A stretch of DNA of 64,000 nucleotides from contig NZ_BRZC01000007.1 in NCBI RefSeq assembly GCF_030268005.1, positions 790,694-854,693 of the forward strand, in the 5' to 3' direction. The position numbers were made by a program, and so were the translations under genes. A model generated the notes under the pieces. It was not told the origin of the DNA. It saw only the letters and a list, made by a program, of their open reading frames with translations, and did no database searches. Shown piece by piece: positions 1 through 64,000 of the stretch; within the stretch, counting starts at the first letter, position 1; each line of letters starts with the position of its first letter. The stretch comes from Microbacterium arabinogalactanolyticum (lineage in GTDB: Bacteria; Actinomycetota; Actinomycetes; Actinomycetales; Microbacteriaceae).

Positions 1-24
1 GACGGTGCTGTCGATCATGGTCAT
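1..24 (-). CDS. Start of a gene cut by the left window edge
   Basis: Only the first eight codons are in the window, reading M-T-M-I-D-S-T-V. A GAGAGA stretch lies just upstream, and two in-frame ATGs (at 24 and 18) compete as start; the spacing favours 18. It lies 46 bases downstream of the dehydrogenase gene on the same strand, so the two are probably co-transcribed. Too little sequence is present to assign a product. Operon partners of such dehydrogenases are often aminotransferases or 3-hydroxyisobutyrate dehydrogenase, but nothing here decides between them. Confidence 0.5.
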
Positions 25-70
25 TTCTCTCGGTCCTCGGATCTCGGGGATGTGTGCGGCAGGGGCGGGG

Positions 71-1570
<1,500 letters not shown>

Positions 1571-1817
1571 TGTGCTGACACTCCTCTGCGCCTTCTTTGG
1601 CACAGTGATCATGCTAGTCGGCACACAGGGCATTTACTAGGGCTTCCTACTAACTGGCGCATCGGACACTCCGCATAGACGAATGTCTACTTTTTCCCTC
1701 GCACCACTTCCTTTGAACCGGCTGAGCACGATAGACAGTCCCCGGGCGTCCACCCGGCGCCCGCCGATCGCGGTGCCGCGAAGACCCTTCGCGCCGCCGT
1801 GTGAAAGGAGAGATTCG
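1571..1817. other. Intergenic region between mmsA and the secreted protease
   Basis: This divergent 247-base spacer must hold both promoters. A TTGAAC element at 1713-1718 may be the -35 of the protease gene, but no convincing -10 follows at normal spacing. The presumed 5' leader of the protease gene contains two short hairpins, CGGGCG/CGCCCG at about 1743-1764 and GCGAAG/CTTCGC at 1778-1792. I see no small gene here. Confidence 0.4.
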
Positions 1818-4628
1818 ATGTCAGAACGGAATGCCCGAGCGCGACGACGCGCCCTGGCGACGACTTCAGCGTTCGCGCTGGCGGCCGCAGGCCTGGTGGC
1901 CTTCGGCTCCGGCACGGCGAACGCTGCGTCGACGAGCACGGACGCGCCGCCGCCCACCGCCACGATCGGTGCCGACGAGTACTACATGAACTACGTCGCA
2001 CCGCGTGCGGAGGAGGCCTTCGACCACGTGGCCGACACCGCCGTCGCCACCGCGAAGGGTGCCGTCAAGGCGCCCCTCAGCGCGCACGCGCTCGAGAAGG
2101 CGAAGCAGACCGACCAGAAGTTCGCCCAGGGCAACCCGAAGGCCGCCGAGCAGCTGGCCAAGACCGAGGCGAAGGCCATCAAGACCGGCAAGAGCCCCAA
2201 GAACCTGAAGAAGTCGAAGACCACCCAGCAGGCGAAGCTGCTGACGATCCTGGTCGAGTTCGACGGCAGCGAGGACTTCAGCGACCTGTACGTGCCGACC
2301 GAGTTCGGCGCGACGACCTGCAAGCCCGGCGCGATGCAGGGCCCGACGCTCCACAACGGCATCCCGAACCCGGCGGATGCCGCGCACGAGGACAACAACA
2401 CGATGTGGGTGCCCGACTTCTCGAGCGAGCACTTCAACAAGATGCTCTTCACCGAGGACGGCATCACCGAGCGCGTGCGCACGGATCTGACCGGACCCGA
2501 CGGCAAGCCCGGCTTCGACATCTCCGGCTACACCATGAAGAACATGTACGAGGAGATGTCCCGCGGGGCGTACACCCTCACCGGTGAGGCGACGCCCTGG
2601 GTCAAGGTCCCGCACTCCGAGGGCTACTACGGCGCGACCGTCTGCCACAAGAACGAGGCCGGCGAGTGGGAGGCCGGGCCCATGCAGGACCAGCAGGGGC
2701 ACCCGGACAACCCGCTCGGCCCCGGGCAGCTGCCCATCGATGCGGTGGCGGCGCTCGCGGCGCAGAACCCGGACTTCCCCTGGGCCGACTACGACATCGA
2801 GGACCAGGGCGATCGCGACGGCGACGGCAACGTGAACGAGCCCGACGGCGTGATCGACCACGTGGTGCTCGTGCACGCCGGTGAGGACAAGTCCGGCGGC
2901 GGCGGCGCCGAGGGCACGTACGCGATCTGGGCGCACTCCTCGGCGGTGGCCGGCGGCGCGACCATCCCCGGCACGAACCTCAAGCTGTCGAACTACATCG
3001 TGCAGCCGGAGAACTCCGGTGTCGGCGTCTTCGCGCACGAGTACGGCCACGACCTCGGCCTGCCCGACCTGTACGACACGTCCAACGCGGGCAACTCGGA
3101 CATCGACTTCTGGGACCTGATGAGCTCCGGCTCGCACTCCGGCCCCATCTTCCAGTCAATGCCCACGCACATGGGCCTCTGGGACAAGTGGGTGCTGGGC
3201 TGGGCCGACCCCAAGGTCGTGAACCCCGGTGATGACACCACCACGATCAAGGTCGGCCAGACCTCCCGCCCCGCGAAGGGCACCGAGGACGGCATCAAGG
3301 TCAACCTGCCCGACAAGAAGATCGTGCTGGCGACCCCGCACAGCGGATCCGAGATGTGGTACTCCGGCGCCGACCAGGACTGGGCGGACGTCCGTCTGAC
3401 CCGCTCGATCGACGACGTTCCCGCGAACGCGCAGTTCTCGATGTGGAACAACTACGTCATCGAGGAGGACTGGGACTACGGCTACGTCGAGGTCTCGACC
3501 GACGGCGGCTCCACCTGGACCGAGCAGAAGGTCTACGACGAGTCCGGCGCGCTGGTCTCCACCGATGACGGGTACAGCGACCCCAACGGCCGCATGCAGG
3601 ACTTCGGCGGCAAGAAGTACGGTCTGACCGGCTCCAGCAACGGCTGGCGGCACGACCACGTCGACCTGTCGGCGTACGCGGGCCAGGACATCCAGCTGCG
3701 ACTGCGTCAGGCGACGGATGCCGCGTTCGAGGAGCGCAACTGGTTCTCGGACGACTTCGCGCTAACCAGCGACGGGAACACCGTCTGGAGCGATGACGTC
3801 GAGTCCGGCGACAACGGCTGGACCGCGACCGTCGCGTCCTTCGCCGACACCACCGGCGCCGGCTGGCACCGCGACAGCGGAACCCAGGTCAAGGCGCAGT
3901 ACTACCTGGTCGAGTGGCGCAACATGGACGGCTTCGACAAGGGCCTGAAGTACGGCTACACGACGGTGTACAGCGATGAGGCCTGGAAGGTCGAGAAGGT
4001 CCCCTACAACGCCCCCGGTGCGCTGATCTGGTACCGCGACGCGATGTACGGCACCTCGAACCAGGTCACCTCGAACCTGACGAGCCTGCCGAGCTACGGC
4101 GCGAAGGGCGGCCTGCTCCTGGTGGACAGCCACTTCGACCCGCTGCGCCGCACGGGCGCGGAGGCGGCTCTGGACCCGTCGCTGCTGAAGAACATCTCCA
4201 GCCGCGCCCAGTCCTCGAACGCCGCCTTCGGCCTGCAGCCGACCTACGCGTTCAAGGACTGCCTGGTCGACGCCTCCTACAACGAGGCGTGCACCACGCT
4301 CGCGCCGCAGCCTGCCGTGAGCAGCTTCACCGACGACAAGGGCTGGGTCCCCGGTCTCGAGCTGCGCGACGGGTCGCTGTACTACCGCCTGCGCGACGCA
4401 TCGGTGGTCGTGCCCTCGGTCGGCGGTGCGCCGTACACCACGCGCATCGTCAACCCCGACGGCACTCCGGCCACCGGCCTGTTCGGCGTCAAGGTGGGCA
4501 ACACCGTGCTCGGCACCGGCAACCCCGCCGACTCGGGCGTGGGCTACGGCACCGTCATCACGGTGAAGAAGTCGATGCAGAACAACACCGCGGCGCTCAT
4601 CTCGGTGACGCCACCGGCCGCGGGCTGA
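1818..4628 (+). CDS. Secreted immune inhibitor A-type metalloprotease (peptidase M6)
   Basis: This encodes a 936-residue preproprotein. A Sec signal peptide (twin arginines, hydrophobic stretch, then ANA near residue 37) is followed by a lysine-rich propeptide of about 100 residues. The M6 catalytic domain carries the zinc motif HEYGHDLGLPD (HEYGH at 407-411). The C-terminal half has the beta-rich immune inhibitor A domains found in secreted M6 proteases. The family degrades extracellular proteins and is made as a zymogen. The ATG at 1818 has a strong GAAAGGAG ribosome site ten bases upstream; the frame is open further upstream but lacks a signal there. It is monocistronic and ends at a strong hairpin. 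In this window it could supply peptides for the peptide importer at 33-44 kb, but that link is inference. Confidence 0.93.
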   Translation: MSERNARARRRALATTSAFALAAAGLVAFGSGTANAASTSTDAPPPTATIGADEYYMNYVAPRAEEAFDHVADTAVATAKGAVKAPLSAHALEKAKQTDQKFAQGNPKAAEQLAKTEAKAIKTGKSPKNLKKSKTTQQAKLLTILVEFDGSEDFSDLYVPTEFGATTCKPGAMQGPTLHNGIPNPADAAHEDNNTMWVPDFSSEHFNKMLFTEDGITERVRTDLTGPDGKPGFDISGYTMKNMYEEMSRGAYTLTGEATPWVKVPHSEGYYGATVCHKNEAGEWEAGPMQDQQGHPDNPLGPGQLPIDAVAALAAQNPDFPWADYDIEDQGDRDGDGNVNEPDGVIDHVVLVHAGEDKSGGGGAEGTYAIWAHSSAVAGGATIPGTNLKLSNYIVQPENSGVGVFAHEYGHDLGLPDLYDTSNAGNSDIDFWDLMSSGSHSGPIFQSMPTHMGLWDKWVLGWADPKVVNPGDDTTTIKVGQTSRPAKGTEDGIKVNLPDKKIVLATPHSGSEMWYSGADQDWADVRLTRSIDDVPANAQFSMWNNYVIEEDWDYGYVEVSTDGGSTWTEQKVYDESGALVSTDDGYSDPNGRMQDFGGKKYGLTGSSNGWRHDHVDLSAYAGQDIQLRLRQATDAAFEERNWFSDDFALTSDGNTVWSDDVESGDNGWTATVASFADTTGAGWHRDSGTQVKAQYYLVEWRNMDGFDKGLKYGYTTVYSDEAWKVEKVPYNAPGALIWYRDAMYGTSNQVTSNLTSLPSYGAKGGLLLVDSHFDPLRRTGAEAALDPSLLKNISSRAQSSNAAFGLQPTYAFKDCLVDASYNEACTTLAPQPAVSSFTDDKGWVPGLELRDGSLYYRLRDASVVVPSVGGAPYTTRIVNPDGTPATGLFGVKVGNTVLGTGNPADSGVGYGTVITVKKSMQNNTAALISVTPPAAG

Positions 4629-4663
4629 TCCCGCACCGGGCCTGAGCGATCAGCCCGAACCGG

Positions 4664-4693
4664 AAGCGCCGGTCCCTCACGGGGCCGGCGCTT
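4664..4693. terminator. Bidirectional terminator hairpin
   Basis: A 13-bp stem (one G-T pair, AAGCGCCGGTCCC against GGGGCCGGCGCTT) closes a four-base loop between two convergent genes, the M6 protease and the amylopullulanase. A T run is nearly absent, as is usual in high-GC actinobacteria. Confidence 0.75.
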
Positions 4694-4721
4694 TCGGTTG
4701 CGGCGGGGCTTCCCGCTCGGA

Positions 4722-7700
4722 CTACTGCACGTCCACCAGCACGGCGACCGTGCGGGCGGGGATCGTGACCGTGCCGGTCGCGGCATCCCAGGTGGTGGTC
4801 TTCACCACGGCATCCGAGCCCTTCGCCTGCGCGGGCGTCAGCACGAGATCGCGACCGGCCAGGCCGGCGACGGTCTGCGTGACCGGGTTCGGCGAGGCGT
4901 TGAACACCACCAGGGCGCCCTCGAGCGCCGGGTCGACGTCCTTCCCGACGAGATCGTCGATCTGCATCAGGATCACGCCCGGCACGGCATCCGCCCCGCC
5001 GTTCGGGAAGCTGACCTTCTGCCGGATCAGATCCGCGGAGCCCAGCCGGAGCAGGCCGACCTCGCTGCGCGCGCGCAGCAGATCGAGAGCGGATGCCTCG
5101 GCAGCGGCCATGTCGGATGCCGTCGGCTTGAGCGCGGGGTTCTGCAGCAGCGGCGCCATGATGCCCCATTTGCCCTGGTTGTCGGCCGCCATCGGCAGCC
5201 CCGAGCCGAACGTGGACTGCTTTCCGGTCCAGTCGATGCGATTGAACCAGTCGCCGGAGTTGTAGCTGTTGCGATCCAGCGACTTCGAGCGCAGCAGCTC
5301 GGTGCCGGCGTGCCAGAACGACGGCGACTGCGACAGGGTGACCGTCGCCAGCTCGACCGTGTTCATGCGCACTCGGTCGGCCATCGAGGTGCCGACCGGC
5401 AGCTTGAGCACCGACAGGTCGTACAGGGTCTCGTTGTCGTGCGCGTCGACGTAGTTGATCACCTCGTCGGGCTGGTCGGCGTAGCCGGCGCGCTGCCCGT
5501 TGTAGTCGATGTCCTCGCCCGTGGTGGTCCTGCCGTCGCTCGTCGTGAACGCGAAGTCGCGCAGGTTGCCGGCGAGGCCCAGCTTCACCAGGTCGGTGTC
5601 GTGGCCGAGGGTCGCGAGCTGCTGCGCCGCACTTCCGTTGATGGGGTCGCCGTTCGGGGCGGTCGCGAGTCCCGTGCCGAAGCCCTGCATGAACGTGGAG
5701 CCTCCGTCGACCGGACTGCCGCCGTGCACGGCGTCGCGCAGCCGGTCGTTGAAGGTGCCGATGCCGGTGCCGCCGAGCTGACCCTGCACGGCCTGCGGGA
5801 ACAGGGCGTTGTTCGCGACCTCGCCGAAGTTCCAGCCCTCGCCGTACAGGTAGATGCGCTTGCCGTCGACGCCGTCGTCCTCGCGCGTGAGCGCGTCGAG
5901 GGCCTTGCGAGCGGCCATCATGTTGGCGACCGAGTGGTGGCCCATGAGGTCGAACCGGAAGCCGTCGACGCGGTAGCCGCGGGCCCATGTCACGAGCGAG
6001 TCGACCATGAGCTTCTGCGCCATCAGGTGCTCGGTCGCCACGTTCTGGCAGCAGGTCGAGGTCTCCACCGCGCCCGCCGCGTTGAGCCGGTGGTAGTAGC
6101 CGGGGACGAGCCTGTCCAGCACGCTGCGCTCGGCCTGGCCGGATGCCGCGGTGTGGTTGAACACCTGGTCGAGCACCACCTGCAGGCCCATGCCGTGCAG
6201 GGCGCCCACCATGGAGCGGAACTCGGCGATGCGCGCACCGCCCTCCGGGTTCACGGCGTACGAGCCCTCCGGCGTGGAGTAGTGGTACGGGTCGTAGCCC
6301 CAGTTGAAGCCGTCCGTGTCGGCGACCGCCGCGACGCACGCCTGCTGCGCGGTGTCGGCCGGGCCGTACGAGGTCAGGTCGCAGTCCGGCACGGCCTGAC
6401 TCTTGCGGTCCTCCTGGATCGTCGCGATGTCGAAGGAGGGCAGCAGGTGCACGGTGTTCATGCCGGCGTCAGCCAGCTGCCGCAGCTGCTTCGTGCCCGC
6501 GCTGTCGCGGGTGAACGCCAGGTAGGTGCCGCGCTCGGCCTCGGGAACCGTGTCGTCGCCGATCGAGAAGTCCCGGATGTGCAGCTCGTAGATCGCACGG
6601 TCGACGGGCTTGTCGACCGCGGGGCTCTTCGTCGTCTTCCACGCCTTCGGCTGGAACGCCTTGTCGTCGAGGCTGACGGCGACCGAGCGCTCGGAGTTCA
6701 GCGTGAGCGCGACCGAGTAGGGGTCGGTGACCCGATTGGTCTCGATCTCTCCGGTGCTGGGCGCGTAGACCGCGACCTCCCACAGGTACTCGACGCCCTT
6801 GAGCGCCTTCTTGCCCTTGACGGTCCAGACTCCGGATGCCGCGTCGTAGACCGCCTTGTGGCGGGTCGGCTCGGCGTCCTGGGCGGCCTTCGCGTCCCAC
6901 GTGAGCAGGGTGGCGCTCCGCGCGGTGGGCGCCCACAGCCGGAACGTCGGATTGACGCCGCTGAAGCCGGCGCCGAGTTCGGCATCCGCCGCCTTCGCCG
7001 CGTACAGATCGTCCAGCACGCCGGGCAGCTGCACGCCGGTGAAGGCGGTGAGCGCACCGGCGGTGTCGCTCTGCGCGACGGCCAGCTGCGTGCGCAGCAG
7101 CGCCGGCGCATCGGCATCCGCCGGCACCTTCAGCGCCAGGTAGCCGGCGAGCGCGGGGAAGCGCTTCTTCTGGGCATCCGTCAGGCCGCCGTCGACGACG
7201 GTGAGGTCGACCGCGTCGCCGCCGATGACCTGACCGTCGGTCACGGTCAGCGAGGCGTCGGCTGCCGAGTACAGCCGGTACGCGGCCCTGTCGGTCTGCC
7301 CGAGCGTGGCCGGCCACGCGATGGTGTCGCGGTCGATCCACTGGGCGCGCTGCTCCCCCGTGCCCGGCAGCGGGGCGTCGTCGCTCGCGACCTCGAGCAC
7401 GTGCGTGCCGAGGGTGTAGCGGAAGGAGGTGACCTTGCCCTCGGTGGCGCTGAATGAGATGTTCGCACCGTCGCGTGCGCCGTCGGCGCCGTAGTTCTCG
7501 GCCCAGCTCAGGCCGTGCGCGACCTTGAGCTCGTAGGCGCCGGTGGGCAGCTTCGAGGTGGAGAACTCGTAGACGCCGTCGCGGTCGCCGTCGGCCATCA
7601 GGGTGGCCAGGCAGTCCGGCATCCAGTCACCGGCGCAGCCGAGCTCGTCCTGCAGGGAGCCGGGCAGCGTCACGATCGGGCCCTCGGCCGAGGACTGCAC

Positions 7701-10478
7701 GATGTTCGTGCGCGGATCGAAGTAGAACGAGATCGGTCCGCCCTCGTGGCTGATGGTGATGTTCGGTCCGTCGGCGACGCCGTTCGCACCGTAGTTGACC
7801 GTCCAGTTCCCGTCGATCGCGGCCTTGTACTCGTAGTCGCCGGCGGGCAGGTCGAAGGTGCCCGCCCACACGCCGTCGCTGCGCAGTGTGAGCTTCGCCT
7901 TCTCGCACGCCGGGTCCCAGTCGCCGGCGCAGCCCATCTCGGAGTTCAGGCTTCCGGGCACGGTGACCATGTCGATGGGCGATTCCGGCTGCTCCTCCCC
8001 CGCATCCAGCGAGACGGCATTGCCGACGGAGGCGTAGGTGGACGCCGCGGAGTGGTGGCCGGCGGCATCCGTGGTCACCGCGCGATACTCGAGCAGAGTG
8101 CCCTTCTTCAGCCCGCGGATGTCGTGGAAGACGCGCGGGTCGGTGTCCTCGGCGGTGCCGAGCGCGTGCCACTCGTCAGAGCCGACGACCCGCCAGGAGA
8201 GGCTGGTCTGCGCCCACTGGTCGGCGGTGGCGGCCTGCACCGGCTGCTGACCGCCGACGGCGCCGCCGGGTGCCGGGGCGCTGACCGTGATCGGCGCGGC
8301 CTCGACGGGAGCGGTGACCGGGGCGTCCGCCTTCCACACGACGGCCGACAGCGCCGGCACGGTGACGGAGGTCCTGGCGCCGGCATCCGTGGTGATCGCG
8401 TTCCCGTCGCCGTACTGCACGGCGTAGGACGCGTCGGAGGTGAGGGTGGTGAGGTCGACGGTCTGCGCGCTGGTGGCGTTGTTCACCGCGACCAGGTACT
8501 CCACCTTGTCGGCGGCGTCGACACGGGAGAAAGCGTAGACGCCGGCCCCGGATGCCGCGTAGCGCTCGATCTGTGCGCCGTCGCGCAGCGCCGGGATGCC
8601 GGCGCGCAGCTTCGACAGCGCCGCGATCTGCCGGTACAGCGGGGCGTCTGTGCCGTAGCGGTCGACGGAGCCCGCCTGCTCTCCCGTGATGAGCTTCTGG
8701 TTCGCGTACTCGTCCACCTGCGTCGCGAACAGCGTCTGGCGTGCGTCCTTGTCGCCGCCGGGGCCCGCGAAACCCTGCTCGTCGCCGTAGTAGACGACCG
8801 GCTGCCCGCGAGTGAGGAACATCAGCTCGTTCGCCAACTCGATGCGCTGCAGCGGGGCATCCGTCCGCTGCAGGAACGATCCGACCCGGCCCATGTCGTG
8901 GTTGCCGAGGAACGTCGGCAGCGCGGTGGCGCTGGAGTCGGGCGTCGTGTACCGGTCATCGCCGGCGAACAGGCTCTGCAGGCCCTTGGCGGAGTTGCCG
9001 GATGCGTAGCTGACGGCGGAGGACTGGAAGGTGAAGTCCAGCACCGAGTTCATATCGGTGTCGCGGATGTAGGGGGCGAGCTTGACCGGGTCGGCGTCAT
9101 ACACCTCGCCGAACATGAAGAAGTCCTTCTTGCCCGCCGCGTGGGCGTAGTCGAGCACCCGGGTCGACCAGGTCTTCCAGAACTCGAAGTTCACGTGCTT
9201 GACGGTGTCGATGCGGAAGCCGTCGATGCCGAGGTCGACCCAGTCCTGGTACACCTTCACGAACCCGTCCACCACCCGCGGGTTCTCGGTCATCAGGTCG
9301 TCGAGTCCGTCGAAGTCGCCGTAGGTGACCGACTCGCCCGACCAGGTCGAGTTGCCCCGGTTGTGGTACAACGTGGGGTCGTTCAGCCAGGCGGGCGTCT
9401 TGGCGTCCTTGTCGGCGTCGGCGACGACCGGGGTGTACGGGAAGCTCGTGGACGCGTCGAGCGTGGGGAAGCCGTCGGTGCCGGCGTAGTCGGCGGGGTC
9501 GAACGCCGTGCCGTCTGCGTCCTTGTACGGGCTGGTCGCCTGGTCGATGTAGGAGTACTGCTTCTGGGCGTAGTCGACGACGTCAGCGGTGTGGTTGGTG
9601 ATGATGTCGAAGTACACCTTGATGCCACGGGCGTGCGCGTCGGCGATGAGCGACTCGAGCTCGGCGTTGGTGCCCAGGTGCGGGTCGATGCGGGTGAAGT
9701 CGGTCACCCAGTAGCCGTGGTAACCGGCGCTGGCGTCGGCGCCGGTGCCCTGCACCGGCTTGTTGGCGAAGCTGGGGGTCAGCCAGATGGCGGTCGTGCC
9801 CAGGCCCTCGATGTAGTCGAGCCGGTCGCGCAGTCCCTTCAGATCACCGCCCTGGTAGAAGCCCTTGTCGGTGGGGTCGAAGCCGGTGGTCAGGCGGTCG
9901 CCGGTGAGGCCGCCGGTGTCGTTGGCGGTGTCGCCGTTCGCGAACCGGTCGGTCATGACGAAGTAGAACTGCTCCTCGGAGCCGGGCTGGCGCACCGGCT
10001 TCGCGATCAGGGCGTCGTCGTCCGCCGTGTAGCCCTGGCGGAGGCCGGTCGCCTGCACGCCGACGCGCTTGAGGTTGTCGTCGAACGTGAAGCGCAGGGT
10101 CGCAGGGCCGGCGACCGTGAGCGGGATGTTGTCGCCGCCGCCGTCGAGACCGTAGGCCTCGTCCCACGTGTCGTTCAGCGCGACCTTGTACTCGAAGCTT
10201 CCGGCCGGCACCGTGAACTCGGCCGAGTAGATACCTGCCGCGCCGGTGGGCGCGAGCTCGGTCTGGGTGCAGTCCGGCGCCCAGTCGGCGGCGCAGCCGA
10301 GCTCGGACTGCAGGTCGCCGACGAGGGCGACGGTGCGGTCGGCTGCAGCCGCCGGCGTGGCGACCGCGCCGAGCGCGGAGAGGCCGGATGCCACGACTGC
10401 GGCGATCGCGAGAGCGGCGACACGGCGAGTGGCGCGGGGCGCGATGCGGGGCTTCGATACAGCGGTCTTCTTCGACAC
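4722..10478 (-). CDS. Secreted bifunctional alpha-amylase/pullulanase (two GH13 domains)
   Basis: This encodes a 1918-residue secreted starch hydrolase. In order: signal peptide (about 1-45, ending in AAA); an X25/pullulanase-associated module (about 48-150); an alpha-amylase GH13 domain with Asp424 (GFRID), Glu458 (GEVYD) and Asp528 (GNHD); two more X25-like modules (about 835-930 and 937-1040, each starting with a GSLxxExGCAGDW pattern); and a type I pullulanase domain (GH13_14) with the NWGYDP motif, Asp1510 (GFRFD), Glu1547 (YGEGW) and Asp1681 (AHDNE). All six catalytic residues are present, so both activities are likely: alpha-1,4 and alpha-1,6 cleavage of starch or glycogen. I chose the GTG at 10478, where TGGAG lies upstream and the signal peptide begins; the frame is open to 10646, but that extension crosses the promoter and operators. 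Two LacI-type operators precede it. Confidence 0.93.
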   Translation of the reverse strand: MSKKTAVSKPRIAPRATRRVAALAIAAVVASGLSALGAVATPAAAADRTVALVGDLQSELGCAADWAPDCTQTELAPTGAAGIYSAEFTVPAGSFEYKVALNDTWDEAYGLDGGGDNIPLTVAGPATLRFTFDDNLKRVGVQATGLRQGYTADDDALIAKPVRQPGSEEQFYFVMTDRFANGDTANDTGGLTGDRLTTGFDPTDKGFYQGGDLKGLRDRLDYIEGLGTTAIWLTPSFANKPVQGTGADASAGYHGYWVTDFTRIDPHLGTNAELESLIADAHARGIKVYFDIITNHTADVVDYAQKQYSYIDQATSPYKDADGTAFDPADYAGTDGFPTLDASTSFPYTPVVADADKDAKTPAWLNDPTLYHNRGNSTWSGESVTYGDFDGLDDLMTENPRVVDGFVKVYQDWVDLGIDGFRIDTVKHVNFEFWKTWSTRVLDYAHAAGKKDFFMFGEVYDADPVKLAPYIRDTDMNSVLDFTFQSSAVSYASGNSAKGLQSLFAGDDRYTTPDSSATALPTFLGNHDMGRVGSFLQRTDAPLQRIELANELMFLTRGQPVVYYGDEQGFAGPGGDKDARQTLFATQVDEYANQKLITGEQAGSVDRYGTDAPLYRQIAALSKLRAGIPALRDGAQIERYAASGAGVYAFSRVDAADKVEYLVAVNNATSAQTVDLTTLTSDASYAVQYGDGNAITTDAGARTSVTVPALSAVVWKADAPVTAPVEAAPITVSAPAPGGAVGGQQPVQAATADQWAQTSLSWRVVGSDEWHALGTAEDTDPRVFHDIRGLKKGTLLEYRAVTTDAAGHHSAASTYASVGNAVSLDAGEEQPESPIDMVTVPGSLNSEMGCAGDWDPACEKAKLTLRSDGVWAGTFDLPAGDYEYKAAIDGNWTVNYGANGVADGPNITISHEGGPISFYFDPRTNIVQSSAEGPIVTLPGSLQDELGCAGDWMPDCLATLMADGDRDGVYEFSTSKLPTGAYELKVAHGLSWAENYGADGARDGANISFSATEGKVTSFRYTLGTHVLEVASDDAPLPGTGEQRAQWIDRDTIAWPATLGQTDRAAYRLYSAADASLTVTDGQVIGGDAVDLTVVDGGLTDAQKKRFPALAGYLALKVPADADAPALLRTQLAVAQSDTAGALTAFTGVQLPGVLDDLYAAKAADAELGAGFSGVNPTFRLWAPTARSATLLTWDAKAAQDAEPTRHKAVYDAASGVWTVKGKKALKGVEYLWEVAVYAPSTGEIETNRVTDPYSVALTLNSERSVAVSLDDKAFQPKAWKTTKSPAVDKPVDRAIYELHIRDFSIGDDTVPEAERGTYLAFTRDSAGTKQLRQLADAGMNTVHLLPSFDIATIQEDRKSQAVPDCDLTSYGPADTAQQACVAAVADTDGFNWGYDPYHYSTPEGSYAVNPEGGARIAEFRSMVGALHGMGLQVVLDQVFNHTAASGQAERSVLDRLVPGYYHRLNAAGAVETSTCCQNVATEHLMAQKLMVDSLVTWARGYRVDGFRFDLMGHHSVANMMAARKALDALTREDDGVDGKRIYLYGEGWNFGEVANNALFPQAVQGQLGGTGIGTFNDRLRDAVHGGSPVDGGSTFMQGFGTGLATAPNGDPINGSAAQQLATLGHDTDLVKLGLAGNLRDFAFTTSDGRTTTGEDIDYNGQRAGYADQPDEVINYVDAHDNETLYDLSVLKLPVGTSMADRVRMNTVELATVTLSQSPSFWHAGTELLRSKSLDRNSYNSGDWFNRIDWTGKQSTFGSGLPMAADNQGKWGIMAPLLQNPALKPTASDMAAAEASALDLLRARSEVGLLRLGSADLIRQKVSFPNGGADAVPGVILMQIDDLVGKDVDPALEGALVVFNASPNPVTQTVAGLAGRDLVLTPAQAKGSDAVVKTTTWDAATGTVTIPARTVAVLVDVQ

Positions 10479-10556
10479 GGATGCTCCAGGAGGGGTGGCG
10501 GGCGCGACGACGCGTCCGGGGCTGTGTCTGTGAAAGTAGCAGGATGCCGCGACCGA

Positions 10557-10572
10557 CTGCAAGCGCTTCCAG
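10557..10572. promoter_or_regulatory. LacI-type operator 1 of the amylopullulanase gene
   Basis: CTGCAAGCGCTTCCAG has a central CG, and seven of its eight base pairs are symmetric. This is the form bound by LacI-family maltose regulators. It lies about 80 bases upstream of the GTG start. No matching regulator gene is adjacent, so control probably comes from elsewhere in the genome. Confidence 0.7.
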
Positions 10573-10613
10573 TTACCAATACTCAGCATGAGTGCGCAGT
10601 TGACAGCCAAATC

Positions 10614-10625
10614 GTAAGCGCTTCC
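10614..10625. promoter_or_regulatory. LacI-type operator 2 of the amylopullulanase gene
   Basis: GTAAGCGCTTCC repeats the AAGCGCTT core of operator 1, with its centre 55 bp away (about five helical turns). The spacing would allow both sites to be occupied on the same face, with looping or cooperative binding around the promoter between them. Confidence 0.65.
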
Positions 10626-10788
10626 ACAACCTGCGCAGCGCTGCACCGGACAATTCCGGCCCCGTTCACCTGCTGGACACGTCGTCCGCGTACAACTGTC
10701 TCTGCGCGGCCGAACGGCTTGACCGGATCAGGGTGCCGACCACTGCCGCGCCGCGGTGAGCCTCGCTCCCGCCGCGGTCTCGGACCGC

Positions 10789-10822
10789 GAGACCCCCGCC
10801 GAATCGGGTCGGCGGGGGTCTC
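10789..10822 (-). terminator. Terminator of the MerR-PP2C gene
   Basis: A perfect 12-bp stem (GAGACCCCCGCC with GGCGGGGGTCTC) and a ten-base loop lie 24 bases beyond the stop codon of the MerR-PP2C gene. Confidence 0.8.
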
Positions 10823-10846
10823 TCTCTGCGGTGGAGCTCAGTGGCC

Positions 10847-11866
10847 TCAGCCGTGGATGTCGACCACGACGATCGTGTCGTTGTCCGGCTCGCCGGCATC
10901 CGCCACCGCACGCTCGACGGCGGTGACCGCCGCGTCCGGATCCTCCGCGTCCAGCAGGGCGGCGAAGTCGGATGCGGAGAACAGGGCGTGCACGCCGTCG
11001 GTGGTCAGCACGAGGCGATCGCCGCGCTGCACCGTGACGCCCACCACATCAGGCGCGGAGGGCAGCCCCGCCGCGAGCGCCCGATTGAGCACGGCGCGAC
11101 GCGGGTGCAGCCGCGCCTCCTCCTCGGAGAGCCGGCCGTCCTCGACGAGCACCGAGACCTCGCTGTGGTCGGTGGTCAGCTGACGCAGCACGCCGTCGCG
11201 CCGCAGCCAGGCACGCGAGTCGCCGAGGTGCGCGATGGTCGCGACGTCACCCTTCAGCGCGATGGCGGTGAACGTGCTGCCGCGCTCCTCGTCGCCGACG
11301 CCGTCGGCGCACTCGGCGGCGAGCTCGTCCCAGCGCTCGGCGCCGACAGGCTCGGGCTCGGCCGCCAGCAGGCGGACGAGGTCGCCGGCCACCGAGGGTG
11401 CGCCGCCGAAGCCGTCGGCGACCGCCCACAGCGCATCGCCGATGTGCACGGCATCCAGCTGGTCGTCGCGGGCGCCCTGCCTGATGGCGTGCGCCACCAG
11501 GGTCCGGGGTGTTCGTGTCGTCGTCATGATGCTCTCCTTCGATCGTAGGTCTGCGACGAGGGCGGACACCTGGACCCGGCGCGAGCGCACGTCGGCCTCG
11601 GCCTGCCGCCAGAACGAGGTGACCTCGGCCGCGACGGCGACCGGTGGCAGCTCGAGGGCGGTTCGGATGCGCTCCAGCGGCATGCCCACGCGGCGCAGGG
11701 CCGCGATCAGGCGTGCCGGTTCGAGCTGGTCCGGTGCGTAGTACCGGTATCCGGTGCGCTCATCCACCTCGGCCGGGCGCAGCAGGTCCAGGTCGTCGTA
11801 GATGCGCAGCGCCTTGGGGCTGAGCCCGGCGGCACGGGCGAAGTCGCCGATCGACATGAGCTGCAT
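10847..11866 (-). CDS. MerR-type DNA-binding domain fused to a PP2C-type protein phosphatase
   Basis: This is a 339-residue two-domain protein. Residues 1-75 form a MerR winged helix (SIGDFARAAGLSPKALRIYDDLDLL, then TGYRYY), followed by a helical dimerisation segment to about 112. Residues from about 114 are a PP2C/Ser-Thr phosphatase with GDALWAVADGFGG, HLGDSRAWL and a late DNDTIVVV motif holding the metal-binding aspartates. PP2C proteins dephosphorylate Ser/Thr kinase substrates; MerR proteins bind spaced promoters. An internal ATG at 11527 has AAGGAG six bases upstream, so a stand-alone phosphatase may also be made. The start is uncertain: ATG at 11875 or 11866 (GAGAGGG upstream); I took 11866. 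It is monocistronic and no kinase gene is nearby. The domains are clear; the targets are unknown. Confidence 0.85.
   Translation of the reverse strand: MQLMSIGDFARAAGLSPKALRIYDDLDLLRPAEVDERTGYRYYAPDQLEPARLIAALRRVGMPLERIRTALELPPVAVAAEVTSFWRQAEADVRSRRVQVSALVADLRSKESIMTTTRTPRTLVAHAIRQGARDDQLDAVHIGDALWAVADGFGGAPSVAGDLVRLLAAEPEPVGAERWDELAAECADGVGDEERGSTFTAIALKGDVATIAHLGDSRAWLRRDGVLRQLTTDHSEVSVLVEDGRLSEEEARLHPRRAVLNRALAAGLPSAPDVVGVTVQRGDRLVLTTDGVHALFSASDFAALLDAEDPDAAVTAVERAVADAGEPDNDTIVVVDIHG
11528..11541 (-). promoter_or_regulatory. Internal ribosome-binding site inside the MerR-PP2C gene
   Basis: AAGGAG followed by AGCATC precedes an in-frame ATG at 11527, exactly at the junction between the MerR part and the phosphatase part. 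The fit to consensus and spacing is better than at the gene's own start, which suggests independent translation of the phosphatase domain. Confidence 0.55.
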
Positions 11867-11942
11867 GCGGTCCATCATCCCTCTCATCGCATCGGCGACT
11901 CTCGCCGACCGGCTCAGGTTCCGCCCTGCCCCCGGGGGAAGG

Positions 11943-12620
11943 TCAAACCCGCCTGCGGGCCGGGCGCGCGGGCCTCCAGCGCGCCAGGAAGGTCGCAACG
12001 GCATCGCCGGCGATGGTGGCCAGCTGCTCCTCCGAGAATCGGGACGCACCGGCGGTCAGCGTGATCCGGTCCAGCGGCGCCCCCAGCACGAGCCAGGTGA
12101 ACTGCTGCGCCGCCGTTCCGGCATCTCCGGTCTCGAGGAGTCCTCGACGAGCGAGGTCCGCGAAGACCTCCGCGAGGAGTGCCTCATTGCGCTCCCAGCT
12201 GCGCTCCACGTACTCCGCGGCGATCTCCGGGAACCGTTCGGCTTCCGCGATGACGAGGCTGCGCATCTGCACGACGGGCGGACTCAGGACGGCAGCGTGC
12301 AGGATGCCGGCGAGGTCGAGAAGCGCCTGCTCGACGTCTTCGGTGCTCCGCAGCCGGTCGAGATGCGGACGCATCGCGTTCTGACCGCGTTCGACCCAGT
12401 CCGTGACGACGGCCGCGAAGAGCTCCTGCTTCGAGGCATGGCTGCGGTACAGCGTCTGCTTGGAGATCCTCGCGGCGGCGGCGATCGCGTCCATGGTGGT
12501 GGCGGCGTAGCCTTCGCGCAGCAGAATGTCACGCGCGACGGACAGGAGATCCGTGCCCTCGAGTCCGCCGGGGCGCCCCCGGCGACGCGGTCGGACTGCT
12601 TGTTCGGATGCCATGGCCAT
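11943..12620 (-). CDS. TetR-family transcriptional repressor
   Basis: This is a 225-residue TetR regulator. The N-terminal helix-turn-helix reads ATTMDAIAAAARISKQTLYR (about 42-61), followed by a helical ligand-binding domain with the TetR_C pattern of the AefR-like group. The start at 12620 is favoured because TACTAT lies six bases upstream, which fits a leaderless transcript; the ATG at 12614 is an alternative. The gene is divergent from a small membrane-protein gene, and the 68-base spacer carries two identical GTACT-N4-AGTAC palindromes. One of them overlaps the regulator's own -10, so it probably represses itself and its neighbour. The ligand is unknown. Confidence 0.9.
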   Translation of the reverse strand: MAMASEQAVRPRRRGRPGGLEGTDLLSVARDILLREGYAATTMDAIAAAARISKQTLYRSHASKQELFAAVVTDWVERGQNAMRPHLDRLRSTEDVEQALLDLAGILHAAVLSPPVVQMRSLVIAEAERFPEIAAEYVERSWERNEALLAEVFADLARRGLLETGDAGTAAQQFTWLVLGAPLDRITLTAGASRFSEEQLATIAGDAVATFLARWRPARPARRRV

Positions 12621-12629
12621 TCTCAAATA

Positions 12630-12643
12630 GTACTAGACAGTAC
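12630..12643. promoter_or_regulatory. TetR operator 1
   Basis: GTACTAGACAGTAC is a perfect palindrome apart from its four-base centre. It overlaps the TACTAT -10 (12627-12632) of the tetR gene. The same arms recur 31 bp away. Confidence 0.75.
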
Positions 12644-12660
12644 GAAATTTGGGAGATATC

Positions 12661-12674
12661 GTACTGCTCAGTAC
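12661..12674. promoter_or_regulatory. TetR operator 2
   Basis: GTACTGCTCAGTAC has the same arms and spacing as operator 1, with centres 31 bp apart (three helical turns). It ends three bases before the AAAGGAGG ribosome site of the membrane-protein gene, so a bound repressor would block that transcript. Confidence 0.75.
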
Positions 12675-12688
12675 TTAAAGGAGGCCTG

Positions 12689-13075
12689 ATGATCTGGATC
12701 GGAATCGCCGTCGCAACCGTGGCGGCCTTCATCCTCAGTTCCGTCTACTACGCGGTCGGCACGCCGTTCGAACGCCGAGCCGCCGGGGATCGCGCGGTCG
12801 AACGCGGACGGCCGGGGCCGCTGAAGGTGATCGCCGAACTGGTGCGCACCTTCGTCCTCGCCTCCGGTTTCGCGTGGATCGCAGGCGCCGCATCCCTCCT
12901 CGCCCTGCCCGGCGCGCTGCTGCTCGCGGTGGTGCTGTGGGTGGCGTTCCCCGTGGTGCTGCTCACCGGCTCCGTCGGCTGGGATCGCGCGCCGATCCCG
13001 ACGGCCGTGCTGCACGCCGGAGACTGGCTGCTCAAGCTGCTGCTGATCGCCGTCGTCATCGGACTCCTGCACTGA
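12689..13075 (+). CDS. Small membrane protein, DUF1761-like
   Basis: This is a 128-residue protein with an N-terminal membrane helix ([23 protein letters not shown]), a short charged loop, and three further hydrophobic segments ending in [14 protein letters not shown]. The layout and the aromatic residues after the first helix resemble DUF1761 proteins, whose function is unknown. AAAGGAGG lies five bases before the ATG at 12689. It is controlled by the divergent TetR repressor through two operators and is followed 22 bases later by a DUF1905 gene, so the two form a small operon. TetR control of a small integral membrane protein suggests a response to a diffusible compound, but that is inference. 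Confidence 0.75.
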
Positions 13076-13097
13076 CCCTGAGAAAGGAATGTCGATC

Positions 13098-13388
13098 ATG
13101 GACGGGAAGACTCCGGGACCGCTGGACGTGACGTTCACCGCTCCCCTCGTGACCAGCGCCGCGCGCGGCGGCTGGACCTATGTGCAGCTGGACGGCTCAG
13201 CCGACTTCTTCGGTACCCGTGGGCTCGTCCGGGTCAGCGGAACCGTGGACGGCGAGCCGTTCCAGGGCTCCTTCATGGCCCTGGGCGACGGCACGCACAA
13301 GCTGCCGATCACGGCCGCGATCCGCAAGAGGATCGGACGGACGACCGGCGACCTCGTGACCGTGCACCTGACCGAGCGACGCGGCTGA
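13098..13388 (+). CDS. DUF1905 domain protein
   Basis: This is a 96-residue soluble protein made almost entirely of a DUF1905 domain, a small beta-barrel of unknown function. The FTAPL start, GWTYVQLDG, a [26 protein letters not shown] segment and a final [14 protein letters not shown] match the family pattern. The ATG at 13098 is preferred over the one at 13089 because AAAGGA is nine bases upstream; at 13089 the gap would be too short. It is the second gene of the TetR-controlled operon. Confidence 0.8.
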
Positions 13389-13395
13389 CCGGAGC

Positions 13396-13412
13396 CGCCC
13401 CGCTGAGGGGCG
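13396..13412. terminator. Short hairpin between convergent genes
   Basis: CGCCCC and GGGGCG form a six-bp stem with a five-base loop between the DUF1905 gene and the thiolase gene. It is weak but is the only terminator-like structure in the 39-base gap. Confidence 0.4.
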
Positions 13413-13427
13413 CCCCGACAGGCCTGG

Positions 13428-14606
13428 TCAGAGGCGCTCCAGGATGAGGGCGTTGGCCATGCCGCCGCCCTCGCACATCGTCTGCAGGCCGAGGCGCCCG
13501 CCGGTGGCCTCGAGGTGGTCGAGCAGGGTGCCGAGCAGGCGCGTGCCGGATGAACCGAGCGCATGGCCGAGGGCGATCGCACCGCCGCGGGGGTTGAGCT
13601 TCGCCGGGTCCGCGCCCAGCTCGGCCGCCCAGGCCAGCGGCACGGAGGCGAACGCCTCGTTGACCTCATAGGCATCGAGATCCTCGATGCCGAGACCTGC
13701 CCGCTCGAGCACCCGCCGAGTGGCGGGGATGGGCCCGGTGAGCATGAACAGCGGGTCGTCGCCGATCACGTCGAACGCGCGGAACCGGGCGCGGGGTGTG
13801 AGTCCGAGCTGCTCGGCGCGGTCGGCGCTCATCATCAGCGCGGCGGATGCCCCGTCGGTGAGCGGCGAGGAGTTTCCCGGTGTGATGCTCCATTCGACAT
13901 CGGGGAAGCGCTCGGCATAGGCATCCGTGCGGAAGGATGCCGGCAGCCCGGCGAGCCTCTCGACCGTCGTCCCCTCGCGGACGGTCTCGTCCGTGAGGGC
14001 GTCGGGCGCCTCGGGCACGGCCACGACCGTGCGGTCGAAGAAGCCGTCCCGCCACGCCTGCGCCGCGCGAGCGTGCGACTCGGCGGCGAAGGTGTCGAGC
14101 GCGGCGCGGTCGAAGCCCCAGCGCTGTGCGATCAGCTCGGCGCTCACGCCCTGGTTGACCAGTCCCTGCGGGTACCGGGCGCTGAGCCGCGGCGACATCG
14201 GCGAACCGCCGGATGCCGAGGAGCCGAGCGGCACCCGGCTCATGGACTCCACTCCCCCGACGATCACGATGTCGTTCTCGCCGGCGGCGATGCCCGCGGC
14301 GGCGAAGTGCACGGCCTGCTGACTGGACCCGCACTGCCGGTCGATCGTCGTGCCGGGGATGTGCTCGTCGAACCCCGCGGCCAGCACGGCCTGCCGGGCG
14401 ATGTTCATGGCCTGGTCGCCGACCTGGCTCACGCAGCCCAGCATCACGTCGTCGATCTGCCCGGACTCCAGGCCGTTGCGCTCCAGGATGCTCTGCAGCA
14501 TCCCCGCGGCGAGATCCACCGGATGCACGCCCGACAGCGCCCCTCCCGGCTTGCCGCGCCCCACCGGGGTGCGGATGACATCGACGACGACGGCTTCGCT
14601 GCTCAT
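13428..14606 (-). CDS. Acetyl-CoA C-acyltransferase (thiolase II)
   Basis: This is a 392-residue thiolase, the usual family length. It has the acyl-accepting cysteine in DRQCGSS (Cys92), the histidine in GGAIALGHALGSSG (His348) and the C-terminal proton-transfer cysteine in TMCEGGG (Cys378). The family cleaves 3-ketoacyl-CoA with CoA, or runs in reverse, usually in fatty-acid or steroid side-chain beta-oxidation. The ATG at 14606 matches homologue starts (MSSEAVVVDVIRTPVG). No beta-oxidation partners lie nearby and it appears monocistronic, so the chain-length preference cannot be inferred from context. Confidence 0.92.
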   Translation of the reverse strand: MSSEAVVVDVIRTPVGRGKPGGALSGVHPVDLAAGMLQSILERNGLESGQIDDVMLGCVSQVGDQAMNIARQAVLAAGFDEHIPGTTIDRQCGSSQQAVHFAAAGIAAGENDIVIVGGVESMSRVPLGSSASGGSPMSPRLSARYPQGLVNQGVSAELIAQRWGFDRAALDTFAAESHARAAQAWRDGFFDRTVVAVPEAPDALTDETVREGTTVERLAGLPASFRTDAYAERFPDVEWSITPGNSSPLTDGASAALMMSADRAEQLGLTPRARFRAFDVIGDDPLFMLTGPIPATRRVLERAGLGIEDLDAYEVNEAFASVPLAWAAELGADPAKLNPRGGAIALGHALGSSGTRLLGTLLDHLEATGGRLGLQTMCEGGGMANALILERL

Positions 14607-14681
14607 ACGTCCATCATGACGCCTCGCGGGTGCGACGGGCCTGGTTCCGGCCATCGCCGACGCGTCAGCAGCAGACCGCGA

Positions 14682-15599
14682 TCAGAGCGCCCGGATGCTC
14701 CAGCCCGCGGTATGCGCGGCGCCGGGCTCGAGCACGATCAGGTCGGTGCCGGAGTTGAAGGCGTCGGGAGGGCAGGTCATCGGCTCGACGGCGAGGCCGC
14801 GCCGGCTGGCGACAGGGTCCGGGAGATCGGCCGTATGCACCTGGACCCACGGGCATCCGGCGTCCCACACCATCTCGACACCGGCGCCGGACGCGCCGCG
14901 AAGCCGTACGGCGGAGGCACCGCGCGCATCGCGCTGGAGGCCGGTGAAGGCGTGGTCGATGAACGTGTCACCGATGCGGCGCGGGGCGCGGAAGTCCCAC
15001 TCCGGATGCGCGTCGACCGGCTCGAGGGCGACCGGGCTGAGCCGATCGGCGGTGACCGTGAGCACCTCGGATGCCGGCAGCAGCAGTTCCGTGTCGTCGA
15101 CGTGCTCGTCGCCGGCCGTGAGGTACGGGTGCGGTCCGGTGCCCCAGGGAGCGGCATCCGCCCCGAGGTTGCGGCCCGTGACGCGCTGGTGCAGGCCGGT
15201 GGCGTCCACGGAGTACTCGACCTGGACCTCGACGCGGAACGGGTAGCCGGCCTGCGGCTGGATCACGGCGGCGAGCACGACCCGATCGTCGGCGATCTCG
15301 CGCACCGCGAAGTCGAGCCAGGTGACCAGCCCGTGCAGGGCGTGGCTGCGGGCCGGCTCCGTCAGCGCCAGCTGATACGTGGCGCCGTCGAACGCGTACC
15401 GGCCGTCGACGATGCGGTTCGGCCAGGGGGCGAGCGTGGCGCCGCGGTGCGCGGGCCGCACCTCGTCGGCGTCGAACGGGATCACCAGGTCGCGGCCCTC
15501 GAAGGTCAGGGCCCGCAGGGTCGCCCCGATGCTGGCGATCTCGGCACGATATCCGCGCGCGGTGATGGTCAGCTGTCGTCCGGAACGGGGATCGGTCAC
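14682..15599 (-). CDS. Aldose 1-epimerase (mutarotase)
   Basis: This is a 305-residue galactose mutarotase-like enzyme that interconverts alpha and beta anomers of free sugars. Visible features are the NRI segment after APWP, the RSHALHG motif with active-site histidines (His86, His89), GTGPHPYL with the second catalytic histidine (about residue 160), and a C-terminal LEPG holding the likely catalytic Glu. The GTG start at 15599 overlaps the stop codon of the alditol oxidase gene by four bases (GTGA), so the two are translationally coupled. Coupling to a sugar-alcohol oxidase and a xylo-oligosaccharide operon suggests work on xylose or glucose, though the substrate is not fixed by sequence. 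Confidence 0.88.
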   Translation of the reverse strand: MTDPRSGRQLTITARGYRAEIASIGATLRALTFEGRDLVIPFDADEVRPAHRGATLAPWPNRIVDGRYAFDGATYQLALTEPARSHALHGLVTWLDFAVREIADDRVVLAAVIQPQAGYPFRVEVQVEYSVDATGLHQRVTGRNLGADAAPWGTGPHPYLTAGDEHVDDTELLLPASEVLTVTADRLSPVALEPVDAHPEWDFRAPRRIGDTFIDHAFTGLQRDARGASAVRLRGASGAGVEMVWDAGCPWVQVHTADLPDPVASRRGLAVEPMTCPPDAFNSGTDLIVLEPGAAHTAGWSIRAL

Positions 15600-16843
15600 A
15601 GTCCCAGCCTCTCCAGGTAGTCGTTCACGAACCGGCGTTCCGGATCGAGTTCGGCGCGCAGCGCCGCGAAGTCGTCCCACCGAGCGTAGCGGCGCTGCAC
15701 CTCGGCTCCGTCCAGTGTGAAGATCTTGCCCCAGTGGGGCCGGGCGGACGCCGGGAGCGCGGCCTCGATCGCCGGCAGCAGTGCCCGCACGGCCGTCTCG
15801 TCCTGGCGCCAGGTGAAGTGGATGCCCACGGCATCCGTGCCGTAGGCGGAACTCAGCCACAGATCGTCAGCCGCGACTGTGCGGACCTCGCTCACCAGCA
15901 GCAGCGGGGCGATCCGGTCGGCGAGCCCGCGGACCGACTCCAGCGCCGCCACGGCGTCACGGCGCGGCATCAGATACTCGCTCTGCAGCTCGGCACCCGC
16001 GGAGGGCGTGAACTCCAGCTTGAAGTGCGGCAGGCGCTGGTACCACGCACCGGGCTCGCCGCCCTGGTCGGTGCACGCCTCGGGATCGACCCCGAGGATC
16101 GGATGCCGCTTCACCTGCGCGGCTGCGGCGCCCAGCCGTGCGGGGATGTCACCGGCCAGATCGTCGGCGCCGCGCTGCTTGATCCACAGCTGGTCGGCGT
16201 GGTCGGTGCGCTGCCAGGTGGTGAAGATGCTCACGCTGGTGCCCGCCGAGGTCACCGCGTCGAGGTCGTCCAGGATCGCATCCCAGCCCGGGCGCTCGTG
16301 CACGCGCTGCGCGACCGCGTACGTCGGCTCGACGTCGAGGACGAGCTCGAGCACGACCCCCAGTGCGCCGATCCCGACCACCGCGCCGGCGAACCGCGGG
16401 TCGCCGCGGTGCAGGTGCAGCAGTTCGCCGGATGCCGTCAGCAGCAGCAGTTCGCGCACCGCCGCGGCGAGCGATCCGATCGCATCGCCGGAGCCGTGCG
16501 TGCCGGTGGCCACGGCGCCGGCGACGGAGATGTGCGGGAGGGAGGCGAGGTTCGCCAGCGCCAGCCCCTCGGCCTCGAGACGCGGCGCGATGTCGCCGTA
16601 GCGCAGCCCGCCGGACACCCGCACCGCGTCGCGTTCCGGGCTGATCTCGAAGACCACGGGCATCCGGCCCAGGGCGACGAGCGTGCCGGTGGTGTCGGCG
16701 ATGTCGTTGAAGCAGTGCCGCGTGCCCAGCACGCGCACCTTCCCGCCCGCCGTGACCAGGGCGTGCGCCTCGTCGACGGTCGACGGATGCGCCACGGCAC
16801 CCCGGTAGCCGATGTTCCCAGCCCAGTTGCGTTCCGCGCTCAC
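15596..16843 (-). CDS. Alditol oxidase (FAD-dependent, AldO/xylitol oxidase family)
   Basis: This is a 415-residue flavoprotein of the vanillyl-alcohol oxidase family. It starts NWAGNI, has the likely covalent FAD histidine in LGTRHCFND (His43), the flavin-binding LPHISVAGAVATGTHGSG, and the C-terminal ALO-type domain with AELQSEYLMPR, SEVRTV and ARPHWGK. These blocks closely follow Streptomyces alditol oxidase, which oxidises xylitol or sorbitol at C1 with O2, giving the aldose and hydrogen peroxide. The GTG at 16843 has GAGGAGG five bases upstream. The mutarotase gene overlaps its stop and a ROK regulator gene precedes it by 60 bases. Xylitol to xylose would feed xylAB, which is inference. 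Confidence 0.88.
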   Translation of the reverse strand: MSAERNWAGNIGYRGAVAHPSTVDEAHALVTAGGKVRVLGTRHCFNDIADTTGTLVALGRMPVVFEISPERDAVRVSGGLRYGDIAPRLEAEGLALANLASLPHISVAGAVATGTHGSGDAIGSLAAAVRELLLLTASGELLHLHRGDPRFAGAVVGIGALGVVLELVLDVEPTYAVAQRVHERPGWDAILDDLDAVTSAGTSVSIFTTWQRTDHADQLWIKQRGADDLAGDIPARLGAAAAQVKRHPILGVDPEACTDQGGEPGAWYQRLPHFKLEFTPSAGAELQSEYLMPRRDAVAALESVRGLADRIAPLLLVSEVRTVAADDLWLSSAYGTDAVGIHFTWRQDETAVRALLPAIEAALPASARPHWGKIFTLDGAEVQRRYARWDDFAALRAELDPERRFVNDYLERLGL

Positions 16844-16862
16844 CGGCGCCTCCTCGTGATCA

Positions 16863-16906
16863 TGACGGCTCAGTTCTCTTGACGGCTCAGTTCTCGTGAC
16901 GACTCA
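16863..16906. repeat. Tandem 17-bp repeat after the ROK gene
   Basis: The unit TGACGGCTCAGTTCTCN occurs twice head to tail (16863-16879 and 16880-16896), with a partial third copy, TGACGACTCAG, which runs into the ROK stop codon. The array lies between the ROK stop and the alditol oxidase ribosome site. Confidence 0.8.
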
Positions 16907-18058
16907 GCCGAGCGGGTCGGACAGCAGTCGCTGCAGGGCGGCGTCCGCCGCGCCGATCAGCAGGCGGTCGGCCCCGAGAGCCGCGGATGCCAGCTCCAGA
17001 TGCTCCGCGGAGGCGGCGAGCGCGCGGGCGCGCACCTCGTCGTCGAACCCCTCGCGATCGATCTCGCGAAGGCTGCCGAGGAACCCGCCGAGCACGATGA
17101 TCGACGGGTTGAGCACGTTGACCGCGTTGCCCAGGGTGGCGGCGAGGATGCGGCGCTGCCTGGCGGACTCGACCCTGGCGTCATCGGATGTCGTGAGAGC
17201 CCGCTCCAGCTCCGCGTCGTCGGGGGCGGTCAGGCCGGTGGCCCGCACGAGCCGCGCGCGGTTGACCTCGTCCTCGAGCACGCCGCCCTCGACCCGCCGG
17301 TCGGCGGCATCCGTCAGGCTCGCGGCGGTCTGCCCCCACTCCCCGGCGTACCCGCCTTCGCCGCCGATGAGCTGCCCGTGCAGCACGAGCCCTCCGCCGA
17401 TGCCGCTCGCACCGCCGTTGAGGTAGACCACATCGCCGTGCTCGCGGGCGGCGCCGAACAGGCGCTCGGCCCTGGCGCCGTACGAGGCGTCGTTGCCGAC
17501 CACGACGGTCAGGCCCAGCGCCTCCGCGAGCGGACCCGCGATGTCGGCGTCGTGCCAGTCCAGGTGAGGCGCGAAGCGCACCAGTCCGTCCTCCGCCCGC
17601 ACCAGGCCGGGCACAGCGACGCCCGCTCCCACGATGCGGCAGTCCTTCAGGCCATCCGCCCTCCAGGCCGCGACCACCCGGGCGACGACCTCGACCACCT
17701 CGGCGACGTCGGGGTTCGACGCCGGAACGCGCTCGCGCAGTCGCACACTGCCGCCGAGGGACACCGCACCGATCTCGATCGCGTCGATCTCGGGGTTCAC
17801 GCCGATCGCGACGACGTCGGGGCTCGGCGCGACGATGGGCGACGGGCGGCCGACGCGACGCGTGGGATCGGGATCGTGCTCCCGCACGAGGCCCGCCGCC
17901 GCGAGCCGGGAGACCAGGTCGGACACGGTCGACCGGTTCAGCCCCGTCTCTGCCGTGATCACGGCGCGGGAGCGCGGTCCCCCGTGGTGCACGAGACGCA
18001 GCACCTCGCCGAGATTGGTGCGCCGCACCCCCTCCACGGTCGTCGCGCGTTCGCTCAT
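16904..18058 (-). CDS. ROK-family transcriptional regulator
   Basis: This is a 384-residue protein: a MarR-like winged helix (about 1-75, RAVITAETGLNRSTVSDLVSRL) joined to a ROK sugar-kinase-like domain with GVAVPG, VGNDAS and a glycine-rich GGASGIGGG turn. ROK repressors (XylR/NagC type) bind a sugar and release DNA. The CxCGxxGCxE zinc motif that most ROK proteins carry is missing; that stretch reads EGGYAGEWGQTAAS and continues without cysteines. The ATG at 18058 has TAGCCT six bases upstream, consistent with a leaderless transcript. It lies between a GH3 gene and the alditol oxidase gene on the same strand, so it probably regulates this xylo-oligosaccharide cluster. Confidence 0.88.
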   Translation of the reverse strand: MSERATTVEGVRRTNLGEVLRLVHHGGPRSRAVITAETGLNRSTVSDLVSRLAAAGLVREHDPDPTRRVGRPSPIVAPSPDVVAIGVNPEIDAIEIGAVSLGGSVRLRERVPASNPDVAEVVEVVARVVAAWRADGLKDCRIVGAGVAVPGLVRAEDGLVRFAPHLDWHDADIAGPLAEALGLTVVVGNDASYGARAERLFGAAREHGDVVYLNGGASGIGGGLVLHGQLIGGEGGYAGEWGQTAASLTDAADRRVEGGVLEDEVNRARLVRATGLTAPDDAELERALTTSDDARVESARQRRILAATLGNAVNVLNPSIIVLGGFLGSLREIDREGFDDEVRARALAASAEHLELASAALGADRLLIGAADAALQRLLSDPLG

Positions 18059-18140
18059 CGTCCCAGGCTACCGATCCCGGTGTGCGCCATCCGTCCATGT
18101 GCCGAGTCGGTCATGCGCGCCTCGCCGCGCGGCCCGCTCG

Positions 18141-20552
18141 TCACTCGACGGAGACTTCCACCAGGCGGGCGTCCTCCCCGGTGACCTCGTGCACGGCGCC
18201 GGTGAGCAGCACCGTCGCGGGCGCTGTGGCAGCGCCGGGCAGCGTGCGCTTCGTACGGGGCCGCTCGTTGGAGATCGCGCCCGCGGTGGCCCCGCTCAGA
18301 TCCGACACCGGCGCCTGCGCCTCGGCATGCGACGCCGCCCACACCCGCACCTCGCCCGGCTCGACCACCCGCACGAGGCGGCGATCGCTGAACGCGAGAC
18401 GCGCGGCCGGCACGTCGAACCGCACCCGCCTGCTCTCGCCCGGTGCGAGGTCCACGCGCGCATAGCCGAGCAGCTGCGCGACGGGCCTGGTCACGCTCGC
18501 GACGGGATCTCGACCGTAGAGCTGCACGACCTCGGTCGCGGACACGTCGCCGGTGTTGCGCACCAGCACGGATGCCATGAACCGGCCGTCCGTGCGGGCC
18601 TCCCCCGACACCTGCAGGTCGTCGTAGGCGAAGGTCGTGTAGGACAGGCCGAAACCGAACGGCCGCAGCGGCGCCGGGTCCGTGGAGGTCACGTCCGACG
18701 GCCCGCCGAGGATCGGATGCAGGTAGCTGTACGGCTGCGCTCCGGACGAGCGCGGCAGGCTCACCGGCATCCGTCCCGACGGCGCGATCGCGCCGGTGAG
18801 GACGTCGGCGATCGCCTCGCCACCGGCCTCGCCCGGGAAGAACGCCTGCAGCACGGCCGCCGGGCGCGCACCGTCGCCGTCCAGCGCCCAGTCGATGGCA
18901 TAGGGCCGCCCCGTGACGAGCACCATCACGACGGGCGTCCCCGTGGCGACCAGGGCCTCGACCAGTTCACGCTGCACACCCGGAAGGTCGAGCGAGTCCA
19001 CGTCGTTGCCCTCGCCGACCGTGCCGCGGCCGAACAGCCCGGCCTGATCGCCGACGACGACCACGGCGACATCGGCATCCGCCGCCGCGGCGACCGCCGT
19101 ATCGAAACCGGACCGGTCCTCGCCCTCGACCTCGCAACCCCCGACGTGCACGAGCTCGGCATCGGGAAGCGCCGCCGTCAGCGCCTCGCGGACGGTCGGG
19201 ATGCGGAAACCGAGGTCGTGGCCGGGGTGATGCGCCAGCACATGGTTGGCGAACGAATAGCATCCCTGCAGTGCGGCCGTGCGGTCGGCGTTCGGCCCGA
19301 CCAGGGCGATGCGACGCGGACCGCGCAGCGGCAGGATGCCGTCGTTGCCGAGCAGCACGAGCGACTCCGCCGCCAGCCGGCGGGCCACCGCGCGATGCCG
19401 AGGGGTGTCGAGGTCGACCTGTGCGGGCGGATCCTCATCGAACGCGTCGGCGTCGAGCAGCCCGAGCTGCTCCTTCTGCAGCAGCACCCGGATCACGGCG
19501 CGATCCAGGTAGGCCTCATCGAGCAGCCCCGCGCGCACGCGCTCGACCAGCGGCGTCAGGTACGCATCGCCGGAGGGGAGCTCGACATCGATGCCGGCGG
19601 TCAGGGCCAGCTGCGCGGCCTCACCGCGATCCGCGGCCACCGCGTGCATGATCTCGAGGAACGCCACGGCGAAGTAGTCGGCCACCACGACACCGTCGAA
19701 GCCGAGCCGCTCCCGCAGCAGTCCGGTCAGCAGCGCCGGGTCGGATGCCACGGGCACCCCGTCGATCTCGGCGTAGCTGTTCATCACGCCACGCGCTCCG
19801 CCGTCCCGGATCGCCATCTCGAACGGCGGGAGGAACACGTCGGCGACCTCCCTGGGGCCGGCCGAGACCGGCGCGTGGTTGCGGCCGGCCCGGGAGCCGG
19901 AGTAGCCCAGGAAGTGCTTCAGCGTGGCGTGCACGCCCGCGGACTGCAGTCCTCGCACATAGGCCGCACCGACGGTGCCGACCAGGTACGGATCCTCGCC
20001 GATGCACTCGTCGACGCGTCCCCACCGCGGGTCTCGCACGACATCGAGCACCGGGGCGAGGCCCTGATGGATGCCGAGGCTGCGCATCGACTCCCCGACG
20101 AGCGCACCCATGTCCGCGACCAGCTCGGGGTCGAAGGACGCACCCCAGGCCAGCGGCGTGGGAAAGGTCGCCGCCTTCCAGGCCGCCAGCCCCGTGAGGC
20201 ACTCCTCGTGCACGAGCGCGGGGATGCCGAGCCGGGTCTCGCCCTTGAGCCGGCGCTGCTCCTGCCACAGCCATGCCGCGCGCTCCGCCGGATCGACCGG
20301 ACGCGTGCCGTAGACGCGGGTGTAGTGCCCGATCCCGTGCCGGGTGATCTCGGCGGGCACTCCGGTCTCGCGCGTCGCGCCCATCTCGTTCTGCATCGGG
20401 GCGACGACCTCGCCGCCCTGGTCGAGCCAGTAGCCCACCAGTTGCGCGACCTTCTCCTCCAGGGTCATCTCGGCCAGCAGCGCACTCACCCGCGGCGAGG
20501 CGGCGGGGAAGGCGGGGATCGTCACCGCACCCTCCGGTGCGTAGGTGGTCAC
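18141..20552 (-). CDS. GH3 beta-glycosidase, probably beta-xylosidase
   Basis: This is an 803-residue cytoplasmic (no signal peptide) GH3 enzyme with an N-terminal TIM barrel, the catalytic nucleophile in GVVVADYF (Asp292), a middle alpha/beta sandwich (AADADVAVVVVGDQAG) and a C-terminal fibronectin III-like domain from about residue 690. The order binding protein, permease, permease, GH3 enzyme, with a divergent LacI regulator, is that of the Streptomyces bxlEFG-bxlA xylobiose locus, and xylAB lies next door. I therefore favour beta-xylosidase, but GH3 beta-glucosidase cannot be excluded. The GTG at 20552 is chosen because GGAG lies six bases upstream; an ATG at 20570 directly abuts the previous gene without room for a ribosome site. 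Confidence 0.87.
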   Translation of the reverse strand: MTTYAPEGAVTIPAFPAASPRVSALLAEMTLEEKVAQLVGYWLDQGGEVVAPMQNEMGATRETGVPAEITRHGIGHYTRVYGTRPVDPAERAAWLWQEQRRLKGETRLGIPALVHEECLTGLAAWKAATFPTPLAWGASFDPELVADMGALVGESMRSLGIHQGLAPVLDVVRDPRWGRVDECIGEDPYLVGTVGAAYVRGLQSAGVHATLKHFLGYSGSRAGRNHAPVSAGPREVADVFLPPFEMAIRDGGARGVMNSYAEIDGVPVASDPALLTGLLRERLGFDGVVVADYFAVAFLEIMHAVAADRGEAAQLALTAGIDVELPSGDAYLTPLVERVRAGLLDEAYLDRAVIRVLLQKEQLGLLDADAFDEDPPAQVDLDTPRHRAVARRLAAESLVLLGNDGILPLRGPRRIALVGPNADRTAALQGCYSFANHVLAHHPGHDLGFRIPTVREALTAALPDAELVHVGGCEVEGEDRSGFDTAVAAAADADVAVVVVGDQAGLFGRGTVGEGNDVDSLDLPGVQRELVEALVATGTPVVMVLVTGRPYAIDWALDGDGARPAAVLQAFFPGEAGGEAIADVLTGAIAPSGRMPVSLPRSSGAQPYSYLHPILGGPSDVTSTDPAPLRPFGFGLSYTTFAYDDLQVSGEARTDGRFMASVLVRNTGDVSATEVVQLYGRDPVASVTRPVAQLLGYARVDLAPGESRRVRFDVPAARLAFSDRRLVRVVEPGEVRVWAASHAEAQAPVSDLSGATAGAISNERPRTKRTLPGAATAPATVLLTGAVHEVTGEDARLVEVSVE

Positions 20553-20573
20553 ATCAGTCTCCTGCAGCATCCC

Positions 20574-21467
20574 TCAGCCCTTCACCGCTCCGGTCAGTCC
20601 GCCGACGATGCGGCGCTCGAACATGCTGAAGAAGACCAGCGCGGGCAGCATCGACAGCGAGGTGTACGCCAGCACGCGCGCGGTGTCCACCGAGTACTGC
20701 GACGCGAAGTTCTGCACGCCCAGCGGCAGGGTGAACAGGCTCTGGTCGTTGAGGATGAACAGCGGCAGCATGTACCCGTTCCAGGCGCCCACGAACGCCA
20801 GGATGCCGACGGTGATCACACCGGGAAGGCTGAGCGGCACCACCATCCGCCAGAAGAAGCCCAGACGCGACGCGCCGTCGATGGACGCGGCCTCCTCGAG
20901 CTCCTTCGGGATGGCGCGCAGGAACGGCACGAGGATGATGATCGTCGTCGGCAGCGCGAACGCGATCTGCGGCAGGATGATCCCGGCCAGGCTGTTCACC
21001 AGCCCCAGGTTGCGGATCAGGATGTACAGCGGCGTGATGGCCACCGTCACCGGGAACATCAGGCCGGCCGCGAACAGCGCGTACATCACGCCGCGGCCCG
21101 CGAACTCGTAGCGGGCGAGCACGTAGCTCGCCATCACGCCGAGCACGACCGCACCGGCCGTGGTCCCGGCGGCGGAGATCGTGGAGTTCAGCATGGCCGT
21201 CCAGAACTCCGAGCTGGCCAGCACGTCGCCGTAGTTGCCGAGCTGCCACGGGGAAGGGAACCCGGAGGGGTCGAGCGTGATCTGCGAGTTGGTGCGGAAT
21301 CCGCCGATGATCACGTACAGCACCGGCGTGATGCAGATCGTGATCAGCACCAGCGCGACCAGGTAGACCGCGGGGCTCCCCCACTTCACGTCGGCGTCGC
21401 GCGTGCGGCGGCCCTTCGGGGAGATCGCCCGGATGGCGACGCGGGTGTTCAGGGTCTCGGCGCTCAC
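20574..21467 (-). CDS. Carbohydrate ABC transporter permease (MalG type)
   Basis: This is a 297-residue membrane protein with six predicted helices and the cytoplasmic EAA loop, EEAASIDGASRLGFFWRMVVPLSLPG, that docks to the ATPase. It is the second permease of a sugar importer that moves oligosaccharides (probably xylobiose) across the membrane. The ATG at 21467 overlaps the stop of the first permease gene (ATGA). No ATPase gene is in the operon, so a shared MsiK-type ATPase elsewhere is expected, as in other actinobacteria. Confidence 0.93.
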   Translation of the reverse strand: MSAETLNTRVAIRAISPKGRRTRDADVKWGSPAVYLVALVLITICITPVLYVIIGGFRTNSQITLDPSGFPSPWQLGNYGDVLASSEFWTAMLNSTISAAGTTAGAVVLGVMASYVLARYEFAGRGVMYALFAAGLMFPVTVAITPLYILIRNLGLVNSLAGIILPQIAFALPTTIIILVPFLRAIPKELEEAASIDGASRLGFFWRMVVPLSLPGVITVGILAFVGAWNGYMLPLFILNDQSLFTLPLGVQNFASQYSVDTARVLAYTSLSMLPALVFFSMFERRIVGGLTGAVKG

Positions 21468-22477
21468 TTGCGCCTCCTTCCGCCGTCGCCGGTCAGCGCA
21501 CCCTCGGTGTCACGACGCAGCACGAAGCGCTGATAGACGAGAGCCACGATCAGGGTGATCAGGAAGAGCATCACCGCGACGGCGTTGCCGTATCCGTAGC
21601 TGCCGGCCAGATGGCCGTTCTGGTACATGTAGGTCGCCATCGTGGAGGTGCCGGCGGTTGCGGCGATGTACTGACCCCAGATGATGTTGACCAGGTCGAA
21701 CAGCTGCAGCGAGCCGATGATGGACAGGAACGCCCAGATCCGGATGGTCGGCCCCAGCAGGGGCACCGTGATGCTCCACTGGATCTTCCAGAAGCCGGCG
21801 CCGTCGATCGCGGCGGCCTCGTACAGCTCCTCCGGGATCGACTGCATGCCGGCGAGCATGAGGATCACCGCGAAGCCGAGGTACTTCCAGGTGATGATGA
21901 TCATCAGCGAGCCCATCGCGATCGAGGGATCGGCGATCCAGGACTGCTGCAGGAAGCCGAGCCCCCACTTCTCCAGGAGGGAGTTCAGAGCGCCGGCGTC
22001 CTGCAGCATCAGGCTCCAGCCGATGCCGACGATGACCTCGGAGATGACGTAGGGCACGAAGATCAGCACGCGGATGATCGACCTGCCGCGGATCTTCTGG
22101 TTCAGCAGCAGCGCGAACAGGATCGCCACCGGCCCCTGCAGCAGCAGCGAGAGCACGACGATGACGCCGTTGTGCAGCACCGCCTGCCGGAAGGTCTCGT
22201 CCTCCCACATCATGCGGTAGTTGTCGAGGCCGATGAACTCCGTCGGCCAGCCGAAGCCGTTCCACTTGAAGAAGCCGTAGAACGCGGCCATCGCCACCGG
22301 GAGGATGACGAAGCCGACGAACATGATGAGGGCCGGTCCCGAGAGGAGCGCGATCTCGCCGCGCTTGCGCCAGTCGGGCCGCGGCGAGCGCCGCTCCGGA
22401 GCGGGCACGGGGCCCGCTCCGGAGACGGCGATCCTCTCAGGCACCGTCGTGCGCTGCAGTGCCTGGGTGTCGGTCAT
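21464..22477 (-). CDS. Carbohydrate ABC transporter permease (MalF type)
   Basis: This is a 337-residue membrane protein with a long proline- and arginine-rich cytoplasmic N-terminus, six membrane segments (the first is EIALLSGPALIMFVGFVILPVAM) and the EAA loop EELYEAAAIDGAGFWKIQWSITVPLLGP. It pairs with the following MalG-type permease. It starts seven bases after the binding-protein stop and overlaps the next gene by four bases, which indicates tight co-translation. Confidence 0.93.
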   Translation of the reverse strand: MTDTQALQRTTVPERIAVSGAGPVPAPERRSPRPDWRKRGEIALLSGPALIMFVGFVILPVAMAAFYGFFKWNGFGWPTEFIGLDNYRMMWEDETFRQAVLHNGVIVVLSLLLQGPVAILFALLLNQKIRGRSIIRVLIFVPYVISEVIVGIGWSLMLQDAGALNSLLEKWGLGFLQQSWIADPSIAMGSLMIIITWKYLGFAVILMLAGMQSIPEELYEAAAIDGAGFWKIQWSITVPLLGPTIRIWAFLSIIGSLQLFDLVNIIWGQYIAATAGTSTMATYMYQNGHLAGSYGYGNAVAVMLFLITLIVALVYQRFVLRRDTEGALTGDGGRRRK

Positions 22478-22484
22478 GAGCCGG

Positions 22485-23780
22485 TCAGCCCCTCGCCTCG
22501 GCCTTGGTGACCGTGTCGACGAGCTTCTTCGGCGAGCCCTGCCCTGCGAGCATCTCGACGACGCTCGTGTTCAGCGCGTTGCCGACGTTCTGCCCGAGGG
22601 CGGTGTCGAGCCACAGGGCGACGTAGGGGGCCTTCGTGTATGCCTCCATCAGCGGCTTCAGCGACGGATCGGTGACCGCTCCGGTGGCATCCTGGTTCGC
22701 CGGGATGGTCTGGAACGCCACGGCGTACTTCTCCTGCCATTCCTTCGAGGAGACGAAGTTGAGGAACTTCTCGCACGCGGCCGGGGAGTCGGCCGAGCAG
22801 GAGTAGCCGTCGACACCGCCCATCATCGCGCCGGCCCCGCCGTCACCGCCGTCCACCGCGGGGAAGGGGAACCAGCCCAGGTCGGGCAGCGGTTTCTCGT
22901 CGGGGGTGAGGCTGGCGATCACGCCCACGTCCCACGCGCCCATCAGCTCCATGGCTGCCTTGTGGTTGGCCAGCAGTCCGGCCGAGGAGTTCGCTCCCTC
23001 CTGCGGGGAGGTCGTCAGGAAGCCCTTGTTGAACGGCTCCGTCCTGGCGAAGTCCTGCAGGTTCTCGGCCGCTGTGAGCCAGCACGGATCGGAGAAGTCG
23101 GCCTTGGTCGCGAGGTTCTCGATCAGGTCCTGGCCGCAGGCCCGCAGGGCGAAGAAGTAGTACCAGTGCGCGGCCGGCCACGCGGCCTTGGCGCCGAGCG
23201 CGATCGGCTCGATGCCTGCCGCCTTCAGTTTGCTGACGGCTGCCTCGAGCTCGTCCATCGTGGCGGGCTCGGAGCTGACCCCCGCCTGCGCGAACAGGTC
23301 CTTGCTGTAGAAGAAGCCGCCGGGGAGCACCGCGCTCGGCATCCCGTAGACCTTGCCGTCGACGCTGAAGGCGCTGAACGGGGCGTCGCCGAAGGCCTTC
23401 TTCACGTCGGGGTCGATGAGCTTCGTGAGGTCCTTCACCTTGCCCGCGTTGACGATGTCGGCGAGCTTGCCGCCGCCGCGCGCCATGAAGATGTCGGGCA
23501 TGTCGCCCGAGTTGACGGCGGTCTGCAGCTTGCCGTCCATGTCCTCGTTCTGGATCGACGTGACCTTGATCGTCACGTCGGGGTTCTCCTCGTGGAATGC
23601 CGCCGCCGCGTCGGCCCAGTACTGCTTGCCGGGACCCGTGGTGGAGTTGTGCCACATCGTGAGCGTGGTCGCGCCGTCAGCGCCGGCTCCGTCCGAGCCG
23701 CCGGAGCAGCCGGTGAGCCCGAGCATCCCCAGCGTCGCCACGGCCGCCGCTGCGGCGACCCATGCCTTGCCGATCTTCAT
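22485..23780 (-). CDS. Sugar-binding lipoprotein of an ABC importer
   Basis: This is a 431-residue family 1 solute-binding protein. It has a lipoprotein signal peptide with lipobox LTGC (Cys25), then a GGSDGAGADG linker and the periplasmic-type fold starting LTMWHN. It captures the oligosaccharide outside the cell for the two permeases downstream. The ATG at 23780 follows GAGGAG; the reading frame is open upstream but without a signal. Order and regulator match xylobiose-binding BxlE, so xylo-oligosaccharides are the likely ligand. A LacI-type operator lies about 100 bases upstream. Confidence 0.92.
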   Translation of the reverse strand: MKIGKAWVAAAAAVATLGMLGLTGCSGGSDGAGADGATTLTMWHNSTTGPGKQYWADAAAAFHEENPDVTIKVTSIQNEDMDGKLQTAVNSGDMPDIFMARGGGKLADIVNAGKVKDLTKLIDPDVKKAFGDAPFSAFSVDGKVYGMPSAVLPGGFFYSKDLFAQAGVSSEPATMDELEAAVSKLKAAGIEPIALGAKAAWPAAHWYYFFALRACGQDLIENLATKADFSDPCWLTAAENLQDFARTEPFNKGFLTTSPQEGANSSAGLLANHKAAMELMGAWDVGVIASLTPDEKPLPDLGWFPFPAVDGGDGGAGAMMGGVDGYSCSADSPAACEKFLNFVSSKEWQEKYAVAFQTIPANQDATGAVTDPSLKPLMEAYTKAPYVALWLDTALGQNVGNALNTSVVEMLAGQGSPKKLVDTVTKAEARG

Positions 23781-23878
23781 GCCGTGTGTCTCCTCTTCGA
23801 GTTCGCGGTCCGGCCCCATTTGTTGCCGACTACACCGAATGTGCTCCGGCCACTCTGGCAGGTTCGATTCATCATGTC

Positions 23879-23898
23879 AATCGTTATCGATATCGTTT
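23879..23898. promoter_or_regulatory. LacI-type operator between the binding-protein gene and its regulator
   Basis: AATCGTTATCGATATCGTTT has a central CG, and eight of its ten base pairs are symmetric, including a perfect TATCGATA core. It sits in the 138-base divergent spacer, just upstream of the -10 (TAGATT, 23907-23912) of the lacI gene, so one site could control both directions. Confidence 0.7.
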
Positions 23899-23918
23899 TC
23901 CATCACTAGATTGGACAG

Positions 23919-24917
23919 ATGAACCGCCGCACGACGATCCACGATGTCGCTCACGCCGCCGGAGTCTCCGTCGCCACCGTCTCCAAGGCCATCAACGGCC
24001 GCGACGGCGTCGCGCCCGCGACGCTGGCGCACGTGCTGAGCGTGGTCGACGAGCTGGGGTACGCCAGTTCGCTGGTGGCGACGTCGATGCGACGTCGGCG
24101 CACCAACGTCATCGGCGTGCTGGTGGCGGAGTTCGAGCCGTTCGCGCTGCAGCTGCTGAGCGGGGTCTCCACCGAGCTGCAGGGCACGCGCTTCGACGTG
24201 CTGGCCTACGCGGGCAGCGTCTCGGCAGGCGAGCACCGCGGCTGGGAGCGACGCTCGCTCTCCCGCTTGGGCGGAACCCTGATCGACGGCGCCATCGTCG
24301 TGACGCCGACATCGACCCCCGCGGACGCATCGGTGCCCCTCGTCGCCATCGACCCGCACGCCGGCCCGGACGGGCCCGCGACGGTGAGCGTGATCAACGT
24401 CGACGGCGCACGGGCCGCGACCGAGCACCTGATCTCACTGGGGCATCGCCGCATCGCCCACCTGCGCGGCCGCACCGACCTCGTCTCCGCCCAGCAGCGC
24501 GAGCAGGGGTATCGCGAGGCGCTCGACGCCGCGGGCATCCGCTTCGACCCCGCCCTCATCGCCGACGGCGGCTACCGCACGGCGGATTCGACCGCGGGTG
24601 CGCACGCGCTGCTCGATCTCGTAGACCGCCCCACGGCCGTCTTCGCGGCGAACGACCTCTCCGCCATTGAGATGATCCGCGTGGCGGGCGAGCGCGGCCT
24701 GCACGTGCCGGACGACCTCTCGGTGATCGGCTTCGACGACATCCCCGACGCGGCCGCGCACGCGCCTCAGCTGAGCACGGTGCGCCAGCCGCTGACCGAG
24801 ATGGGTGCCGTCGCCGTGCGCCTGCTGCTGCGGATGCTGGACGGTGAGGCGCACGAGCACGTGCGCCTGCCGGCCGAACTCGTCGTGCGGGAGACGACGG
24901 CTGCACCGAGGATCTGA
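23919..24917 (+). CDS. LacI-family regulator of the xylo-oligosaccharide operon
   Basis: This is a 332-residue LacI repressor: helix-turn-helix [20 protein letters not shown] (about 6-25), the hinge helix reading [14 protein letters not shown], then the periplasmic-binding-type sensor domain with [28 protein letters not shown] and [10 protein letters not shown]. The ATG at 23919 lies six bases after TAGATT with no Shine-Dalgarno, so the transcript is probably leaderless. It is divergent from the importer operon, like BxlR in Streptomyces. The effector is probably xylobiose or xylose, by context only. Confidence 0.9.
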
Positions 24918-24921
24918 TTCG

Positions 24922-24950
24922 TTGCATCCGCACCATCGACTTGATATGTT
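24922..24950 (+). promoter_or_regulatory. Promoter of xylA
   Basis: TTGCAT (24922-24927) and TATGTT (24945-24950) are separated by 17 bases and end 43 bases before the xylA ATG. An inverted repeat ATGTT-N9-AACAT (24946-24964) overlaps the -10 and start region and may be an operator. Confidence 0.6.
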
Positions 24951-24993
24951 CTGATCCACAACATTTCATCGACGTCGCTGAAGGCGGATCACC

Positions 24994-26184
24994 ATGTCAC
25001 TCACCCCCACCAAGGCCGACAAGTTCTCATTCGGACTCTGGACAGTCGGCTACAACGGCGCCGACCCGTTCGGCGGGCCCACCCGGCCGCAGCTCGACGT
25101 CGTGCACGCAGTCGAGAAGCTCGCCGAGCTCGGCGCCTACGGCCTCACCTTCCACGACGACGACCTGTTCGCGTTCGGGTCGACGGATGCCGAGCGGCAG
25201 ACCCAGATCGACCGCCTGAAGGGCGCCCTGGCCGACACCGGGCTGATCGTGCCGATGGTCACCACCAACCTGTTCAGCGCCCCGGTGTTCAAGGACGGCG
25301 GCTTCACGTCGAACGACCGCCAGGTGCGCCGCTTCGCGCTGCGCAAGGTTCTGCGCCAGCTCGATCTGGGCGCCGAGCTGGGCGCGAAGACCTTCGTGAT
25401 GTGGGGCGGCCGCGAGGGCGCCGAGTACGACTCCGCGAAGGACGTGCGGGCAGCTCTCGAACGCTACCGCGAGGCCGTGAACCTGCTCGGCGACTACGTC
25501 ACCGACAAGGGCTACGACATCCGCTTCGCCATCGAGCCCAAGCCCAACGAGCCCCGCGGAGACATCCTGCTGCCGACGCTCGGGCACGCGCTCGCGTTCA
25601 TCGACTCGCTGGAGCGCCCCGAGCTGGTCGGGCTGAACCCCGAGGTCGGTCACGAGCAGATGGCGGGACTCAACTTCGCCGCCGGCATCGCCCAGGCGCT
25701 GTACCACGGCAAGCTGTTCCACATCGATCTGAACGGGCAGCGCGGCATCAAGTACGACCAGGACCTGGTGTTCGGCCACGGCGACCTGCACAACGCGTTC
25801 GCGCTGGTGGACCTGCTCGAGAACGGCGGCGCGAAAGGCACCCCGGCCTACGACGGCCCGCGGCACTTCGACTACAAGCCCAGCCGTACCGAGGACGAGG
25901 CCGGCGTGTGGGACTCCGCCGCCGCCAACATGCGCATGTACCTGCTGCTGAAGGAGCGGGCCGCCGCGTTCCGCGCCGACCCCGAGGTGCAGGAGGCACT
26001 GGCCGCCGCGCGCGTCGCCGAGCTGTCGCAGCCCACCCTGGGAGAGGGCGAGTCGTACGACGACCTCCTCGCCGACCGGAGCGCGTTCGAGGACTTCGAC
26101 CCCTCCGCGTACTTCGGCGCGCGCGGCTTCGGCTTCGTGCGGCTCCAGCAGCTGGCATCCGAGCACCTGATGGGCGCTCGCTGA
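24994..26184 (+). CDS. xylA: Xylose isomerase
   Basis: This is a 396-residue class I xylose isomerase that converts D-xylose to D-xylulose in the cytoplasm. Conserved residues are visible at the expected positions: His54 and Asp57 in TFHDDDLF, the glutamate in [14 protein letters not shown] that binds a metal, and the later HIDLNGQRG and [10 protein letters not shown] metal and active-site blocks. AAGGCGG lies seven bases before the ATG. xylB follows 53 bases later, so the two form an operon. A typical -35/-10 pair with an overlapping inverted repeat precedes it. No dedicated xylose regulator adjoins it except the upstream LacI gene. Confidence 0.97.
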
Positions 26185-26237
26185 CCCGCTCGCCCCTGAT
26201 CGCCGAGACCGGAGCATGAGATGAGAGGATGCCGCGC

Positions 26238-27527
26238 ATGGCACTCGTGATGGGCGTCGACTCATCGACGCAGTCCTGCAAGGTCGTGATCGTGGATGCC
26301 GTCTCCGGTGCGATCGTGCGCACGGCGCGTGCGTCGCACCCGGACGGGACCTCGGTCGATCCCGAGGCGTGGTGGGAGGCCCTGCAGGCGGCGATCGCGG
26401 ATGCCGGCGGCATGGACGACGTCGAGGCCTGGGCCATCGGCGGGCAGCAGCACGGCTTGGTGGCGCTGGACTCCTCGGGTGCTGTGGTCCGCGACGCCCT
26501 GCTGTGGAACGACACGCGTTCCGCGGGCGCAGCATCCGATCTGATCGCCGAGTTCGGGGCATCCGCTCTGACGCACCGCACCGGACTCGTGCCCGTGGCG
26601 TCCTTCACGATCACCAAGCTGCGCTGGCTGCGCGACGCGGAGCCCGCCAACGCCGAGCGGGTCGCGGCCGTCGCGCTGCCGCACGACTGGCTCACCTGGC
26701 GGCTGCGCGGGTTCGGCCCTGCAGATCCTCGGCTGGACGAGCTGGTCACCGATCGGTCGGATGCCAGCGGAACCGGCTACTGGAATCCCGAGACCGGCGA
26801 GTACGACCGCGAACTGCTGGTCGCGGCGCTCGGGCACGACGCGGTGCTGCCGCGGGTGCTCGACGCGTCGGAGTGGGTGACGGATGCCGCCGGCCGGGGC
26901 GTCGGCCCCGGCGCGGGCGACAACGCCGGGGCGGCGCTCGGTGTCGGGGCCCGTCCGGGGGATGCGGTGGTGTCGATCGGCACGAGCGGCACGGTCTTCG
27001 CGGTCAGCGAGCGGGCGGTGCACGACGAGACGGGCACCGTCGCCGGCTTCGCGGACGCCGACGGACGCTTCCTCCCCCTGGTCGCGACGCTGAACGCCGC
27101 ACGGGTGCTCGACGCGATCGCCCGGCTGCTCGGCGTGGACCATGAGGAGCTGTCCCGGCTGGCGCTGGACGCCTCCACCGGTGCCGGCGGTCTCACCCTG
27201 CAGCCCTACTTCGAGGGCGAGCGCACCCCGAATCTGCCGGACGCCGCCGCCACGCTCAGCGGCATGACCCTGTCATCCACGACCCGCGAGAACCTCGCGC
27301 GCGCAGCCGTCGAGGGCATGCTGTCGGGACTCGGCGCCGGCCTCGACGCCCTGCGCGGGCAGGACGTCCGGATCGAGCGCGCCCTGCTGATCGGCGGCGG
27401 CGCGCAGTCGCAGGCCGTCCGCGAGATCGCCCCGCTCGTGCTCGGCATCCCGGTCGAGGTTCCCGAGCCCGCCGAGTACGTGGCACTGGGCGCCGCGCGC
27501 CAGGCCGCGCGGGTGCTGGACGCCTGA
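26238..27527 (+). CDS. xylB: Xylulokinase
   Basis: This is a 429-residue FGGY-family kinase that phosphorylates D-xylulose to xylulose 5-phosphate. It has the N-terminal phosphate loop [10 protein letters not shown], the substrate loop LLWNDTRS, the ATP-site [10 protein letters not shown] and the C-terminal [14 protein letters not shown]. The length is slightly short but complete. The ATG at 26238 is preferred to 26229 because GAGAGG is nine bases upstream; at 26229 there would be no spacer. It follows xylA and ends at a strong hairpin. Confidence 0.95.
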
Positions 27528-27560
27528 GCGCCCTGCGCTCCGGTCCGGAGCGCAGGGCGC
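27528..27560. terminator. Strong hairpin between convergent xylB and araA
   Basis: A perfect 15-bp stem (GCGCCCTGCGCTCCG) with a three-base loop begins directly after the xylB stop codon. It probably terminates both xylAB and the convergent araDBA operon. Confidence 0.85.
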
Positions 27561-27580
27561 GGGGTCAGGGCGCGGGGTCA
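27555..27580. repeat. Perfect 13-bp tandem repeat at the end of araA
   Basis: GGGCGCGGGGTCA occurs twice head to tail (27555-27567 and 27568-27580). The second copy contains the araA stop codon (TCA on this strand); the first copy overlaps the terminator arm. Confidence 0.85.
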
Positions 27581-29095
27581 GAACCCCTGCGCGAGGCGGT
27601 AGTACGCCTGGTTCCAGCGCACCGTCTTCTGGAACTCGGGCAGAGTGGTCGATCCGTCGATCACCAGGAGCTCGATCTGCGCCATCTCGGCGAAGTCGCG
27701 GAACGCCTCCAGACCGACGGCGGTCGACATCACGGTGTGGTGCGCGGCACCGGCGGTCAGCCAGGCCGCAGCGCTCGTGGTGAAGTCCGGAGCCGGCTTC
27801 CACACCGCACGACCCACGGGGAGCTTGGGCAGCGCCGCGCGCGGCTCGACGTTCTCGACCACGTTCGCGGTCAGGCGGAAGCGGTCGCGCATGTCGCTGA
27901 GCGCCACGACGACAGCGGGACCGGGGTCGGCGGTGAAGACCAGGCGCACCGGGTCGTCCTTGCCTCCGATGCCGAGCGGATGGATCTCCAGGGTCGGCTT
28001 GGCCGAGGTGAGGGAGGGCGAGACCTCGAGCATGTGCGCACCCAGGATCAGCTCATCGCCCGGGGTCATGTCGTAGGTGTAGTCCTCCATCAGGCTGGCG
28101 CCGCCGGGGAGGCCGGCGCCCATCACGTTGGCGACGCGCACCAGGATCGCGGTCTTCCAGTCGCCCTCGGCGCCGAAGCCGTAGCCCTCGGCCATCAGCC
28201 GCTGCACGGCGAGGCCCGGCAGCTGCTTCAGCTCACCGAGGTCCTCGAACGAGGTGGTGAAGGCGCCGAAGCCGCCCTCCTCCAGGAACGACCGCAGCCC
28301 GATCTCGATGGCCGCGCCGTCACGCAGTGACTGGTGCCGCTCTCCCCCGCGCCGCAGCTCGGGGACGACCTCGTACAGCTCCTCGTACTCGGCTACCAGA
28401 GCGTCGATGTCGGATTCGGACGCCGCCGCGACGGCATCCGCCAGCTCGTTCACGCCCCAGGTGTTCACCTGCACGCCCAGGCGCAGCTCGGCCTCGGTCT
28501 TGTCGCCCTCGGTGACGGCGACGAAGCGCATGTTGTCGCCGAAGCGCGCGAGCTTGAGGCTGCGCGAGGCCGCGAGGCCGGCCGCGGCCCGCTGCCAGGT
28601 GCCGAGCTCCTGGCGCACGCGCGGGTCGGACGCGTGCCCGACGATGGTCTTGCGCGGCACGTTCAGCCGGGTCTGGATGTAGCCGAACTCGCGGTCGCCG
28701 TGCGCGGCCTGGTTCAGGTTCATGAAGTCGAAGTCGATGTCGGCCCAGGGCAGCTCGACGTTCGCCTGGGTGTGCAGGTGGGCGAGCGGCTTCTGCAGGG
28801 CGTCCAGGCCGGCGATCCACATCTTGGCAGGGCTGAAGGTGTGCATCCACGCGACGACGCCGATCACGCTGTCGTCGGCGTTCGCCTCGAGCATGACCTT
28901 CTTGATGGCGGCGGAGTCGGTCAGCACGGGCTTCCACACGATGCGGACGGGCACCTCGGAGGCGCCGTCGAGCGCATCCGAGATGGCACGCGACTGATCT
29001 GCGACCTGCGCGAGCGTCTCGGGTCCGTACAGGTGCTGGCTGCCGGTGAGGAACCAGACCTGGTAGCCGTCGAGGGAGGTGGTGAGCTTGGGCAT
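27578..29095 (-). CDS. araA: L-arabinose isomerase
   Basis: This is a 505-residue enzyme converting L-arabinose to L-ribulose, the first step of bacterial arabinose catabolism. The N-terminus ([21 protein letters not shown]), [34 protein letters not shown], and the GAEGDWKT and HMLEVSP blocks are highly characteristic. The frame stays open far upstream through the kinase gene, but the ATG at 29095 with AAGGA upstream matches all homologues. It is the last gene of araD-araB-araA, starting 11 bases after araB. Confidence 0.97.
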
Positions 29096-29106
29096 GGACG
29101 CAATCC

Positions 29107-30696
29107 TTAGATGGAGACTGTGGCGGCGGCCTCGATGGCCAGACCCGCGCGGTAGCGGTCGAGGTAGATGGTGAATCCGGCGACGTCGGCCGGGTCGGGG
29201 TCGATGACGGAGAGGGATGCCCCCGCGAAGACGTGCTGGTCGAGGTAGGCGTCCAGCGGCTGCTCGCCGGCCGCCGACAGGTAGGCGGCGAGCACCGCGA
29301 TGCCCCACGCCCCACCCTCGGATGCCGTGTCGCCGACCGCCACGGGTGCGTCCAGCGCCCCCGCCAGGAAGCGCTGCGCGACACCGGCGGTGCGGAACAT
29401 GCCGCCGTGGGCATACATCCGGTCGAGCGCGACGCCCTCGTCGGTCAGCACCTGCATGCCCAGTGCGAGCGTGCCGAACACGCCGTAGAGCTGGGCGCGC
29501 ATGACGTTCGCCAGGGTGAAGCGACTGTGGGGCGTGCGCACGAACAGCGGACGCCCCGCGTCGAGGCCGACGAGGGGCTCGCCGGCGAGGTGGTTGTAGG
29601 CGAGCAGTCCGCCTGCATCCGCCTCGCCGTCCAGCGCCTCGCGGAAGAGCGTCTCGAAGACGGCATCCGACGATCCGCGGATGCCGGACGCCTCGGCGAA
29701 CCGGGTGAACATGCCCACCCACGCCGCCAGTTCGCTGGCGCCGTTGTTGCAGTGCACCATGGCGACCGCGTCGCCGGCAGGAGTCGTCACCAGGTCGAGC
29801 TCGTGGTGCACCTCGGCCAGCGGATGCTCGAGCACGACCATCGCGAAGATGCTGGTGCCCGCGCTGACGTTGCCGGTGCGCGGTGCGACCGCGTTGGTCG
29901 CGACCATGCCGGTGCCCGCGTCGCCCTCCGGCGGGCAGAGCGGGATACCGGGCCGCAGTGCTCCGGTCGGGTCGAGCAGCGCGGCGCCCGCCGCGGTGAG
30001 GGACCCGGCGTCCTCCCCGGCGACGAGCACCTCGGGCAGCACGGAGCGCAGGTCGCCGCCGGCGCGCTCGTCGTAGCGGGCGATCATCGTCTGGTCGTAG
30101 TCGCGCGCGGAGGAGTCGATCGGGAACATGCCCGAGGCGTCGCCGATGCCCAGCACCCGGCGCCCGGTGAGCCGCCAGTGCACGTATCCGGCGAGTGTGG
30201 TGAGGAAGCGCACGTCCTCGGCGTGCGGCTCGGCGTCGAGCTGCGCCTGCCGCAGGTGCGCGACGGACCAGCGCAGCGGGATGTTCACGCCCAGCAGCTC
30301 GGTGAGCTCGGCTGCGGCCGGGCCCGTGTTGGTGTTGCGCCAGGTGCGGAACGCGGCGAGCAGATCGCCGGCCGCATCGAAGGCCAGGTAGCCGTGCATC
30401 ATCGCGGAGACGCCGATGGCGCCGAACGTGTCGGGGCGCACGCCGTAGCGGTCGTGCACGTCGGCGATCAGGTCGGCGAACGCGGACTGCAGGCCGGTCC
30501 ACACCTCGTCCAGGCTGTAGGTCCACAACCCGTCCTCCAGCCGGTTCTCCCAGGAGAACGAGCCGGTGGCGAGAACCTCGGCGGCGGAGGAGCCGATCAG
30601 GCAGGCCTTGATGCGGGTGGAGCCGAGCTCGATGCCCAGGCTGGTGCGGCCGGCGAGGATGTCCTCGCGACCCGGGTGTCCCGTCGAGGCGGTCAT
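29107..30696 (-). CDS. araB: FGGY-family kinase, L-ribulokinase
   Basis: This is a 529-residue FGGY carbohydrate kinase with the phosphate loop [28 protein letters not shown] in the middle and AYAHGGMF-type residues ([18 protein letters not shown]) in the C-terminal lobe. By position between araD and araA it should phosphorylate L-ribulose. The sequence is of the actinobacterial type that differs from enteric AraB, so annotation as a generic FGGY kinase is possible. The ATG at 30696 overlaps the araD stop by four bases (ATGA). Confidence 0.88.
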
Positions 30697-31427
30697 CGGC
30701 GTGCGTCCGCGCTCTGGCCGTACACGTTCTGATACCGGTTGTAGAGACTGTCGATGGCCTCCTGCGGGATGGGGATGAGCGGGCCGGCCTCGCGGGCGAG
30801 GTGCACGGTGCGGGCGACGTCCTCGACCATGACCGCGGCCTTCACGGCATCCTTCGCGTTCACGCCGATCGTGAACGGTCCGTGGTTCTGCATCAGCACC
30901 GCACGGGAGCGATGCCCGGTGAGGGTCTCGACGATCCCGCGACCGATCGAGTCGTCTCCGATGATCGCGAACGGTCCGATCGGGATGGGGCCGCCGAACT
31001 CGTCGGCCATCGCCGTGATCACGCATGGGATCTCCTCGCCGCGCGCCGCCCAGGCCACGGCGTAGTCGGAGTGCGTGTGCACGACGCCGCCCACCTCGGG
31101 CATGTGCCGGTACACGTAGGCGTGCGCGGCCGTGTCGCTCGAGGGCGAGCGGTCGCTGCCGGGAGTGCCCGGGATCACCTCGCCGTCCAGGTCGCAGAGG
31201 ATCATGCTGTCCGGAGCCAGGTCGTCGTAGCTCACGCCGGAGGGCTTGATGACGAATAGGTCGGCGTTCGGATCATCGCCGACGCGGACGCGACCGGAGA
31301 TGTTCCCCCCGGTCCACACCACGAGGCCGTAGCGGACGAGCTCTCCGTGCAGACGGGAGACGTCCTCGCGGACGGACTGGATCGCGGCCTGCAGCTCAGG
31401 GCTGAAGTCGGGGGCTTCCTTGCTCAC
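30693..31427 (-). CDS. araD: L-ribulose-5-phosphate 4-epimerase
   Basis: This is a 244-residue class II aldolase-fold enzyme converting L-ribulose 5-phosphate to D-xylulose 5-phosphate, which enters the pentose phosphate pathway. It has the WTGGNISGR phosphate-binding segment, [10 protein letters not shown], and the zinc-binding HTHSDYA (two His) and later QNHGPF histidine. The GTG at 31427 has GAGG about five bases upstream and gives the family length; a GTG at 31457 would add ten residues and run into the operator. It is the first gene of araDBA. A perfect palindromic operator lies 30 bases upstream. Confidence 0.94.
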
Positions 31428-31457
31428 GGGCACCTCATCGATCTGATGATCGGCCAC

Positions 31458-31471
31458 TGTGACCGGTCACA
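31458..31471. promoter_or_regulatory. Perfect LacI-type operator of the araDBA operon
   Basis: TGTGACCGGTCACA is a perfect 14-bp palindrome with central CG. It sits between the stop of the lacI-type gene upstream and araD. It is the obvious target of that regulator. Confidence 0.8.
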
Positions 31472-31532
31472 TCGCCCAGCATGACACCCTCGCGCGCCGC
31501 CGTCAACATCACGTGCGCGGCTCGCCGCGTCG

Positions 31533-32555
31533 TCAGGCGCGCGGAGGAGCGACCGAGTCGCGGCGCACCAGCACGGGGGCGACCGGGTCGAGGGCGGATG
31601 CCGCGGCACCCGCTTCTGCGATCACGACGGCGACGGCCCGGCGGGCCAGCTCCGCGAAGTCCTGCCGCACGGTCGTCAGCTGCGGCCAGTAATACGCGGC
31701 ATCCGGGATGTCGTCGAAGCCGACCACGCTGATGTCGCGGGGCACCCGCACCCCGGCCTCGTGCAGCCCGCCGAGCAGACCGAGCGCCATCTGGTCGTTC
31801 GCGCAGAACACGGCGGTGACGCCGGCGTCGATGATCGCGACGGTCGCCGCATAGCCGGATGCCGCCGACCAGTCCCCCTCGATGACCGGACCCGGCTCCA
31901 GCCCGCGCGCCGCGAGCTCGGCGGCGAAGCCGTCGGCGCGCGACTCGGCCTCGAGCCAGTCCGCAGGACCCGCGAGATGCGCGATGCGGGTGTGCCCGGC
32001 GTCCGCCAGTTCGGCGACCGCGAGCCGGGCGCCCGCCGCCTGATCGACGGACAGGCCGCGTGCGCCGCGCCCCGAGGAGTGCAGGGTGACGATGGGCACG
32101 TCGATGTGCAGGGCGTTCAGCGCCTCGAGCGTGCGCGCGTGCGGGGCGACCACCACGATGCCGTCCATGCCCTGGGCGATCAGGTGGTCGACGGCGGCGA
32201 CAACGGCATCCGCATCGGCCGCATCGGCGAACGCCGCGCTGACCCAGTACCCCGCGGCACGGGCGGACGCCTCGATCGCGGCGATGCTGCGTGAGGGGCC
32301 GTACTGCTCGGCGTTCGAGGCCAGCACGCCCAGGGTGCGCGATCGCCGGGTGCCCAGGGCCCGCGCGGCGTTGTTCATGCGGTAGCCGAGCTCGGCCATC
32401 GCCGACAGCACCCGCTCGCGGGTCTCCTCGGCGACCTCCGGATGCTCGTTCAGCACGCGCGACACCGTCTGCCGGGAGACCCCGGCGAGCGCGGCGACGT
32501 CGCGCACGCCGACGGCACGCGTGCGCTCTGCGGGCGGGGAGCTCGACGGGGTCAC
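31533..32555 (-). CDS. LacI-family regulator, probable arabinose repressor
   Basis: This is a 340-residue LacI protein with helix-turn-helix VGVRDVAALAGVSRQTVSRVLNEH (about 14-38), the hinge NNAARALGTRRSRTLGV and a C-terminal sensor with FCANDQMALGLL and [17 protein letters not shown]. It is directly upstream of araDBA on the same strand, with a perfect operator between, so it likely acts as the L-arabinose repressor (AraR of the LacI type, as in corynebacteria). The GTG at 32555 is seven bases after TACACT with no Shine-Dalgarno, suggesting a leaderless message. Confidence 0.88.
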   Translation of the reverse strand: MTPSSSPPAERTRAVGVRDVAALAGVSRQTVSRVLNEHPEVAEETRERVLSAMAELGYRMNNAARALGTRRSRTLGVLASNAEQYGPSRSIAAIEASARAAGYWVSAAFADAADADAVVAAVDHLIAQGMDGIVVVAPHARTLEALNALHIDVPIVTLHSSGRGARGLSVDQAAGARLAVAELADAGHTRIAHLAGPADWLEAESRADGFAAELAARGLEPGPVIEGDWSAASGYAATVAIIDAGVTAVFCANDQMALGLLGGLHEAGVRVPRDISVVGFDDIPDAAYYWPQLTTVRQDFAELARRAVAVVIAEAGAAASALDPVAPVLVRRDSVAPPRA

Positions 32556-32658
32556 GCCGAAGAGTGTACGTCGCCGAGCGCCTCGTCGTCCGCCGGGTGA
32601 GGGCCGTGCTTCGGCATGACCCCGTCCCGGACACCGGCGGCGGGCGCGGTGAGGCGAC

Positions 32659-33342
32659 TCACTCGCGCCCCGGCGGCGCGCCCGACCAGTCCGTGAGGAC
32701 GTGCTCGATGTGCTTGTGCACCAGGCGCCGCGCCAGAGAGGCGTCTCGGGCCTCGATCGCGTCGATCATCGCGTGGTGCTCCGATGCCGAATCCCTCAGC
32801 TGACCGCGTTGGAGCAGCGCGCTCAGTCCGAACAGCCGGGTCTGCGACCGCAACGAGGTGATCAGGTCGATGAGCCGCGCGTTGCCCGCGTAGCGCAGCA
32901 GAGCCAGATGGAAGTCGCTGTCGGCGTTGAGGTAGCGGACCAGGTCGCCCTCCTCCGCACCGGCGACGATGTCGTCGGCCTGCGCGCGCAGCGCGGGGAA
33001 GTCCTCCTCCGGTATCAGCGGGGTGGCACGCTCGATCGCCGGCGGCTCGAGGAACAACCGCAGATCGGTCACCTCGCGCAGGTCGTCGGCTGACACCTCG
33101 GTGACCCGGAAGCCCCGGTTGGGCACCGCGATCACCAGCCCCTCGCGCACGAGGTCGAGCATCGCCTCGCGGACCGGGGTAGCCGAGACGCCGAACTGGT
33201 CACCCAGGCTGGGCGCCGAGTACACCTGGCCCGGCTGCATGTCACCGCTGATGATGGCGGATCGCAGGGCGCGCTTGACCGTGTCCCGGATGCTGGGCTG
33301 CCGGTCCAGCCGCACGACGCTACGCAGCTCGGGAACGCTCAT
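32659..33342 (-). CDS. GntR-family regulator with FCD domain
   Basis: This is a 227-residue regulator with an N-terminal winged helix (RDTVKRALRSAIISGDMQPGQVYSAPSLGDQFGVSATPVREAML, about 18-60) and an all-helical FCD ligand domain with DSDFHLALL and SEHHAMIDAI, which supply metal-binding Asp and His residues. FadR-type GntR proteins sense small acids or sugar acids. The ATG at 33342 follows GGAAGGA. It lies 100 bases after the GH127-type gene on the same strand, so it could be the last gene of the peptide/arabinoside operon or an independent unit. The ligand is unknown. Confidence 0.88.
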   Translation of the reverse strand: MSVPELRSVVRLDRQPSIRDTVKRALRSAIISGDMQPGQVYSAPSLGDQFGVSATPVREAMLDLVREGLVIAVPNRGFRVTEVSADDLREVTDLRLFLEPPAIERATPLIPEEDFPALRAQADDIVAGAEEGDLVRYLNADSDFHLALLRYAGNARLIDLITSLRSQTRLFGLSALLQRGQLRDSASEHHAMIDAIEARDASLARRLVHKHIEHVLTDWSGAPPGRE

Positions 33343-33442
33343 GGCGATCTCATTCCTTCCGTCCTGGGCGGCTCTCCGATCCGCTGGGTTCGATCCTCGC
33401 ACGCCGTCCACCCGGATGGCTGGCAGCTGGTCCTGCGCCGGT

Positions 33443-36112
33443 TCAGCCCCTCTCCACGCTCGACCTCGCCGGAAGCACCAGACGTCTCAGCGGCTCCTCG
33501 TTTCCCGCACGGTCGGATGCCGCGAACTCGATGACCTGCTCGCGGTCGGTGAGCGTGCGCACGAACGCCTCCTGGAACGTCGCCCAGAAGGTCCCCTCGC
33601 CCTGCCAGTGGATCTGCTCCACGCCGGACACGTCGTCCTCGGCCACCAGCAGTATCTCCACGCTCGCACCGAGGTCGGTGACCCGAGCCTGCGTCACCGG
33701 CGGCCGGGTGTCGATGTGCAGCACGCGGGTAGCCGTGCCCGTGCGTCCTCCGGCGATCGCCCGGGCCTGCACGACGACCTCCCCTTCGACATCCACGCGG
33801 AGGGGCCCGTCGTACCGCTGCCACCGCCCGTCACCGATGCGTACGTCGATCCGCGCCTGCGCGCCGTCCCAGGTGGCGGCGCGCAGCAGGACGGTCGGCG
33901 CCTGCAGGTGCCAGCCCGATGCCGCGGCGGGTTCGGCGGTGCGGATCTCGACCGCCGGAGCGGCCGGCTCATCCACTCGGATGCTGTCGCGCGCGGCATC
34001 CAGCGACGCGACCGCGGAGCCGTCACCGTCGCCGAACGCGATGACGGCGGCGCGCGCGGCGTGCAGGACGGTGTGCGCCTCGGCGCCTCCGAGCAGTCCG
34101 TCCCGGAGCCCGTCGCGCACCGCGGTGACGACGCGCTCGGCGAACTCCGTCACAGTGACCGGCCCGGGACCGGCCCAGACATCGTCGAGCAGTGTGCTGC
34201 CGTCCTCCCGCTGCCGCGCCGGAACCTCCGTCTGCACGCCGGCGAAGCCGACCGCGGCATCCGCCACCCGCACGTACATGTGGTACCGCGCATCGGCCCC
34301 CGTCCACGACGGCACGAAGCGGATACCGTCCACGGTCACTCCGCCGTCGCGAAGCGCCTGTGCGGGGTCAGCGTCGCTGACGAGCGAGCCGTCTGGATGG
34401 CGGGCCGCTGCGATCGCGAGCTCGAGGGCGGTGGTGCTGTCGGAGCGCGCCACCAGCACGTGCGGCCCGTAGCGCAGGTGCACCAGGTGCGGGTCGTCGA
34501 CAGCGGGGACGGCACGCAGAGCGGTGGGGAGCTCCAGCGTCAGCGCCTCTCCTCGGCGCCAGGTCCGGCGCACTGAGGCGTACCCGTTCCGCACGTCCAA
34601 GGCGAGCGGCCGGCCCGCCACTGTCGCGCGCGGTTCGCCCTCCACCCAGTCGGGGATGCGCAGGTGCACGGTCAGCGCCAGCGGGCCACCGGTGGGCTCG
34701 ACGCGAACGCGCACGGTGGAGGCGAACGGATGCTCCTGCTCCAGAACGACGCGCACCCCGCGCTCGGTCCAGTCCAGCTCGGCCGGCGTGTACTGGGTGA
34801 CCCACAGGTCGCCGTCCTCCCCGCGGAGGAATATGCTCGCCTGCTGCGTCACGTGGTTCTCCAGGCCGGTCCCGCCGCAGCACGTGCCGATGTTGTCGTA
34901 CTCGGGCAGCGCGCCAGGGTGCACGGGGAACATGTAGGTGACCTCGGGGCTGACGTCCGAGTCGACGTCGCGCCGCGAACCGAGGATGTGGTTGCTCAGT
35001 GCCCGGTCGATGTAGTCCGTGTACCTGGGGTCGAGGGTGTGCGCGAACAGCCTGCGAGACAGCTTGACGAGGTTGTACGTCGCGCAGGTCTCGGCATTGC
35101 GCCGCCCGATGTCACGCGCGACCGACCCGGCGGGACCCCAGAGCTCGCTCTCGCCGGTGCCGCCGTGCGGGTACATCCGGCCCGGCACGACCTGACCCCA
35201 GACGCCCTGTGCTGCGTCCAGGTACTCACGATCACCCGTGGCCTCATACTCGTCCACGTATCCGATCAGCTGCGGCAGATGCTGATTGGCGTGCATGCCG
35301 TCGAGGATGTCGAGGCCGGAGCGGCCGGCGTCGATCAACTCCCTCTGGTCGAACAGCCGCGCCGTGTCGAGGAACTCGGGCTCCCCGGTGACGGCGGCCA
35401 GCCGCGCCAGCGTCTCGTTCATCCCGCCGAACTCACCGGCGATGTACAGCGACCACATCCGCTGCAGCTGTGCGGCATCCAGTCTGCGCAGCCGGGACCC
35501 GACCCAGCGTGCCATGCCGGTCACGATCTCCAGCGCCTGCGTGCTGCCGGCCAGTTCGTATGCGTCGAGCAGGCCGGCCATGATCTTGTGGCAGGTGTAG
35601 TACGGCGCCCAGATCTCGCCGTACGGCGCGTACTGCTCCAGTCGCGAGAACTGCCATTCGCCGTAGGCGGCGAGGAAGCCCGGATGCGAGTACCGTCCGC
35701 TGGCGGCCAGCGCCGCCTGGACCTCGGCGAGACCGGCGACGAACTCGTCGACCTTGCCGCGCAGTCCGGCATCCGCCTCACCCGCCGCCGCCAGCGAGAG
35801 CATGGAGAGGAAGTGACCGGCGTAGTGCCCCCGCAGCAGGTTGGCGGTGTGCGCCGCCTCCCGGCCCGGATAGTCATGTTCGCTCCATGGCTGCTCGTCC
35901 GGGTGACCGAAGCCCTCCCAGGCCCCGGGCGGCTCCGCGCCGCGCACGTCCAGCCCGGCGTTGGCGCGGAACACCGCCAGCAGCCGGTCGACGGGGTACG
36001 CGCGGGCCAGATGCAGCATCTGCCGACGGGAGCGGGCGAACATCCCGTCCTCCCCGATCCGTACATCGCCGAGCGGGAACGGGCGCAGCCGCGGTGCGGA
36101 GACTGCGCTCAT
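33443..36112 (-). CDS. Intracellular GH127-family (DUF1680) beta-L-arabinofuranosidase-like enzyme
   Basis: This is an 889-residue protein with no signal peptide. Residues about 10-560 form the (alpha/alpha)6 barrel plus beta-sandwich fold of GH127/GH146. The family's zinc/catalytic signature is visible: AETCATYN (Glu341, Cys343) and GTCCGGTG (Cys411, Cys412), where a zinc-bound cysteine is the nucleophile. Bifidobacterial HypBA1 of this family removes beta-1,2-arabinofuranose from hydroxyproline-linked chains. About 330 extra C-terminal residues include an Ig/OmpL47-like module (DTRPPVTQARVTDLG, EDDVSGVEQIHW, EFAASDRAGNEEP). The ATG at 36112 overlaps the M24 peptidase stop (ATGA). It is the end of the peptide-importer operon, which points to arabinosylated peptides as substrate. 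Confidence 0.86.
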   Translation of the reverse strand: MSAVSAPRLRPFPLGDVRIGEDGMFARSRRQMLHLARAYPVDRLLAVFRANAGLDVRGAEPPGAWEGFGHPDEQPWSEHDYPGREAAHTANLLRGHYAGHFLSMLSLAAAGEADAGLRGKVDEFVAGLAEVQAALAASGRYSHPGFLAAYGEWQFSRLEQYAPYGEIWAPYYTCHKIMAGLLDAYELAGSTQALEIVTGMARWVGSRLRRLDAAQLQRMWSLYIAGEFGGMNETLARLAAVTGEPEFLDTARLFDQRELIDAGRSGLDILDGMHANQHLPQLIGYVDEYEATGDREYLDAAQGVWGQVVPGRMYPHGGTGESELWGPAGSVARDIGRRNAETCATYNLVKLSRRLFAHTLDPRYTDYIDRALSNHILGSRRDVDSDVSPEVTYMFPVHPGALPEYDNIGTCCGGTGLENHVTQQASIFLRGEDGDLWVTQYTPAELDWTERGVRVVLEQEHPFASTVRVRVEPTGGPLALTVHLRIPDWVEGEPRATVAGRPLALDVRNGYASVRRTWRRGEALTLELPTALRAVPAVDDPHLVHLRYGPHVLVARSDSTTALELAIAAARHPDGSLVSDADPAQALRDGGVTVDGIRFVPSWTGADARYHMYVRVADAAVGFAGVQTEVPARQREDGSTLLDDVWAGPGPVTVTEFAERVVTAVRDGLRDGLLGGAEAHTVLHAARAAVIAFGDGDGSAVASLDAARDSIRVDEPAAPAVEIRTAEPAAASGWHLQAPTVLLRAATWDGAQARIDVRIGDGRWQRYDGPLRVDVEGEVVVQARAIAGGRTGTATRVLHIDTRPPVTQARVTDLGASVEILLVAEDDVSGVEQIHWQGEGTFWATFQEAFVRTLTDREQVIEFAASDRAGNEEPLRRLVLPARSSVERG

Positions 36113-37557
36113 GCCGCGGTCCCGAGTCGCTCCCGCACCCACCGCTCGACGCCGTCCGCGTCGATCGGCAGCGCCTCGGAGAGCACCTCCGAGCCGTGCG
36201 GCGTGACCAGCACGTCGTCTTCCAGACGCACCCCGACACCGCGCAGCTCGGGCGGCACGGTGAGGTCGTGGGCGTGGAAGTACAGTCCGGGCTCCACCGT
36301 CATCACCACTCCGGCCTGCAGCGGTGCGCCCATGTAGTCCTCGTAGTGGGCCTGGCTGCAGTCGTGCACATCCAGCCCGAGGTGGTGCCCGATGCCGCAC
36401 GCGAGGTAACGGCGGTGCTGCTGCCCGTGCGGGGAGAGCGCCTCGTCCACGGAGACCGGCAGCAGCCCCCAGTCGTGCAGGCCGCCGGCGATCACCTCCA
36501 TCGCAGCGAAGTGGAAGTCCAGGTACTCGACGCCGGGACGGATCTGCTCCAGCCCGGCGCGGTGGGCGCGCTCGACCAGGTCGTGCACGGCTCGCTGGGC
36601 GGGCGAGAAGGCCCCGGAGGCCGGGATGGTGCGCGTGACGTCGGCCGTGTACAGCGAGCGTGCTTCGACTCCCATGTCCAGCAGCAGGGCCGCGTCCGGC
36701 AGCACGTCGCCATCGCAGCGGACCCAGTGCAGGATGGGCGCGTGCGGGCCCGATCCGACGATGGTGGAGTAGCCCGGCCCATTGCCGAACGTGCGGGCGT
36801 GCCGGTCGAAGGTGCCCTGCAGCCAGCGCTCCCCGAGACCCTCTGCGATGGCTCGCGGAACCTCCCGGGCGACGGCGTCGAAGCCCCCGACGGTGGCGTC
36901 CACGGCCGAGCGGAGCTGCCCGATCTCCCAGTCGTCCTTCATCATTCGCAGGATCGACACCGACCGTTCCAGCTCGGCGGACAGTTCGGCGTCCACCTCG
37001 TGAGCCAGGTCGGTCGCCGACCGGGCGGCGTGCGCGCCGCGCAACTCGCTGCGCCGGCCCTTCAGCGCGCTCAGCGGCTCCACCGTGATCTGCAGCGCCA
37101 CTGCCCACTCCGCAAGGCCCGCGGATGGCCCGACCCAGAGCTCGCCGTGGGCGGCATCCGAGAAGAAGCCCGAGTCACCCGGGCGGAACGGCTCGGGGAT
37201 GTAGAGCACGGCGTCGTGTCCCCCCGGCCGCGCGGACATCACCAGGACCGCCCCCTCGGCCTGGCATCCGGTGAGCCAGACGAAGCCGCTGTCGGCACGG
37301 AACGCATACTGCGCGTCGTCGTTGCGAGTGGGAGCGGTGCCTGCGGCGAAGAGCAGGGTGCGTCCCGGATGAGAGGCACTGAGACGAGCACGGTGGGAGG
37401 CCGCCGCCTCGGCAGTGCCCGGCTCCACATCGGGCAGGACGGTCTGCTCCTGCCAGCCCTGGCCGATCATGTCCGTGAAGGCGGGCACCTCTGCCAGGCG
37501 GGGGTAGCGGGTTCCGGCGTAGGGCGGGCGGACCGAGGTCCGAGGTCCGACTGTCAT
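36109..37557 (-). CDS. M24 metallopeptidase, Xaa-Pro aminopeptidase (PepP-like)
   Basis: This is a 482-residue cytoplasmic peptidase with an N-terminal creatinase-like domain (about 25-195) and a pita-bread catalytic domain. All five metal ligands can be placed: Asp294 (LLLDMG), Asp306 (TADVTRT), His391 (GIGHHLGLDVHD), Glu422 (TVEPGLYF) and Glu446 (RLEDDVLV). Aminopeptidase P removes an N-terminal residue when proline (or hydroxyproline-like imino acid) is second. The ATG at 37557 overlaps the upstream stop (ATGA), and its own stop overlaps the GH127-type gene. A role in breaking down proline-rich peptides brought in by the same operon's importer is strongly suggested. Confidence 0.9.
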   Translation of the reverse strand: MTVGPRTSVRPPYAGTRYPRLAEVPAFTDMIGQGWQEQTVLPDVEPGTAEAAASHRARLSASHPGRTLLFAAGTAPTRNDDAQYAFRADSGFVWLTGCQAEGAVLVMSARPGGHDAVLYIPEPFRPGDSGFFSDAAHGELWVGPSAGLAEWAVALQITVEPLSALKGRRSELRGAHAARSATDLAHEVDAELSAELERSVSILRMMKDDWEIGQLRSAVDATVGGFDAVAREVPRAIAEGLGERWLQGTFDRHARTFGNGPGYSTIVGSGPHAPILHWVRCDGDVLPDAALLLDMGVEARSLYTADVTRTIPASGAFSPAQRAVHDLVERAHRAGLEQIRPGVEYLDFHFAAMEVIAGGLHDWGLLPVSVDEALSPHGQQHRRYLACGIGHHLGLDVHDCSQAHYEDYMGAPLQAGVVMTVEPGLYFHAHDLTVPPELRGVGVRLEDDVLVTPHGSEVLSEALPIDADGVERWVRERLGTAA

Positions 37558-38837
37558 CTGTGTTCTCCTCCACGATCGCGTACTCGTTCGCGCAGCGCCG
37601 AGAGCACCCGGCCGGAGCCGATGCCGTCGTGCTCGAACTCGTTGGTCACCCAGTACTGCGCGTTGCCGATGCCGGACAGGGTCTCCAGCTGCAGCCCCGC
37701 ATCGACGTACATGTCATCGAAGTAGACGGCGGCTGCCAGCGGCACCTCATTCGCCGCAAGACGCTCCCGGTCGTACAGTGGGCTCCACTCGACCTGTTCC
37801 GCGAGCACGTGCACGGCGTCGCGGAAGCCTCGCAGAAGACGCACCTCGTCGAACATCCATGGGAAGGCCATCTCCCCGGTGAACAGCAGCGGCCGACGGC
37901 CGGTGTCGAACTCGGGACGCCGATCGCGCTCCCGCTGCGCGGCCCATCCGGTCGGCCCGCTCTCCTGGTCGCCGTAGATGGACTCCTGCAGGGTCCAGAA
38001 CAGCGGGTTCCCCGCGCTCGAGCTTCGGGCGAGCACCTCCGCGAGGAAGCCCTCGGAGAGTCGACCGGGGCGAGCGAACGCCTTCTCGACCAACCAGTGC
38101 ATGCGCTCGTGCCCGGGCTTCATGCCGAGATCGATTCCCAGTGACTGGAAACGATGCACCGTGAGCGCATCGCCGTCGGGCAGCCGCACGTCGCCTTCGG
38201 CCAGCCGGTCGGCTATCCGCGCGACCGCCTCGGCGTCTTCCGGGAATCTGCGGTACAGCTCGGCGGTCTTCGCCGCCACCCGATCGAAGGTGCGGGCGTA
38301 CACATCGGCCGCGCGGGGCGGGACGCCGGGGATTCCACCCGCGACATAGCAGGCGGCGAGTGCCTCCGGCGCCTGCGACAGATAGGTCAGCGTGAGGAAG
38401 CCGCCGTAGCTCTGCGCAAGGGTCGCCCAGCGCCGGCCGCCATACAGCGCCGTACGCACATGCTCGAGGTCGCGCACGATCGAGTCGGCGCGGTGCAGTG
38501 AGAGCAGGCGGGCCCCGGCCGCCCCGTCGAGGTCTGAGAAGTCAGCCGACTCCAGCGGACTGCTGCCTCCGGTGCCGCGCTGGTCGACGAGCACGACCCG
38601 GTAGTCGCGCAGCGCCTCGTCGATCCATCCGTCCCGCAGCAGGGGCCGCGGATTGGCACCGCCCGGGCCGCCCTGCAGGTACGTCATCAGCGGCAGGTCA
38701 TCGCCGGCCCGCTCCGGATCCACGAGCTCCCTGACGAGCAGGCTGACGGTCCCGGCGCCCGGATCCGCCCAGTCCAGGGGTACGTCCAGTCGCTGCTCGC
38801 GTACCGCGATCCCCGGCAGGTGGTACGAGACCGTCAT
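37554..38837 (-). CDS. Alpha/beta hydrolase, proline iminopeptidase-like (peptidase S33)
   Basis: This is a 427-residue cytoplasmic hydrolase. It has the oxyanion motif QGGPGG (56-60), the VLVDQRGTGGS block typical of prolyl iminopeptidases (82-92), and the nucleophile elbow AQSYGGF (Ser143). A large helical cap separates this from the C-terminal Asp/His region (EFEHDG). The family cleaves N-terminal proline from peptides. ATGA overlaps join it to the ABC ATPase gene upstream and the M24 peptidase gene downstream. Together the two enzymes cover both ways of handling N-terminal imino acids. Substrate specificity is inferred from family and context. Confidence 0.87.
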   Translation of the reverse strand: MTVSYHLPGIAVREQRLDVPLDWADPGAGTVSLLVRELVDPERAGDDLPLMTYLQGGPGGANPRPLLRDGWIDEALRDYRVVLVDQRGTGGSSPLESADFSDLDGAAGARLLSLHRADSIVRDLEHVRTALYGGRRWATLAQSYGGFLTLTYLSQAPEALAACYVAGGIPGVPPRAADVYARTFDRVAAKTAELYRRFPEDAEAVARIADRLAEGDVRLPDGDALTVHRFQSLGIDLGMKPGHERMHWLVEKAFARPGRLSEGFLAEVLARSSSAGNPLFWTLQESIYGDQESGPTGWAAQRERDRRPEFDTGRRPLLFTGEMAFPWMFDEVRLLRGFRDAVHVLAEQVEWSPLYDRERLAANEVPLAAAVYFDDMYVDAGLQLETLSGIGNAQYWVTNEFEHDGIGSGRVLSALRERVRDRGGEHR

Positions 38838-39715
38838 CGACCCTCCTCCTCGGCCGCGGTCGCGATGGACCCGGCACGTCGCGCCTGCTGAGCCTCGCGC
38901 CGGCGTCGATCCCACTCCGGGTCGATGCGCGGCACGGCCTGCAGCAGGGTCTTGGTGTAGTCGTCCTGCGGGTGGTCGAACACGACGTCCCGCGGCCCGG
39001 TCTCCACGATCCGGCCCTGATGCATCACTGCGACCCGGGTCGCGATCTGGCGCACCACGGCGAGATCGTGCGCGATGAACAGGTAGCCGAAACCCTCATC
39101 CGCCTGCAGCTCCCGCAGCAGGTTGATCACCTGGGCCTGCACCGACACGTCCAGAGCGGACACCGCTTCGTCGCAGATCACCAGCCGGGGGCCGGCCGCC
39201 AGCGCCCTGGCGATGCCGATGCGCTGCGCCTGGCCGCCGGAGAACTGGGAGGGGTAGCGCTCGCTGTGGTCGGGGTTCAGGCCGACACGGGCCATCAGAT
39301 CACGGGCGAACGCACGGGCGCCGCCCGGGATCTTCCGCTTCTGGTACACGAGCGGTGCGGTCACCAGACGCTCCACGCTGTGCTTCGGGTTCAGCGACGA
39401 GTACGGGTCCTGGAAGATCACCTGCACGGCGCTGCGGAAGTCGCGCAGGTCGGAGCCCTTCAGATGCGTGACGTCCTGTCCCTCGAACTCGACGGTGCCA
39501 CTGGTGACGTCGACGAGCCGGGCCGCCAGGCGCGCGGTCGTGGATTTACCCGATCCGGACTCGCCGACCAGGGCGAGCGTCTCGCCGCGGCGCACCTCCA
39601 GGGTGACGTCGTCGACTGCGCGGAACACCGTGCGCTGCTTGAAGATCCCCCGCGAACGCGAGTACTCCTTCACCAGCCCGGTGCCCCGGAACAGCGGAGC
39701 CGATTCGGTGCTCAT
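38834..39715 (-). CDS. Dipeptide/oligopeptide ABC importer ATP-binding protein (DppF/OppF type)
   Basis: This is a 293-residue ATPase with Walker A GESGSGKST (about 50-58), Q-loop VIFQDPYSSLNP, signature SGGQAQRIGIARAL, Walker B RLVICDEAVSALD, and the C-terminal oligopeptide-type extension (YTKTLLQAVPRIDPEW). It energises the importer together with the preceding DppD-type ATPase. ATGA overlaps on both sides couple its translation to its neighbours. Confidence 0.94.
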   Translation of the reverse strand: MSTESAPLFRGTGLVKEYSRSRGIFKQRTVFRAVDDVTLEVRRGETLALVGESGSGKSTTARLAARLVDVTSGTVEFEGQDVTHLKGSDLRDFRSAVQVIFQDPYSSLNPKHSVERLVTAPLVYQKRKIPGGARAFARDLMARVGLNPDHSERYPSQFSGGQAQRIGIARALAAGPRLVICDEAVSALDVSVQAQVINLLRELQADEGFGYLFIAHDLAVVRQIATRVAVMHQGRIVETGPRDVVFDHPQDDYTKTLLQAVPRIDPEWDRRRREAQQARRAGSIATAAEEEGR

Positions 39716-40596
39716 GGTCGCTCCTCCGTCGTGGTCGTGCGCGTCGATCCGGGGACCACGATCACGTCGGTGGTCCGCAGCTCACCGATCTCGTCATCGA
39801 TGCGCGGCACGGCATCCAGCAGACGCTGCGTGTAGTCGGCCTGCGGATCGCAGAAGATCTGCTCCGCAGCACCCTGCTCCACCATCTCGCCGTTGCGCAT
39901 CACGACGATGTGATCGGTGACCTCGCTGACCACCGCCAGGTCGTGTGTGATCAGCATCAGTCCGGCTCCGGTCTCCTCGCGGATCTCATCGAGCAGATCG
40001 AGGATCTGCGCCTGCACGGTGACGTCCAGCGCGGTGGTCGGTTCGTCGGCGATGATCAGGTCGGGTTCCATGCTCAGTGCCATCGCGATCATGATGCGCT
40101 GCCTCATGCCACCGGAGAACTGATGCGGGTAGTGGTCGACGCGCTCGGCGGCGTCACGGATCCGCACTCGGTCCATGGCTTCGATGGCGACCTTGCGCGC
40201 TTCCCGACGGCTGACACCCGGGCGATGCGCCCGATAGGCCTCGGCGATCTGCACCCCCACCTTGTAGTACGGGTTCAGCGAGGAGAGCGGGTCCTGGAAG
40301 ATCATCGCGATGCGGTCGCCCCGCACGTCGCGCATCACCCGGTCCGGCAGTCCGATGAGCTCGCGGCCGTCGAAGACGATCGACCCGGTCGCGGTTCCGC
40401 CCTTCGGCAGCAGCCCCATGACGGCCAGGCTGGTCATCGACTTGCCTGATCCGGATTCGCCGACGATGCCGACCGCACCGCCGCGCGGGACGTCGAAGCC
40501 GAGGCCGCGCACGACCGAGGTGGTGCCGTTGGCGGTCGGGAAGCCGATGGTCAGATCGCGCACCGACAGCAGCGGGGTCCTGGCGTTCCCGGTCAT
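39712..40596 (-). CDS. Dipeptide/oligopeptide ABC importer ATP-binding protein (DppD/OppD type)
   Basis: This is a 294-residue ATPase with Walker A GESGSGKSM, MIFQDPLSSLNPYYKVG, signature SGGMRQRIMIAMAL, Walker B LIIADEPTTALD and the C-terminal extension ending in TTTTEERP. OppD-type ATPases often have a C-terminal iron-sulphur cysteine cluster; here only one cysteine (IFCDP) is seen, so that cluster looks absent. The ATG at 40596 overlaps the upstream permease stop by four bases. Confidence 0.94.
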   Translation of the reverse strand: MTGNARTPLLSVRDLTIGFPTANGTTSVVRGLGFDVPRGGAVGIVGESGSGKSMTSLAVMGLLPKGGTATGSIVFDGRELIGLPDRVMRDVRGDRIAMIFQDPLSSLNPYYKVGVQIAEAYRAHRPGVSRREARKVAIEAMDRVRIRDAAERVDHYPHQFSGGMRQRIMIAMALSMEPDLIIADEPTTALDVTVQAQILDLLDEIREETGAGLMLITHDLAVVSEVTDHIVVMRNGEMVEQGAAEQIFCDPQADYTQRLLDAVPRIDDEIGELRTTDVIVVPGSTRTTTTEERP

Positions 40597-41591
40597 TGCG
40601 CACCTCCTGTCCGCACCCGAGGATCGATCACCGAGTAGAGCAGGTCGACGACCAGGATGCCCACGATGACGAACACGGCCGACAGCAGCGTGACCGCCAT
40701 GATCACAGGCTGGTCGTTCGCGGCGATCGAGTCGGCGGTGAGCTTGCCCACGCCGTTGAGGCCGAACACCTTCTCGGTGATCAGTGCACCGCCCAGCAGT
40801 CCCGCCAGGTCGAGTCCGAAGATGGTCACGATCGGGGTCAGAGCCGGACGCAATGCGTGACGCCGCCACACCAGCGCGGGAGCGAGGCCCTTCGCCCTGG
40901 CCGTGCGCACGAAGTTCTCCTGCAGCGTCTCGATGACGTTGGCGCGGGTGAGCCGTGTGTAGGTGGCTGCGTATCCCGCCGCCAGCACGACCCATGGCAT
41001 CAGGAAGTTCAGGAACCATCGGCCGGGGTCGTCCGTGAACGAGACCGCCTGCGGGAAGGGCAGCCAGCCCAGGGCGACCACGAGCACGAACTGCAGCACG
41101 AGAGCGAGCACGTAGTTCGGGATCGACATCGCCGTGAGGGTGAGACCTGCGAAGAAGCGGTCGACGAACGCGCCCTCCTTCGCGGCGCTGAGCACGCCGG
41201 TGACGAGTCCCGCCAGCACCCACAGCACGGCCGCCCCCAGGGCGATGGTCACCGAGATCGGCAGTCGCTGCACGATCATGTCACCGACCAGCTGGCTGGT
41301 CTGGAAGGAGTAGCCCAGACACGGAGCCGCGCAGTCCACGGGCGCGCCGGCGACCATGAAGGTGCGCCCGGTGAACAGCCCGCCGACGTAGGTGAAGAAC
41401 TGCGTCCAGAACGGCTGGTCCAACCCGAGGTTCGTGCGGATCTGATCGATCAGCTCCGGTGTGCAGTTCTTGCCGCAGATCTGAGCGGCCGGGTCCGGCG
41501 AGAGCAGGAAGAAGATCGCGTAGGTGAACAGCGTCACCAGGAACAGCACGACGACCATGCCGAGCACGCGGCCGGTGATGTAACGGATCAT
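40593..41591 (-). CDS. Peptide ABC importer permease (DppB/OppB type)
   Basis: This is a 332-residue membrane protein with an N-terminal MIRYITGRVLGMVVVLFLVTLFTYAIFFL helix, a large extracellular loop with four cysteines (ICGKNC and DCAAPC), and five further helices with the EAA-type loop RTARAKGLAPALVWRRHALRPALTPI. It forms the channel with the DppC-type permease. The extracellular cysteine pairs are a feature of actinobacterial versions. The start codon overlaps the previous gene's stop (ATGA). Confidence 0.93.
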   Translation of the reverse strand: MIRYITGRVLGMVVVLFLVTLFTYAIFFLLSPDPAAQICGKNCTPELIDQIRTNLGLDQPFWTQFFTYVGGLFTGRTFMVAGAPVDCAAPCLGYSFQTSQLVGDMIVQRLPISVTIALGAAVLWVLAGLVTGVLSAAKEGAFVDRFFAGLTLTAMSIPNYVLALVLQFVLVVALGWLPFPQAVSFTDDPGRWFLNFLMPWVVLAAGYAATYTRLTRANVIETLQENFVRTARAKGLAPALVWRRHALRPALTPIVTIFGLDLAGLLGGALITEKVFGLNGVGKLTADSIAANDQPVIMAVTLLSAVFVIVGILVVDLLYSVIDPRVRTGGAQ

Positions 41592-42556
41592 GCGCGCGTC
41601 TCCCCGCTGACCAGGATCGCCCGCACGCGGTCCCCGAGCGTGACGAAGGACAGCACCAGCAGGAACAGGAACGCGCCGGGGAAGACGAAGTACATCGGGT
41701 CGACCGCGTACCACGGCGCCGCGGAGGCGATCATCTGCCCCCAGGACGGCGTGGGGGGCACGACCCCGACGCCGAGGAAGGAGAGGCCCGCCTCTGTGCC
41801 GACGTAGCCGGGTACCGCGAGAGCTGCCATGACGAGGATCGTCGAGGTGATGTTGGGCAGGATCTCCCGGAAGATGATTCGCGCGGAGCCTGCGCCGGAC
41901 GCCTTCGCCGCCTCGACGAACTCCCGCTCTTTGATGGAGAGCGTCTGGCCGCGCACGATGCGTGCGAGGTAGGGCCAGCCGAACAGCGAGATCACCACGA
42001 CGAGCAGCACGATCCTGTTGTCGGAGGGGAGCGCCGAGAGAATGGCGATCATGAAGATCAACGCGGGGAAGGCCATCATGAACTCCATGACGCGGGAGAT
42101 GATCGTGTCGATGATGCCGCCGAAGTAGCCGGCCAGCATGCCGAGCACGGTGCCGATCACGGTGGTGATGACGGTGGCCGACAGCGCGACGGCCATCGAC
42201 ACCTGCGCTCCGTACGCGATGCGGACGAAGATGTCCCGGCCACTGCCGGGCTCGACGCCGAACCAGTGCTCGGCACTGATGCCGCCGGCGGGTCCGATCG
42301 GGATCGCGCCCATGTTCGGGTCGATGGCTCCCTGATCGAACTCGTACGGCCCCCACCCCGTGATCCGGGCGAGCAGCGGGGCGGCCAGCGCCATCAGGAT
42401 GATCAGGACGATGTAGGCGGAGGACAGCACCGCCGCCCAGTCCTTGACGAATGCGTGCACGAGCCGGCGGCCGGAGGTGGGTGCCGATTCCGAGAGGGAC
42501 TCGGAATCGGCACCCGGTGCGGCCTCGATCTCGAGCGAACTCGAGGTGAGGGTCAT
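41588..42556 (-). CDS. Peptide ABC importer permease (DppC/OppC type)
   Basis: This is a 322-residue membrane protein with a soluble N-terminus, the OppC N-terminal membrane helix AYIVLIILMALAAPLLARI, the HWFGVEPGSGRDIFVRIAYGAQVS signature of the family, and an EAA loop VEAAKASGAGSARIIFREILPN. It starts two bases after the binding-protein stop codon and its own stop overlaps the next permease gene. Confidence 0.93.
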   Translation of the reverse strand: MTLTSSSLEIEAAPGADSESLSESAPTSGRRLVHAFVKDWAAVLSSAYIVLIILMALAAPLLARITGWGPYEFDQGAIDPNMGAIPIGPAGGISAEHWFGVEPGSGRDIFVRIAYGAQVSMAVALSATVITTVIGTVLGMLAGYFGGIIDTIISRVMEFMMAFPALIFMIAILSALPSDNRIVLLVVVISLFGWPYLARIVRGQTLSIKEREFVEAAKASGAGSARIIFREILPNITSTILVMAALAVPGYVGTEAGLSFLGVGVVPPTPSWGQMIASAAPWYAVDPMYFVFPGAFLFLLVLSFVTLGDRVRAILVSGETRA

Positions 42557-42558
42557 GG

Positions 42559-44262
42559 TCAGCCCTTCGACGGGTCCTTCAGACCGACGATGGTGAGGTC
42601 GGTCATGTTGGTGCTGGGGTGGTACCCCGCGATATTGGTGCCGGGCAGGAACAGACCCTTCTCCCACACCAGCGGCGCGATGGGCGACAGCTCCAGGATC
42701 TGCTTGTCCAGATCGCCCCACGCCTTCTTGGCCGCATCGGTGTCGGTCATCGTCATGATCTCGTCGATGCGCGCGTTGACCGCCGGGTCGTTGAGCTGCG
42801 AGAGGTTGTTGTTGCCCTTCTCGGTGACCTTGCGGCCGTCGAACAGCGGCGGGATGAACGTGCTGGCGCTGGAGGCCCAGTCCGGGCACCATCCGGTGAT
42901 GGCGGCATCGTGCTGCTGAGCCGGGGTGCCGATGGTCTCGTAGTACACCGAGGTGTCGATGACGTTCAGCTTGACGGTGATGCCGGCGCGCTTGAGCGAC
43001 TCCTGCACAGCCTCGGCCTGCGCCTGCATGGCCGGCTGCGAGCGGATGTCCATGGTGAAGGTGAAGCCGTCGGGCAGGCCGGCCTTGGCGAGCAGCTCCT
43101 TCGCCTTCTCCGGGTCGCCCTTCCCGTCCTTGCTCTTCCAGAGGTCGAAGTCGGCGTGACCGCTGACGGCCGGCGGGATGATCGTGGTGGCGACGTCCGC
43201 CAGCTGCGTACCACCGCTGGCGTTCTGGACGGCCGAACGGTCGAGCGCCCAGTTCACGGCCTGACGCGTCTCGACCTTGTCGAACGGCGGCTTGGTCGTG
43301 TTCATGCCCAGGTAGGTGGTGCAGAACGCCGGCGCGCTGATCACGCGCGCCTTCAGCTGCGGGGTCTGCAGGCGCGGCAGGGTCGCGGCGCTGATCTTGC
43401 CGGCGATCGCGTCGGCGTCATCCCCCTGACCGGAGATCATGCGCTCGTCGATGGTCGCGGGGTCGATGCCGAGGTTGACCTGCCAGGCATCCGGATAGGC
43501 CTTGCGCACGTCGTCGGTCTTCGAGTCCCAGTACTTGTTGCGCTCGAGCTTGATGACGCTGCCCGGTGTGTACGAGGCGAGGGTGTACGGACCGGAGGCG
43601 ATCACGTCCTTGATGAAGGAGTCTCCTCCGCCGGAGCCCTTCGGGAAGGGCACCGCGTTCGGCTGGGCGAGAACGTTGTCGAACTCGGGGAACGGCTGCT
43701 TCAGGTGGAAGACGATGGTCTTGGCGTCCGGGGTCTCGATGGTCGGGATGTCACCGGAGACGTACGGACCCTGGTAGTCGCCGGGCGCGTCGATGACCGC
43801 CTTCAGGTAGGGCGATCCGATGCCGATCTGGGGGTCCCAGGCGCGGGAGATCCCGAACTTGACCTCGGCGGACGTGATCGGGGTGCCGTCGTCGAACTTG
43901 AGGTCGTCCTTGAGCTTGTAGGTCCACGTCAGGCCGTCATCCGACGGTGTGCCGAGGGACTCGGCCAGGTCGGGGACGATGGCGTTCGGGTCCTTGGCGT
44001 CACCGGCGTTCTGCATGGTCAGGCCGCGGTACAGCAGCCGGTAGAACGCGTTCACGCCACCGTCCCAGCCGCGGGCCGGGTCGAGGTAGGAGAAGTCCGC
44101 GTTCTGCAGCATGTACACCGTGCCACCCTTCTTCGGGGTGGCAGCGGACGAACTGCCGGCCTGGTCTGCCGATTCGGGGCCGTTCCCGCTGCATCCGGAC
44201 AGCAGCAGCACTGCTGTCACACCGACGGCGAGGATGCCTGTGATTCTCTTCCTGGCGGTCAT
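42559..44262 (-). CDS. Peptide-binding lipoprotein of the ABC importer (family 5)
   Basis: This is a 567-residue extracytoplasmic binding protein with a lipoprotein signal (lipobox LSGC, Cys24), a Ser/Ala-rich linker, and the SBP_bac_5 fold (KKGGTVYMLQNADFSYLDPARGWDGGV onwards, with LAESLGTPSDDGLTWTYKLKDDLKFDDGTPITSAEVKF). Family members bind di- and oligopeptides and sometimes glycopeptides or sugars. The ATG at 44262 has GAAGGGA nine bases upstream. It is the first gene of an operon with two peptidases and a beta-arabinosidase-like enzyme, so an arabinosylated peptide is a plausible ligand. A sugar-type LacI regulator sits upstream. Confidence 0.92.
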   Translation of the reverse strand: MTARKRITGILAVGVTAVLLLSGCSGNGPESADQAGSSSAATPKKGGTVYMLQNADFSYLDPARGWDGGVNAFYRLLYRGLTMQNAGDAKDPNAIVPDLAESLGTPSDDGLTWTYKLKDDLKFDDGTPITSAEVKFGISRAWDPQIGIGSPYLKAVIDAPGDYQGPYVSGDIPTIETPDAKTIVFHLKQPFPEFDNVLAQPNAVPFPKGSGGGDSFIKDVIASGPYTLASYTPGSVIKLERNKYWDSKTDDVRKAYPDAWQVNLGIDPATIDERMISGQGDDADAIAGKISAATLPRLQTPQLKARVISAPAFCTTYLGMNTTKPPFDKVETRQAVNWALDRSAVQNASGGTQLADVATTIIPPAVSGHADFDLWKSKDGKGDPEKAKELLAKAGLPDGFTFTMDIRSQPAMQAQAEAVQESLKRAGITVKLNVIDTSVYYETIGTPAQQHDAAITGWCPDWASSASTFIPPLFDGRKVTEKGNNNLSQLNDPAVNARIDEIMTMTDTDAAKKAWGDLDKQILELSPIAPLVWEKGLFLPGTNIAGYHPSTNMTDLTIVGLKDPSKG

Positions 44263-44347
44263 CGGACCGATCCCTTCTCTGCTCCGTTGCATAGATGCCC
44301 TAAGGCACAGCGCATGACACTGCAATGTAAAACCTTACTGAGCGATG

Positions 44348-44376
44348 ATGTTAGCGAGAACAGAACGCGAGCGCAA
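44348..44376 (-). promoter_or_regulatory. Promoter and LacI-type operator of the peptide/arabinoside operon
   Basis: On the minus strand TTGCGC (44371-44376) and TAACAT (44348-44353) are exactly 17 bases apart. The -10 overlaps TGTTAGCGAGAACA (44349-44362), a CG-centred imperfect palindrome with TGTT/AACA arms. The same half-site occurs in the operator at 51502-51521, so the two may share a regulator or have related ones. Confidence 0.6.
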
Positions 44377-44419
44377 CGATCGAGTCGTCACGGACCGCCC
44401 CGGATGCTGAGCCCCGCGG

Positions 44420-45442
44420 TTACCCGAGGACGGCTGAGGTCGACGCTCGGACGACCAGCTCGGGGCGGATCAGCTCCCGGTGACCGGGCTGGCCTCCGTC
44501 GATCGCGGTGAGCAGTTCTCGGATGACCAGACGGCCCAACGCCGTGAAGTCCTGGCGCACAGTGGTCAGTGGTGGCGTGTAATGGCGGGCGTCGGGCACA
44601 TCGTCGAACCCCACCACGCTGACATCGTCGGGCACACGGATGCCCCGCTCCGCAAGGGCGTGCAGCAGACCGAGCGCCATCTGGTCGTTCGCCGCGAACA
44701 CCGCCGTCGCGCCGTCCAGCCGGAGCGCGCGCCCCACCAGGTACCCGGACTCGGATGACCAGTCCCCCACCACCGGGTCCGGAGCGTCCAGACCGGCATC
44801 CTCCAGCGCGTCCCGCCAGGCTGCGGTGCGGGCGCGGGCGTCGAACCAGTCCGGAGGCCCGGCCAGATGGAGTATCCGGCGGTGGCCGAGTTCGATCAGA
44901 TGCCCGACGGCCAGTCGGGCTCCCGCGCGCTGGTCCACCGACACGGTGTGCAGCAGCGCATCGGCCTCCTCTTTCACGACCAGAGTCGGCAGCGCGGCGG
45001 CGTGCTGACGCACAGCCTGCAGCGAGGACTCGCGCGGCGCGATCACGCACAGGGCGTCGACGCCTTCGGTGACCAGATCGAGGATTCCCTCCCGGATGCC
45101 CGCCGTCCGCCCCTCCAGTGACAGCGCGCTCACTGCGTACCCGTTCTCTCGGGCAGCGGCCTCGACCGCGCGCAGCGTGCTGCTCGGTCCGTACTGCCCG
45201 GGATTGTCCACGATCGCGCCGATGCGCAGGGAGCGGCGGCGCACAAGCGCCCGGGCGATCGAGCTGGGCGCGTAATTGAGCTCGGCGATGGCATCCGTGA
45301 CGCGACGGCGCGTGGACTCGCGGATGTTGGGATGGTGGTTCAGCACCCGGGACACGGTCATGTGCGAGACACCGGCGCGCTCGGCGACGTCGTAGATGCT
45401 CGGCCGCGACGCATCAGCGGATGCCGCTGAACCGCTCCTCAC
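44420..45442 (-). CDS. LacI-family regulator upstream of the peptide/arabinoside operon
   Basis: This is a 340-residue LacI repressor with helix-turn-helix SIYDVAERAGVSHMTVSRVLNHH (about 13-35), the hinge SSIARALVRRRSLRIG, and a sensor domain ending FAANDQMALGLLHAL, GFDDVPDARHYTPPLTT. It is closely similar in layout to the arabinose-type regulator at 31.5-32.6 kb. The GTG at 45442 is chosen for its excellent GAGGAGG six bases upstream; an ATG at 45463 lacks one. It is transcribed in the same direction as the operon it precedes, with 157 bases between. A sugar effector is expected, which is odd for a peptide importer. Confidence 0.88.
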   Translation of the reverse strand: MRSGSAASADASRPSIYDVAERAGVSHMTVSRVLNHHPNIRESTRRRVTDAIAELNYAPSSIARALVRRRSLRIGAIVDNPGQYGPSSTLRAVEAAARENGYAVSALSLEGRTAGIREGILDLVTEGVDALCVIAPRESSLQAVRQHAAALPTLVVKEEADALLHTVSVDQRAGARLAVGHLIELGHRRILHLAGPPDWFDARARTAAWRDALEDAGLDAPDPVVGDWSSESGYLVGRALRLDGATAVFAANDQMALGLLHALAERGIRVPDDVSVVGFDDVPDARHYTPPLTTVRQDFTALGRLVIRELLTAIDGGQPGHRELIRPELVVRASTSAVLG

Positions 45443-45548
45443 GTGTAGCCTCCTCGCCGTCATGATCGCAGACCATGCCAGGCTACCCGCCTGGAACGCG
45501 GCGGCCTCCTCCGAACACACGGCCCCGCCCCGCACTAGGCTGACCCGC

Positions 45549-46595
45549 ATGACGCCGCCGACTCCGCACCGCGCGACGATGAAGGATGTCGCCGCCCTCG
45601 CCGGGGTCTCGCCCAAGACGGTCTCGAACGTCGTCACGGGCGCGTTCACGGTCAGCGAGGAGAAGCGCGACAAGGTCGAGCGGGCGATGCGGCAGCTCGA
45701 CTTCGTACCGAACCTCAGCGCCCGGGGCATGCGCACCGGCCGGTCGGGCACGATCGCGGTCGCCCTTCCGGACCTGGCCACCGCGTACTCGGCCGAGCTG
45801 GTGCACAGCCTGGTCGCCGCGGCCCATCAGCGCGGGCTCGCCGTGCAGTTCGAGGAGACGGCGCTCTCCCCCGAGCGCGAGGGCGAGCTGCTCGCACGCG
45901 CACGCACGCGCCAGGTGGACGGCCTCATCCTCAACCCGGTGCGACTGGAGGACAGCGCGATCCCCCTGGCGGACGACCTCCCGCCGCTCGTGGTGATCGG
46001 CGAGGTGGAGCAGAGCCGGGCGGACCACGTCGGCATCGACAGCCGGCTGGCGGCGGCCGATGCGACCCGGCACGTGATCGCCCAGGGTGCGCGGCGGATC
46101 GCCGTGATCGGCGGGGCGACCGGCCAGAGCACCGCCACCGCCACCAGCCGCCTGCGTCTGCAGGGCGTGCACGATGCGCTGCAGGAGGCGGGGATCCCCC
46201 GCGATCCTGCGCTCGAGGCGGATCGGCTGCCGTGGTCGATGGTGAGCGGCGCCGACGCGATGCAGGAGCTGCTGGACAGGCGGGTCGTCTTCGACGCCGT
46301 GGTCGCCTTCACCGACTCGCTGGCGTTCGGCGCCCTCCACACGCTGGCTGCGCACGGCATCCGCGTTCCAGACGACGTGCTGCTGACCGGCTTCGACGAC
46401 GTGGAGCTCTCCGCGTTCACCACCCCGTCGCTCACCACGATCGCGTTCGATCGGGACGCGCTGGCGAGCGCAGCGCTCTCGCTGCTGACGGCGCGCATGG
46501 ACGATCGCACGATGCCTCCCCGGGCCGTGACGCTGCCGCACCGGCTGCACCCCCGGGGCAGCACCGCGGGCAGCCCCGGCGGATACCGTCCCTGA
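45549..46595 (+). CDS. LacI-family regulator of the arabino-oligosaccharide importer
   Basis: This is a 348-residue LacI protein with helix-turn-helix TMKDVAALAGVSPKTVSNVVTG (about 10-31), the hinge NLSARGMRTGRSGTIAV, and a sensor domain with VVAFTDSLAFGALHTL and TGFDDVELSAFTTPSLTTIA. The ATG at 45549 lies seven bases after TAGGCT with no Shine-Dalgarno, so it is probably leaderless. It is divergent from the other LacI gene and precedes the sugar importer by 82 bases, whose promoter carries a CG-centred palindrome. Confidence 0.88.
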   Translation: MTPPTPHRATMKDVAALAGVSPKTVSNVVTGAFTVSEEKRDKVERAMRQLDFVPNLSARGMRTGRSGTIAVALPDLATAYSAELVHSLVAAAHQRGLAVQFEETALSPEREGELLARARTRQVDGLILNPVRLEDSAIPLADDLPPLVVIGEVEQSRADHVGIDSRLAAADATRHVIAQGARRIAVIGGATGQSTATATSRLRLQGVHDALQEAGIPRDPALEADRLPWSMVSGADAMQELLDRRVVFDAVVAFTDSLAFGALHTLAAHGIRVPDDVLLTGFDDVELSAFTTPSLTTIAFDRDALASAALSLLTARMDDRTMPPRAVTLPHRLHPRGSTAGSPGGYRP

Positions 46596-46623
46596 CGCCT
46601 CCGAGAATCGCGCGCAGAGGCTC

Positions 46624-46651
46624 TTGCGCATTGATTACCACGATGTAATGA
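46624..46651 (+). promoter_or_regulatory. Promoter and operator of the arabino-oligosaccharide operon
   Basis: TTGCGC (46624-46629) and TAATGA (46646-46651) are 16 bases apart. Overlapping the -10 is ATTACCACGATGTAAT (46634-46649), with five-base perfect arms and a central CG, as expected for the LacI regulator encoded just upstream. Confidence 0.6.
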
Positions 46652-46677
46652 TGGTGCCGTTCACGAAGGAGTGATTC

Positions 46678-48012
46678 ATGACACCCCCGCTAGATCTCTC
46701 TCGAAGGCAGTTCCTCACCGCCGCCTCCCTCACCGCCGGCGCCGCCCTCCTGGCCGGCTGCGCGCCTGGCACGGCATCCGGCTCCACCACCCAGACGCTG
46801 CAGTTCTGGCATCTGCTCTCCGGCGGCGACGGGGTGACCATGTCCCAGCTGCTGGACGGCGTCAACAAGGCGCAGAGCGCCTATCGCATCCGCCCCACCG
46901 TGCTCGCCTGGGGCACCCCGTACTACACGAAGCTCGCCATGGCGGGCGCGGGCGGACGCGCCCCCGACGTCGCGATCATGCACGCCACGCGCGTGCCCGG
47001 CTGGGCGCCGGGCGGGCTGCTCGACGACTGGGATCTGGACCGCCTGGCCGAGCTCGGCGTGGACGAGTCCACCTTCCCCGAGCCGATCTGGAAGAAGGGC
47101 ATCGTCGGCGGCAAGCGGTTCAGCATCGCGCTGGACGCCCACCCCTTCGTGCTCATGTACAACACCGACATCTGCGACGCCGCAGGCGAGCTCGACTCCG
47201 ACGGGCAGCTGAAGAAGACCTCCTCCCCCGAGGAGTTCGTCGATCAGCTGCGCGCGGTCGGCGGTTCGGCGAAGGGTCACGCGCTCTCGTACGGCTACCT
47301 CGGCGACGGCGCCCAGATGTGGCGGCTGTTCTACGGGCTCTATGCCCAGCACGGGCTGGCGATCGAGCTGCCGACCGGCGGGCAGATGATCATCGACAAG
47401 GATGCCGCGGTCGAGACGCTCGCGTTCATGAGGACCCTGCTCGACGGCGAGATCGCCGCCGCGCAGAACGACTACGGCACCGCGGTCGCCGAGTTCGCGA
47501 CGGGCAGGAGCGGGATGCTGATGACCGGCGTCTGGGAGCTGCGCACCATGCAGAACGCGAAGCTCCCCTTCGACGCGACGATGATCCCCACCCTCTACGG
47601 GACTCCCGCCGCCTACGCGGACTCGCACTCCTTCGTGCTCCCCCATCAGGCGCACGCCGACGAGCACCGCCGCGACCTGACATACCGGTTCGTCTCCGAC
47701 ATGCTCAAGGGCTCGTTCGGCTGGGCCGAGGCGGGCCACATCCCGGCCTACCTGCCCGTCACGGAATCCCCCGACTACGCGAAACTGCTCCCCCAGGCGC
47801 ACTACGCCGACGCCGCGCAGCACGTGGTGTACGACCCCGAGGCCTGGTTCACCGGATCCGGATCGAACTTCCAGGGCGAGTTCGGGGCGGCCGTGCAGGG
47901 CGTGCTGCTCAGCGGCGACGACCCCGGCGCCGCGATCGACCGGTTCATCCGGCGCGTGAACACCCTGCTCGCCCAGCCGAATCCCGCCGACCCCGAAGGG
48001 AAGTGGAAGTGA
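46678..48012 (+). CDS. Sugar-binding lipoprotein of an ABC importer
   Basis: This is a 444-residue family 1 binding protein. The N-terminus has twin arginines (SRRQFLTAASL) and a lipobox LAGC (Cys28), the pattern of a Tat-exported lipoprotein. The fold begins TLQFWHLLSGGDG. AAGGAG lies before the ATG. It is followed by two permease genes and a GH51 arabinofuranosidase gene, so arabino-oligosaccharides are the likely cargo (AraN-like role). There is no ATPase gene in the operon, so a shared MsiK-type protein is expected. Confidence 0.92.
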   Translation: MTPPLDLSRRQFLTAASLTAGAALLAGCAPGTASGSTTQTLQFWHLLSGGDGVTMSQLLDGVNKAQSAYRIRPTVLAWGTPYYTKLAMAGAGGRAPDVAIMHATRVPGWAPGGLLDDWDLDRLAELGVDESTFPEPIWKKGIVGGKRFSIALDAHPFVLMYNTDICDAAGELDSDGQLKKTSSPEEFVDQLRAVGGSAKGHALSYGYLGDGAQMWRLFYGLYAQHGLAIELPTGGQMIIDKDAAVETLAFMRTLLDGEIAAAQNDYGTAVAEFATGRSGMLMTGVWELRTMQNAKLPFDATMIPTLYGTPAAYADSHSFVLPHQAHADEHRRDLTYRFVSDMLKGSFGWAEAGHIPAYLPVTESPDYAKLLPQAHYADAAQHVVYDPEAWFTGSGSNFQGEFGAAVQGVLLSGDDPGAAIDRFIRRVNTLLAQPNPADPEGKWK

Positions 48013-48953
48013 TGACCACCACAGCCAGCACCCGCGCGGTCGTCACCGGCCGCAGGAGCTCCGACCCGTTCCGTCCGGCGGGTCCGCGGCGGCGCGAGCA
48101 GCTCGTCAGCTGGGCGTTCCTCGCCCCGTTCCTCATCGCGTTCGCACTCTTCCTGGTCTGGCCGATCCTGCACGGCATCTACCTGAGCTTCACCGACCAG
48201 TCGCTCACCGGCGCCGGCGGAGACCTGGTGGGCTTCGCCAACTACGCCGAGGCGCTGGGCGACCCGGTCATGTGGCAGTCGCTGTGGAACACCGTGTGGT
48301 TCACGCTGCTCTCGACCGTGCCGCTCGTGGCGCTCTCGCTGATCATGGCGGCGCTCGTCGACCGCGGCCTGCCGGGCCAGTGGCTGTGGCGGCTGTCGTT
48401 CTTCATGCCGTACCTGCTGGCCTCCACGGTCATCTCGCAGATCTGGGTGTGGATCTTCAACCCGCAGATCGGCGCCGCCAACAACATCCTCAAGGCCCTC
48501 GGCCTGCAGCCGCTCGCCTGGCTGCAGAACCCCGACACCAACATGCTCTCGATCGTGATCGCCACGGTCTGGTGGACCGTCGGCTTCAACTTCCTGCTGT
48601 ACCTGGCCGCGATGCAGAACATCCCGCCGCAGCAGTACGAGGCGGCGTCGCTGGACGGCGCGGGAGCCTGGCGCCAGTTCTGGTCGATCACGCTGCCGCA
48701 GCTGGGCCCGGCCACCGTGCTGATCCTGATCCTGCAGATCCTGGCATCCCTGAAGCTGTTCGACCAGGCGTACCAGATGCTCGGCGGCGTCGCGAGCGAC
48801 ACCACCCGCTCGATCGTGCAGTACATCTTCGAGTCCGGTTTCGTGAACTACCGGTTCGGCTACTCGGCCGCCATCTCCTATGTGTTCTTCGCTCTGATCA
48901 TCATCATCGGCGTCGCCCAGGCCCTCGTGACCCGCCGCAGGAAGGTGCAGTGA
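48012..48953 (+). CDS. Carbohydrate ABC transporter permease (MalF/AraP type)
   Basis: This is a 313-residue membrane protein with six helices (the first is WAFLAPFLIAFALFLVWPI) and the EAA loop QQYEAASLDGAGAWRQFWSITLPQLGP. Its ATG shares one base with the stop codon of the binding-protein gene (TGATG), and its own stop likewise touches the next gene. It is part of the arabino-oligosaccharide importer by context. Confidence 0.93.
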   Translation: MTTTASTRAVVTGRRSSDPFRPAGPRRREQLVSWAFLAPFLIAFALFLVWPILHGIYLSFTDQSLTGAGGDLVGFANYAEALGDPVMWQSLWNTVWFTLLSTVPLVALSLIMAALVDRGLPGQWLWRLSFFMPYLLASTVISQIWVWIFNPQIGAANNILKALGLQPLAWLQNPDTNMLSIVIATVWWTVGFNFLLYLAAMQNIPPQQYEAASLDGAGAWRQFWSITLPQLGPATVLILILQILASLKLFDQAYQMLGGVASDTTRSIVQYIFESGFVNYRFGYSAAISYVFFALIIIIGVAQALVTRRRKVQ

Positions 48954-49870
48954 TGTCCACCGCAACGCTCTCCCCGACCGAGGCCGTCGTCGTCCCGTCG
49001 GGACGCTCCGCACGCTCCCGCCGTCCGCGCCTGCCCGGCCAGAAGCCGTTCGCGCCGTTGCGGGTGGTGGCCTTCGTCATCCTCGCGCTGCTCGCGATCG
49101 GCTGGCTGCTGCCGTTCCTGTGGGCGGTGGCGACCGGATTCAAGACCGAGACGGATGCCGCCTCCGGCGACCCGTCCTGGATCGGCGCGTCCGGCCCCAC
49201 CCTCGACGCGTTCGGCGCGATCCTGTCGCAGGGGAACGTGTACCTGTGGGCGTGGAACAGCCTGCTCACCTCGGTGACCATCACCGTGATCACGGTCGCG
49301 ATCTCGGCACTGGCGGCCTACGCCTTCTCGCGGCTCGACTTCCGCGGCCGGAAGTGGCTGTTCGCCGCCATCATCGCCGCGATCGTCGTGCCGCCGCAGG
49401 TGCTGATCATCCCGCTGTTCTACGAGATGCTCGCGTTCAACCTGGTCGACACCTACTGGGGGCTGATCCTGCCGCAGGTGGTCGCGCCGGCGATGGTGTT
49501 CATCCTGAAGAAGTTCTTCGACGCCGTGCCGATCGAGCTCGAGGACGCCGCCCGCGTGGACGGTGCGAGCCGGCTGCGCGTGTTCTGGTCGATCATCCTG
49601 CCGCTGTCGCGGCCGATCCTGGCATCCGTCGCGATCTTCGTCTTCATCGGCGCGTGGAACAACTTCCTCTGGCCGTTCCTGGTCATCAACGACACCACGC
49701 TGATGACCCTTCCGGTCGGGCTTCAGACCGTGATCAGCGCGTACGGCGTGCAGTACGCGCAGGTCATGGCGCAGGCCGTGCTGGCCGCCCTGCCGCTGAT
49801 CGTCGTCTTCCTCGTCTTCCAGAAGCAGATCGTCAAGGGAGTCGCGACCAGCGGCTTCGGCGGTCAGTAG
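48953..49870 (+). CDS. Carbohydrate ABC transporter permease (MalG/AraQ type)
   Basis: This is a 305-residue membrane protein with a basic N-terminus, six membrane helices and the EAA loop IELEDAARVDGASRLRVFWSIILPLSRP. Its ATG overlaps the previous stop by one base. A GH51 arabinofuranosidase gene follows 28 bases later. Confidence 0.93.
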   Translation: MSTATLSPTEAVVVPSGRSARSRRPRLPGQKPFAPLRVVAFVILALLAIGWLLPFLWAVATGFKTETDAASGDPSWIGASGPTLDAFGAILSQGNVYLWAWNSLLTSVTITVITVAISALAAYAFSRLDFRGRKWLFAAIIAAIVVPPQVLIIPLFYEMLAFNLVDTYWGLILPQVVAPAMVFILKKFFDAVPIELEDAARVDGASRLRVFWSIILPLSRPILASVAIFVFIGAWNNFLWPFLVINDTTLMTLPVGLQTVISAYGVQYAQVMAQAVLAALPLIVVFLVFQKQIVKGVATSGFGGQ

Positions 49871-49898
49871 CATCCACCCACCCCTCACAAGGAGAGCA

Positions 49899-51419
49899 AT
49901 GTCTTCGTCCCGCATCACCATCGACCGCGAGTTCACGATCGCCGACGTCCCGCGACGCCTGTTCGGGTCGTTCGTCGAGCACATGGGGCGCTGCGTCTAC
50001 ACGGGCATCTTCGAGCCGGGGCATCCGCAGGCCGACGAACGCGGCTTCCGCCGTGACGTGCTCGAGCTGGTGCGCGAGATGGGACCGACGGTGGTGCGCT
50101 ACCCCGGCGGCAACTTCGTCTCGGGCTACCGCTGGGAGGACGGAGTCGGACCGGTCGCCGACCGTCCGGTGCGCATCGACGGCGCGTGGCACACGATCGA
50201 GACGAACGCCTTCGGCCTGCACGAGTTCGTCGACTGGGCCCGGGACGCGGATGTCGAGGTGATGGAGGCCATCAACCTCGGCACGCGCGGGGTGGAGGAG
50301 GCCCGAGCGCTGGTGGAGTACGCCAACCACCCCGGCGGCACGTACTGGTCGGACCTGCGGCGCGCGAACGGCGCCGCCGACCCCTTCGACATCAAGCTGT
50401 GGTGCCTGGGCAACGAGCTGGACGGCCCGTGGCAGATCGGCCACAAGACCGCGCACGAGTACGGCCGGCTCGCGCAGGAGACCGCGAAGGCGATGAAGCT
50501 CGTCGACGACTCGATCGAGCTCGTCGCCGTGGGCTCGTCGAGCCGCGGGATGCCCACGTTCGGCACCTGGGAGCACACCGTGCTGACGCACGCCTACGAC
50601 GAGGTGGACTACATCTCGATGCACGCCTACTACCAGGAGCACGACGGCGACGCGGAGTCGTTCCTGGCCGAGGCGGTGGAGATGGATGCCTTCATCGACG
50701 GCGTCGTGTCGACGATCGACGCGGTGAAGGCCGCGGGCAAGCACACCAAGCAGGTGGACATCTCGTTCGACGAATGGAACGTCTGGTACCAGTCGGGGCT
50801 CGACACCGAGGATCAGCCGCATCAGGTGTCGAAGACGTGGCGCGAGCACCCCCGCCTGATCGAGGACACATACTCCGTGACGGATGCCGTGGTCGTCGGC
50901 ACCTTCCTGAACAGCCTGCTGCGGCACGGCGACCGCGTGCGGATCGCCAACCAGGCGCAGCTGGTGAACGTGATCGCTCCGATCCGCTCCGAGGAGGGCG
51001 GCGCCGCGTGGCGGCAGACCAGCTTCTGGCCGTTCGAGCGCATGGCCCGGCTCGCCCGCGGCCGCATCCTGCGCCTCGCGGTGTCGGCGTCGCAGATCGC
51101 GACCAGGCGCTACGGCGATGTCGACTCGGTCGACGCGGCGGCGACCTGGGACGAGGAGTCCGGCCGCGTCGTGGTGTTCGTCGCGAACCGTTCGCTCAGG
51201 GACGCGAACGACCTGACCGTGGACCTGCGCGGCTTCGGGGACCTGCGGGTGCTGAAGGCCGAGACGCTCACGATCCCCGACGGCGGTGATCGGCATACGG
51301 CGAACCTGGAGGCGACTCCGGATGCCGTGCACATGGTGCCGCTGCAGGCCGATGTCGTCGACGGCGCGGTGCGCGCGGCGCTGCCGGCGCTGTCGTGGTC
51401 GGTGATCGAGCTGGGCTGA
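49899..51419 (+). CDS. abfA: Alpha-L-arabinofuranosidase (GH51), intracellular
   Basis: This is a 506-residue GH51 enzyme with no signal peptide. The acid/base is Glu173 in LGNELDG and the nucleophile Glu292 in FDEWNVWY, close to the positions in Geobacillus AbfA (175 and 294). It releases L-arabinose from alpha-linked arabino-oligosaccharides or arabinoxylo-oligosaccharides delivered by the importer encoded just upstream. AAGGAG is a few bases before the ATG. It is the last gene of the operon; a strong hairpin follows. Confidence 0.96.
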   Translation: MSSSRITIDREFTIADVPRRLFGSFVEHMGRCVYTGIFEPGHPQADERGFRRDVLELVREMGPTVVRYPGGNFVSGYRWEDGVGPVADRPVRIDGAWHTIETNAFGLHEFVDWARDADVEVMEAINLGTRGVEEARALVEYANHPGGTYWSDLRRANGAADPFDIKLWCLGNELDGPWQIGHKTAHEYGRLAQETAKAMKLVDDSIELVAVGSSSRGMPTFGTWEHTVLTHAYDEVDYISMHAYYQEHDGDAESFLAEAVEMDAFIDGVVSTIDAVKAAGKHTKQVDISFDEWNVWYQSGLDTEDQPHQVSKTWREHPRLIEDTYSVTDAVVVGTFLNSLLRHGDRVRIANQAQLVNVIAPIRSEEGGAAWRQTSFWPFERMARLARGRILRLAVSASQIATRRYGDVDSVDAAATWDEESGRVVVFVANRSLRDANDLTVDLRGFGDLRVLKAETLTIPDGGDRHTANLEATPDAVHMVPLQADVVDGAVRAALPALSWSVIELG

Positions 51420-51441
51420 TCCCGCTCGAGTCTTCGAGCAC

Positions 51442-51477
51442 AGAAGCGGGGAGATGCTTGCGCAACTCCCCGCTTCT
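51442..51477 (+). terminator. Terminator after abfA
   Basis: A perfect 11-bp stem (AGAAGCGGGGA with TCCCCGCTTCT) and a 14-base loop start 23 bases after the abfA stop codon. Confidence 0.8.
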
Positions 51478-51481
51478 CTGA

Positions 51482-51521
51482 TTGCATGGTTTTTAACGTC
51501 ACAATGTTTACGTGAACATTG
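51482..51521 (+). promoter_or_regulatory. Promoter and operator of the secreted GH43 gene
   Basis: TTGCAT (51482-51487) and TGTTTA (51505-51510) are 17 bases apart. The -10 lies inside a CG-centred palindrome at 51502-51521 (arms CAATGTT and AACATTG, nine of ten pairs symmetric), the second-best operator in the window after the araD one. It shares TGTT/AACA arms with the operator at 44349-44362. Confidence 0.75.
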
Positions 51522-51554
51522 CAGGCGAAGGCCATGAGTCACGAAGGAGTGCAC

Positions 51555-54383
51555 ATGAACAGAACCAAGGGCATCGCCGCGGCGCTGTGCGCCGCCACCG
51601 CATTGACCCTCTCCCCCGCCGGCCCCGCCCACGCCGACGTGCCGGTCGGAGACCCGGTCGCGTACACGGCGTATCAGCCGATCCACGACCCCGGCGCGAA
51701 CGCGCCAGACTACTTCCAGCCTTCCTGGTTCGACGACAACGGCAGGCACATCCAGGCGCACGGCGGCGCGGTCGTCTCGGCGCAGGAGCTGGGCGTCGAG
51801 GGCGGCGACGTGGTCGCGGGCTCTGAGCAGGGCCGCACGGTGTACTACTGGTACGGCGAGGACCGCAGCAGCGGCTATTACGGGAGCCCCGGCGTGCACG
51901 CCTACAAGTCGTACGACACCCTCAACTGGACCGACGAGGGCATCGTGCTGCGCTCCGTCTCCAGCGCCGCGGAGCTGGAGGACGACTACTTCGACGCCCT
52001 GTACGACACCGTCGACGAGTCCGGTCAGCCCCGCACCGACCGCATCGCCGAGCTGAACTACCACCTGAACACGGCGGACGCCGCCGACTACACCACCATC
52101 TTCGAGCGGCCCAAGGTGCTCCACAACGAGAGCACCGGCAAGTGGGTGCTCTGGTGGCACTCCGACGGGCAGACCTCGCCCGGCGGCAGCATGTACGCCC
52201 GCTCGATGGCGGGTGTCGCCGTGTCGGACAGCCCCACCGGCCCGTTCCGGATGACCGGCGTCTACCGGCTGCCGAACCGCACGGACTACAAGGCCTGCAT
52301 CTCGGCCGCCGTGCCCGGCCAGGCCCGCGACATGACGCTCTTCCAGGACGCCGACGGCACCGCGTACATCGTCTACTCGTCCGAGGAGAACCGCTCGCTG
52401 TACATCGCGCGGCTCGACGCCTCGTACACGAACGTCACTCACACGACCGGCACCGACATGGTGAACGCCCACCAGTACTCGGAGGACGGCCGGTACCCGT
52501 ATCTGTTCGCCGACGGCACGGCGGATGCGCCGGTGCGCGGCGAGGACTTCCAGATCGTGAAGGAGTGCGGGATGCTCGAGGCGCCCGCACTGTTCACCCA
52601 CGGCGGCCGCTACTACGCGGTCGCCTCCGGTGCGACCGGCTGGGCGCCGAACCCGCAGACCTACCACACCGCCGACAGCATCCTGGGCACGTGGATCCGC
52701 GGCGTCGAGGCCGACGACCCGTTCGAGAACGTGTCCTACAGCTCGGTCCCGGAGGGCGGCGACGGCCTGCTCTCGGTCGGCGACACCCGTCGCTCGACCT
52801 TCGGCTCCCAGTCGACGAACGTGCTCGATCTGGGCGGCGGGCGCTTCGTGTACATGGGCGACCGCTGGAACTCCGGCGCGGCGAACTCCACCTACGTGTG
52901 GCTGCCGATCACGATCGGCGAGAACGGTCGCGCCGAGATGCGCAACCCGGCCATCGAGGACCCGGCGCGCTGGGGCGGCGGATGGGACGCCTCGTACTTC
53001 GACGCGCACGGCCGCGGCACCGAGATCTGGAGCGTGGTCGACGACGGGCTGCCCGAGACCGTGGAGCCCGGCGAGGACTTCTCGGATGCCCTGCCCGCCA
53101 CCGTCCCCGTGAAGGTCGGAGGCGCGACGGTGGACACCGCCGTGACCTGGAGCGCGACCTCGTTCGCCGAGCGCGGGACGCAGCGGATCGTCGGCACGCT
53201 CGCCGCCGACGCGCAGTTCACCGCCGGACGCACGTTCACCCGGACCATCGAGGTGGCCACTCCCGGGATCGTCGACCTCGCCCTCGAGTCGGCCGTGTCA
53301 GCATCCAGCCGTCAGAGCCTCGCGGCGACGGTCGCCGACGGCGACGTGAAGGGCAAGGGCTGGGATGACTGGGTGGGCGGGGGCGTGTACCCCAAGTCCA
53401 GCTGGCTGTCGTTCACCTGGCCGCTCACCCAGAAGGTCGACGAGGTCGTCGTGCACATGTACAAGGACGGGAACGGAGCGACCTGGCCGTCGAGGATCGT
53501 CGCCGAGTACCTGGACGCCTCGGGCGACTGGGTGCCCACCGGCGCCGGTGTCGACGTCGCACAGGATCCGTCCGCATCGGCTCCGGTGGCCGCACTCGAT
53601 GTGTCCGGCATCCCGCAGACGAGCGGCATCCGGCTGCAGCTGACGACGGCGACGAACACCTGGCAGTCGATCTCGGAGGTGCAGATCTGGGGCGCCGACG
53701 GCGTGGAGGACGTCTGCTTCGCCGAGGGGACGACGATCTCCGCCAGCTTCCACCAGACGGAGTGGGAGACGATGCCGCCGCAGAACGCCTGCGACGGCAG
53801 GGCGTCGACCTCCTGGTCGACGTGGACCGGCGGGACGCCGAAGGACTCGGCGACGTTCACCGTGCAGCCGAAGACCGCGACCGTGGTCGACCGGGTCGGG
53901 TTCACGAACATCGAGGGCACGATCCGCGACGTGAGCGTCGAGTACCGGGACGCGCAGGGCACCTGGCATCCGACCTCGGCGCAGCACGTGGCCCCGAGCG
54001 GGAACGGGCGCCCCACGCAGCTCGCCTTCGACCCCGTGCTGGCCTCGGCCGTGCGGCTCGTGTTCAGCACGCCGGGTTCGTATCTGAAGATCCCGACGCT
54101 CGCCGTCGGCGCGCGCGACGCCGGGTTCCTGCCCGCGGTGGCGACGCGCTGCGTGGCCGGTGACGTGCAGCTGGTCCTGATGGTGCGCAACGACCGGGAT
54201 GCCGCGGCGGATGCCACCGTGCGCACGCCGTTCGGCCGGCGCGTGATCGAGGCGGTGGCGCCGGGCGCCACGGGCCAGGCCGTCGTCGCGCTGCATCAGC
54301 GCTCCGTGGCAGCAGGCGAGGTCGTCGCGTCATCGGGCGGGGAGTCGGTCACGACCGGCCACCCCGCCGCCAGCTGCGGCTGA
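51555..54383 (+). CDS. Secreted GH43 enzyme, exo-beta-1,3-galactanase-like, with carbohydrate-binding modules
   Basis: This is a 942-residue secreted protein with a signal peptide (about 1-28, cut after AHA). A five-bladed GH43 domain (about 30-480) contains FERPKVLHN, ARDMTLFQDADGTAYIVYSS and ECGMLEAPALF. These blocks resemble the GH43_24 exo-beta-1,3-galactanase group, which trims the backbone of plant arabinogalactan proteins. A short Ig-like (Big) domain (about 500-560) and two F5/8 type C (CBM32-like) domains (about 570-720 and 725-870) follow. No cell-wall anchor is seen. AAGGAG precedes the ATG at 51555; a CG-centred operator overlaps the promoter. The family is sure, the subfamily less so. 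Confidence 0.85.
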   Translation: MNRTKGIAAALCAATALTLSPAGPAHADVPVGDPVAYTAYQPIHDPGANAPDYFQPSWFDDNGRHIQAHGGAVVSAQELGVEGGDVVAGSEQGRTVYYWYGEDRSSGYYGSPGVHAYKSYDTLNWTDEGIVLRSVSSAAELEDDYFDALYDTVDESGQPRTDRIAELNYHLNTADAADYTTIFERPKVLHNESTGKWVLWWHSDGQTSPGGSMYARSMAGVAVSDSPTGPFRMTGVYRLPNRTDYKACISAAVPGQARDMTLFQDADGTAYIVYSSEENRSLYIARLDASYTNVTHTTGTDMVNAHQYSEDGRYPYLFADGTADAPVRGEDFQIVKECGMLEAPALFTHGGRYYAVASGATGWAPNPQTYHTADSILGTWIRGVEADDPFENVSYSSVPEGGDGLLSVGDTRRSTFGSQSTNVLDLGGGRFVYMGDRWNSGAANSTYVWLPITIGENGRAEMRNPAIEDPARWGGGWDASYFDAHGRGTEIWSVVDDGLPETVEPGEDFSDALPATVPVKVGGATVDTAVTWSATSFAERGTQRIVGTLAADAQFTAGRTFTRTIEVATPGIVDLALESAVSASSRQSLAATVADGDVKGKGWDDWVGGGVYPKSSWLSFTWPLTQKVDEVVVHMYKDGNGATWPSRIVAEYLDASGDWVPTGAGVDVAQDPSASAPVAALDVSGIPQTSGIRLQLTTATNTWQSISEVQIWGADGVEDVCFAEGTTISASFHQTEWETMPPQNACDGRASTSWSTWTGGTPKDSATFTVQPKTATVVDRVGFTNIEGTIRDVSVEYRDAQGTWHPTSAQHVAPSGNGRPTQLAFDPVLASAVRLVFSTPGSYLKIPTLAVGARDAGFLPAVATRCVAGDVQLVLMVRNDRDAAADATVRTPFGRRVIEAVAPGATGQAVVALHQRSVAAGEVVASSGGESVTTGHPAASCG

Positions 54384-54392
54384 GCGAGCCCC

Positions 54393-54432
54393 GTCGATGC
54401 CCGCCCGGGTCAGCACCCGGGCGGGCATCGAC
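54393..54432. terminator. Bidirectional terminator with an 18-bp stem
   Basis: A perfect 18-bp stem (GTCGATGCCCGCCCGGGT) around the four-base loop CAGC lies between the convergent GH43 and GH27 genes. It is the strongest hairpin in the window. Confidence 0.88.
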
Positions 54433-54485
54433 GCATCCGCGCCGTCCGGGTCAGCGTGCGCTCGTGCCGCCGGCGTCGCGGGCGC

Positions 54486-55799
54486 TCATGCCTCGCAGCG
54501 GACCAGCGCCGCCCCGTGCGCGGGGACGTCCAGTCGCAGAGCGCGGCTTCCGGGCGCGACACCGCGGGCGGCATCCGACTGCACCTCGACGGGCTCGGCG
54601 CGCACGGTGCGTCCCGTCCACAGCTCGGTGACGGCGGACGCACCCTCCGGCAGCGCGAGGGAGCGGGTGTCGAGGACGAGCTCGCGTGCGACGCCCGCCA
54701 GGTTGAACACGGCGGCGAAGCGGATGCCGCCGGGACCGTCCGCGCCCCAGATCACCGTGTCACCCTCACGGAACAGCTCCCGCCCTCCCGAGGAGTCGCG
54801 CAGCACGGCGAGGACGTCGGCGTTGCGGAACAGAGCGATGGTCTCCGGATCGCTGGAGGGCAGGTCGCCGCCGATCATCAGCGGCGAGCGCGCGATGATC
54901 CACAGCGTCAGCAGGCAGACGCGCTCGGCGGGGGTGAGACGGTCGTCACGCGGTTCGCCGCGTTCGGCGCGCAGGCCGATCCTGCCCAGAGGCAGCATGT
55001 CGCCGTCCGGCCAGCCGTGCGCGGATGCGTGCGGCGCCCAGCGCGCGAAGCGGGCGAAGTTGGCCTCGACGTCCTGCCACCGGTCCCAGAGGTCGTCGCA
55101 GATGCGCCACATGGTGGCGTGCTCGCGCAGGTGCGGAAGATGGGCGAGCGACAGGTCGCGGCCGGGTGACAGGCTCAGCTCGATCGACCGCCCGCTGCGC
55201 TCGATGGCGCGGGCGTACGCCTCGACGTCGGCCGCCTGATACGGCCAGAGCATGTCGTCGGCCTTGATGAAGTCCACGCCCCACTGCGCGTACATCGCGA
55301 GGGTGCTGTCGTAGTACGCCTGTGCGGCGGGATGCCGGTGGTCGAGACCGACCATGTCGGGATTCCACTCGCACGCGTTCGACGGATCGGCGACGTCGGA
55401 CGCCCTGGCATCGGTGCCGAGGATCGGAGTGTCGGCGGCGAGCGCCCTGCGCGGGATGCCGCGCATCGTGTGGATCCCGAACCGCAGGCCCAGCGCATGG
55501 ATCTCCGCGGCGAGCGGGGCGAACCCGCGTCCGCCCGCGGAGCTGGGGAACCGCTCCGGATCGGGCACGAGACGCCCGTGCTCGTCCATGCACAGCGGCG
55601 CGCTCTCGTTGTAGCCGTGGCTGCGCGCGGTGGGGTCCGACCAGTCGATGTCGACCACGATCGTGTCCCAGCCGTACTCGAGCAGGTGGGCCGACATGAA
55701 CCGCGCGTTGGCGAGCACCTCGTCCTCCGTCACCGTCGTGCCGTAGCAGTCCCAGCTGTTCCAGCCCATCGGCGGGCGGGCGGAGATCGGTGTGCGCAT
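54486..55799 (-). CDS. GH27 glycosidase: alpha-galactosidase or beta-L-arabinopyranosidase
   Basis: This is a 437-residue intracellular GH27 enzyme. The start MGWNSWDCYG is the family signature; the nucleophile is Asp181 in FIKADDM and the acid/base Asp lies in WRICDDLWD (235-236). A small beta-sandwich domain closes the protein. Most GH27 members cleave terminal alpha-galactose, but some actinobacterial ones remove beta-L-arabinopyranose from arabinogalactan. Given its place after a GH51 arabinofuranosidase and an arabinose-type LacI gene, the second activity is a real possibility. It is the last gene of a GH51-lacI-GH27 operon. Confidence 0.87.
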   Translation of the reverse strand: MRTPISARPPMGWNSWDCYGTTVTEDEVLANARFMSAHLLEYGWDTIVVDIDWSDPTARSHGYNESAPLCMDEHGRLVPDPERFPSSAGGRGFAPLAAEIHALGLRFGIHTMRGIPRRALAADTPILGTDARASDVADPSNACEWNPDMVGLDHRHPAAQAYYDSTLAMYAQWGVDFIKADDMLWPYQAADVEAYARAIERSGRSIELSLSPGRDLSLAHLPHLREHATMWRICDDLWDRWQDVEANFARFARWAPHASAHGWPDGDMLPLGRIGLRAERGEPRDDRLTPAERVCLLTLWIIARSPLMIGGDLPSSDPETIALFRNADVLAVLRDSSGGRELFREGDTVIWGADGPGGIRFAAVFNLAGVARELVLDTRSLALPEGASAVTELWTGRTVRAEPVEVQSDAARGVAPGSRALRLDVPAHGAALVRCEA

Positions 55800-55843
55800 G
55801 GGCGTCGGGCTCCTTCGTCTGGGCGGATCCGGTGGTGGTGGGT

Positions 55844-56854
55844 TCAGTCCGCGGTGGATTCGCGGGCGATCAGGCGCACCGGCCCGACCACGGTGCGGTA
55901 GTCATCGGCGGCGCGGTGGCCTTCGATGCGGTCGATCAGCATCGTGACGGCGGCGTCCGCCATGGCGGCGTGGTCGGGGGCGATGGTCGTCAGGGACGGG
56001 GTGAGGAAGGATGCGAGCGGCACGTCGTCGAAGCCGACGACCTTGACGTCCTGCGGCACGCGGCGCCCGGCGTCGGCCAGGGCCCGCACGGCACCGATGG
56101 CGATCAGATCGGTGGAGCAGAACACGCCGTCGACCTCCGGGAACTCGGCGAGGAGCTCGCCCATCGCGGCGCGGCCGCCCTCGAGCGTGAACGGCGTGGA
56201 GCGCACCAGGCGGGCGTCGGGTGTGATGCCGTGGGCGGCGAGCGCACTCTCGAAGCCGCGGACGCGCGAGGTGGACACGTCCACCGCTCCGGTGGGGCTG
56301 TGATAGCCGCCGAGCATCGCGACGGTGCGGCAGCCGCGCTCGACGAGGTGCGCCGCGGCGAGCGCCGCACCCTCCTCGTTGGCCATGGTGACGTGATCGA
56401 GCGGGCCCGTGAATCCCCGCTCGCCCAGGATGACCGTGGGGAAGTCGCCCCGCAGCAGCGTCGCGTCGTCGTCGTGCAGCTCGACCGCGCTGAGGATCAG
56501 GCCGTCGTAGTTGCGCAGGCGCGACCGCGAGATGGCGTCCAGCTCACGGTCGCGGCTGGCGGCGGTCTGCTCCACCACCAGCTCGAACCCGCGCGCGGCG
56601 GCGCGTTCGATGAGCAGGCTGGCCAGCAGGCCGAAGTAGGGGCGATCGATCTCGGGCACGGCCAGGGCGATGACGCCGGTGCGACCCTGCCGCAGGCTGC
56701 GCGCGGAGGTGTTGACGTGGTAGCCGAGCTCGGCGATCGAGGCGATCACCTTCTGACGGGTGCTGTCGCGCACGTGCGGATGATCGTTGATCACGTTCGA
56801 CACCGTCATCACCGACACCCCCGCGTGCCTGGCCACGTCCTGCATCGTCGTCAT
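55844..56854 (-). CDS. LacI-family regulator within the arabinoside operon
   Basis: This is a 336-residue LacI protein with helix-turn-helix TTMQDVARHAGVSVMTVSNVINDH (about 2-25), the hinge NTSARSLRQGRTGVIAL and a sensor domain with FCSTDLIAIGAVRAL and VGFDDVPLASFLTPSLTT. The ATG at 56854 has GGAGGAA about eight bases upstream, so unlike several other regulators here it has a normal leader. It lies 36 bases after the GH51 gene and 44 bases before the GH27 gene. It probably represses the divergent promoter at 58337-58391. Confidence 0.88.
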   Translation of the reverse strand: MTTMQDVARHAGVSVMTVSNVINDHPHVRDSTRQKVIASIAELGYHVNTSARSLRQGRTGVIALAVPEIDRPYFGLLASLLIERAAARGFELVVEQTAASRDRELDAISRSRLRNYDGLILSAVELHDDDATLLRGDFPTVILGERGFTGPLDHVTMANEEGAALAAAHLVERGCRTVAMLGGYHSPTGAVDVSTSRVRGFESALAAHGITPDARLVRSTPFTLEGGRAAMGELLAEFPEVDGVFCSTDLIAIGAVRALADAGRRVPQDVKVVGFDDVPLASFLTPSLTTIAPDHAAMADAAVTMLIDRIEGHRAADDYRTVVGPVRLIARESTAD

Positions 56855-56890
56855 GTCGTCTCTTCCTCCGGGCGTCTCGATCCCAGGGAA

Positions 56891-58336
56891 TCAGTCTGCG
56901 ACAGCGAGACGCACGGTGGCGACCGCGTGCGGCGGCAGAGTCGTCTTCACGGTGCGGCCCTGCACGGCGACGGCCAGCTCGACCGGAGCCACGGCGGACG
57001 GCGCGTCGAAGGTGTTGTGCGCCGTGGCGGATGGGCCGCCGAGCACCTGTGCGCGCAGCACCTCGGTGACGGCCGACGGCAGCTCGAACTCCACGTCGAT
57101 CTCGCGATCCAGCGCGGTGCTCGTGATGCTCACCGTGTACGCGCCGTCCTTGAACGAAGCGGTCGCGTCGACGTCGGCGCCGAACGCCCCCACCGGCACG
57201 TCGACGTACTCGGCATCCTGGTGATCCGTGTACAGGTCGAACACGTGATACGTGGGCGTGGTCAGCATCCGCGCGCCGTCGGTGAGGATCATCGCCTGCA
57301 GCACGTTGACCATCTGCGCGATGTTGGTCATCCGCACCCGGTCGGCGTGGCGGTGGAAGATGTTCAGCGTGATCGCCGCGACCGCGGCATCCCGCAGCGT
57401 GCTCTGCTGGTACAGGAAGCCCGGGTTGGTGCCCTCTTCGACGTCGTACCAGGTGCCCCACTCGTCGACGATCAGCGCGACCCGCTTCGCCGGGTCGTAC
57501 CGGTCCATGATGCGACTGTGCCGGGTGATCAGCTCGTCCATGCGACGCGCCTGACGCAGCGTCTCGTGCCACTCGAAGTCGGTGAAGTCGAGGGCGGCGC
57601 CCTTCCTCTCCCAGTCCGAGGTGGGCAGCGTGTAGTAATGCAGGCTCAGGCCGTTCATGTGCTCGGCGGCGCGAGCCATGAGCACCTCGGTCCACTCGTA
57701 GTCGTCGGAGTTCGCGCCGCAGGCGATCTTCGAGATCGGGTGCTCGCCGTACTTGCGCACGTAGGTCTGGAACTGCCGGTACTGGTTCGCGTAGTGCAGC
57801 GGGAGCATGTTGCCGCCGCAGCCCCAGCTCTCGTTGCCGACGCCGAAGAACTCCAGCTTCCACGGCTGCTCGCGGCCGTGGCGCTTGCGCAGTTCGGCCA
57901 TCGGCGCCGTGGAGTCGAGGGTCATGTACTCGATCCAGTCCTGCATCTCGGCCACCGTGCCGCTGCCGACGTTCCCGTTGATGTACGCCTCGGCGTCGAG
58001 CTGATCCAGCAGCTCGAAGTACTCGTGGGTGCCGAACTCGTTCGACTCGACGACGCCGCCCCAGTGCGTGTTCACCATCGGCTGACGGTCCGGCCCGACC
58101 CCCTTGAGCCAGTGGTACTCGTCGGCGAAGCATCCGCCGGGCCAGCGCACCAGCGGCACCTTGATGTGCCGCAGGGCGTCGATGACGTCGACGCGCAGTC
58201 CGTTGCGGTGCGGGATGGCGGAGTCCTCCCCCACCCACACGCCCTCGTAGATGCACCGGCCGAGATGCTCGGCGAACTGGCCGTAGATGCGCCGGTCGAT
58301 GACGGGTGCGCCTACGGCGCGGGAGAGAGCGATCAT
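56891..58336 (-). CDS. Alpha-L-arabinofuranosidase (GH51), intracellular
   Basis: This is a 481-residue GH51 enzyme with no signal peptide. The acid/base is Glu169 in [10 protein letters not shown] and the nucleophile Glu292 in [13 protein letters not shown]. It belongs to a different branch from the GH51 enzyme at 49.9 kb, with SWG and TWYD around the active residues, which suggests a different linkage or side-chain preference. GGAGGA is six bases before the ATG. It is the first gene of the leftward operon and divergent from the GH146-type gene, sharing an operator region. Confidence 0.93.
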
Positions 58337-58369
58337 GCGCGTCCTCCGAAGAAGTGGGTCGATACGAGA

Positions 58370-58385
58370 ATTGTAACGCTACAGT
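58370..58385. promoter_or_regulatory. Divergent promoter with a LacI-type operator
   Basis: TGTAACGCTACA (58372-58383) is a CG-centred near-palindrome. It overlaps a leftward -10 TACAAT (58370-58375, minus strand) for the GH51 gene and a rightward -10 TACAGT (58380-58385) that ends six bases before the GH146-type ATG, suggesting a leaderless rightward message. One bound LacI protein could block both. Confidence 0.6.
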
Positions 58386-58391
58386 ATTCGC

Positions 58392-60596
58392 ATGAAGTTC
58401 CTCCCCCTGGATCGGGTCCGCCTGCTCGAGGGCCCCTTCGCCAGGGCGCTCGAGACCGACCTGGGCTATGCCCTCGCTCTCGATCCTGACCGGCTCCTCG
58501 TCCCGTTCCGGAGGGAGGCGGGCCTGCCCGCGAAGGCGCCGGGCTACGGCAACTGGGAGAGCTCGGGGCTGGACGGCCACATCGCCGGGCATCTGCTCTC
58601 GGCGCTCGCGTTCCTCTGGGCGGGCACCGGCGACGCCGAGGTCCGACGACGCCTCGACGCGATGGTCGCCGGGCTCGCGGAGTGCCAGGCTGCGAACGGG
58701 GGTGGCTACGTCGGGGGCATCCCGGGCGGGCAGGCGCTGTTCGAGGCGCTCACCACCGGCGGGGCCGCCGTCGCCGAGCTCGGCTCCAGCGAGCACTGGG
58801 TCCCCTGGTACAACCTGCACAAGACGTTCCAGGGACTCATCGACGCGCACGTCGTGACCGGTGACGAGCAGCCGCTGCGGGTCGTGACCGCGCTGGCGGA
58901 CTGGTGGCTGCCCATCGCGAATCGGATCGACGACGCCGCGTTCGAGCGGATGCTGGACACCGAGTTCGGCGGGATGAACGACGCCTTCGCCCGGCTGGCG
59001 CAGCTGACCGGTCGCGCGGAGTACGCCGCGCAGGCCGAGCGCTTCTCGCATCGCGCGATCCTCGATCCGCTGCTGCGCGGCGAGGACGCCCTGACCGGCC
59101 TCCACGCGAACACCCAGATCCCGAAGGCGGTCGGCTACGCGAGCACGGCCGTCGCGACGGGCGACGACTCCTACCGGCGAGCCGCCGAGGCGTTCTGGCG
59201 CACCGTGGTCGAGCACCGCACGGTCGCGATCGGCGGCAACAGCGTGCGCGAGCACTTCCACGACGCGCACGACTTCACCCCGATGATCGACGATCGCGAG
59301 GGCCCCGAGTTCTGCAACACCTACAACATGCTCGGCCTCACCCGAGCCCTCGCCGAGCGGGAGCTGCGCCCCGAGCTGCTGGACTTCGCCGAGCGCGCGA
59401 TCTTCAACCATGTGCTCGCCTCGCAGCATCCCGAGCGCGGCGGCTTCGTCTACTTCACGCCGATGCGCCCGCGGCACTACCGGGTGTACTCGCAGGCGCA
59501 GCTCGGGTTCTGGTGCTGCGTGGGCACCGGGCTCGAGGCGCAGGCGCGGTCGGCCGCGGAATGGGCGTTCGGCATCGAGGACGGCTCGCCCGCGGTCAAC
59601 CTGTACCTGCCTGCGGAGGCGTCGATCGAGCTGCCGGATGCCGCTCTCCTCGGCGTCCGCATCCGGGTCGACGCCGATCTGCCGCGCACCGGAGAGGTCG
59701 GCGTCAGCGTCGATCCGGATGGCTCACGCGCATTCGCGCTGCGACTGCGCGTGCCGGCATGGGCGGACGGGCTGGCCGACCTGCGCGTCAACGGATCGCC
59801 CGCAGCGGCGACGGCCGTGCCCGGCGCGGTGCTGCTGGAACGCAGCTGGGCGCCCGGCGATCACGTGACGTTCCGGCTTCCCATCGGCGTGCGCTCCGAG
59901 CGCCTGCCGGACGGCTCGCCCTGGCAGGCGTTCCTCTCCGGGCCCTCGGTGCTCGCCGCGCGCGCGGGAGACGCGCGCCTGGACGGCCTGTTCGCCGATG
60001 ACAGCCGGATGGGGCACATCGCCCACGGCCCTCTACTGCCCTTCGCCGATCTGCCTGTGCTCCGCCCCGATGAGGTGCCGGAGGGTCTCGAGCCCTTCGC
60101 CGGCATCCACGACTCCCGGTACACGGTGTACTGGCCGATCTCCGACGGTGACCCCGCGGCGCGCACCGCGCAGCTTCGCGACCTCGACGACGGCCTCGCC
60201 GTGGACGAGGCGACCGTCGATGCGGTGGCGCTGGGCGAGCAGCAGCCGGAATCCGATCACGCGTTCCGCGGCACGGGCGCGGCGGTGCTGACGACCGGCG
60301 ACCAGCGGTGGCGGACCACCTCCGGGAGCATGGCGGTGCGGATGCGGACGGCGCACGCCCGCGTGCTGCGCGTGCGGTACCGACTGCAGCAGACACCCAC
60401 CGCCGTGGGCGTGCGCATCGACGACGAGCTCATCGCCGAGGAGCGCTTCGACGCGGCCACCGGGGTCGACGCCGAGGTGCTCGACATCGACTACCCGATC
60501 GGCGAGTTCGCGGGCCGGGCTTCGGCACGGGTGGGGTTCACCGCAGTGGACGGACTGCCCACACCGGCGATCGGAACGGTCAGGTCGCTGCGCTGA
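58392..60596 (+). CDS. GH146/GH127-family beta-L-arabinofuranosidase-like enzyme
   Basis: This is a 734-residue intracellular enzyme of the DUF1680 clan. Visible are GGNSVREHFH (about 281-290), EGPEFCNTYN (Glu306, Cys308) and FWCCVGTG (Cys375, Cys376), the zinc and catalytic motifs. The GGNS-REHF block is typical of GH146, which removes beta-L-arabinofuranose from arabinan or arabinogalactan decorations. No ribosome site precedes the ATG; a TACAGT hexamer six bases upstream suggests leaderless translation. A GH43 gene follows 28 bases later. This is the second GH127-clan gene in the window, clearly a different branch from the one at 33-36 kb. Confidence 0.86.
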   Translation: MKFLPLDRVRLLEGPFARALETDLGYALALDPDRLLVPFRREAGLPAKAPGYGNWESSGLDGHIAGHLLSALAFLWAGTGDAEVRRRLDAMVAGLAECQAANGGGYVGGIPGGQALFEALTTGGAAVAELGSSEHWVPWYNLHKTFQGLIDAHVVTGDEQPLRVVTALADWWLPIANRIDDAAFERMLDTEFGGMNDAFARLAQLTGRAEYAAQAERFSHRAILDPLLRGEDALTGLHANTQIPKAVGYASTAVATGDDSYRRAAEAFWRTVVEHRTVAIGGNSVREHFHDAHDFTPMIDDREGPEFCNTYNMLGLTRALAERELRPELLDFAERAIFNHVLASQHPERGGFVYFTPMRPRHYRVYSQAQLGFWCCVGTGLEAQARSAAEWAFGIEDGSPAVNLYLPAEASIELPDAALLGVRIRVDADLPRTGEVGVSVDPDGSRAFALRLRVPAWADGLADLRVNGSPAAATAVPGAVLLERSWAPGDHVTFRLPIGVRSERLPDGSPWQAFLSGPSVLAARAGDARLDGLFADDSRMGHIAHGPLLPFADLPVLRPDEVPEGLEPFAGIHDSRYTVYWPISDGDPAARTAQLRDLDDGLAVDEATVDAVALGEQQPESDHAFRGTGAAVLTTGDQRWRTTSGSMAVRMRTAHARVLRVRYRLQQTPTAVGVRIDDELIAEERFDAATGVDAEVLDIDYPIGEFAGRASARVGFTAVDGLPTPAIGTVRSLR

Positions 60597-60624
60597 GGCA
60601 GCACGGACGAGAAGGAGCACGAGC

Positions 60625-61590
60625 ATGACTCAGGAACTGGACGACTTCTGGGCGCACGACCCGTTCATCCTGCCGTTCCCGGCAGAACGGCAGTACTACC
60701 TGTACACCGCCTCGCGGACGGAGCCGGTTGTGCTGGCCTACCGCAGCTCCGACCTGACGAGCTGGTCGGATGAGCCGGTCGAGGTGTTCCGCGTCCCGGA
60801 GGGAACCTGGGCCTCGCCCGCCGAGGCCCCGTGGGCGCCCGAGGTGCACGAGCATCAGGGCCGGTACTACCTGTTCACGACGCTGCACGACTCGTCCCGC
60901 GAGCTCGAGATCCCCGGCGGACCGAGGTTCCGCGCCGTCTCCGACCAGACGGGGGCGGACATCGTGCCCACGGCCCGCGGCACGGTCATCGCGGTCGCCG
61001 ATCATCCCGCTGGACCCTTCGAACTGCTGCGCACGGATGCCCCCGTCGCCCCCGCGGAGTTCATGACGCTCGACGGCACGCTGTTCGTGGACGACGACGG
61101 CGCCCCCTGGATGGTCTACGCCCACGAGTGGGTGCAGATCTTCGACGGCACGATCGAGGCGGTCCCCCTCACGGCCGATCTCCGCGCGGCGGCCGGCGAT
61201 CCGATCCTGCTGTTCCGCGGTTCCGAGGCGCGACTGCTCGCGCAGCTGCCGCCCAGCGCCAGGACGCGCATGCCGTACGTCACCGACGGCCCGCAGCTGC
61301 GCAGGCTCCCGGGCGGCGGACTGCTCATGATCTGGGCGACGTACCGTCCCCTCGGCGACGAGGGATCGGAGTACGTCGAGACGATGGCGATCTCGCGCGG
61401 AGGAGACCTGACCGGCCCGTGGGAGCAGCTCGACGTGCTCGTCGACGGGAACGCCGGACACGGGATGCTCTTCGAGACGTTCGAGGGGCGCCTGATGCTG
61501 GCGCTGCACCGCGGTATGAACACGCCTCGCGTGCGTGCCGAGCTGCACGAGGTCGTCGAGGACGGCGACGGACTCCGGCTCCTCGGCTGA
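60625..61590 (+). CDS. Small GH43 glycosidase, intracellular
   Basis: This is a 321-residue single-domain GH43 enzyme without a signal peptide. The catalytic base Asp12 is in AHDPFIL; APWAPEVHEHQGRYYLF and DGTLFVDDDGAPWMVYAHEW are the next conserved strands, and MPYVTDGPQLRRL and GHGMLFETFEGRLMLALH the last blades. The family removes arabinofuranose or xylose residues. AGAAGGAG is at good spacing before the ATG. It is co-transcribed with the GH146-type gene and convergent with the ROK gene. Substrate is not decided by sequence. Confidence 0.9.
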   Translation: MTQELDDFWAHDPFILPFPAERQYYLYTASRTEPVVLAYRSSDLTSWSDEPVEVFRVPEGTWASPAEAPWAPEVHEHQGRYYLFTTLHDSSRELEIPGGPRFRAVSDQTGADIVPTARGTVIAVADHPAGPFELLRTDAPVAPAEFMTLDGTLFVDDDGAPWMVYAHEWVQIFDGTIEAVPLTADLRAAAGDPILLFRGSEARLLAQLPPSARTRMPYVTDGPQLRRLPGGGLLMIWATYRPLGDEGSEYVETMAISRGGDLTGPWEQLDVLVDGNAGHGMLFETFEGRLMLALHRGMNTPRVRAELHEVVEDGDGLRLLG

Positions 61591-61613
61591 GCGCCCCACG
61601 TCAGAGGCCCTGA

Positions 61614-61643
61614 TCAGAGCGCGACGGGTCAGAGCGCGACCGG
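61614..61643. repeat. In-frame 15-bp tandem duplication at the end of the ROK gene
   Basis: TCAGAGCGCGACNGG occurs twice head to tail (61614-61628 and 61629-61643, one mismatch). On the coding strand each copy reads P-V-A-L-stop, so the last four codons and the stop codon are duplicated in frame. Confidence 0.85.
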
Positions 61644-62867
61644 GATCCGCGTGGTGAGCAGCCCGGCATCCACCATCGAGCGCTCCAGCGCGATCATGGC
61701 GATGCCGGTCGCGACGGGGTTGCTGCGCACGGACGAGACCTCGAGATCGACGGCGGCACCCGCCCGCCCGGGCGCCTGGGACCGCATCCGCTCCCGCGCG
61801 ATCGGAAGCAGCCGGTCGCCGAGGGCCCAGGTCGTCCAACCCGTGAGCGTGACGACCTCGGGGTTGACGACCGCGACCAGATCCGCCAGCGCCGAACCGA
61901 GGTAATACGCGGTCTTGGCGATGGTCTCCTGCGCTGCGGCGTCGGGATCGGCGCCGTCGGCCGCCTCGGCCAGCCGCGTGATGAAGTCGCTCTGCAGCTC
62001 GACCTCTGCCAGCGGATGCCCGGGGGCCAGTTCCCGCAGGGTCTGGTGGATGCCGGGGACGCCGATGTAGGCCTCGACGCAGCCGCGCCGGCCGCAGCGG
62101 CACAGCCTGCCGTCGAGCATGAGCAGCGAGTGCCCCCACTCGCCGGCCGAGTTCGTCGCGCCCCTCAGCACGTGCCCTTCCAGCACGATCCCCGCGCCGA
62201 CGCCGGTGCCGAGGTTGATCGTGGCCAGGCTCGACGCCGATCGGCCGCGGCCGAGCCACAGCTCGGCGTTGACCATCGCCCTGAGCGGGTTCTCGATCAC
62301 CAGGGGCAGGCCGATGCGCTCGCGCAGACGCTCCAGTTCCACGCTGTGCCACTGCCAGTGCGGCACGACGACGGCGACGCCGGTGGGCTCGTGCACCAGG
62401 CCGGGCAGCGAGATGCCCACCCCGATCACGTCCTCGCGCGCGATGCCCTCGCGCTCCAGCACGCCGTCCAGCTCCGCGCCGATGGCCTCGACGATCGTGT
62501 CGGGCTCCAGCACGTGCTCGTCGTGCTGGCTCTCGGCGTAGGCCATCTGGTTCAGCGCCGTGTCGAACACGATCGCGCGGATGTAGGTCTCGGCGACGTC
62601 GATGCCGACCACGTACCCGCGTGACGCGTTCATGCCGAACACGGACGTCGGGCGTCCCACGCGGCCGGCCGCGACCTTCGTCTCGGCGAGGACCCCCTCG
62701 GCGATCAACTCGCTCACGATCGTGACGACCGTGGCGGCGCTGAGTCCCGTGGAGCGGGCGATGTCGTTGCGCGTGGTCTCGCCCGCCGAGAGCACGGCGT
62801 GCAGCACGTCGATCATCGAGTCGCTGCGGATGTCGCGCGACGTCCGCCTCGGCACGACACCTCTCAT
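61629..62867 (-). CDS. ROK-family transcriptional regulator
   Basis: This is a 412-residue protein with an N-terminal winged helix (ETTRNDIARSTGLSAATVVTIVSEL) and a ROK domain with GIDVAETYIRAIVFD, GISLPGLV, NLGTGVGAGIV and the intact zinc motif CRCGRRGCVEAYIG. It is a sugar-responsive repressor. The ATG at 62867 overlaps the stop of the GH2 gene by four bases (ATGA), so the regulator is the last gene of the GH2 operon. Unlike the ROK protein at 17-18 kb it keeps the zinc site. Confidence 0.92.
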   Translation of the reverse strand: MRGVVPRRTSRDIRSDSMIDVLHAVLSAGETTRNDIARSTGLSAATVVTIVSELIAEGVLAETKVAAGRVGRPTSVFGMNASRGYVVGIDVAETYIRAIVFDTALNQMAYAESQHDEHVLEPDTIVEAIGAELDGVLEREGIAREDVIGVGISLPGLVHEPTGVAVVVPHWQWHSVELERLRERIGLPLVIENPLRAMVNAELWLGRGRSASSLATINLGTGVGAGIVLEGHVLRGATNSAGEWGHSLLMLDGRLCRCGRRGCVEAYIGVPGIHQTLRELAPGHPLAEVELQSDFITRLAEAADGADPDAAAQETIAKTAYYLGSALADLVAVVNPEVVTLTGWTTWALGDRLLPIARERMRSQAPGRAGAAVDLEVSSVRSNPVATGIAMIALERSMVDAGLLTTRIPVAL

Positions 62868-64000
62868 ATCTGCACCGTAACAGCATCGACCCCCGGCGCG
62901 CTCAGACGCACGGCGGCGCCCTCCCCGCTGCGTGCGAACACGGCGAGCCGGCCGTCGTACGTGCTCCGCTGCAGGTCGCTGTACGACGTGACGTCGGCCA
63001 GGTCCCCGTTCTCCAGGCCGAGGATCCTGCCGCTCGACTCCACGGTCACCGGCAGCTCGCCCTTGACCGGCCGACCGTCCACGTCGACCAGCTCGCACTC
63101 GATCTGGGCGACGCCGTCGATCGCGACGCCCGCGGCGCGACAGCGCCGCACGGCATCCGCCGGTGCCCGCCAGATCGAGACGTCGAGACGCGCCGGCTCC
63201 CCCGCGCGACGCAGCTCGTCACGCGCGACCACGTCGTCGCCGTCGCGCACCTCCAGCACGAGGACGGCCTCGGATGCCGGGATCACCGCGGTCCAGAATC
63301 CGCCGTCGTCGTCGAAGGACAGCGGCACATCCGCCCCGTCACGCGTGAGCCGCGGTTCGCCGCCCGCGGCGAAGCAGGTCACCTCGACCGTCCCGGCATC
63401 CGCGTCCTGCCAGTGCCGCGAGACGGGATGCCGCCAGAACTCCTTGCGGTCCGCGGCATCCGGAGTCACGCGCACCGCGAGGTGCGCGACCGGCTCGTCC
63501 GCCCACCAGCTGCGTCGGAGATGCCAGCCCGGCTTGGCGAAACCGGCCATCGTGAGCACACCGGCACCGGAGCCATGGACGGGCCAGCCGTGCGCCTCGC
63601 CCAGATAGTCGATGCCGGTCCAGAGGAACTGCCCCGCGATGAACGCGTTGTCGGTCACGGCGCGCCACTGCGCGTACCCGTGGCCGTTCTCGCTGCCGAG
63701 GAACGGCTTCTCCGGGAAGCGCAGATGATCCTCCTCGTAGAGGTGCTCCTTGTAGTTGTAGCCGACCACGTCGAGGTCATCGAGCAGCCCGGTGCGGCTG
63801 CTCAGCTCGGGGAACGCCGCGGCGAGCGTCACCGGCCGGGTCGGATCGGCGTCCCGCACGATCGCGCCGAGTCGCCGCGCGATGGTGGTCAGCCGGCGGA
63901 TGTCGGGACGGTTGGGGTCGTATCTGCGCTCCTCGGCGGGCTTCGCGGCGTCGTTGTTGCCCGTCATCTCCTCGAACAGCGGGCTGGCGTACGGGTCGTT
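62864..64000 (-). CDS. GH2 glycosidase, C-terminal part (cut by the window edge)
   Basis: The frame is open to the right edge (the last visible codons read N-D-P-Y-A-S-P-L-F-E-E before an internal methionine), so the N-terminal sugar-binding domain lies outside. Visible are the end of the TIM barrel with DVVGYNYKEHLYEEDH, the GSENGHGY segment that probably holds the nucleophile Glu, and GQFLWTGIDYLGEAHGWP, which is typical of GH2 beta-galactosidases. C-terminal beta-sandwich domains follow (GRPVKGELPVTVESSGRILGLENGDLADV). A role on beta-galactosides of arabinogalactan fits the locus. The ROK regulator overlaps its stop. Confidence 0.88.
   Translation of the reverse strand, partial: NDPYASPLFEEMTGNNDAAKPAEERRYDPNRPDIRRLTTIARRLGAIVRDADPTRPVTLAAAFPELSSRTGLLDDLDVVGYNYKEHLYEEDHLRFPEKPFLGSENGHGYAQWRAVTDNAFIAGQFLWTGIDYLGEAHGWPVHGSGAGVLTMAGFAKPGWHLRRSWWADEPVAHLAVRVTPDAADRKEFWRHPVSRHWQDADAGTVEVTCFAAGGEPRLTRDGADVPLSFDDDGGFWTAVIPASEAVLVLEVRDGDDVVARDELRRAGEPARLDVSIWRAPADAVRRCRAAGVAIDGVAQIECELVDVDGRPVKGELPVTVESSGRILGLENGDLADVTSYSDLQRSTYDGRLAVFARSGEGAAVRLSAPGVDAVTVQI

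Follow-up and report, generated by a model that had tools for sequence, protein, structure and literature searches.

A MerR–PP2C fusion gene of Microbacterium with a conserved internal start codon and a MerR-type promoter: a probable autoregulated two-product gene built like tipA

Does a single gene of Microbacterium arabinogalactanolyticum encode both a MerR-type regulator and a free Ser/Thr phosphatase, and does it control its own promoter? The question is raised by a locus in a stretch of 64,000 nucleotides (hereafter the window), for which an original prediction, made from the letters of the DNA, had proposed a MerR domain running in frame into a PP2C domain. The proposed fusion was borne out: translation of the window gave one open reading frame (ORF) of 339 amino acids and a stop codon, running from 11866 to 10847, that matches both Pfam MerR_1 and Pfam PP2C_2 (Table 1). 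The ORF lies at the predicted position, 10847–11866, and on the minus strand, which the prediction had left unstated; the plus strand across the same stretch is interrupted by an in-frame stop. We put a probability of about 0.7 on the reading that the gene regulates itself and, like tipA, is built for two products, which would be a MerR–PP2C regulator and, in addition, a free PP2C phosphatase.

Table 1. Coordinates of the features of the fusion locus (positions in the window)
Feature	Position	Strand	Remarks
MerR–PP2C fusion ORF	10847..11866	-	339 aa plus stop; full-length homologues in 10/366 genus genomes, own included
MerR winged-helix DNA-binding domain, residues 4–72	11651..11857	-	Pfam MerR_1, E 4.5e-15
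Long helix, residues 75–113	11528..11644	-	Predicted model; presumed MerR dimerisation coiled coil
Internal Shine-Dalgarno AAGGAG	11534..11539	-	Anti-SD duplex −9.3 kcal/mol
Internal start codon ATG (Met114)	11525..11527	-	ATG 43, GTG 7, neither 1 among 51 fusions
Predicted short product, free PP2C phosphatase, 226 aa	10847..11527	-	Aspartates kept; nearest solved sequence relative MsPP 2jfr, E 5e-27
MerR-type promoter: TTGACC (11946–11941), 19-bp spacer, GAACCT (11921–11916)	11916..11946	-	Layout recurs in other fusions
Imperfect dyad CCTTCCCCCGGGGGCAGG inside the spacer, likely operator (candidate)	11925..11942	.	Pattern's only exact genome match
Inverted repeat, 14-bp arms	10789..10822	.	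24 nt past stop codon; possible terminator without T run; direct reading

The N-terminal part scored 56 bits against the MerR_1 cut-off of 21.6, as a MerR winged helix-turn-helix should. PP2C_2 covers residues 192–305 (E 7.9e-07), and the NCBIfam model Stp1_PP2C_phos matched residues 195–335 (E 3e-30) with 105.5 bits, a score under its curated cut-off of 230. In a predicted structure model, built from a 7-row alignment and having a mean pLDDT of 64.6, the wing is followed by a long helix (residues 75–113), as is characteristic of the MerR family, then by a low-confidence stretch (103–137) and the PP2C fold. Met114 comes immediately after the last residue of the helix, inside the low-confidence stretch and before the strands of the PP2C fold. 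Trp86, within the helix, is invariant in 34/34 fusions, and a 96% identical gene is present in Microbacterium sp. 69-10. A consensus scan of the locus, which demands a T run, reported no terminator.

A ribosome-binding site six bases ahead of an in-frame ATG had been predicted exactly at the domain border, and it is there: on the minus strand, the Shine-Dalgarno (SD) sequence AAGGAG at 11539–11534 is separated by six bases from the ATG at 11527–11525. In a scan of 34 window ORFs, called mechanically, 20 of the 263 internal in-frame ATGs were preceded by an anti-SD pairing of −6.5 kcal/mol or stronger, and 4 of the 263, the junction site among them, reached −9.3 kcal/mol or stronger. Within one genome, then, such an SD/ATG pair is unusual but neither unique nor convincing by itself, and an SD-like tract within a gene may go unused by ribosomes. 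On the sequence comparisons described below, its significance comes from conservation.

We also considered the hairpin CCUUC-GAUC-GAAGG, which would hide the SD, as a regulatory element, and dropped it. No more than 10% of synonymous controls had an SD as inaccessible as the real one for 7/10 Microbacterium genes and 3/4 genes of the genus that we call g184, and this held for 1/15 and 0/3 genes of two other genera, g96 and g115; the SD of the window's own gene was not unusually inaccessible against its synonymous controls. In several Microbacterium relatives the internal SD shares bases with the 14-nt palindrome CCTTCGATCGAAGG, of which the window carries a version with one mismatch at 11536–11549.

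Relatives of the fusion were collected at several taxonomic levels. At a threshold of E ≤ 1e-31, full-length fusions were found in 10 of 366 Microbacterium genomes. An order-level sample of 347 genomes added a further 20 in which the fusion was complete or partial, belonging to the genera g96, g115 and g123, and a phylum-level sample of 396 genomes contributed four fusions in g184 besides the fusion of the window itself. Because one g184 fusion has matches of about 80% identity in named Streptomyces plasmids, g184 very probably stands for Streptomyces or a genus close to it. Among 299 genomes sampled at family level and searched at E ≤ 1e-38 there were three matches, namely the window's own fusion and two PP2C-only genes of another genus; a weaker-scoring distant fusion would escape at that threshold. 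The first set comprised 34 fusions, including one cut at a contig end (G702) and two whose frames look shifted (L098 in G886 and L112 in G1103), the shifts being either assembly errors or decay. A later set of 17 was gathered once the junction pattern had been noticed: six named fusions (three from Streptomyces and one each from Embleya, Nonomuraea and Nocardioides), taken from 10 records of a plasmid collection with at least 80% of the query covered at one place, and the eleven new ones of the 16 matches found when 246 genomes were sampled at class level. The total is 51 fusions, 10 from Microbacterium and the remainder from other actinobacteria; these rows are related, so that counts over them are not counts of independent events, and they span several families and orders.

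Across the 51 fusions, a start codon occupies the junction in 50, mostly behind an SD-like tract, while the sequence and length of the linker vary. Within Microbacterium, 10/10 fusions carry the junction ATG, preceded at a distance of six bases by AGGAG or GGAG, over junction residues that read SKES[IT], AKESI, RQEIE or -EEIE, one gene being a codon short there. The variants seen across all fusions (SKES[IT], RQEIE, -EEIE, LPSEDI, RKGTA, RKDST, SWKDPA and NEVPT) likewise keep a purine-rich tract. In the first set 32/34 fusions have an ATG no more than five codons from the aligned column, and of the two g123 genomes one has GTG at the aligned codon (G824) and the other has no start codon (G759). 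In the later set a start codon lay within three codons of that column in 17/17 (3 ATG and 3 GTG among the named fusions, 8 ATG and 3 GTG among the class-level ones), and two of the class-level GTG genes also carry an ATG six codons further on.

Pairing energies in the first set set the junction apart from other methionine codons: as printed by the scan, 31 of the 32 junction ATGs had an anti-SD energy of −6.5 or stronger, against 2/76 off-junction Met codons in the 34 fusion genes. Tracts as strong as that of the junction precede 0.5% to 15.7% of all codons in the same genes, and it is the placement before a start codon that is rare, not the SD-like tract alone. Energies in the later set ranged from −5.0 to −10.3, with 10/17 at −6.5 or stronger and 7/17 weaker (−5.0 to −6.0); these weaker tracts lower our confidence in the two-product reading slightly. 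Among the other Met codons of the eleven class-level genes, 1/25 reached −6.5 and 8/25 reached −5.0; because of the latter, energy does not single out the weaker sites, for which position speaks instead.

Could the purine-rich codons and the methionine have been kept for the sake of the protein, the likeness to an SD being incidental? The tract largely encodes K, E, R, D and G, residues suited to the charged end of a helix or a linker. Residues and length, however, differ from clade to clade, the Met is replaced by Val, encoded as GTG, in seven cases, strong SDs are rare before the off-junction Mets of the 34 fusion genes (the 2/76 above), and uncommon codons are concentrated at the junction. 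CTT fills one junction column in 8/10 Microbacterium genes (17/385 Leu codons overall), CGA fills the adjacent column in 7/10 (29/344 Arg codons overall), and AGG appears at the junction in 3/4 g184 genes (5/172 Arg codons) and in 3/3 g115 genes (5/99 overall). In Microbacterium, permuting the synonymous codons round the junction showed a mildly significant conservation among 8 close genes (p 0.029; 0.040 with 7 genes) and none that was significant once all 10 were included (p 0.20). We regard this explanation by protein needs as very unlikely.

A second explanation takes the full-length fusion as the sole product and the internal SD and ATG as the relic of a once-separate PP2C gene, and an SD with a start codon right at a domain border is indeed the remnant that a gene fusion would be expected to leave. 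A relic should decay, yet the start codon stands in all but one of the 51 genes in spite of linker turnover and a divergence to about 40% protein identity between the fusions of different clades, and the seven codons that are not ATG are GTG, itself a start codon. We consider the relic improbable. The original prediction had offered a deliberate two-product gene as one of its two alternatives, to be given up if the full-length protein were the single product and the internal site both silent and not conserved; the site was found to be conserved, which supports the two-product gene well. We infer that ribosomes start at the internal codon.

The other alternative in the original prediction, a recent loss of a stop codon that joined two genes in this genome, was rejected. 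Fusions of this kind occur in several families and orders. When their 34 PP2C domains were placed in one tree with 82 others (116 in all), the fusion set made up one side of a branch and called for one change. The branch had support of 95/62 and was present in 95% of 200 bootstrap trees, and the tree carries a long-branch warning from the tool. One old origin of the fusion is compatible with this tree, and judging from distribution and tree together the fusion is old and widespread. Relatives had also been expected, under the idea of a recent joining, to show two separate genes side by side. We searched the surroundings of 17 Microbacterium PP2C loci, hand-picked for short open frames from a longer list of PP2C loci in the genus (3 kb fetched for 16 and 2.4 kb for one), and tblastn at E 0.01 found no MerR-like gene beside any of the 17.

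The phosphatase part has kept its active-site positions. D138, D151 and D290 are Asp in 34/34 fusions and D328 in 33/34, in an alignment that includes the frameshifted rows, and all four are kept in 11/11 class-level fusions; from PP2C structures, we take these four aspartates to be metal ligands. The PP2C phosphatase is probably active. With the architecture and the kept positions, the coupling of promoter binding to Ser/Thr dephosphorylation, which the original prediction had suggested, is plausible.

In the simpler arrangement of a conventional MerR regulator, the PP2C domain would be a ligand-binding sensor and nothing else, and an efflux pump or another gene would be the true output. The two g123 genomes look like a drug-responsive MerR operon of this kind: in both, a gene for an MFS transporter (Pfam MFS_3, MFS_1; L158:5532–6776 and L159:2876–4318) overlaps the stop codon of the fusion (ATGA in one and GTGA in the other). 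The internal ATG is missing from these same two genomes, with no start in G759 and GTG in G824, and this coincidence with the MFS overlap hints that in g123, as represented by two genomes, the output may have changed from a free phosphatase to a pump. For the fusions at large, a sensor-only PP2C domain is unlikely. Metal-binding positions would be needless for a mere sensor, yet they are kept. Nor did a comparison of flanking DNA, in which a rough GC rule was used to call ORFs, turn up a conserved operon partner common to the clades; it took in about 4–5 kb per side for 11 of the 24 non-Microbacterium fusions and up to 9 kb per side for the 10 Microbacterium ones. The flank matches between clades were the fusion gene itself and one other match of 34% (G061 with G1103).

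Upstream of the fusion gene lies a promoter of the MerR type, with a candidate operator in its spacer (Table 1). By our own reading of 32 fusions, the layout consists of a TTGAC-like box, a spacer of 18–19 bp containing a dyad of a C-run and a G-run, and nAnnnT; the spacer measures 19 bp in 29/32 readable promoters and 18 bp in 3/32, in keeping with the dyad-bearing spacer of 19–20 bp expected of a MerR target promoter. The layout was present in 32/34 fusions of the first set (the other 2 are without usable upstream sequence), in 6/6 named and in 10/11 class-level fusions, that is, in 48 of 49 usable upstream regions. The −35-like box reads TTGCG in G061, TCGAC in G940 and TTTACC in two class-level fusions. 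No MerR-type promoter was found for one class-level fusion (L166), for which the start used is probably too early. Against a 21-base consensus, which was drawn from the scored sequences themselves, 29/32 promoters scored at least 15, as did 8/2000 shuffled upstream stretches, and the promoters of G931, G1135 and G1103 scored 12 or 13. A consensus scan, whose spacer limit is 18, reported one sigma-70-like site on the other strand and did not pick out the MerR-type site. The stop codon of a TetR-type regulator gene (TetR_N, TetR_C_7; 11943–12626, minus strand) overlaps the fusion gene's −35 box.

The operator pattern TTGACCTTNCCCCNGGGG has a single exact match in the window genome, at the fusion's own promoter, together with two sites at 2 mismatches and 1 control match. 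When up to 1 mismatch was allowed in 9 relatives, 7/9 showed a single match, always just upstream of the fusion gene, and 2/9 showed no match; there was 1 control match. Because the close match sits at the gene's own promoter, the fusion protein would appear to be a dedicated autoregulator, one that may bind and activate that promoter.

The closest precedent for such a gene, by analogy of layout, is tipA. The gene tipA is reported to make two in-frame products and to be autoregulated, and for albA two products are assumed by the authors (PMC7762955, PMC6078987, PMC2893106). TipA of Streptomyces lividans (TipAL/TipAS) and AlbA consist, like the fusion, of a MerR domain, a linking coiled coil and a C-terminal domain, which is the antibiotic-binding TipAS domain in TipA and a PP2C phosphatase in the fusion. 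Pfam TipAS (PF07739) had no match in the fusion protein at E up to 0.1, and because that domain is absent the fusion resembles TipA in its layout and is not a member of the TipA class; the only PF07739 match of the window genome lies on another contig. As to a second in-frame product and autoregulation, the other two features of the TipA class, what the fusions show is conserved internal start signals and, at the gene's own promoter, a conserved putative MerR-type operator.

In the same junction scan of eight TipA-like genes, an SD preceded the junction Met in 6/8. Four of these are the best TipA homologues that the g184 genomes contain; in them the SD had an energy of −9.3 and stood before the Met of MGI[NDS]LTPEE, which we take to be the TipAS start. 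At the Met on the border of helix and TipAS, the energy was −7.8 kcal/mol in the TipA-like gene of the window genome (L146, C1:60276–60650) and −12.2 in that of G128 (L145); two more distant TipA-like genes (L147 and L148) showed no such SD at the junction. Besides the fusion, then, the window genome seems to contain a second MerR gene laid out for two products.

The MerR–PP2C architecture itself has been recorded before. A 2025 survey of bacterial PP2C proteins names MerR among the domains in the legend of its Fig 5 (PMC12088040). In the text of that survey available to us the term MerR occurs once, and neither an internal start nor a promoter is mentioned for the architecture. A search of open-licence PMC articles found, among the matches listed, none on an internal start of a MerR–PP2C fusion.

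Solved structures divide the fusion protein in two. PstP, MsPP and Stp1 are the nearest by sequence and fold (2jfr, 1txo, 2cm1, 2pk0), 2jfr being a mycobacterial PP2C phosphatase (E 5e-27); these matches span the PP2C part alone, and none of the chains has a listed MerR domain. With the predicted model as query, Foldseek ranked PstP and its relatives best, and BmrR appeared from rank 29. The nearest solved MerR relatives are of the BmrR type (1exi, E 5.3e-14, and others; residues 4–104). Where the fusion has PP2C, the effector domain of BmrR is GyrI-like (PMC7762955).

Seen in the sequences themselves are the domains, the kept catalytic positions, the conserved internal start with its SD-like tract and the conserved MerR-type promoter. 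Under the autoregulated two-product reading, the MerR part would dimerise and, at its own promoter, bind the dyad that the 19-bp spacer contains, and the PP2C part would be an active metal-dependent phosphatase serving as a sensor or output domain. The full-length dimer would sit on its own promoter, and a signal, presumably passed through the PP2C domain, would switch it. Ribosomes entering at the internal SD and ATG would make free PP2C, so that on activation of the promoter the soluble phosphatase would rise along with the regulator.

A further step, which we put forward tentatively and hold to have less than an even chance, is that this one gene forms a phosphorylation feedback circuit, in which a phospho-signal would be read by the PP2C domain, the MerR part would activate its own promoter, and free phosphatase, made in flood by internal initiation, would erase the signal. 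The signal that is read might be a phosphoprotein, the protein's own phosphorylated MerR domain or the metal state. If such a circuit exists, the fusion would resemble TipA in being self-induced, but as an enzyme and not as a drug sponge. Under the two-product reading, a phosphatase governing its own transcription by way of a fused MerR domain would link promoter control directly to Ser/Thr dephosphorylation, with the free enzyme coming from the same mRNA. The tipA design, a regulator and an effector made from one gene by internal initiation, would then be a broader design of the MerR family that extends beyond antibiotic binding, and relatives of the fusion exist in Streptomyces.
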